Shown one piece after another: positions 1-27,800 of a DNA stretch of 27,800 bases (positions within the stretch are counted from its first letter, which is position 1; each line of letters starts with the position of its first letter). A program made the translations under genes and the position numbers. The notes below the pieces were generated by a model that saw nothing but the letters and a program-made list of their open reading frames with translations, was not told the DNA's origin and made no database searches. The stretch covers positions 1-27,800 of IMG/VR virus record IMGVR_UViG_3300035724_000020; one strand, written 5' to 3'. This DNA is from a virus.

Positions 1-694
1 CGACCCGCACTTCGGACACGAACACCTCGACCAACAGCAGGTTCACGCCGCGCCGGCTTTCGCGCGAATACTCCATGTGGGTCAGGTTGGCGCGCGGATA
101 AGTCGCCTCCGGGGTGACCACGGTGTAGAAGTCGAGCGACGCCACCGCCGCCTCCAGCGAGGCCAGCAACTGGGTGCGCTGCGGCGGGCCGCCCCGGCTG
201 CCGACCGCGAAGCTGATCCGGATGTCGTAAGGTATCTGCACCTTGTTGTAGCTGGCGAAGCCACCGCCCTCGATCGGGAAGTCGGCGATGCGGAACTCGT
301 GCCGGTAGTCCACCTTCACCACGGTTTCCCACGGCGCGATCGACTGGCCGTCTTTGTCGTAAATCCCCCAGGTCGGTCCCTGGAACATGCCGCCCGGCTG
401 ATCGGCGGTGAGCAGCGGCGGCAGCGATGACGCGAGCGACAGGCCGAACGGCGACAGACCGCCCGACAGCGAGCCGGAGAGGCTGGCTGAGAGGCCGCCG
501 GGACCGATCGAGACAGTCCCCGCCAGATTGCCGGCGAGGCTGCCCAGCCCCGTTGTGGCGCCCGCCGAGATGCCAACCGAGACCCCGCCCGAGCCGAGAC
601 CGATCGAGGCGCCGAAGCCGCCCGTGAGCGCCGGCACGCCGGGGAATTGCAGCACGGCGGGGAACGCCGGCATGGTGATGGTGGCGAGCGGCAT
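1..694 (-). CDS. Baseplate/tail protein, C-terminus cut by window edge
   Basis: The reading frame begins at ATG 694, overlaps the tape-measure stop by 1 nt (TGATG) and stays open to the window edge, giving at least 231 residues. The first ~95 residues are low-complexity and rich in Gly, Ser, Ala and Leu. From about residue 100 a globular domain begins with GMFQGPTWGIYDKDGQSI, followed by VDYRHEFRIADFPIEGG and SYNKVQIPYDIRI. I recall this pattern from conserved proteins encoded directly after the tape measure in DUF3383-sheath myophages, where they are taken to be baseplate components. The position fits that role. The exact baseplate subunit cannot be named from sequence alone. Confidence 0.75.
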   Translation of the reverse strand, partial: MPLATITMPAFPAVLQFPGVPALTGGFGASIGLGSGGVSVGISAGATTGLGSLAGNLAGTVSIGPGGLSASLSGSLSGGLSPFGLSLASSLPPLLTADQPGGMFQGPTWGIYDKDGQSIAPWETVVKVDYRHEFRIADFPIEGGGFASYNKVQIPYDIRISFAVGSRGGPPQRTQLLASLEAAVASLDFYTVVTPEATYPRANLTHMEYSRESRRGVNLLLVEVFVSEVRV

Positions 695-3321
695 CAGGCC
701 AGTCCGATGTCGGATGAGGTGGCGTAATCGTAGCGCCGCAGTTCCCGCTTGAGATCGCGCGCGATGCCGGGTGCGTCGGTGGCCTGGGTATGCACATGCA
801 CCTCGCCGACATGGGTTTCCGAGGAGCGCGAGTGATCGATGCTGGTGCTCGACGCGATCAGCGAGCGCTGCGCGCCCATCGACGCGCCGCTCATCGACAG
901 CGCCGGCAGTTCGACCCGGGGCGGCGCGGCTGGCGCTGGCGGCACGGGCGGCAGCGCGGGCGTGGTGCCGGGCTTGGCGGCGGTGGCGTCAGCCGGCACC
1001 GCCTCATCGCGGCCGTAGCCGGTGCGCCATGCGCCGGGCTTGACGCCCTCCGGCAGAGCGGGCGGTCGCGGCGGCGCGGCCGGCGGCGGCTTCTCATCGT
1101 AGCCGTAGTTCCATTTTGGCGCAGCGGACGTGGCCGGCGCCGGGCTGGGTGTCGTGTCGGTGGCGGCTGTCGGCTGCGGCGTCGGTGCCGTCGTCTTTGA
1201 AGGGATCGCGTCGACCTTGGCGGCATACGCCTGCCGCGCTTCGTCGTTGGCTGCCCACTCGGCCGGCGCCTCGAATTTCTTGCGGATCAGCATGGTCGCC
1301 TGCTGCCGCCGTTCCTCGCGGGTGCCCTTGAGATTGCGTAGGTCTTCCAGCAACCCGGCGTATTGCGGGCCTTTCAGTTCCTCGATCAGGAAGCCGTAAT
1401 TGCCCTCCATGCTGGAGGCCGGCAGGTTGTGCTTGCGCAGATAGGCTTCGAACCGATCGCGGCGATCCGCCGTCCACTGCGCGATGCCGAGACCACCGCC
1501 GCCACCGCGCTCCTCGATCCCCGCCTCCAGCCCGGACTCCTGCAACAGGTTGCCGACCAGACCGCTGGAGGCTTCCGGCGGGATGTTGAGATCGGCGGCG
1601 GCGCGGTCGCGGATGGTGGCGCCGGTCTGTAGGGTGTCGGCCGACACATCGATCTTGGCGGGCGGCGCGAAGCTGGGGCCACCGCCGGCACCACCGCCGC
1701 CTGCGCCAGCACCGGCACCACCACCGCCGCCACCGGCCTTCGCCGCCTTGGCGTTGGCCTCCTCCAGCCGCTTGGCCGCCTCGGCCTCGGCGTCGGCGAC
1801 TTTCTTCAGTTCCGCGAGGTGCGCGTCGACGATCTTTTTTTCATCATCCAGGGTGTAATACTTGCCATCCTTCATGTATTGCGTGGCGCGATTACCGACG
1901 TTTGGATCGACCATCGTGACCTTGTAGCCGAGTTCCTCCATGACTTGCTGACGGCTCTTGGCTTTCTCGACTTCATACATCGCCAGACCGAGCGCGCCGA
2001 CCGCGAGGCCCGGTGCGCTGCCCAGCCCGATCGCCGCCACCAGCGCCTGCACCGCGCGCAGCGAATAGATGAACCGCGCCAGCTTGTAGGTGATCAGCCA
2101 CTCGATCCCGTTCGCCAGCACCCGGGTCCAGCCGCCGGACGCTTCGGCGAGCTTGTTCATCTCGGCGGTGACCGCACCGATCTCGCTGCGCAGTTGCTTG
2201 CCGGTTTCGGAATTGAATGCTTTCTTGAGATCGTCGCCGACCATCTTGACCGCGCCCGACAGCGTATTGATCGCCGCCGAGATGTCCTGGGTGATCCACT
2301 CGCGGTTGGCCTGTATCCAATCGAACATTCCCTCGGTCGCGTCTTTGATGCCGGGGGTGACGTTGAAGGTGACGATCTCGCCCATGCGACGGAACAGATC
2401 GTTGACGTTTTGCAGCGCGTTCGCCATCTCGCGCGAGCGCTTGGTCTCCTCCTCGGTGACGGTGCCGATCGAACGGACGCGGGTCTGCTGTTTCTCAAAC
2501 TCCTCATCGGACTGCATCATGACCGGCGCCAGTTGCGGCGCGCCGATCGATCCCATCAGCAGCTTCACGTCCGGCCCGGTCAGCGTGCCGGCCTTCAGTT
2601 GCCGCTGGATTTCCTTGTGCATCTCCGGAATGAGTTCGGTGATCAGGTCTTTGGTGGTGCCGTCGTCCTTTTGCACATCGATGCCGAGCCGTTCGCGCAG
2701 GATCGGCACGATCGGATCGGGGCCGATGTTCTTCACCCGCGACAGCGCCTGCTGCATCGAGTCGATGCCGCTGGCGACACCTTCCGCCGAGCCGCCGAGC
2801 CGTTCGGCGACCTTCTGGAACTCGGTCAGGTCTTGCACGCCCTCGCCGAGGGTTTGCGACAGGTAGCCGGTCGCGGTGTTCGCCTTGGTGACGTCGGTGA
2901 ACAGCTTCTCCATCGCGCGCACGCTCAGGATGACGCCGAACAGACCGAGGAACTGTGAGGTGACGCCTTTGATGACGTTGCCGACCTTACCGAACGCGTC
3001 CTCCATGTCGCGGCCGAGCGCGGTGGTGACACCGCCGGTCCTTTTGGCATTCTCGGCCGTGCGTGCGGCGTCGCGCTTCTCCCGCTCCTCGCGGCGTGCG
3101 GCGGTCTCTTTCTGGCGCGCCTCGCGCTCGGCGTCGGTCTGGGCTTCCTGCGCGGCGGTGCGCTGGCCGCTCGCCGTCGTCGCCTGCTCGATCTTCTGCA
3201 ACGTGGCGAGTATCTGGGTCAGCAGATTGTCGCCGGCTTCCTTCGCCTCGGTGGCACCGTCCTTGAACCCACCCGGGTCCAAGGATAGCGTCATCGTCAG
3301 TTCGTCAATAATGGTGGGCAT
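694..3321 (-). CDS. Tape measure protein with C-terminal tail lysozyme domain
   Basis: This 875-aa protein should set tail length and carry a peptidoglycan-cleaving domain into the host envelope. ATG 3321 overlaps the hub stop by 1 nt and gives the N-terminus MPTIIDELTMTLSLDPGGF, typical of tape measures in this phage type. Residues ~30-95 are highly charged coiled coil. Hydrophobic stretches follow near 125-143 and in the 430-470 region. A second charged helix lies at ~497-527, then a Gly-rich linker at ~529-547. Residues ~575-707 resemble the Phage_lysozyme2 tail lysozyme family, with NLLQESGLEAG (E595 is the probable catalytic Glu) and GLGIAQWTADRRDRFEAYL. The rest is Pro/Ala-rich with a short C-terminal segment. 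The gene lies after, not before, the spike and hub genes. Confidence 0.88.
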   Translation of the reverse strand: MPTIIDELTMTLSLDPGGFKDGATEAKEAGDNLLTQILATLQKIEQATTASGQRTAAQEAQTDAEREARQKETAARREEREKRDAARTAENAKRTGGVTTALGRDMEDAFGKVGNVIKGVTSQFLGLFGVILSVRAMEKLFTDVTKANTATGYLSQTLGEGVQDLTEFQKVAERLGGSAEGVASGIDSMQQALSRVKNIGPDPIVPILRERLGIDVQKDDGTTKDLITELIPEMHKEIQRQLKAGTLTGPDVKLLMGSIGAPQLAPVMMQSDEEFEKQQTRVRSIGTVTEEETKRSREMANALQNVNDLFRRMGEIVTFNVTPGIKDATEGMFDWIQANREWITQDISAAINTLSGAVKMVGDDLKKAFNSETGKQLRSEIGAVTAEMNKLAEASGGWTRVLANGIEWLITYKLARFIYSLRAVQALVAAIGLGSAPGLAVGALGLAMYEVEKAKSRQQVMEELGYKVTMVDPNVGNRATQYMKDGKYYTLDDEKKIVDAHLAELKKVADAEAEAAKRLEEANAKAAKAGGGGGGAGAGAGGGGAGGGPSFAPPAKIDVSADTLQTGATIRDRAAADLNIPPEASSGLVGNLLQESGLEAGIEERGGGGGLGIAQWTADRRDRFEAYLRKHNLPASSMEGNYGFLIEELKGPQYAGLLEDLRNLKGTREERRQQATMLIRKKFEAPAEWAANDEARQAYAAKVDAIPSKTTAPTPQPTAATDTTPSPAPATSAAPKWNYGYDEKPPPAAPPRPPALPEGVKPGAWRTGYGRDEAVPADATAAKPGTTPALPPVPPAPAAPPRVELPALSMSGASMGAQRSLIASSTSIDHSRSSETHVGEVHVHTQATDAPGIARDLKRELRRYDYATSSDIGLA

Positions 3322-4295
3322 CAGCCCGGCCCTCGCGCCCGCACGGTGCCGAGAAACGTCGTGAACCACGGACCATTCGGCATCTCGCTCTCCAGCGTAT
3401 GGGTGATGCCGGACACAAACATCGGTCGCGAGTCGTTATTCCACAGGCTGCTTTGCACCTTCACCTGCTGATTGAATTTCAACGGCCGGAACGCGCAGGT
3501 GATCAGATACCCCATGCTGTTGAACTGCGGATAAGTCTTCATGCCCGACAGTGGCGTGATCAGCGGGATGTTGCTGATGTTACGACCTTGCCCGCGTGGC
3601 CAGATCGCCAGCACGCCATCCTCGACGATCGCGCTGATGCCGGCGTGCTCGGCGATCCGCCGCATCTGTTGCAGCGCGGTGCCGGGGTAATAGATATCGC
3701 GCAGCTTGGCGGTGACGCCGTTGTTCTCAAATGTCACGCCCATCTGGCTGGCCAGCGTCTTCATCACGGTCGCCACATCGACCGAGCCGGCTTGGCTGAT
3801 CGGCGGCGCCGGCTTGATCTGGTGGATGAAGCTTTCGAACGCGGTGATCTGGAATGCCACCTGGGGCTGGCTTTCGCCGTCGAGGTAGGCATCCTGGAGG
3901 GTGCCTTCGAACACCATCTGCATGCCGTCGACATCGTTGCCGGCATCGATCCTGACGCCGTTACGGCGCTGCGCGCCATACAGCAGACCGAGCGTCGAGA
4001 GTTTCTGCATCAGGTCGAACTTCATGCCGAAGACGCGGCACGACAGGGTCTTCGGTTGATTGCCGGCGGTCTGCTGCACGGTGACCGAAACGCGACGCCC
4101 GCGCAGTGTCACGGTGTTCTTGCCCTGCTCGCCGAAATTGCCGGTGCCGAGCGTGATGGTCACGTCGAGCTTGCGCTTGATGTAGGGCGCGGGTGCGCCG
4201 GTCACCGTGGTGGCAGGCTTGGTGACCGGTGGATCGGGCGGCAGGCGCGGGGCGGTGACCGTCACCTCCGGCAGCGTGACGGTCGAGCCGCTCAT
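3321..4295 (-). CDS. Baseplate hub protein
   Basis: This 324-aa protein probably forms the ring that carries the spike and closes the tail tube (gp27/gpD-like role). ATG 4295 overlaps the spike stop by 1 nt (TAATG). The N-terminal ~40 residues are Pro/Thr-rich. The body alternates beta-strands typical of hub proteins (KLDVTITLGTGNFGEQGKN, VSVTVQQTAG, MQMVFEGTLQDAYLD). A helical middle segment (SVDVATVMKTLASQMGV, LQQMRRIAEHAGISA) is followed by the strand pattern AIVEDGVLAIWP. The C-terminus reads MFVSGITHTLESEMPNGPW, matching the 'result of hub/late-control proteins' tail domain style. The assignment rests on this pattern and on its position between spike and tape measure. Confidence 0.75.
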   Translation of the reverse strand: MSGSTVTLPEVTVTAPRLPPDPPVTKPATTVTGAPAPYIKRKLDVTITLGTGNFGEQGKNTVTLRGRRVSVTVQQTAGNQPKTLSCRVFGMKFDLMQKLSTLGLLYGAQRRNGVRIDAGNDVDGMQMVFEGTLQDAYLDGESQPQVAFQITAFESFIHQIKPAPPISQAGSVDVATVMKTLASQMGVTFENNGVTAKLRDIYYPGTALQQMRRIAEHAGISAIVEDGVLAIWPRGQGRNISNIPLITPLSGMKTYPQFNSMGYLITCAFRPLKFNQQVKVQSSLWNNDSRPMFVSGITHTLESEMPNGPWFTTFLGTVRARGPG

Positions 4296-4996
4296 TAGTT
4301 GACCGGTGGACTGGTAGAGGCACCGCCCGGCAGCACGTTGCCGTGGACGTGGCTGCTGTCGATATGCTTGCTGTTCGACGTGATGGTGCCGGTCTGCGCG
4401 ATGTCCATGTTGATCGTCATGGTGCCGCGCCCACCAGCCTGATTGCCCACCCAGGTCACGTCGCCCTCGAATACGATCGCGGGCGCGCGGATCGTGATGG
4501 TGCCGGGCGAGACCAGCGTCAGGCCATCGTCGGTGAACTGCATATACTGGCCGGGCGCCCCCTTGGCGATCACCGTGCCGACATAGAGCGCATCCGCCAG
4601 ATCGTGGCGGCGGAACGATCCCGGCGCCGAGGCGTCGCCCTTGTTGGCCTTCACCGCCGAGATGTCGCGCGAGGCGCAGACGATCACGCCGACGTCGCCG
4701 GCCTTGGGGTCCATGATGATGCCGTTGAGGCCGTTCTGGTGGCGGTGGTAGGGCACGTTATAGATCGGCCCATGCGGATAGGTGTTGGCGGCGCCGTCGA
4801 TCTGGTGCACCAGCAACTCGACATCGATCGTGCCGGGCGGCGCCACCTCGCCGTTGCTGCGCGCGCCGACCACGCGGACCACCGCCGAGGTCGCGACTTC
4901 CGACAACACCGCCTTGACCAGCGAGTGCATCGCGTTGGTCTCTGACCCAAAATCGCTGGTGCCACGGAACCCGAGATAGCCGTCTGACTCAGACAT
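4295..4996 (-). CDS. Baseplate spike protein, gpV/Gp138-like
   Basis: This 233-aa protein probably forms the trimeric membrane-piercing spike under the tail tube. The N-terminal half matches the Gp138-type OB-fold region: VELLVHQIDG, PIYNVPYHRHQNGLNGI, then DPKAGDVGVIVCASRDIS and APGSFRRHDLADALYVG. Residues ~150-205 are short alternating strands (LTLVSPGTITIRAPAIVFEG) expected of a triple-stranded beta-helix. The end carries H211 and SHVHGN (H216-x-H218), the kind of His pair that binds an iron ion at spike tips such as P2 gpV. ATG 4996 starts directly after the chaperone stop, with no spacer. Confidence 0.85.
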   Translation of the reverse strand: MSESDGYLGFRGTSDFGSETNAMHSLVKAVLSEVATSAVVRVVGARSNGEVAPPGTIDVELLVHQIDGAANTYPHGPIYNVPYHRHQNGLNGIIMDPKAGDVGVIVCASRDISAVKANKGDASAPGSFRRHDLADALYVGTVIAKGAPGQYMQFTDDGLTLVSPGTITIRAPAIVFEGDVTWVGNQAGGRGTMTINMDIAQTGTITSNSKHIDSSHVHGNVLPGGASTSPPVN

Positions 4997-5622
4997 TCAC
5001 GTCTCCTCGCGAGACGCCCATTTGTTGGCGAGGCGCTGGTTGAAGGTATCGACCCGGATGATCTCCACCAACCGGTAAAGATCAGCCACCCCATAGACCG
5101 TGCTGAGTTCGCGCAGCGTCGCCTGTCGCGCCGAGATCACCGCGCCGATGCTGCTGGGAACGTTGCGATATTCGGCCCATTCTGGTTGTTCGTCCCCGAC
5201 GGTCCCGTCGTCGAGTTCCAATATCGCGCGCGTATAGAAAAACCCAGGTGGGTGTCGAACCACGCCTCCCTGAGTGCCATCAGCGTGGTGATCTCCTCGA
5301 TATCCTCGGCGACCAGTTGCCGTGTCAGGTTGCGCGACGGATCGGGCTGGAACGACACGCACGCCAGCATCTCATCCATCAGCGGCTTGCAGACCTTCCA
5401 GTCGATGCCGCCGATGCCGTGCACCGCGATCCAGGCAGCGGCGCCTTCGAAGCCCATGTTGAAGAACCCGTTCGGCACGTTGGCATTGCCGGCGGCCAGC
5501 ATGGTGAGCAATCGTCCGGCCCAGAACTCCGCGTCGGCTGCCGCCATCTCGGTGATCCAGAACACCTTGCCGTGGTCGCGGCCTTCGCGTTCGATCACCA
5601 CCCGATCGCGGCGTCGTGCCAT
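4997..5622 (-). CDS. Tail assembly chaperone, -1 frameshift product (GT form)
   Basis: This is the longer chaperone, predicted from translation of 5622-5239, a -1 slip and then 5239-4997, giving about 208 residues. The first 128 residues are shared with the short form. The extension has FYTRAILELDDGTVGDEQ, then ATLRELSTVYGVADLYRLVEI and DTFNQRLANKWASREET. The -1 frame has no good independent start near the junction and runs exactly to the spike gene. Pairs of this kind bind the tape measure and recruit tube subunits in many tailed phages, and the G:GT ratio is set by frameshift efficiency. The slip itself is inferred from the heptamer and the gene layout. Confidence 0.8.
5137..5622 (-). CDS. 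Tail assembly chaperone, unshifted short form (G)
   Basis: This 161-aa protein is read in the normal frame. ATG 5622 overlaps the tail tube stop by 1 nt (TAATG) and gives MARRRDRVVIEREGRDHGKV. A start 30 nt upstream would lie inside the tube gene and is less likely. The globular part contains FWITEMAAADAEFWAGRLL, a Gly/Asn-rich loop, WIAVHGIGGIDWKVCKPLMD and VAEDIEEITTLMALREAWF. After the slippery site the unshifted tail is 33 low-complexity residues rich in Asn, Ser and Thr. The position between tube and spike/tape genes and the frameshift signal support the assignment better than the sequence alone. Confidence 0.82.
   Translation of the reverse strand: MARRRDRVVIEREGRDHGKVFWITEMAAADAEFWAGRLLTMLAAGNANVPNGFFNMGFEGAAAWIAVHGIGGIDWKVCKPLMDEMLACVSFQPDPSRNLTRQLVAEDIEEITTLMALREAWFDTHLGFSIRARYWNSTTGPSGTNNQNGPNIATFPAASAR
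5239..5245 (-). promoter_or_regulatory. Programmed -1 frameshift slippery heptamer GGGTTTT
   Basis: On the minus strand the zero-frame codons are CTG GGT TTT TCT, so the heptamer sits as G GGT TTT, the X XXY YYZ arrangement needed for simultaneous -1 slippage of both tRNAs. A slip moves translation into the frame that is open to 4997. A run of five T follows the GGG. I did not identify a definite downstream pseudoknot or stem. Confidence 0.82.
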
Positions 5623-6053
5623 TACAGCGGCGCGCCGTTGATCGACTGCCACGTGATGGTGAAGCGGCGCGGTTGCAGGATGCGCCGCGCATCAGCCATC
5701 GGCGGATAGTTGGTTAGGAACCCCTGCACGCAATAGAACCCGCGACCGATCGACTGGAGCGTGATGTGGGCATTGGCGATGTATGCCTCCCGCTGCTGTT
5801 CCTGGGCGTTATACCACGTGTCGAAGATCAGGTTCGACGGGCTGTCGGCTTGCAATGCGATGGTCTGCACCTTGGGCTGCGGTGTCCAACCGCCGGAGAG
5901 GATACCATCGACCCCCATCAGCGTCTCGACCGGTGCCACCAGCGCGTGGCTGAACACGTCGTCGGCGGCGAACCCCTGCAACTGCAAGGGTGCCGGGAAC
6001 AGATTGGTCACGCTGATCATGAACACCGCATTCGCGGCAGTGATGGTTGCCAC
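5622..6053 (-). CDS. Tail tube protein
   Basis: This 143-aa protein is probably the inner tube of the contractile tail. It follows the sheath gene directly, as is usual in myophages. Recognisable stretches are ITAANAVFMISVTNLFPAP, LQGFAADDVFSHALVAPVET, MGVDGILSGGWTPQPKVQT and the C-terminal LQPRRFTITWQSINGAPL. This pattern (GVDG..SGG, then L.ADSPS..IFD.WY, then tITW.s) recurs in tube proteins encoded next to DUF3383 sheaths. ATG 6053 follows a 33-nt gap after the sheath stop. The stop overlaps the chaperone start, which suggests coupled translation. Confidence 0.82.
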   Translation of the reverse strand: MATITAANAVFMISVTNLFPAPLQLQGFAADDVFSHALVAPVETLMGVDGILSGGWTPQPKVQTIALQADSPSNLIFDTWYNAQEQQREAYIANAHITLQSIGRGFYCVQGFLTNYPPMADARRILQPRRFTITWQSINGAPL

Positions 6054-6086
6054 TGAAACCTCCTATCCGTTGCGCTTGCGGGGTGC

Positions 6087-7985
6087 TTACTGGACCATCA
6101 CCGAGGCGAGCGTGATGCGCTGGACGGAGCCGACGTCCATATACCAGAACGTGCACGGCGGGGTGCCGCGATTGGCGCGCACCTGCGGATCGGCATCCGA
6201 CACTTGCAGGTAGTAGCCCTGCGAATTGAGGATGCCGTCGATCGCCACACCGGCCATGTTGTTGACTTCGTTGATCTGCGCTTGTGACAGCGTCACCCCG
6301 GTGCGGATCGCACCGAAGTTGAGCGCGCGATTGATCACGTCCTGGCAGGCCGCCTTGATCATCGTGTAGCCGACCTGATTGTAGGGGATCGAGCCGACCG
6401 TGGTGAGCAACTCCATCAGCGCCAGTTGGAAGCCGTTGTTCATCCAAATCTGATTGATGTAGCTGTCGATCCACTTGTAGGGACCGGAGACGACGCCGGG
6501 ATACAGGAAGCGGAACAGATCGTTCGCCGTCGTCCAGATGCCATAGTAGTTGTATTTGTTGGCCTCCAGGTTTTTCGCGATGCCACCGTCGGTGATGTCA
6601 GGGGTGATGCCGGTGGCGCCTCGGAAGGCCAGCGTCTTGCGGCCGTTCAACCGGTTGAAGTCGATCGCCGCGACCACGCCCATCATGAACATCGCCAGAT
6701 TGCGCCCGGTGGTGACGCCGGAGGTGACGCCGTCGGCCGCGAGCAGCGGTGAATAGATCGGCGCGGTGCCGGAGGTGAGCGCGGTGTCGAGGATGCGGGC
6801 GAGGCTGCCGGAGCCACCCGATGCCGGGCCGGCGGCGGTGGCGTCGTTGTCCCAGCACACATACATATAATTGTTCTGCTGCGCGTTAGTCCAAGCAGCG
6901 AATTGTTGCTTGACAGCATTGTTGCGGAGACCGGTGGCGGGGTTGATTGCGTCGGGTTCGAATGCGGTGGCGAAGCACGCCCAGTTCTGAGTTTTGCGGA
7001 CGATGAGGTCCAACCAGCCGGCCGGCGTTACGAACGGGACGCCCAGGCCGGGGACATTGCTCATGCCCAACGGCTGGATGGTGGCGCCGAGTGCCGGGGT
7101 CAGTCGCAACACGGTCGCGGCATTACCCTTCAGCGAGGTGATCGCGCTGATGGTCGAGATCGCCGGGTTTTTGTAGACCCCTGGCGCGGCGGCGATCTTG
7201 AACTGCCAGCTTTGCGCGTCCCAGGTGCACGGGTTGCGGAATATCTGAAGGTTTTGCGGTGAGCCTTGGGTGTGCGGCTTGTTGATCTCAAAGACGCCGG
7301 TGATACCGGTGCCGCTGATCTTGCGCACGATGTAGGTATCCATCGCAAAGCCGGTGCCTTGGATGACATCACCTGCGCCGATGGTCTGTTGCGTGGTGAT
7401 GGCGGGCACGCCGATAGGGATGTTGTTGGTGGTGATATTGAGCGTGGTGCCGGAGCAGGTCGCCAGCACGCCGGCCACCGGTGTGAAGGTGCGCGGATCG
7501 GGAAAGACGCCGACGGTTCGATGGATCGCCGCACCGAGCCGCATCGCGGCCTCGGAATAAGAGCCGACATCGGCCATCGAAATAGGTGCGCTGGTCACGT
7601 TCGCGCCGCCACCGATATTCAGTGAGATTTGGCTGGCCGGATCGATCGCCCTGATCTGATCGAGCGTGAGGCCCTGATTGGGCGCGCTCATCACCCAGGC
7701 CGGCAGCCACGAATTGCCGTAGGTGGAGACCAGCAACGCGCCCGGCCGCTTGGTGGCGTTGGTGTCGGCGAGGAAATAGGTGCCGGCCAGCATCGCCATG
7801 TAGGACGTCGGGCCATAGAACCGCTGCACCGAGATCAGGTCGGGGAACGAATACACCTCGCCCACCGGGGTATGATTATCGGTGGTGATCAACAGACCGA
7901 GCAGATCGATGCCGACGCCGCCGGCATTGAGGACGCTCGGCAGCACAGACACGATTTGGGATGCGGGAATCGCTGAACCGCTCAT
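6087..7985 (-). CDS. Tail sheath protein, DUF3383 type
   Basis: This 632-aa protein is the contractile sheath and identifies the phage as a myovirus. The N-terminus IPASQIVSVLPSVLNAGG, followed by LLITTDNHTPVGEVYSFPD and VQRFYGPTSYMAMLAGTYF, is characteristic of DUF3383 sheaths. The C-terminal half has ARILDTALTSGTAPIYSP, LNGRKTLAFRGATGITPDI, YGIWTTANDLFRFLYPG, SYINQIWMNNGFQLALMEL and GVAIDGILNSQGYYLQVSD. Residues ~165-270 hold an extra beta-rich segment (see findings). ATG 7985 has a strong ribosome site, GGAGGAGG, 6 nt upstream. A 53-nt non-coding gap precedes it. The protein is on the long side for a phage sheath because of the insert. Confidence 0.9.
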   Translation of the reverse strand: MSGSAIPASQIVSVLPSVLNAGGVGIDLLGLLITTDNHTPVGEVYSFPDLISVQRFYGPTSYMAMLAGTYFLADTNATKRPGALLVSTYGNSWLPAWVMSAPNQGLTLDQIRAIDPASQISLNIGGGANVTSAPISMADVGSYSEAAMRLGAAIHRTVGVFPDPRTFTPVAGVLATCSGTTLNITTNNIPIGVPAITTQQTIGAGDVIQGTGFAMDTYIVRKISGTGITGVFEINKPHTQGSPQNLQIFRNPCTWDAQSWQFKIAAAPGVYKNPAISTISAITSLKGNAATVLRLTPALGATIQPLGMSNVPGLGVPFVTPAGWLDLIVRKTQNWACFATAFEPDAINPATGLRNNAVKQQFAAWTNAQQNNYMYVCWDNDATAAGPASGGSGSLARILDTALTSGTAPIYSPLLAADGVTSGVTTGRNLAMFMMGVVAAIDFNRLNGRKTLAFRGATGITPDITDGGIAKNLEANKYNYYGIWTTANDLFRFLYPGVVSGPYKWIDSYINQIWMNNGFQLALMELLTTVGSIPYNQVGYTMIKAACQDVINRALNFGAIRTGVTLSQAQINEVNNMAGVAIDGILNSQGYYLQVSDADPQVRANRGTPPCTFWYMDVGSVQRITLASVMVQ

Positions 7986-8038
7986 CGCGGGCCTCCTCCA
8001 ATGAAGTCAGGGATGCGTCGGGCGCGACGCGCGCGGGG

Positions 8039-8776
8039 TCAGTGCGGTGTGATGCTGGGGATCAGGATCAGATCGACCGGATAGAGACCGATCACCACGT
8101 CATCGGCGAACTCCTGACCGAGCGTGACGATGATGTTGGCTTGCAGGTGCAGATCGACGATCCAGCGATCCTCCCACTGCGACTCGGCATTCTGGAACGG
8201 CACCATGCGCGGATCGTCGGCATAGAGCGGGGCCATCTCCAGCGGCCCCGACACCGCCTTGACCATCTGATAGCCCGCGTCGTCGCGCCACGTGGTGTGG
8301 ATCGCGGCGGCGTTCATGCTCGAATTGGGACCATGCACATCGCATTGATAGACAAGGTCCGCCGGTTGCAGCATGACGTGGCGGCCGACATAGATCGTGC
8401 TGCCCGCCGGAACCATCTGCGGCGGCGTCACGGTGTAGCTGTTGGCGACAGACCCGGCGGCGGTGATGACGCTGCCACGCACCACGTGAGGGCCATACAG
8501 CGTATAGCCCGGCAGCAAGGTGATGGCGGGTTGCTGCACCTGCATGGTGTCATCGGTGATCGCGCCGATCACCTTGAGATCGAGATCGGTGTCGCGGTTG
8601 GTGGCCAGCCGCTCGCGCCGCAGCGGTGTCACGACACAGAAGTCATCGCCGATCGGTTCGGGCACCTTGTTGCCGAACGCGCGGATCACCTCGATCCCGG
8701 CGGGCAGCAATTCAAGCAGCACCGCGCGCACCACGGCGAGTGCCTGGGTGTCGCCGAGGTTGACCAGTGCGGGCAT
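8039..8776 (-). CDS. Neck/tail terminator protein
   Basis: This 245-aa protein probably caps the tail tube and joins it to the head. The N-terminus has LVNLGDTQALAVVRAVLLEL then VIRAFGNKVPEPIGDDFCVV and TPLRRERLATNRDTDLD. The 'N(R/K)VPEP.gdDF.v.TPLRRERLATN' pattern is shared by proteins annotated as phage neck terminator (gp12-like). The C-terminus has LYADDPRMVPFQNAESQWED followed by RWIVDLHLQANIIVTLGQEF. A central beta-rich stretch at about residues 80-140 looks like an addition relative to shorter relatives. The gene directly precedes the sheath, which fits a terminator. ATG 8776 lies 3 nt after the previous stop. Confidence 0.8.
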   Translation of the reverse strand: MPALVNLGDTQALAVVRAVLLELLPAGIEVIRAFGNKVPEPIGDDFCVVTPLRRERLATNRDTDLDLKVIGAITDDTMQVQQPAITLLPGYTLYGPHVVRGSVITAAGSVANSYTVTPPQMVPAGSTIYVGRHVMLQPADLVYQCDVHGPNSSMNAAAIHTTWRDDAGYQMVKAVSGPLEMAPLYADDPRMVPFQNAESQWEDRWIVDLHLQANIIVTLGQEFADDVVIGLYPVDLILIPSITPH

Positions 8777-8779
8777 GGA

Positions 8780-9043
8780 TCAGTCGTCGTCGTCGTCTTC
8801 GTAGAGGATGCCGGCGGGGAACCCGGCATTCGGTTCGGTCACCAGCCCGGGCTGTTGATCGCGGGCGCCATAGAAGATGTCACGGCCACGCTTGGCACCG
8901 TAGAGCGGCCGTGAGGCGGCACTGTCGACGCCCGTGATGGTGCCCTTGTTCTTGGACGCGTAGAACACCTGCTCGCCTTTTTTCTCGCCGTATTGGTCGG
9001 TCATTGCGCCCTTTATTTCAGCGCCTTTGTCGGTGAGCGGCAT
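8780..9043 (-). CDS. Small conserved phage protein (KGEQVFYASKNKG type)
   Basis: This 87-aa protein has no known function. The N-terminal half, MPLTDKGAEIKGAMTDQYGE followed by KKGEQVFYASKNKGTITGVD, matches a short protein found widely among phage head genes, where 'KG..I...M...YG.KKG.QVFYAS.NKG' is nearly invariant. The second half is variable and ends in five consecutive Asp codons (GTC-type repeats on the plus strand at 8783-8797). ATG 9043 was chosen because GAGGGGG lies just upstream and the family begins MPLT. It sits between an unknown gene and the neck terminator. Confidence 0.75.
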   Translation of the reverse strand: MPLTDKGAEIKGAMTDQYGEKKGEQVFYASKNKGTITGVDSAASRPLYGAKRGRDIFYGARDQQPGLVTEPNAGFPAGILYEDDDDD

Positions 9044-9053
9044 CGCGGCCCCC

Positions 9054-9452
9054 TCAGTTGTGCAGTCGGATGCAGCGATGCACGCCATCGCCCTCGCCGC
9101 GCGCGCGGAACGGCGTGACGTTGGCATCCTCCGGCGGTGGCGGTGCGGCGGCGACGATCGAGGACTCGCCGCCGTTGCGCAGCCAGTGATAGATCAGCCG
9201 CTGCTCGATCTGCGGTGGCACATAGGTGTCCTCCTCCGCCGCGATGAGTTCTGGTGGCGGCGGCGTCACCGCCGGTTCATCCCGTGCAATGAACGGGACC
9301 GGCAGCAACTCGATCTTGGCGCTGGTCTCGACCGCGACCTTGGTCTCGACCTTGGCCGCCGTCTCGACTGCCGGCCAGTCGATCTTGAGATCAGGGAAGA
9401 CGATCGCTTCCCTGGTATCGATCACGCCCACACGATCCTCGCGAATGGGCAT
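9054..9452 (-). CDS. Hypothetical protein in the head-completion cluster
   Basis: This 132-aa protein is not recognised. ATG 9452 overlaps the previous stop by 1 nt (TGATG), which supports the start. The sequence is acidic and Val/Ala/Pro-rich, with KVETKVAVETSAKIELLPV, a PPPPE stretch, VPPQIEQRLIYHWLRNGGES and another run of Pro. No membrane segment or signal peptide is visible. The neighbouring structural genes suggest a minor virion or assembly role, but this is inference from position only. Confidence 0.65.
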   Translation of the reverse strand: MPIREDRVGVIDTREAIVFPDLKIDWPAVETAAKVETKVAVETSAKIELLPVPFIARDEPAVTPPPPELIAAEEDTYVPPQIEQRLIYHWLRNGGESSIVAAAPPPPEDANVTPFRARGEGDGVHRCIRLHN

Positions 9453-9763
9453 CAGCCGAGCGGCGTCCAGGTGCTGTCGCCGGCCGAGACATAGATCACC
9501 GTGCCCGGCTGACCGGCGCTGTCGATATACAGCGAGCCGTTCTGGTCGAACCCGGGCGTGGCACCGCCCGGCGCGCCGGAACCGACCGAGATCACCGCCG
9601 AGGCCGGCGGTGTGCCGAGCACGATCTGCCCGGTGGTTGCCGGTCCCATAGCGGCGTCCTGCAAGGCGCCGATCTCCGCCGCAGCGGTGGCGAAATTGTC
9701 GCGCACGTCCTGGGTGTAGGCTTCCGTGGTGGAGGGCTTGGTGATGTCGATATTGGAGGCCAT
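9452..9763 (-). CDS. Small structural protein with NFATAAAEI N-terminal helix
   Basis: This 103-aa protein starts with MASNIDITKPSTTEAYTQDV and continues RDNFATAAAEIGALQDA, a helix-forming motif common at the start of phage tail and fibre proteins. The remainder is Gly/Ser/Pro-rich and strand-forming (QIVLGTPPASAVISVGSG, SLYIDSAGQPGTVIYVSAG) and ends DSTWTPLG, much like the N-terminal adhesin or collar segments of fibres. A GGAG site lies 9 nt before ATG 9763. It may be a free-standing accessory virion protein. The function is not established. Confidence 0.68.
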   Translation of the reverse strand: MASNIDITKPSTTEAYTQDVRDNFATAAAEIGALQDAAMGPATTGQIVLGTPPASAVISVGSGAPGGATPGFDQNGSLYIDSAGQPGTVIYVSAGDSTWTPLG

Positions 9764-9783
9764 GACTTGTTTCTCCGCCGTTA

Positions 9784-9969
9784 TTAGTAGGGCCAGATGG
9801 TCGCGCCGTCATCCCACACGGTGCCGCCGTCATCCCACACAGTCAGTGTGGTGATGACGCCCCGGTTGGGGCCGAAGGTCTGCCAGTAAGTGCGCAGTTT
9901 CTGTTGGGTGTCCGACGGCACCTTGGTGTCGTCTGCGACGTCGGGCGTGGGCGCGGGTGAATCGCTCAT
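9784..9969 (-). CDS. Small protein with duplicated TVWDDG motif
   Basis: This 61-aa protein begins at ATG 9969, which overlaps the previous stop by 4 nt (ATGA) and has GAAGGAA 8 nt upstream. The first 20 residues are Pro/Asp-rich. The last third reads TLTVWDDGGTVWDDGATIWP, in which the 7-residue unit TVWDDGG is tandemly duplicated with matching 21-bp spaced DNA repeats. Two stop codons in a row (TAATAA) follow. Short proteins with repeated WDDG units occur among phage head-to-tail genes. I do not know the function. Confidence 0.7.
   Translation of the reverse strand: MSDSPAPTPDVADDTKVPSDTQQKLRTYWQTFGPNRGVITTLTVWDDGGTVWDDGATIWPY
9805..9840. repeat. Two 15-bp direct repeats, 21 bp apart
   Basis: GCCGTCATCCCACAC occurs at 9805-9819 and 9826-9840. 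On the minus strand the 21-bp period encodes the duplicated TVWDDG units of the 61-aa protein. A short inverted repeat, CACAC...GTGTG, overlaps the second copy at 9836-9850. Confidence 0.8.
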
Positions 9970-10415
9970 GACTTGGTTCCTTCGATGAGAGGCGGCGCGT
10001 GATGCCCGGGTGCGGGCGGCGCACCGAGGAACGCCGAAGCCGGTTTCGGCGATTGCATGGTGACGATGACCTTGCACCAGTCGGGCCACGCCTCGGGCAC
10101 CATCGTCACCAGCCAGTGCGCGCCATTGAAGTTGAAGATGTCGCCACCGGTCTGCTCGGCACGCACGACCCCGGCCCAACTGCCGTTGAGGTAGACGTTT
10201 TTGCGGATGCCCTGGATGTTGATGCCGGCGTCGGCGAGCAGCTTGAGATCGTCGGTCGACAAATCCTGCACCTGCGCCGGGCCGCTAAGCCGATCGAAAT
10301 TTGGCGTGCGCGAGCCGTCGGGCGCGGTGTCGTAGCCGGTGGAGCGCAGGATTTCCACCTGGATGAACGGATTGACGATACCGATCGCGCCCGCGACCAT
10401 GCCGTGCAGGTTCAT
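9966..10415 (-). CDS. Conserved head-tail joining region protein
   Basis: This 149-aa protein starts MNLHGMVAGAIGIVNPFIQV, then has STGYDTAPDGSRTPNFDRL, LLADAGINIQGIRKNVYLNG and WLVTMVPEAWPDWCKVIVTM. The N-terminal MNLHG(I/M)VAGAIG.VNPF and the C-terminal 'E.WPDWCKV..T.Q' are conserved in a family found next to gp10-like and DUF4054 proteins in myophages. Its role is probably in head completion or the neck, but no biochemical function is known to me. ATG 10415 overlaps the upstream stop by 4 nt, and its own stop overlaps the next start by 4 nt. Confidence 0.75.
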   Translation of the reverse strand: MNLHGMVAGAIGIVNPFIQVEILRSTGYDTAPDGSRTPNFDRLSGPAQVQDLSTDDLKLLADAGINIQGIRKNVYLNGSWAGVVRAEQTGGDIFNFNGAHWLVTMVPEAWPDWCKVIVTMQSPKPASAFLGAPPAPGHHAPPLIEGTKS

Positions 10416-10888
10416 CCCCTGACCACCTCAAATGATACCGCGTTGAGCATGATCGCGTGCTCGATCAGCGGTTTGTCGAAGCCCTTTTTGTCGATCGTCG
10501 CCTGCGCCAGCGGCGGTGCCATCAGCGCGTTGATCGACTCCTTGATACGGCCCTGGATTTCCTGCCCGAGCACGTCGAGCGTGGCATCGACGTCGTTGTT
10601 GGCCTTCAGCAGTGCCGCCGCCATCGCCGGCCACTTGGCCGACTGCGCCGCGATCATGATGCGGAAGAACGGACGCGGCGGTTGGCGCCACGCCACCGGG
10701 CCATGCTCGCCTTCGCCCATCGTGCGGTAGACGCCGAACTCATTCCACGCCGCCACCTGCCCGACCGGAATGCCGGTCTCGGGATAGGTGGCACCCTTCA
10801 GGAACCCTACCTTCAGCGTGCGTGGTTCGTCGAACTGCTTGGCCAAATCCTCGAGTGCGGCGGGGTTGGTCCGGGTCAGCGCCGCCAC
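10412..10888 (-). CDS. HK97 gp10-like / minor virion morphogenesis protein
   Basis: This 158-aa protein probably helps complete the head-tail joint. It has TLKVGFLKGATYPETGIPVG, VAAWNEFGVYRTMGEGEHGP and PRPFFRIMIAAQSAKWPAM, then helical ALLKANNDVDATLDVLGQEI and GRIKESINALMAPPLAQATI. 'VA.wNEFG......pPRPFfR' is the signature of phage gp10-like completion proteins. The frame extends far upstream, but most of that lies within the DUF4054 gene. I chose GTG 10888, which overlaps the DUF4054 stop by 13 nt. No strong ribosome site is visible there, so the start is uncertain and coupling is likely. Confidence 0.75.
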   Translation of the reverse strand: MAALTRTNPAALEDLAKQFDEPRTLKVGFLKGATYPETGIPVGQVAAWNEFGVYRTMGEGEHGPVAWRQPPRPFFRIMIAAQSAKWPAMAAALLKANNDVDATLDVLGQEIQGRIKESINALMAPPLAQATIDKKGFDKPLIEHAIMLNAVSFEVVRG

Positions 10889-11412
10889 GGCGTCGGCACC
10901 AGCGGCGGTATCAGACCGCCGCCATACAGCGGTAGATACACCTCGGGGAACGGCTGCGGCCCGAGGAAGTAGCGGAAGGTGCGATACTGCGCCGTCGCCA
11001 CCCAATACATCGCGCCGTAGCGGGTCTGATAATACCACGCGGCATTCGGCCCGTCGCCCGATCCCATGTCGCCGAAGCTGACCGAGACCGAGCCTTCCGA
11101 GGCGGACTGGATACGCCCGACCACACCGGCCCCCTGCCCTGCCGCCACCTGCCCGCACGGATCGAGGCCGCCGTTCAGTGCCGCGATGTGCGCGGTCAGC
11201 ATGTCGAGATAGGTGGCGCGCGGCCCGGTCGGCGTCTGCGTCGAATCATACGGCACCGGGGAGCCTGCGGTGTTGTCGCAGAACACGCACGCGTCGTCGA
11301 AGAACCCCTGGGCGCGCGGCTGGGTGACGGCGCCGAACTCAGGGTAGCGCTGCATCCAGTGCTGATAGTCGAAGATGACGACGTGCGGGTCCGGCGTGAC
11401 CGTGACGCTCAT
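10876..11412 (-). CDS. DUF4054 head-tail connector protein
   Basis: This 178-aa protein is likely a head-completion connector placed under the portal. The N-terminal FDYQHWMQRYPEFGAVTQP and FFDDACVFCDNTAGSPVP, the central MLTAHIAALNG, and GRIQSASEGSVSVSFGDMG followed by WYYQTRYGAMYWVATAQYRT are the hallmarks of the DUF4054 family. ATG 11412 overlaps the previous stop by 4 nt. The C-terminal ~25 residues are Pro/Gly-rich. Confidence 0.87.
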   Translation of the reverse strand: MSVTVTPDPHVVIFDYQHWMQRYPEFGAVTQPRAQGFFDDACVFCDNTAGSPVPYDSTQTPTGPRATYLDMLTAHIAALNGGLDPCGQVAAGQGAGVVGRIQSASEGSVSVSFGDMGSGDGPNAAWYYQTRYGAMYWVATAQYRTFRYFLGPQPFPEVYLPLYGGGLIPPLVPTPWRR

Positions 11413-11966
11413 GACTGCCGTTGCGGCGCGGGCGGTGATGGTGGCGGCGGTGATGTCGCCGCTTCCTTGGCGGCGAGTGCCGCCATCGCGTCGCGCTGGA
11501 ACGTCTCGGCGACATCGCGGTCGGCGGCGGCTGCCTCGGCCATGATCTCGGCCTCTTTGCGCATCTGCTCGGCTTGGCGCAGTGCCATCTCGGCCTGCCG
11601 GCGGCGCTGGGCGCCCGCCTGGAGCGCTGCCTGGGTCTCCGCGAGCGACAGGGCATCGAACATGCCGCCGCCCTCTGGGGGTGTCTCCAGGCCCAGTTCA
11701 AAGCCGTATTGCTGCGATTGATCAGCCAAGTCATCCACCTCCTGCTGCGTGACGATGCGGACATGCGGTGTCAGATCGACGTTGAGCGCGATCCACTCGC
11801 CGAACGCCGCGTCATCGACGTCGTAGGTGATGCCGGTGCCACTGATCGCGGTCGGATCACGCTCGCCGACGATCTCGACGGAATAGTCCGGGTGAAACCC
11901 AGGAACCGGTGTGCTGGTGCAGAGCACCGCCATCGGCAGGGTGGATGCAACGATCACGAGTGCCAT
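11409..11966 (-). CDS. Post-capsid paralogue 3, coiled-coil C-terminus
   Basis: This 185-aa protein is not recognised as a named family. Residues 1-95 match the upstream neighbour: VIVASTLPMAVLCTS versus VIVASKLPMAVQIRS, EIVGERDPTAISGTGITYDV versus VIVGERDPGAVNGYGITYDV, and YGFELGLE versus YGYELGLE. Residues ~105-170 form a long Ala/Gln/Arg/Glu helix (AETQAALQAGAQRRRQAEMA, then AEQMRKEAEIMAEAAAADRD), probably a coiled coil. The last 15 residues are Pro-rich. ATG 11966 has AAAGGGG 8 nt upstream. A head-decoration or head-stabilising role is inferred from its place after the capsid gene. Confidence 0.72.
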   Translation of the reverse strand: MALVIVASTLPMAVLCTSTPVPGFHPDYSVEIVGERDPTAISGTGITYDVDDAAFGEWIALNVDLTPHVRIVTQQEVDDLADQSQQYGFELGLETPPEGGGMFDALSLAETQAALQAGAQRRRQAEMALRQAEQMRKEAEIMAEAAAADRDVAETFQRDAMAALAAKEAATSPPPPSPPAPQRQS

Positions 11967-11983
11967 CGGGGTGCCCCTTTCAA

Positions 11984-12550
11984 TTATGCGATCGTAACGC
12001 TGTTGGACGGTGGCGCGGCGGTTGAGCCGAGCGCGTTGGTCGCGGTCACGACACAGACGGCGGACTTACCGACATCGCCGGGCGTGACGGTGTAATCTGC
12101 CGCGTTGGTTCCGACATCATCACCATCGATCTGCCACTGATAGGCATAGCTGTCAGGAACGTTGTTCCAGTTGCCCATCGTGCAATTCAAAATGCTGCCA
12201 CGTTGTTCGGCATACGGCACATCGCGGTTGACCGGCGGTGCCGACGGTGGCTCGGGTGGTGCAGCCGCCTCCAACCCGAGTTCATAGCCGTGGGTGTTCA
12301 TGGGATCGGCGTGATGCGCGATCTCATCCTCGGTGGTGATCCTGACGAACGCGGCCATATCCGGGTTGGATGCGAGCCATTCCTCCAGCACCGTCTGATC
12401 GACATCATAGGTGATGCCGTAACCGTTGACCGCGCCGGGATCGCGTTCACCGACGATGACGCACGTGGACTGGCGATCGTCGCTGCGGATTTGCACCGCC
12501 ATCGGCAGCTTCGACGCGACGATGACGGAGGGAGGTGCGGTGCCGGACAT
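11984..12550 (-). CDS. Post-capsid paralogue 2, Ig-like C-terminal domain
   Basis: This 188-aa protein has an N-terminal domain of ~90 residues shared with its two neighbours (VIVASKLPMAVQIRS, VGERDPGAVNGYGITYDVD, EWLASNPDMAAFVRITTEDE). A Pro-rich linker (PPEPPSAPP) follows. The C-terminal ~80 residues have an Ig-like fold pattern: LNCTMGNWNNVPDSYAYQW, then QIDGDDVGTNAADYTVTPGD and AVCVVTATNALGSTAAPPSN. Ig-like domains are common exposed add-ons of phage capsid and decoration proteins and may bind weakly to cell-surface glycans. ATG 12550 has AAGGAAG upstream. A surface-displayed head protein is the likely reading. Confidence 0.75.
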   Translation of the reverse strand: MSGTAPPSVIVASKLPMAVQIRSDDRQSTCVIVGERDPGAVNGYGITYDVDQTVLEEWLASNPDMAAFVRITTEDEIAHHADPMNTHGYELGLEAAAPPEPPSAPPVNRDVPYAEQRGSILNCTMGNWNNVPDSYAYQWQIDGDDVGTNAADYTVTPGDVGKSAVCVVTATNALGSTAAPPSNSVTIA

Positions 12551-12562
12551 GGGGCTTCCTTT

Positions 12563-12988
12563 TCAGGTGGCGGCAGTCTCGATCTTGCGCTTGAACTCGG
12601 CCGGCAGGTTCTTCGGATCGACCGGCTCCATCCCGCTCAGTTCACTGCGATGGTCCTGCGCCTGGGCGACGGCGCTGGCGTGCTTCTCGTGGCCGAACAC
12701 CAGCCCCTTCACCACGTAGTCACTGGTCTTGTTCTGCTCCAGCCAGAGCGCGAACAGATCAGCGTCAACGCCATGCGTGAGGCCGGCGCCGTGGATGATC
12801 TGGTGCGCGGGGTCCTGCCCGAGCTTACGGGCAGGGCCGTTGAGCTTGTGCGACCATTCGGTGGGGCGTGAGCGCGTCACCGTCTTCATGCCGCCACCCA
12901 TCACCGGCACCTCGAAACTCTCCGGCACGAACACCCGCAGCACGAGGCCGGTGGGGATTTTGCAGGCGACGGTCATGGTCTCCGGCAT
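12563..12988 (-). CDS. Post-capsid paralogue 1, single-domain form
   Basis: This 141-aa protein begins 2 nt after the capsid stop. ATG 12988 is preceded by GGGAG inside the capsid gene; ATG 12976 is a weaker alternative. VACKIPTGLVLRVF aligns with VIVASKLPMAVQIRS of the next gene. HGAGLTHGVDADLFALWLEQ aligns with GYGITYDVDQTVLEEWLAS, and the end (HRSELSGMEP) aligns with HGYELGLEAA. It has a longer central loop with a basic KTVTRSRPTEWSHKLNG stretch and lacks the extra C-terminal domain of its paralogues. The function is unknown; a role in the head is inferred. Confidence 0.7.
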   Translation of the reverse strand: MPETMTVACKIPTGLVLRVFVPESFEVPVMGGGMKTVTRSRPTEWSHKLNGPARKLGQDPAHQIIHGAGLTHGVDADLFALWLEQNKTSDYVVKGLVFGHEKHASAVAQAQDHRSELSGMEPVDPKNLPAEFKRKIETAAT

Positions 12989-12990
12989 CG

Positions 12991-14034
12991 TTACACTCCC
13001 AGCATCTGCGAGAATGCCAGCGGATAGCGGATGATCGCGCCCCAGGTGCCGCCGGTTTTCTTCTGCGCGTAGCTCGACAGGCTGCGCACCAGCGCGTGGT
13101 CACGCGACTTCTCGTTGAAGCCGCAATAGCCGGTTTTCTTGCCATCGAACTCGCTGGCGATCAGTTGGATGACGTTGCCGGACACCGTCGCATAGCGCGG
13201 GTCGGACACGTATTCGATGTTCGGGAACGACTCCTTGATAAAGGCGCGGATGGTGATGCCGAAGCTGTTGATCGCGGTGAGCGCGCCAGCGACGGTGTTT
13301 GGGTAGACCAGCTTCATCGGCGTGTCCTGGGTGATGTAGCCCTGTGACACCGTCGCCAGTTGATTGAACAGCGACTGGAAATCCACATAGATTTCCTCGG
13401 CCGTCGCGTTCACCACACCGGCCGCGACCCACTTCACGCCGCCGGCCTGCTTGGTCGAGGGCGTCAGTGCCGCCGGCAACGACGGATCGTTGAGGATGCC
13501 GTAATTGAGCAGCCCCGAGATGCCGTTGTGATAGGTCAGATCGAGGAACTTATCGAGCGTCTTGGTGGCGCTCTGTTGTTTCTCGGAAACGAGTTCCAGC
13601 TTGGCGGCGCCGGCCCGCTCCACCTCCAGATCACCGTATTCGATGATTGTCTGGAACAGATACGCCTGCCGCTGTTCCCAGTTCTCGTTGACGTCCGAAC
13701 GGCCGACGGTGTTGTAGTCGCCATAGCTGCTGACTTCACCGACATTCTCGACCACCGGGATGAAGATCGTCTGATCGACCCACGTCCCTTTCTTCTGCTC
13801 GCCGAGGATTTCGCTGCCCTTGTTGGGGGCTTGCAGGATGCGCACCACCTCGGGATCGACCAACTGGGTGAAGAACGCCGGGATGCCGGCGTTCGGGGTG
13901 CTGATCAAGGCCGGCTGGGCGTCTTCCGCCAGTTGGAAATCGGGCGGCATCCAATCCATAGCGAACGGCATGACGATGCCCCATTCCCGCTCCAGGCGGG
14001 CGGCGTCGCGAGCGAAAGTGGGACTGCGGACCAT
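12991..14034 (-). CDS. Major capsid protein, DUF2184 family
   Basis: This 347-aa protein is the probable HK97-fold shell subunit. Conserved stretches are GIVMPFAMDWMPPDFQLAED, ALISTPNAGIPAFFTQLVDP, VENVGEVSSYGDYNTVGRSD, YLFQTIIEYGDLEVERAGAA and KLVYPNTVAGALTAINSFGI, ending GGTWGAIIRYPLAFSQMLGV. These fit DUF2184 major capsid proteins. ATG 14034 was chosen because TAGGAGA lies 9 nt upstream, and 20 extra in-frame codons further upstream lack family-like sequence. The order protease, cement, capsid supports the call. No separate N-terminal scaffold (delta) domain is evident. Confidence 0.9.
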   Translation of the reverse strand: MVRSPTFARDAARLEREWGIVMPFAMDWMPPDFQLAEDAQPALISTPNAGIPAFFTQLVDPEVVRILQAPNKGSEILGEQKKGTWVDQTIFIPVVENVGEVSSYGDYNTVGRSDVNENWEQRQAYLFQTIIEYGDLEVERAGAAKLELVSEKQQSATKTLDKFLDLTYHNGISGLLNYGILNDPSLPAALTPSTKQAGGVKWVAAGVVNATAEEIYVDFQSLFNQLATVSQGYITQDTPMKLVYPNTVAGALTAINSFGITIRAFIKESFPNIEYVSDPRYATVSGNVIQLIASEFDGKKTGYCGFNEKSRDHALVRSLSSYAQKKTGGTWGAIIRYPLAFSQMLGV

Positions 14035-14077
14035 GACGGTATCTCCTACTCGGTGGGTGGGGTGACGCGCGCGGTGC

Positions 14078-14593
14078 TCAGCCGAGCAGGCCACTGCTCA
14101 TCTTGATCAGTTCATTGGGACCGCCTGCGGTGGCGGCGATGAACTTGGTCTCGGTGAAGTTGGCAATGGTCGCGCCAGCGGCGGCGAATTGCGTGCCTGC
14201 ATTGTTGGTGTTGCCGGCGAACGCCTTCATGCCGACCACCACCGCGCCCGCGCCTTTGTTGCGCACCCAGAAATCACCGCTGGTGAACGCATTGCCGACC
14301 GGGAAGCCGGACGGGATGAAGAACGTCGCGCCACCGGGTGAGCCGGAACCATACATAAGGCCGTTGAATCCGGTCAGCACGTTAGCGATGAACGCACTCG
14401 GCAGCCCGGCCCCGGTTCCCGACAGCAGTGTGTTGGTCGCGTCGACCCAGGCGAACTGGGCAATGAACACGCCGCCCGCACCGGCCTTGAAGCCACCCTC
14501 CACCGAGAGCAGCGAGCGACGCGGGTTGGTCGACGCAAACTGACCATCGACGGCCAGCGCCTGAGTGATGTTGATAGCGGTTTGAAACGTCAT
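14078..14593 (-). CDS. Capsid cement/decoration protein, Gp24-like
   Basis: This 171-aa protein probably stabilises the mature capsid. It shows the pattern of phage structural cement proteins: AVDGQFASTNPRRSLLSVEG near the N-terminus, then GGVFIAQFAWVDA, SGFPVGNAFTSGDFWVRNKG, AVVVGMKAFAGNTNNAGTQF and a C-terminal FTETKFIAATAGGPNELIKM that returns to the AWV-like strand. It is placed between the protease and the capsid gene, as usual for this family. ATG 14593 follows the protease stop by 15 nt. Confidence 0.82.
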   Translation of the reverse strand: MTFQTAINITQALAVDGQFASTNPRRSLLSVEGGFKAGAGGVFIAQFAWVDATNTLLSGTGAGLPSAFIANVLTGFNGLMYGSGSPGGATFFIPSGFPVGNAFTSGDFWVRNKGAGAVVVGMKAFAGNTNNAGTQFAAAGATIANFTETKFIAATAGGPNELIKMSSGLLG

Positions 14594-14608
14594 CGATGCC
14601 TCCTGCTA

Positions 14609-16165
14609 TTAGTGCTTGACCAAGCGGTTGGCATTGGGGAACCGCTCCAGGTAATCCTTGTTGCCACTGGCATCCATCGCGTGATGCGGCATGCCGTTGC
14701 GCGGTTGCGGTTCACCGGGCTTGGGGATTTTGCCGAGCAACGCCTTGTAGGCGGACGGATGGATGTCTTTGACATCCTCGCCCATCTGCTCCAGCGCAAA
14801 CTTGTAAACCTCGGTGGCGCTGTCCATCGCCACCGCGATGTCACCGACCCACGGCCGCACGAAGGTCTTCGCAAGGTCGCGGGCGTTCAATCGTTCGGTG
14901 GTCTTGCTGATCGCATCGGTGACGGCTTTCTGAATGGCCGCGTCCATCGCGACCTTGGTGACCGGCGTCTTGTCCATCGCGGGGGTATCTCCATTCCTGG
15001 CGGTGTCGGGCTTGGGGATCACGCCATCCTCATCAGCGGCGCCGTCCAGTTTCTTGTCGTCGTTGCCGTCGCCGTTGTCGGCACTGCCGCCGTTGCTGTT
15101 GCCGTTGCCGTTGCCGTTGTCCGGCGGAGCGGCGGGTTTCAGTGCCTTCAGGATGATCGCCAACGTTTCGTCGTCGACCTTGCCGGCAAGCGCCGCCTGC
15201 ACGGTCGCAGCGACATCACCGCCGCCACCGCCGGCATTGGGATCGCCGTTGCCGTTGGCTGGATCGCTGCCCTCGGCGGCCGCACCGCCGACCGCGAGGC
15301 CGCCGCCACCGTTGGGGTCACCGCCGCCATTGGGATCGGCTGCCGGATCATCGGTCGGGGCCGCCGCGCCTGCGCTGCCGAGATGCTCATGGATGTGCAC
15401 CTCGGCGTCGTTCGCCATCTTGCCCTTGAGCGCACGCGTGAGCGCGGCCTCGATCTCGGGCCGCTTCTCGGTCCAGTTCTTCGCCGTGGTGCCGGCGAGG
15501 ATTTTCTTGAGGTCGGGCGGCTTCTGATCCTGCGCCATCTTCGGCGCGAGATAGGCGTGGGTCGAGCCGGCAATGAATGCCGCATAGGGCGACAGGCGCA
15601 TCATGATCTCCTTCGGTTTGCTGTCCATCACCACGACGTCGCTGCCGGCGCGCCCGTCCTGCACGAGTGCCACGTGATTGCCGATGATCTCCGTCATCAC
15701 GCCGTCGTATTGCTGACCCAGGTAGTTGCCGGGGGTCATCACCGGTGTGTAACGATATGCGCTGCTCAGTTCGCGCATCTGGCCGGTCTCGATCAGCGCG
15801 ATTGCGTGGCTCGACCAGAACACCAGCGAGTTGTCGAGGTAGGGCGCGCGCCATGTCGCGTCGGTGCCGGTGGAGCCGATCACCCGCTCGCGGTTTTCGT
15901 CCTGTGCAGTGACCGGAATGTGCTGGTCGAGGATTTTCAGGTTGTTGAAAGTGGCGGCTGCCTTCTGCAATTCCGCCGGATGGCGCAGCAACTGATACAT
16001 GCGATAGGGATCGAGACCGAGTTGCTGCCAGCCCGGTATTTCCCGGCCGTGGTAACCGTTCACGCATGCCTTGGTGATGTGGCTGACCGCGACATGCAGG
16101 TGACCGTCGCGGTCGTAGCTGCGCACCGAGCGATCGAGTGCCATCGTGATGGCGTCAAATGGCAT
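14609..16165 (-). CDS. DUF2213 prohead protease fused to scaffold region
   Basis: This 518-aa protein probably both scaffolds and matures the prohead. Residues 1-185 match DUF2213: VSHITKACVNGYHGREIPGW, ATFNNLKILDQHIPVTAQD, VIGSTGTDATWRAPYLDNSL, GQMRELSSAYRYTPVMTPG and GNHVALVQDGRAGSDVVV. By analogy with S78-like proteases, H82 and S134 or S135 are catalytic candidates; this is inference. Residues ~190-260 are helical and basic. Residues ~265-400 are Gly/Asn/Asp-rich low complexity. The C-terminal ~110 residues are helical (DAAIQKAVTDAISKTTERLN), typical of a scaffold core. ATG 16165 lies 33 nt after the previous stop. Confidence 0.87.
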   Translation of the reverse strand: MPFDAITMALDRSVRSYDRDGHLHVAVSHITKACVNGYHGREIPGWQQLGLDPYRMYQLLRHPAELQKAAATFNNLKILDQHIPVTAQDENRERVIGSTGTDATWRAPYLDNSLVFWSSHAIALIETGQMRELSSAYRYTPVMTPGNYLGQQYDGVMTEIIGNHVALVQDGRAGSDVVVMDSKPKEIMMRLSPYAAFIAGSTHAYLAPKMAQDQKPPDLKKILAGTTAKNWTEKRPEIEAALTRALKGKMANDAEVHIHEHLGSAGAAAPTDDPAADPNGGGDPNGGGGLAVGGAAAEGSDPANGNGDPNAGGGGGDVAATVQAALAGKVDDETLAIILKALKPAAPPDNGNGNGNSNGGSADNGDGNDDKKLDGAADEDGVIPKPDTARNGDTPAMDKTPVTKVAMDAAIQKAVTDAISKTTERLNARDLAKTFVRPWVGDIAVAMDSATEVYKFALEQMGEDVKDIHPSAYKALLGKIPKPGEPQPRNGMPHHAMDASGNKDYLERFPNANRLVKH

Positions 16166-16198
16166 GGGAGAACCTCGCGATTCAGCGCATGGCCGAGA

Positions 16199-16399
16199 TC
16201 ATTGCCAAAGCTTCGCCCTGACCGCGTTGTCCTTCGCCTCGACCAGCTTGCGCACCATCACGGTGCGTTCCGGGTTGCGCGGCAGCAGATCGACCATATC
16301 GTTGGCCAGCTTGGCGAACGGCTCGACGATCGACTTGAGATCGTCGCGCAGGTGCGCGGTGGCGAAGAACTGCAACAACGGCTCTTGATCGCTGGTCAT
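16199..16399 (-). CDS. Acb2/Tad1-hairpin-like small protein (candidate anti-CBASS)
   Basis: This 66-aa protein is almost wholly two helices. Residues 8-36 (LLQFFATAHLRDDLKSIVEP, FAKLANDMVDLL) are followed by the turn LPRNPERT (39-46) and the helix VRKLVEAKDNAVRAKL (49-64). 'hL...l..v..pF..LA..lv..LP.nPER...lRKLlEAKD.AVRA' is the pattern I recall for proteins of the Acb2/Tad1 hairpin family. Studied members bind cyclic nucleotides and block CBASS immunity. The start at ATG 16399 is 3 nt after the adaptor stop, with GGGGTG upstream. The gene call is firm; the anti-CBASS function is an inference by family resemblance and many small relatives are untested. Confidence 0.62.
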   Translation of the reverse strand: MTSDQEPLLQFFATAHLRDDLKSIVEPFAKLANDMVDLLPRNPERTVMVRKLVEAKDNAVRAKLWQ

Positions 16400-16402
16400 G
16401 GT

Positions 16403-16783
16403 TCACCCCAGAACTGGCGCGACCGTCATGGTGAGGTCACGAATGTATAGACGGCCCTGATAGGTGGTGTTCACCATCAAGGTCACCCAGTAGGGCACGC
16501 CGGCCGAGCCTTGCGGCGCGGTGAAGCCCACCGTGATGCGCAGACCAGACACGTCGAGCGAGTTGGGCCAGTTGGCACCGGCCAGCTTGAGATCGCTGGA
16601 TGTCATCGCTTCGTCGTCGACGCGCGCGATGGCGATGGTCACGGCGGTGATGTCGGGGATGCTGTCACCCACCACGCCGAGATCGGTCGAAACGTCGATA
16701 TAGCGCCCGTCGGTCTCGCCCGCGCGGAGCGGCGGGATCGGCACCGGGTTATAGTTGGGCGCGCTGCACGCATCGAAGCTCAT
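16403..16783 (-). CDS. Fibre-tail adaptor-like protein
   Basis: This 126-aa protein starts at ATG 16783, overlapping the stop of the giant gene by 4 nt. The body resembles short phage adaptor proteins: DLGVVGDSIPDITAVTIAIA, then LRITVGFTAPQGSAGVPYWV and TLMVNTTYQGRLYIRDLTMT. The pattern 'D.I....v.ia........(long loop)..v...ytvtl.v.Tt.GR..iRdl.l.V.p.l' suggests an immunoglobulin or fibronectin-like beta-sandwich. Coupling to the giant gene suggests that it attaches that protein to the virion. The name follows the family pattern I recall and is not proven. Confidence 0.68.
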   Translation of the reverse strand: MSFDACSAPNYNPVPIPPLRAGETDGRYIDVSTDLGVVGDSIPDITAVTIAIARVDDEAMTSSDLKLAGANWPNSLDVSGLRITVGFTAPQGSAGVPYWVTLMVNTTYQGRLYIRDLTMTVAPVLG

Positions 16784-19700
16784 ACCGTGACACTCCGTCG
16801 GGTGGGCGGCAGCGTCACGTCGCCGCCGGTCTGCGGCGGGATCGCCGCACCGCGTGGCGTCGGTGGCAGATAGACCCCGAGGGCCGCGACCCGCTCGCGC
16901 GGGATATGCGGATCGGTGCGGAGTCTACCGGCGCCATCGATCCGTGCCTCGGCATAGACCAGGGTATGCACCACCACCTGATCGCGGACCTGCCCGACGC
17001 CGGCAATATGGGCGCTGGCCAGCACCAGTCGATGCAGCGCCGCCCGCACCCGACCCAGCCCGATAATCCGCGCGCGGGCCGGGTGAGCGACATGGGCGAT
17101 TGCATGCACGGCACCGTGGCCGCCAATGCGCGCCCGTGCGCTGGCGTGGAACCACCCGGGGATCGGGAACTGCCGCAGCAACCCGTGACCATCGATCCGC
17201 GCGGCGGCATGGATCGCCTCATGCACATCGCTGTCGGCATGCACTGCGCCGAGACCGTGGATACGCGCCGAGGCATGGACGCTTTGCAGCACGTCGCTGA
17301 CCGCCGCCGCGAGGTGACCGCTGCCGGTGATGCGCGCCGAGGCGTGCACGTAATGACGCACCTGGGCGTTGGCATGAACGCCGCCGTGACCGGTGAGGAT
17401 AGCACCGGCCACGCGCGGCGCCTTGACGGCATCGGCCCTAACCAAACCTCTGCCGCCAACCCGGGCATCGGCGGGCGCGTGGATACTCCCACGAGCCACA
17501 GCGCGGCCGATGCCGGTAAGCACAGCCGCTATTACGGCATGCAGCCGGGCGCGGGTGACGCGGAGCGAGCCGGTGCCGTGGATTACCGCCGCCGCCGGAT
17601 GCGTCTGATGCACCTGGGTGGCGTTGGCCTGGACTCTACCGACACCGACGATGGCGGCGCCGTCGCGCACCTCGTGGGTGCCGTTGGCGTCGATGTAGCC
17701 CCGGCCGAAGATCACCGCGCCTGCCGGGATCACCCGGGCGCCCGTGGCGCGCACACTACCGACGCCGTTGAGCCGGCTGGCCGCCATGCGGGCCGCCACC
17801 GAGGCATGGGCGGCAACCCGCCCGGTGCCCACGATCGCCGCCTCGGCGAACTGCGCCGGACGGCCGTGGGTATCGAGGTCGCCCTCGCCGGCCAGCAACG
17901 CGGCGGCATCCCGCCGGGCCGTCGTGGTGGCCCTGAGTGCACCTGTCCCGTCGATCCGCGCCGCCGCCGGCACGGTGAAATGGCCCGAGGTCGCGGCGCG
18001 CACGCTGCCGGTGCCGGCGATCCGCGCGGTGGCCGCATGGATTTCGGCGCTGACCTTGGCGCGCAGCAGACCGATGCCGTGCAGCGTTGCCCGGGCGGCG
18101 AAGGCGAGGTGTGCGGTCATCCGCACGCGACCGGTGCCAGCGATCCGCGCCGCCGCCGGATGCGATTCCACCGCCGCTAGGCTGACGCCGCCGACGCCCC
18201 GGATACGGGCCGCAGCGGTGGCAATCACGGTGGCGCTCGCCGCGATATGCCCGACCGCGCCGATCGGCGCGACGCGCAGCACCCGGGCGCGCAGCGCCGG
18301 CATGGCGACGAACACCCCGCCGCGTCCCGCGATCAGCCCGGCGGCCGGGGTCTGCCCGAGATACAGCGCCGCCGCCTGCACGCCGCCTATGCCGTTGATG
18401 CGGGCGGCCGCCTCGCGGTTAGCCGTGATGGTGGCGAGCACCGCGCCGACGCCGTCGATCCGCGCGGCGATGAGATTGAGGCCGCCGCCGGCTGCCGCCA
18501 CGGCGCCGACGCCGTCGATCCGCGCGCTGGCCGGCACGATGGCGCCGAGCCGGATCGCCTGCGCCGCAAGCGTCCCGACGCCCGCAATGGTGGCGCTGGC
18601 AGGCCGCTGCACCAGGGCATCGACGCGCAGGCTGCCAACCCCCGCCAGTCGCGCCTGGGCGGGCGTGGCGCCCTGCACGGCGGCGCGCACGCTACCGGCG
18701 CCGTCGATCTCGGCAGCGGCCTGGGCGGGCACCGCAGCGGCGGCACGCACCGTCCCGAGACCATCGATCCGGGCGTTGGCCGGGCGTTGCACCAAACCGT
18801 CGGCGCGCAGCGCGCCGAGGCCGTCGATCCGGGCAGCGCCTTCATCCTCGCCGAGCGTATCGGCGGTGAGCGAACCCTGACCCGCGATGCGGGCCTGGGC
18901 GGGCAACAGAAGCTGGGCGGTGGCAGCGACGCCGGCATCACCGGTTATCCGGGCCACGCCGGCCCTGCGGGGCACGCTGTCGGCCGTGAGGCTGCCAGTG
19001 CCGGCGATCCCAGCCCCGGCCGGGAGCGCCGCCCTGGAGACCGCCGTGACGCCGCCTGTGCCGGCGATCAGCGCGGCCGCCTGCACCACCGCCGTGGCGA
19101 CGGTGAGCACGAAGCCCTCGCCGGGAATGACCTGTGAGCCGGACGGATGTTGTGCCAGACCGTCGGCGCGGACCTGACCGAGGCCCGCGATCAGCGCGGC
19201 GCCCAGCATTTGTGCAACAGCCGTTGCACGAATGGTGCCGACGCCGTCGATCTCGGCGAGCGCTTGGCGCAGTTGCGCCACCCGCTGGGCGTCCCCGGTG
19301 GGGAACCCCTCGCCATCGATCTCGGCAGACGCGCGCGCGCGCGCGGATGCCAACGCGACGAACGAACCGAGGCCGTCGATCCGACCGAGCGCCGGGCGCA
19401 GACCCATGCCGGGCGCGGTGATGAACCCCTCGCCGTCGATCTCGGCGAGACCCGCAACGCGCACGGTGGCGGTCGCAGACACCGAGCCGATGCCCGCGAC
19501 CGCTGCCGTGGCGCCCCGGGCAGGAACCGCATTGGCCCTGAGACTGCCCTGACCGTCGATCTCTAGCTGAGCAAGCTGCGCCCCGGTAGGCAGGATGTTG
19601 CAACTGCCGACGCCGTTGAGCCGCGCCGCCGCGAGCAGGATGGCGCCACCGATGGCACGCACTGTGCCGACGCCGTCAATCCGGGCCTGGGTCGGCCGCA

Positions 19701-22700
19701 GCGGCGTTGCGGTGGCGAGCACGAAGCCCTCGCCGTCGATCTCCAGCGTGATCAGCGCCCGGGTGGTGAGCGCCGGGATAACGAAGCCCTCGCCGTCGAT
19801 CTCGGCGGACGCGGCGCGTGCCGGTCTCGCATCGACCTGTAGCGAACCGAGACCGGCGATCCGCGCCTGGGCAGGCAACAAACGACCGGGCGAGGTGGTG
19901 ACGAAGCCCTCGCCGTCGATCTCGCCAGCGGCGGGCAACAGCAGTCGCGCGCCGGCATCGATGCCGCGCATCCACGGCCCGAATATGCCAGCTGGCGGCA
20001 GGATTAGCTGGGTGGCGAGTGCGCCCCATTCCTGTTGCAGCCCACCGATCCGCAACGTGAAATCGATCGCCAGCGAGCCTGCGTTGAAGAACGCGTAAAT
20101 GACCGGAACCATAAAAGCTCCGGTCGCGGATGAGGTCCACGACACCGCGAACCTTTGGGTGCCGAGCGTCACGCCGCCGGGTAAAGTGAACAGGACAGCG
20201 TTGCCACTAATATAGGTCTGGTCGCTGGCGCGATCCTGTTGAGAAAGCTGCACCCGGTTGACGTTGGTGAGGTCGCCTCCCACCAAGCGGCAATAGAGCG
20301 AGGATGTTGAGGTAAGACCGGGGAAGCTTTGCGGCTGATTGGGGCCGATAGCGCCTTCTGGCAGAATATAAGAATTTGCTGTCGCCGTTGATATACCATG
20401 CCAGCGGATATCGACGTAGGACAGCCCGTCCTCGACGCCGATGCTGACAACATCCCACGCCATCGGATCGCCACCAACCACCCAGAAGGTCGGACGCAAG
20501 CCACCCGATCCGACGACACCGACGACCGCGCCTTCCAGACGCGGGTTGCGGATGTAGTTGGTCTTGCCGCCGCCTTGGCCATCGATCTCGGCGGACGCGG
20601 CGACAAAGCGCGATGACACCGTGGCACGCACACCACCAACACCGTTGATCCGCGCGGCGGCCGCGCGCATCGGCTGGCCGTCAGCGGCGACACTCCCGAC
20701 GCCCGCGATGCGGGCCTGCGCCTGGGTGGCGAACGCCGACGGCGTCGCGGTGATAAAGCCCGCGCCGTCGATCTCGGCGGACGCCGGGCGCAACGGTGTG
20801 ACGTTGGCGCGCGGCGTGCCGACGCCGTCGATCTCGGCGGACGCGGCGCGGGTCGAGAACACCGTCGCGGCGAAACTACCAACCCCCGCGATCCGCGCGC
20901 TGGTCGGCACCCGGCCGAGCGGAGCGGGCACCACGAAGCCCTCGCCGTCGATCTCGGCGAGACCGCGCATGGTTTGCGTGGGCGCCGCCGCCAGCGTGTC
21001 AGGCACCGCTGCCCAGAGCGAGGTGTAAAACGATGTCGCGGTCGGATCGACCGGGCGGCAGACCATGCTGAACGTGCCGGCGCCGACCGGTGATGTCGGC
21101 AACTGATACGAAACCAGTTGCCACTGATTGGTCAGCGTGAGATCGGCGTATTGATCCGGCGTAAAGGGATAACTGAGGTTTGGATAAGCAAGCCCCTCGA
21201 CGGGGAAATGCAGTTCGCTGCCCGCCCAGCCGGCCGGCAGCCACACCCACACGTTGATCGTGTAGGGGATGTTCAGTGGTCCGGTGGTGTTGCCCAGCGC
21301 GCCGCAGTTGGTGGCGTTGGTGCTGTTGAACGCGGTGTGTTTGAACACCAGCGAATTGTCGCCAAATGGCGACGGAATGTCGGTCGAGACGACGCACGTA
21401 TTGGGCGTTTGTGGCCCTGGCGTTCCTCTCGCGTTGAGCCGGTTGCCTTCGCCGCCATTGATGACGGCGCGGGCGAATTGCAGGCCGCCACCGGTCGCGG
21501 AGACGAAGCCTTCGCCGTCGATCTCGGCTTGCGCGCCAGCCCGCACCACGGCGGTCGCCCGCACATTGCCGGCGCCACCGATCTGCCCTTGCGCGGTGGT
21601 GATTTTCGCCGCCGCCGCGCGCAGCGTGCCGACGCCGTTGATCTGGGCGAAATTCGCCACCGTCGGCATCGCCAGCAAGCCGCGTGTAAATGGGCCGAAA
21701 TTCGCCGCGCTCGGCACAGCCACCGGGGTGCACACCGAACCGGCTTCCAACTGAATGCCGGCGATGCGCAGGGTGAAATCGACCGCCGCACCCTGGGTGT
21801 AGCCGAACGCAATGACCGGCCAGACATACCGCGTATCCGGATACGCGGTCGGCATCGTTCGATTGGCCAAGAAGAACCGTTGCAGCGACGCGGTGGGTGT
21901 GAAGTTGATCTGCCCGGTGCCGGCGAGATTAACCCCGGTCGCACTGATGGCGTAGAGTATCTGCCCCATCGCCACGTTGCCGGCGGCAAGCGAGCCACCG
22001 ACCAGCGCCACATACATCGACATCGACCAGATCGCGCTGGGCTGGGTCGGGATCGCCGTGGTGAGATCGAGCCGAAGGGTATTACCGCTCGACGTTGGCG
22101 TCGCGTTGAAGCGGATGTCGACGTAGTTCAGCGTCTTGGCGTCGTCATCGGTGACGACGGTGCCGGTGCCGACCACGGTCCAACTGGCTGCCGTGTTGCC
22201 CGCCGACCAGTTGGTCGGCAGCGTGCTGGTGCCGACGACGCCACCGATGCCGTTCGGATTGGTCATCCAATTCGTAAAACCACCGATGCCATCGATGCGC
22301 GCCTGCGCCGCGACCAGCGTGGTGGGTTGCGCCAGCAACGCGCGCGTCGTTACTCCAGGCGAACCGAGCGGCGGCAGGATCGGCGGCGTGACAACCGGGT
22401 TGCTTTCGAACTGCGGCGCGGCGATCCGCAACGTGAGATCGATCGCGTTGCCGATGGTAAGTTGGAACCACAGCACCGGACATACGCGGCGGATCGTGGC
22501 GCCGACCGGGGTCACGCGGTTGCTGATCGAGAACCGCTGCAACGTCGCGGTCGGCGTGAATTGCGTTGAACCCGTGTTGGTAACAAGAGTGCCGGCCGTG
22601 GTGAGGTATAAAACGACCTGACCGACACTCAACAGATTGACGGTGGAACCACCAACCAGCGCCGCATGGACAGATTGCGACCAGCCATCACCTGAGAGAC

Positions 22701-25620
22701 CGGGAATTGATGTTGTGGTGGCAAGTCTGAGATAAATTCCGCCCGTCGCGGTGGGCGTGCCGGACAGCCGGATGTCGATGTAGGGCAACCCGCGATCAGG
22801 ATCGGCATTACCGGTCGCGACGACCTGCGTCGCGATGCCAAGCGTCGTGCTCCATGACCAGTTGGTGGGCGGCGTGCCCGGGGTGCCGACCACCGCGCCC
22901 TCGGCGTTCGGATTGTCGATCCAGTTGGTCATGCCGCCCTGACCACCGATGATCACGGAGACCACGGTGCTGTCCGGCGTGATGACGCGATCGGTGACCC
23001 GTGGCGTGCCGGGTGGTGGCAGCAACAGATCGGTGACGTTGGAGCCGTATTCGACCTGCGCGCCCGCGAGGCGGACAGTGAAATCGACCACCGAGCCGGG
23101 TGGATAGACGAACGCGAACACCGGCCAGACGAAGCCGGTCGCCGGATCGTTCGTTATGACATCGGCGTAATCGAAGAACCGCTGCAATGTTCCGGTGAGG
23201 GTGACCGGTATCCAGGGAACCGGCGCCGTGATAATCCCGCCGTTAATATCGTTGACATAGAGGCCATACTGGAACGTCACCTGCCCGCCGTTGGTCGAGC
23301 CACCGACCAGCGCGGCATAGATCGAGGTGGACCACGTATCGCCCGGGCTGGCGACAATACCGTTGTTGAGTTCAAGCCGGATGTTGTTGGAGTTTGTGGT
23401 GGCGGTGCCGAAGTAGCGGAAGTCAACGTAGTTCAGCCCGGTCGCAACATCGGTGCCGGTGCCGACGATCTGCCGCGACAGGCCGCCGACCAAGGTCGCG
23501 GTCCAATAGGTGGGCGCCGTGCCGGGGGTGCCAGGGATGGCGCCCTCGCCGCGCGGGTTGCGCACCAGATTGACCTGCCCGCCGCGCCCGTCGAGTTGCG
23601 CGCGGGCTTGCAGCGCGTAGACCATCGCGGGCGTCAGGACGCGATCGGTTGGCCCCATCGTGCCGTCCGGCGGCATCGACACGTCGGTGACCAGTCCGGC
23701 GAACTCCACCTGCGGCGCCGACAGCCGCAGCGTGTAATCCACCGGCTGGCCGGTGGTCACCAGCATCTGAACCGTCGGCCAGACGTGGCGGATGGTCGTT
23801 GTCCCAGTGAGCGTGAAGGGCGGCACCGCGAACCGCTGCATCACGTCGTTGATCGCGAGCGGATTGGTGGTGTAGCTGGGCGCGGTGACGATGGTGCCGG
23901 TCGCGTCGGTGGTATACAGCCCGAGCGTAAAGTTGACGACGTTGGTCAGATCACCGGCCGTGATCGCCGCATAGATCGATTGCGAGAACGTATCGCCCGG
24001 GTTGCAGTTGATACCAACCGAATTATCCCAGCGGATATTGCCGCCGCTGTTGCCGCCGCCAGTGGTCGCTGTGCCGGTGAAGCGGAACTCGACATAGGGC
24101 AGCCCGGTGGTGGCATCGACGCCGTAGTTGCAGCTTGATCGCGTCACCCCGGCCGGCGGCGCGGTTGACCAGTAAGTGGGCTGCGTGCCGGGTGAACCGG
24201 TGACGCCACCCAGCATCAGCGGATTGCGGATCAGGTTGACCTGATTGCCGACGCCGTTGATCTGCGCATAGGCCAGCTTGGTGGTCGCCGGATACGACAT
24301 CGGCGTCGCAACCAGCGGTGCGTTGGTCGTAGCGGGTGCGCCGACCGGTGGTAGGATGACAGGCGAGTTTGACGCTGCGCGTTCTAATTGCGGGGCGGCA
24401 ATACGGAACGTGACATTGATCGCAACGCCTGTCGTCGCGAATTGGATGTTGAACCTGGACTGCGCGGCGGTCGAGTTGACCAGTGATGCCCCGGTGAGGA
24501 AAAACCGTTGCAGCGCTCCGGTCAGTGACGGTCCAAAATTGACGCTTGCCGCAGACCCGCCACCCACCCATCCTATCTGGAAGTAGGTGCTGGTGATGTT
24601 GGCGAGACTGCCACCGACCAACGCGACAGAGACCGCCTGGGACCATTGATCGAACGGCGCGCTGGGCGCGTTGCCGTTGTCGAACCCCAGGATCAGAAAC
24701 GTCGCACCAACCGCCGTGGTGCCGGAATACTGGATATCGATATAGGGCAGCCCGGTCGCACCGTCGGTGCCGGTGCCGATGATGGTCTTGGTCAGTCCCG
24801 AGGTGTCGCTGACAAACCCCCAGCCCGTGCTCGGGAGCGCGCCGCCCGAACCGATGACACCAACCACCGCGCCTTCCGCGCGCGGGTTGCGGATATAGTT
24901 GGTCGGGCCACCACGCCCAGCGATGAGCGCCGCGCCGACTTTCCATGCCGCGAGCCATGTCGTGGGTTGCGCCAGCACGGCGCGATTAGAGACGCCGGGT
25001 GAACCCACGGGCGGCAGCATGATCGGTGTCGGGGCTGTCTCAAGCTCCAGTTGAATGCCCGCAAAACGGATCGTGAAATCCACCGTGCCGGTCGGGTAGG
25101 AATACTGGAACATCGGAAACGCAAAACGGGCATTCGCACTGGCAACGGTGCATGGCCCAGCGGTGAACCGTTGCAGCGTCGAGGTCAGGGTGACGTTCTG
25201 ATGTCCGACACCGCCGTCAGAGATCAGTGTGCCGTTAGCATCGGCGTCATAGAGGAACGGCTGGGTCGTGCTGGGAATCGCGCCAGCGACCACCGCCAGA
25301 TACATCGACAGTGACCACTGATCCCCGGCAATGGTGGGGACAAGGTTTGATGCCATGAAGCGGACGTTGTTGGTGCCAGCCGTGGTCGAACCGCTTACCC
25401 GAATGTCAATGTAAGTCAGTCCGGTCGTGACATCGACGCCGGTCCCAATCACCTCGGTGACACCGCTGGGGCCACCGACAAGGCCCATTACCCAGCCAGT
25501 GGGCAGTGCGCCACCTGAGCCGAGTATCCCGACAACCGCGCCCTCCATGCGCGGGTTGCGAATGTAGTTGGATTGACCACCCGTGCCATCGATACGCGCA
25601 GTGGCATTGACGATCGCCAT
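16780..25620 (-). CDS. Giant mosaic repeat protein, probable fibre/adhesin
   Basis: This 2946-aa protein is encoded by one uninterrupted frame of 8.8 kb, a third of the window. Residues 1-1310 hold six beta-sandwich modules of ~190 residues, each opening with an (I/W)RNP..EGAVVG-like line and ending in TLRIAAPQLE-like and PP.G.PGV lines. Residues ~1325-1390 and 1552-1685 hold short repeats, and 1395-1548 a divergent module. A seventh full module occupies 1688-1876. From 1898 to ~2900 there are only short repeats of consensus A-(R/E)-I-(D/A)-G-x-G-x-V-x-A at ~20-residue spacing. The tail is Pro-rich. No signal peptide, transmembrane segment, peptidase or lyase motif is visible. The modules resemble CBM-like domains of phage fibres, so host-glycan binding is likely. 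The adaptor gene follows with a 4-nt overlap. The start site lacks a strong ribosome site. Confidence 0.88.
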   Translation of the reverse strand: MAIVNATARIDGTGGQSNYIRNPRMEGAVVGILGSGGALPTGWVMGLVGGPSGVTEVIGTGVDVTTGLTYIDIRVSGSTTAGTNNVRFMASNLVPTIAGDQWSLSMYLAVVAGAIPSTTQPFLYDADANGTLISDGGVGHQNVTLTSTLQRFTAGPCTVASANARFAFPMFQYSYPTGTVDFTIRFAGIQLELETAPTPIMLPPVGSPGVSNRAVLAQPTTWLAAWKVGAALIAGRGGPTNYIRNPRAEGAVVGVIGSGGALPSTGWGFVSDTSGLTKTIIGTGTDGATGLPYIDIQYSGTTAVGATFLILGFDNGNAPSAPFDQWSQAVSVALVGGSLANITSTYFQIGWVGGGSAASVNFGPSLTGALQRFFLTGASLVNSTAAQSRFNIQFATTGVAINVTFRIAAPQLERAASNSPVILPPVGAPATTNAPLVATPMSYPATTKLAYAQINGVGNQVNLIRNPLMLGGVTGSPGTQPTYWSTAPPAGVTRSSCNYGVDATTGLPYVEFRFTGTATTGGGNSGGNIRWDNSVGINCNPGDTFSQSIYAAITAGDLTNVVNFTLGLYTTDATGTIVTAPSYTTNPLAINDVMQRFAVPPFTLTGTTTIRHVWPTVQMLVTTGQPVDYTLRLSAPQVEFAGLVTDVSMPPDGTMGPTDRVLTPAMVYALQARAQLDGRGGQVNLVRNPRGEGAIPGTPGTAPTYWTATLVGGLSRQIVGTGTDVATGLNYVDFRYFGTATTNSNNIRLELNNGIVASPGDTWSTSIYAALVGGSTNGGQVTFQYGLYVNDINGGIITAPVPWIPVTLTGTLQRFFDYADVITNDPATGFVWPVFAFVYPPGSVVDFTVRLAGAQVEYGSNVTDLLLPPPGTPRVTDRVITPDSTVVSVIIGGQGGMTNWIDNPNAEGAVVGTPGTPPTNWSWSTTLGIATQVVATGNADPDRGLPYIDIRLSGTPTATGGIYLRLATTTSIPGLSGDGWSQSVHAALVGGSTVNLLSVGQVVLYLTTAGTLVTNTGSTQFTPTATLQRFSISNRVTPVGATIRRVCPVLWFQLTIGNAIDLTLRIAAPQFESNPVVTPPILPPLGSPGVTTRALLAQPTTLVAAQARIDGIGGFTNWMTNPNGIGGVVGTSTLPTNWSAGNTAASWTVVGTGTVVTDDDAKTLNYVDIRFNATPTSSGNTLRLDLTTAIPTQPSAIWSMSMYVALVGGSLAAGNVAMGQILYAISATGVNLAGTGQINFTPTASLQRFFLANRTMPTAYPDTRYVWPVIAFGYTQGAAVDFTLRIAGIQLEAGSVCTPVAVPSAANFGPFTRGLLAMPTVANFAQINGVGTLRAAAAKITTAQGQIGGAGNVRATAVVRAGAQAEIDGEGFVSATGGGLQFARAVINGGEGNRLNARGTPGPQTPNTCVVSTDIPSPFGDNSLVFKHTAFNSTNATNCGALGNTTGPLNIPYTINVWVWLPAGWAGSELHFPVEGLAYPNLSYPFTPDQYADLTLTNQWQLVSYQLPTSPVGAGTFSMVCRPVDPTATSFYTSLWAAVPDTLAAAPTQTMRGLAEIDGEGFVVPAPLGRVPTSARIAGVGSFAATVFSTRAASAEIDGVGTPRANVTPLRPASAEIDGAGFITATPSAFATQAQARIAGVGSVAADGQPMRAAAARINGVGGVRATVSSRFVAASAEIDGQGGGKTNYIRNPRLEGAVVGVVGSGGLRPTFWVVGGDPMAWDVVSIGVEDGLSYVDIRWHGISTATANSYILPEGAIGPNQPQSFPGLTSTSSLYCRLVGGDLTNVNRVQLSQQDRASDQTYISGNAVLFTLPGGVTLGTQRFAVSWTSSATGAFMVPVIYAFFNAGSLAIDFTLRIGGLQQEWGALATQLILPPAGIFGPWMRGIDAGARLLLPAAGEIDGEGFVTTSPGRLLPAQARIAGLGSLQVDARPARAASAEIDGEGFVIPALTTRALITLEIDGEGFVLATATPLRPTQARIDGVGTVRAIGGAILLAAARLNGVGSCNILPTGAQLAQLEIDGQGSLRANAVPARGATAAVAGIGSVSATATVRVAGLAEIDGEGFITAPGMGLRPALGRIDGLGSFVALASARARASAEIDGEGFPTGDAQRVAQLRQALAEIDGVGTIRATAVAQMLGAALIAGLGQVRADGLAQHPSGSQVIPGEGFVLTVATAVVQAAALIAGTGGVTAVSRAALPAGAGIAGTGSLTADSVPRRAGVARITGDAGVAATAQLLLPAQARIAGQGSLTADTLGEDEGAARIDGLGALRADGLVQRPANARIDGLGTVRAAAAVPAQAAAEIDGAGSVRAAVQGATPAQARLAGVGSLRVDALVQRPASATIAGVGTLAAQAIRLGAIVPASARIDGVGAVAAAGGGLNLIAARIDGVGAVLATITANREAAARINGIGGVQAAALYLGQTPAAGLIAGRGGVFVAMPALRARVLRVAPIGAVGHIAASATVIATAAARIRGVGGVSLAAVESHPAAARIAGTGRVRMTAHLAFAARATLHGIGLLRAKVSAEIHAATARIAGTGSVRAATSGHFTVPAAARIDGTGALRATTTARRDAAALLAGEGDLDTHGRPAQFAEAAIVGTGRVAAHASVAARMAASRLNGVGSVRATGARVIPAGAVIFGRGYIDANGTHEVRDGAAIVGVGRVQANATQVHQTHPAAAVIHGTGSLRVTRARLHAVIAAVLTGIGRAVARGSIHAPADARVGGRGLVRADAVKAPRVAGAILTGHGGVHANAQVRHYVHASARITGSGHLAAAVSDVLQSVHASARIHGLGAVHADSDVHEAIHAAARIDGHGLLRQFPIPGWFHASARARIGGHGAVHAIAHVAHPARARIIGLGRVRAALHRLVLASAHIAGVGQVRDQVVVHTLVYAEARIDGAGRLRTDPHIPRERVAALGVYLPPTPRGAAIPPQTGGDVTLPPTRRSVTV
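16911..19929 (-). repeat. Short-repeat block C, ~49 tandem 60-bp units (residues 1898-2903)
   Basis: About 49 copies of A-(R/E)-I-(D/A/N)-G-x-G-x-(V/L)-x-A follow one another without other domains. Between ~19270 and 19929 the period is almost exactly 60 bp. Further along, units drift to 20-23 residues. The proximal units are of the AEIDGEGFV type, the middle ones ARIDGVGTVRA, and the distal ones are His-rich (ARIHGLGAVHA). The alternating I-x-G-x-G-x-V pattern suggests a beta-hairpin or solenoid strand pair per unit. Similar Gly-x-Gly-x-Leu-x-Ala repeats occur in minor tail proteins of other phages, as far as I recall. Confidence 0.82.
19993..20559 (-). repeat. CBM-like module 7, isolated inside the repeat tract (residues 1688-1876)
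   Basis: Begins NYIRNPRLEGAVVGVVGSGG after AEIDGQGGG. It has IGVEDGLSYVDIRWHGISTA, LYCRLVGGDLTNVNRVQL, TQRFAVSW and DFTLRIGGLQQEWG, and closes with LPPAGIFGP. It is flanked on both sides by short repeats. Its opening is closest to modules 1 and 2, about 4 kb away. Confidence 0.74.
20581..20967 (-). repeat. Short-repeat block B (residues 1552-1680)
   Basis: Seven copies: AEIDGEGFV, ARIAGVGSF, AEIDGVGTP, AEIDGAGFI, ARIAGVGSV, ARINGVGGV and AEIDGQGGG, the last leading into module 7. Spacing is 20-22 residues. The 20-nt DNA word encoding EIDGEGFV recurs exactly in block C. Confidence 0.78.
20977..21438 (-). repeat. Divergent module between short-repeat blocks (residues 1395-1548)
   Basis: Follows VINGGEGNRLNARGTPGP, a motif carrying one extra residue, and lacks the RNP..EGAVVG opening. 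It contains FGDNSLVFKHTAFNSTNATN, a strand-rich VWVWLPAGWAGSELHFPV and LTLTNQWQLVSYQLPTSP. This looks like another beta-sandwich, with a typical CBM 'vWv.lPagw' and 'W..vs..' pattern, but from a different subfamily. Confidence 0.6.
21451..21648 (-). repeat. Short-repeat block A (residues 1325-1390)
   Basis: Four copies of the short motif: AQINGVGTL, GQIGGAGNV, AEIDGEGFV and the distorted AVINGGEGN. They separate module 6 from the divergent module. Spacing is about 20 residues. Confidence 0.72.
21712..22272 (-). repeat. CBM-like module 6 (residues 1117-1303)
   Basis: Begins NWMTNPNGIGGVVGTSTLPT after the motif ARIDGIGG. It contains LNYVDIRFNATPTSSG, WSMSMYVALVGGS, SLQRFF, YVWPVIAFGYTQGAAV and DFTLRIAGIQLEAG. 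The close lacks the PPxG line seen in the other modules. This is the last module of the N-terminal array. Confidence 0.72.
22363..22929 (-). repeat. CBM-like module 5 (residues 898-1086)
   Basis: Begins NWIDNPNAEGAVVGTPGTPP after VIIGGQGG, the most divergent of the preceding motifs. It contains DRGLPYIDIRLSGTPTATGG, WSQSVHAALVGGS, TLQRF and DLTLRIAAPQFE, and closes with LPPLGSPGV. Confidence 0.72.
23011..23571 (-). repeat. CBM-like module 4 (residues 684-870)
   Basis: Begins NLVRNPRGEGAIPGTPGTAP after the motif AQLDGRGG. It contains IVGTGTDVATGLNYVDFRYF, WSTSIYAALVGGS, TLQRFF, VWPVFAFVYPPGS and DFTVRLAGAQVEYG, and closes with LPPPGTPRV. Confidence 0.74.
23671..24237 (-). repeat. CBM-like module 3 (residues 462-650)
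   Basis: Begins NLIRNPLMLGGVTGSPGTQP after the motif AQINGVGN. It contains YGVDATTGLPYVEFRFTGTA, FSQSIYAAITAGDL, VMQRF and DYTLRLSAPQVEF. The opening is the GTPGT.PTYW subtype rather than the GSGG subtype of modules 1, 2 and 7. Confidence 0.72.
24337..24900 (-). repeat. CBM-like module 2 (residues 241-428)
   Basis: Begins NYIRNPRAEGAVVGVIGSGG after the motif ALIAGRGG. It shares IIGTGTDGATGLPYIDIQYS, WSQAVSVALVGGS, ALQRF and VTFRIAAPQLE with module 1, and is close to modules 1 and 7 in its opening line. Its closing line is LPPVGAPAT. Confidence 0.75.
24997..25569 (-). repeat. CBM-like module 1 of the giant protein (residues 18-208)
   Basis: Opens with NYIRNPRMEGAVVGILGSGG directly after the motif ARIDGTGG. 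It contains VIGTGVDVTTGLTYIDIRVS, a core near WSLSMYLAVVAGA, a TLQRF strand and DFTIRFAGIQLELE, and ends LPPVGSPGV. The all-beta pattern and the closing 'DFT(L/I)R.A..QLE' line are typical of carbohydrate-binding-like jelly rolls in phage fibres. Confidence 0.75.
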
Positions 25621-25642
25621 GTCAGCGACCGTCCCGTGTGGG

Positions 25643-26038
25643 TTATGCCAGGGTGATAATCAAGGCGCCTGCGCTGAACACCAGCGAGTCACCCGCATTG
25701 AGCGCGCGCGCCGTGGTCAGCGTGCCATACCACAGCATGTTGCCACCCGACGCCGCCACCGTGTCCCACACCTGCAAGCCGGAGATGGTTGCCGATGAAA
25801 GGATCGGACCGAACGTCATCGCGTTGGTGTTGGAGCACGAACCGGCGGGTGACGCCGCCGCCGCCATTTGCAGCGTCTGGCGCGTCATGCCGGAGCCGGT
25901 CGGGAGTTCAGACCCGGAGATCGATGAGGGCACCCCCAAGCTCAGTCCAACGCTCCATGACGTCGGGCGCGTCGCCGCCACCGCGTCTAGGCTCCAGTCC
26001 AGCATCGCCTTTTGCAGATACGCCGAGATGCCCGCCAT
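25643..26038 (-). CDS. Small conserved virion protein preceding the fibre gene (gp80-like)
   Basis: This 131-aa protein begins MAGISAYLQKAMLDWSLDAV, a short amphipathic helix, followed by RPTSWSVGLSLGVPSSISGS, MTRQTLQMAAAASPAGSCSN and MTFGPILSSATISGLQVWDT, and ends LNAGDSLVFSAGALIITLA. The pattern 'yl...ll.......y.aP...yvaL...p....GsE...g.gYaRq......' is seen in many phage structural proteins that precede fibre genes. ATG 26038 has AAAGGAGAG 4-8 nt upstream, a strong signal. The start lies 131 nt inside the glycosyltransferase frame. It probably belongs to the fibre or virion appendage. The exact role is unknown. Confidence 0.75.
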   Translation of the reverse strand: MAGISAYLQKAMLDWSLDAVAATRPTSWSVGLSLGVPSSISGSELPTGSGMTRQTLQMAAAASPAGSCSNTNAMTFGPILSSATISGLQVWDTVAASGGNMLWYGTLTTARALNAGDSLVFSAGALIITLA

Positions 26039-27068
26039 GATCCTCTCCTTTCAAAGCGGCCCTCGCCGCGTGAAACACTGCTTCGTGGGTGATGTCCGCG
26101 ATGCACGCGGCCGCCTCGGCGTTCGCCGCCTTGCGGCAGGTGGCCACGGTGTCGTGCAGTTGGTGGCACGGCCAGCAATCGACGCGCACCCGATCGGCGT
26201 GCATCGTCCGTGTGTTGATCCAGTGCTTGGTGATGTTCTCCGGGCTGGCGTGGGAAAGCAGCATGATCTTGGGCATCGCTTCCATCGCGACCCCCCACAT
26301 CAGGCCGGTGTCGGGACCGATCACCAGATCGCATTGTTGCAGCGTCGCGAGTGAGCGCCGGATCGGCCACGACGGCTTGTCCTTATCGGGCGAGATCGCC
26401 GCGTGCATACCACCGTAGCTACCGTTGTATTCGGCCACGAAATCCTGCACGTGCTCGGCGATCTTGCTTTCGGTCTCCGATCCGAACATCACCACGGCAA
26501 CGCGCAACTCGCGGATGAGTTTGACGATGAGCATGGGCATGTAGGGCCAGATTTTGTCGAGGCGCGAGCCGGACAGGCTGATACCGACAACATGACGAAC
26601 GCCGCCAGCACTGCGTATCGTGTCCAGCGTGCGTTTGGCGTGGTCGGTCTCGGCTGGTGTCGGATAGAAGCGCGGCGCGAAGTCATGACGCACCTCGGCG
26701 ATGTCGTGGATGAACTCCAGATAGTTGATGCCGCAATGCGCCCGCCGCCACGACGCCGGCCAGTAGAACGCGGTTTGTCCGGGTAACAGCGCGAGCGAGG
26801 TTTCGCAGCTATGCGAGAGGTTGATCCAGCGTTCGTATTCGCGGCCGCGATGCGCGAACCACGCCTGCCACTGATCGCCCTGCGGCAGATCGCCCGGCTC
26901 GCGCACGGTGAGTTTGCTGATGCTTGGATGGTTTAAAAACGTAACGTGCTGCGGCGACTGCGCCATCATTTCGACGTGGTATTTTTCGGCGAGCAGCGGC
27001 AGCACCGAGGACGCCATGAGATTGTCGCCGATGCCGCCCATGCGGGCTACAAGGCACCAGGGCTTCAC
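25908..27068 (-). CDS. Glycosyltransferase family 9 (heptosyltransferase-like)
   Basis: This 386-aa GT-B-type enzyme probably transfers a sugar from a nucleotide donor. The N-terminal strand-loop LVARMGGIGDNLMASSVLP (6-24) is the acceptor-side motif of ADP-heptose-type GT9 enzymes. VGISLSGSRLDKIWPYMP (161-178) opens the donor domain, and DLVIGPDTGLMWGVAMEAMP (247-266) is the donor-binding D.GLMH-like motif. A Cys/His cluster (DCWPCHQLHDTVATC, 297-311) follows. The start is GTG 27068, 1 nt after the upstream TAG; later ATGs would delete the first strand. The last ~43 residues overlap the next gene out of frame and look unlike GT9. Possible acceptors are a virion protein or host surface glycan; the sequence does not say which. 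Confidence 0.82.
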   Translation of the reverse strand: MKPWCLVARMGGIGDNLMASSVLPLLAEKYHVEMMAQSPQHVTFLNHPSISKLTVREPGDLPQGDQWQAWFAHRGREYERWINLSHSCETSLALLPGQTAFYWPASWRRAHCGINYLEFIHDIAEVRHDFAPRFYPTPAETDHAKRTLDTIRSAGGVRHVVGISLSGSRLDKIWPYMPMLIVKLIRELRVAVVMFGSETESKIAEHVQDFVAEYNGSYGGMHAAISPDKDKPSWPIRRSLATLQQCDLVIGPDTGLMWGVAMEAMPKIMLLSHASPENITKHWINTRTMHADRVRVDCWPCHQLHDTVATCRKAANAEAAACIADITHEAVFHAARAALKGEDHGGHLGVSAKGDAGLEPRRGGGDAPDVMERWTELGGALIDLRV

Positions 27069-27069
27069 G

Positions 27070-27240
27070 CTACAGGCGGCCCATCAGCAACAGCACCAGC
27101 AGCACCACGATGATGATGCCGACGATGCCGAAGCCGGGGCCGTAATAGGGACTGCTGTGCCAGCCCGAGCGATAGCCGTAGCCGCCGCCGAACAACAGTA
27201 GGATCACCAACACGATCAGGATCAGCATCAAGGGCGACAT
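27070..27240 (-). CDS. Small DUF3309-like membrane protein
   Basis: This 56-aa protein starts at ATG 27240 with GGAGGG 6 nt upstream, a near-perfect ribosome site that rules out the longer upstream frame. MSPLMLILIVLVILLLFGGG is the first membrane segment. A short Tyr/Gly/Ser loop (YGYRSGWHSSPYYGPGFG) and a second segment (IVGIIIVVLLVLLLMGRL) follow. This matches the layout of DUF3309, tiny two-span proteins common in alphaproteobacterial chromosomes, often with GYGYR-like loops and a terminal LLLMGR. Its presence here may reflect host-derived DNA. The function is unknown. Confidence 0.8.
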   Translation of the reverse strand: MSPLMLILIVLVILLLFGGGYGYRSGWHSSPYYGPGFGIVGIIIVVLLVLLLMGRL

Positions 27241-27284
27241 GATCGGCCCTCCATTAAGAACCCGGCGCCAGTCGTCGAGTGTGG

Positions 27285-27470
27285 TCAGGTGGAATACAGA
27301 TAGCCGTGGCGCGACAACCCGAGCAGGATGATCGCGAGGCATACCAGCACGATGATGAGCTTCAGGATCGGGTCGATCAGCACCGGGCCACGCGCGACGA
27401 TGATGATCAGATCAACCAACCAGCACGCCAGCCACGCAACGACGCCATAGACGATGGCTTTCTCTTGCAT
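27285..27470 (-). CDS. Small two-span membrane protein
   Basis: This 61-aa protein has two likely membrane segments, VYGVVAWLACWLVDLIIIVA and LKLIIVLVCLAIILLGL, separated by a short loop with RGPVLIDP. ATG 27470 has GGGGTGG upstream; a TTG start at 27482 is possible but weaker. Size and topology could suit a class II holin, but no adjacent endolysin is visible, so I leave the function open. Confidence 0.62.
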   Translation of the reverse strand: MQEKAIVYGVVAWLACWLVDLIIIVARGPVLIDPILKLIIVLVCLAIILLGLSRHGYLYST

Positions 27471-27484
27471 CGGCCACCCCAAAA

Positions 27485-27694
27485 TCAGGCAGGTTTATGC
27501 ACCACGTGGCGATACTCGCCGGTCGGTAGTTTTACCCGAAACGGTGGCGGCCCCATCTCAGCGAGCAGCAGCGGGGTCTTCGGCAGCGGGTGCCACACGC
27601 CGTCGTCGGTGATGTGGCCCCAGGGTTTGCCGTCGTCGAAGTCTTCCTGCTTTTTCAGGAACTCAATGACTTCCTCGCTGACACCCTTTGCCAT
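27485..27694 (-). CDS. Hypothetical small protein
   Basis: This 69-aa protein starts at ATG 27694, preceded by GGAAGGAA 8-9 nt upstream and overlapping the upstream stop by 1 nt. A start 27 nt further upstream is possible but lacks this signal. The sequence is MAKGVSEEVIEFLKKQEDFD, then KPWGHITDDGVWHPLPKTPL and PPPFRVKLPTGEYRHVV. There is no membrane segment. The family is unknown to me. Confidence 0.65.
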   Translation of the reverse strand: MAKGVSEEVIEFLKKQEDFDDGKPWGHITDDGVWHPLPKTPLLLAEMGPPPFRVKLPTGEYRHVVHKPA

Positions 27695-27800
27695 CAGTTC
27701 GGTTCCTTCCGCGTCAGGCACGACTCGATGATCTTGGTGATCATCGCATTCCTGAGTTCGGTGTTATGCTGGAATGACCACGCCGCCACGCCAAGGAACA
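27694..27800 (-). CDS. C-terminal fragment of an upstream gene (window edge)
   Basis: The frame is open from the window edge to TGA at 27696-27694, about 35 residues: it begins FLGVAAWSFQHNTELRN and ends IIESCLTRKEPN. Its stop shares a base with the next start (TGATG), and GGAAGGAA, the ribosome site of the next gene, lies within its last codons. The overlap supports a real coding end. Too little is present to name it. Confidence 0.55.
   Translation of the reverse strand, partial: FLGVAAWSFQHNTELRNAMITKIIESCLTRKEPN

Follow-up and report, generated by a model that had tools for sequence, protein, structure and literature searches.

Phage proteins of the Acb2 type assemble into homohexamers, bind cyclic oligonucleotides and inhibit CBASS. 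The published protomer consists of a short helix and two long antiparallel helices (PMC10419184), and in T4 Acb2 the residues Y8 and F82 belong to the cyclic-dinucleotide pocket, F82 stacking on the base (PMC12657218). As its name tells, the Pfam family PF24729 (Acb2_Tad1_hairpin) groups with Acb2 the C-terminal two-helix hairpin of Tad1, a protein that has an N-terminal beta domain (PMC12043709). Its mycobacteriophage/actinophage branch is represented by gp101 of Mycobacterium phage StellaBean and by Acb2 homolog 43 (PDB 9ptq). The phage relatives of 9ptq carrying LPxGREK...TKLEEAMFWANAAIAR are referred to below as the GREK branch. They pass PF24729 at 5e-16 to 1e-21, and one of them is annotated ‘cyclic nucleotide sequestering protein’.

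The window, that is the whole stretch of DNA analysed here, is an entire viral record of 27.8 kb. Its late region is of the contractile-tail type, with Pfam matches for the major capsid, minor capsid, DUF2213 protease, DUF3383, baseplate hub and tail lysozyme. The gene of interest, p66, encodes MTSDQEPLLQFFATAHLRDDLKSIVEPFAKLANDMVDLLPRNPERTVMVRKLVEAKDNAVRAKLWQ. The 66-aa open reading frame of the original prediction is thus real, with the translation as quoted and both quoted motifs present. Its ATG is 3 bases past the stop of the preceding gene in a tightly packed late operon, 33 bases separate its stop from the start of the DUF2213 gene, and the surrounding DNA has no local repeats that would mark an insertion. 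The neighbours had been named fibre adaptor and prohead protease. The latter name agrees with the DUF2213 domain and with a homologue in Aeromonas phage 4_D05 annotated as head maturation protease; the former found no backing, the product of the 126-aa gene matching nothing in Pfam or among 50,697 phage records. Further upstream on the minus strand (16780–25620) lies one ORF of 2946 aa, whose C-terminal part is made up of short degenerate repeats (AxIxGxG / ARIDGVG), dozens in all; it encodes a putative fibre or surface protein.

Table 1. Position of p66, of its predicted structural elements and of neighbouring genes in the window.
Feature	Position	Strand	Basis
p66, 66-aa Acb2/Tad1-hairpin-like gene	16199..16399	-	ORF and translation, 301 phage records, homology to a PF24729 branch
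Short N-terminal helix, residues 7-12, with invariant QFF (10-12)	16364..16381	-	AlphaFold2, conservation
First long helix, residues 19-38	16286..16345	-	AlphaFold2
Hairpin turn LPRNPER, residues 39-45, aligned with LPxGREK of the sequestering-protein branch	16265..16285	-	AlphaFold2, hhalign
Second long helix, residues 43-64, with invariant R50, K56, D57, R61	16208..16273	-	AlphaFold2, conservation
126-aa gene immediately upstream of p66, same operon	16403..16783	-	ORF
DUF2213 gene downstream of p66 (prohead protease, possibly with scaffold)	14609..16165	-	PF09979, E 1.3e-44
Minor capsid protein, XM1 gp53-like	14078..14593	-	PF23982
Major capsid protein	12991..14094	-	PF09950
Two abutting genes (10412-11158 and 9966-10415)	9966..11158	-	Homologues flank p66 in the nearest relative, G001

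Relatives of p66 were detected by tblastn in 301 phage records, with at least 80% of the protein covered in 299. Profile scans added at least 560 loci of the family in IMG/VR and 193 in GTDB genomes, the latter from Alphaproteobacteria, Gammaproteobacteria, Actinobacteria, Bacteroidota, Planctomycetes and others. Between p66 and its nearest relative, 13, 7 and 23 differences fall at codon positions 1, 2 and 3 (dN 0.18, dS 0.70), a comparison which indicates that the gene is under purifying selection. Given the 301 records and this distribution of differences, p66 is a conserved protein and no chance ORF. The annotation of the relatives is, with few exceptions, ‘hypothetical protein’. The window protein matched PHROG 1761 (E 3.6e-17) and PHROG 5120 (E 6.4e-14), both devoid of an assigned function, and matches to PHROG 1761/5120 were obtained for 12/12 relatives scanned; compared with p66, the profile of PHROG 1761 is longer by about 76 positions at its N terminus. 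A text search of the paper library consulted found no paper with motifs of the family. The domain also forms the C-terminal part of larger proteins (L095 3977–4405, from Erwinia phage Alexandra_26, L046, L076 and L063), where the segments ahead of it are P-loop-like (GPVGVGKS), CxxC-containing, or other short N-terminal ones.

An AlphaFold2 model of p66, made with 58 sequences, reached a pLDDT of 92.5 and consists of a short helix and two long antiparallel helices, the same layout as the published Acb2 protomer (PMC10419184). The helical hairpin that had been proposed from the sequence therefore holds. Thirteen positions are invariant in the 58-sequence alignment (Q10, F11, F12, H16, L17, F28, A32, P40, R50, L52, K56, D57, R61), and many of them are polar, which suggests that they serve a specific ligand or interface. 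When p66 is set against T4 Acb2 in a register chosen by eye, R61 would coincide with R79, and L64 and its neighbour W65 would come close to F82; the F82 equivalent then reads L64. Aromatic residues are present near both ends of p66 (F11, F12, W65), their exact match to T4 Y8 and F82 being ambiguous. The strongly conserved T44, W52 and N54 of the GREK branch are not kept in p66, again by an eye-set register. Searched with Foldseek against BFVD, the model listed, beyond its own family, ‘Acb2/Tad1 hairpin domain-containing’ proteins at a probability of 0.99–1.0. Foldseek against the PDB and VIA-align returned generic helical proteins, with Acb2 absent from the lists; for VIA-align these were many unrelated proteins at Z 4–7. 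As a control, a model of a GREK-branch protein had as best PDB match T4 Vs.4 (Acb2) with cGAMP (probability 0.92; VIA Z 7.3, rmsd 2.2 over 59 residues), and it also found PaP2 Acb2 among solved structures. Either the p66 structure has diverged further, or Foldseek catches it poorly, and this limits the structural claim.

Sequence searches with published models gave little. The HMM search with PF24729, proposed earlier as a check, gave no match of the window protein at any reported threshold, and a single diverse relative (L012) reached 14.1 bits (E 0.057), below the curated cut-off of 27 bits. Scans of p66 and its relatives with Pfam, NCBIfam and PADLOC returned nothing useful. When p66 was compared with the PDB by phmmer, the first entry was 9ptq, ‘Acb2 homolog 43’ (6 chains), at E 0.0049 and ungapped over residues 18–62; this 45-residue stretch of the 9ptq match passes PF24729. 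The proposed Pfam test alone would wrongly reject p66; family profiles do connect it with PF24729 members.

Early hhalign comparisons with small profiles were too weak, and deeper profiles resolved the match. Aligned with the GREK branch, the deep p66-family profile gave a probability of 85–90%, P values of 6e-6 to 1.5e-6 and scores of 33.7 to 36.8, to be compared with shuffled-column maxima of 19.4 (200 shuffles) for the lower score and 18.5 (100 shuffles) for the best run (probability 90%, P 1.5e-6). A reversed-profile control scored 10.3. A GREK HMM was then run at E<=10 on 14,757 ORFs from p66 loci: it matched 156/178 p66 ORFs versus 17/14,579 others, at least two of these 17 being other hairpin genes, and the reversed HMM matched none of the p66 ORFs in the same set. 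Reciprocally, the p66 HMM matched GREK proteins (best E 1.1e-5); the window protein itself scored just 8.8 bits with the GREK HMM. The canonical p26/T4 Acb2 profile had no direct hhalign match to the p66 family. This is uninformative, since even for the accepted GREK branch the score with p26 is no higher than 14.3, and by this measure p66 appears nearer to GREK than GREK to p26. Judged from these profile-profile and reciprocal HMM tests, and by way of the GREK branch, the p66 family belongs to the Acb2/Tad1 hairpin superfamily, as a branch that is divergent and uncharacterised. The resemblance first proposed stands at that level; it does not extend to a PF24729 match or to a direct match with the p26/T4 Acb2 profile. 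In one locus (L027 2690–3001), the gene directly upstream of p66 carries AAAKLEELFFWIRAGMARG near its end and matches the GREK HMM at E 0.0037; it is perhaps another hairpin-type family.

Neighbourhoods of the homologues were then inspected. The families most often met in a set of 121 flanking ORFs were the large (phrog_2 in 11, others in 2–4) and small (4 and 2) terminase subunits, followed by head, portal, connector and head-protease genes. The homologue lies between tail and lysin genes in Gordonia phage Widow, between lysin genes in Gordonia phage Jumbo, between a gp27-like and a portal-annotated gene in Vibrio phage martha, and after a head morphogenesis gene in Acinetobacter phage Ab105-2phi. 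Other settings are non-structural regions: the side of dNMP kinase and nucleotide pyrophosphohydrolase genes in Ruegeria phage RpAliso, the right genome end in mycobacteriophage Nazo and, for another relative, the vicinity of a tRNA gene. Since relatives often flank terminase, portal, head or lysis genes, and since the canonical acb2 of PaMx41 adjoins a structural gene, the late position of p66 is common rather than exceptional, which weakens the weight that the original prediction had given to it. A conserved partner gene was considered as a clue to function and dropped, no neighbour being recurrent (the largest neighbour cluster was 6/289). Habitual pairing with a second hairpin gene was likewise dropped (2 of about 180 loci scanned). 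The two cases are a different hairpin gene about 2.3 kb from the p66 homologue (L003 6450–6662), just under the PF24729 cut-off, and one about 0.2 kb away (L022 2604–2825), which passes it (34.5 bits). In the IMG/VR and phage loci, the queuosine biosynthesis genes QueC and QueD were each twice a direct neighbour.

The nearest relative, G001, has a p66 78% identical to that of the window and the same head-tail module (DUF2213 61%, capsid 82–86%). Two genes that adjoin each other in the window (Table 1) have homologues in G001, and the sole p66 of G001 is placed cleanly between these, several kilobases further on. Such a shift within a conserved operon suggests a movable accessory cargo rather than a fixed virion component, and the observations fit accessory cargo rather than a part of the virion. 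The place that p66 has in the window, upstream of DUF2213, is held in G001 by a gene for a small Gly/Tyr-rich membrane protein (MSPL...GGYGYRYGG...; L357 8288–8464); such a gene also adjoins p66 in L022 (2816–2995).

What might p66 do? We consider it somewhat probable that it is a sponge of immune signals, a role that would include an oligomer, a ligand and an anti-defence activity. On this reading the late operon carries, as accessory cargo, a free-standing and divergent representative of the hairpin superfamily. Protomers made of the short N-terminal helix and the antiparallel hairpin would come together as a small oligomer, with six copies the probable number by analogy with Acb2, and the pockets formed between them may take up an immune signal that is a cyclic nucleotide or a related molecule. 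Candidate pocket residues are the aromatics near both ends (F11/F12, W/Y65) and the charged R50, K56, D57 and R61 of the second helix. With the signal sequestered, effectors of the CBASS or Thoeris type would stay inactive. The capsid is a known trigger of defence: Sau-Thoeris senses the major head protein and then makes gcADPR (PMC11312562), and acb2-deletion phages escaping CBASS carry a major-capsid mutation (PMC10419184). A sponge made together with the capsid would thus be timed to the signal, and present where and when capsid-triggered defences produce it.

The Acb2 likeness could be a generic resemblance between helical hairpins, with no kinship. The lack of a match with PF24729 or with the p26 profile would agree with this, as would the unrelated proteins listed by VIA-align. 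We regard it as highly improbable, as the null tests speak against it: the profile score is about twice the shuffled maximum, the reversed and p26 controls are near zero, and the 156/178 versus 17/14,579 matches all lie in one register. If the kinship is accepted, p66 may descend from the hairpin and now serve the virus itself, for example as a packaging or head-assembly accessory docking on terminase or portal. The prevalence of terminase, head, portal, connector and head-protease genes among the 121 flanking ORFs favours such a role, together with the position of p66 between a gene of no known family and the prohead protease and the fact that canonical pocket residues are not clearly kept. 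We nevertheless find it unlikely, because the family occurs in unrelated settings (nucleotide metabolism, lysis/tail, genome right end, near a tRNA gene), is also fused to other N-terminal domains, has no recurrent partner and shifts position inside a conserved operon.

A further alternative keeps the signal-binding oligomer and places it outside CBASS and Thoeris, the ligand being a host second messenger (c-di-GMP, c-di-AMP, ppGpp) or belonging to phage nucleotide metabolism. The near-invariant polar Q10, H16, R50, K56, D57 and R61 suggest a specific ligand, and nucleotide-metabolism genes adjoin the family member of RpAliso. However, the hairpin members of tested function in the cited papers bind immune signals (PMC12043709, PMC12657218) and most neighbours of p66 are not metabolic, so that we judge this alternative quite unlikely.

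Returning to the sponge of immune signals, a wider and more doubtful proposal, put forward tentatively, is that few phage sponge families may be as widespread as the PHROG 1761/5120 type, which would have an altered ligand pocket, ride in packaging and head operons, be made with the capsid that triggers signalling defences, and have been overlooked because Pfam misses it. Carriers of the family number in the hundreds, among phages and prophages whose hosts span several bacterial phyla. If it binds immune signals, sponge-type counter-defence would be far commoner than annotated, and a new pocket chemistry would be accessible in a protein of 66 aa; the late placement leads to the timing hypothesis, in which sponges are co-made with the capsid where the capsid is the trigger.

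Compared with Tad1, the 66-aa protein lacks the N-terminal beta domain, so that it does not qualify as a Tad1, a gcADPR-binding protein in which that domain precedes the hairpin. Nor is a domain of the Tad1 kind claimed for the family, because a phmmer search of the PDB with a member having an N-terminal extension (L076) did not find Tad1. Like the p66 model, canonical Acb2 (p26 of Pseudomonas phages PaP2/PaMx33, Vs.4 of T4) has a short N-terminal helix and two long antiparallel helices; a second helix of the LxEAxxxAxRA kind, judged by eye, is common to p66 and T4 Acb2, and the late-region placement to p66 and PaMx41 acb2. In contrast, canonical Acb2 has about 74–94 aa versus 66, and, by the eye-set register, the base-stacking F82 of T4 appears not to be conserved in p66. 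With the GREK branch p66 shares the hairpin, an aromatic-H-P start, a similar length (60–70 aa) and the register, LPxGREK then xALTKLEEA corresponding to LPRNPER then xALRKLLEA. It has neither the W nor the N of GREK's FWANAAIAR, its link before helix 1 is 4–6 residues shorter, and its family has an invariant set of its own (QFF, HL, RKLLEAKDxxVRA) that is not that of GREK. The Acb2/Tad1 hairpin is of a known kind; what is new is the p66 branch, uncharacterised and with almost all of its members unnamed.
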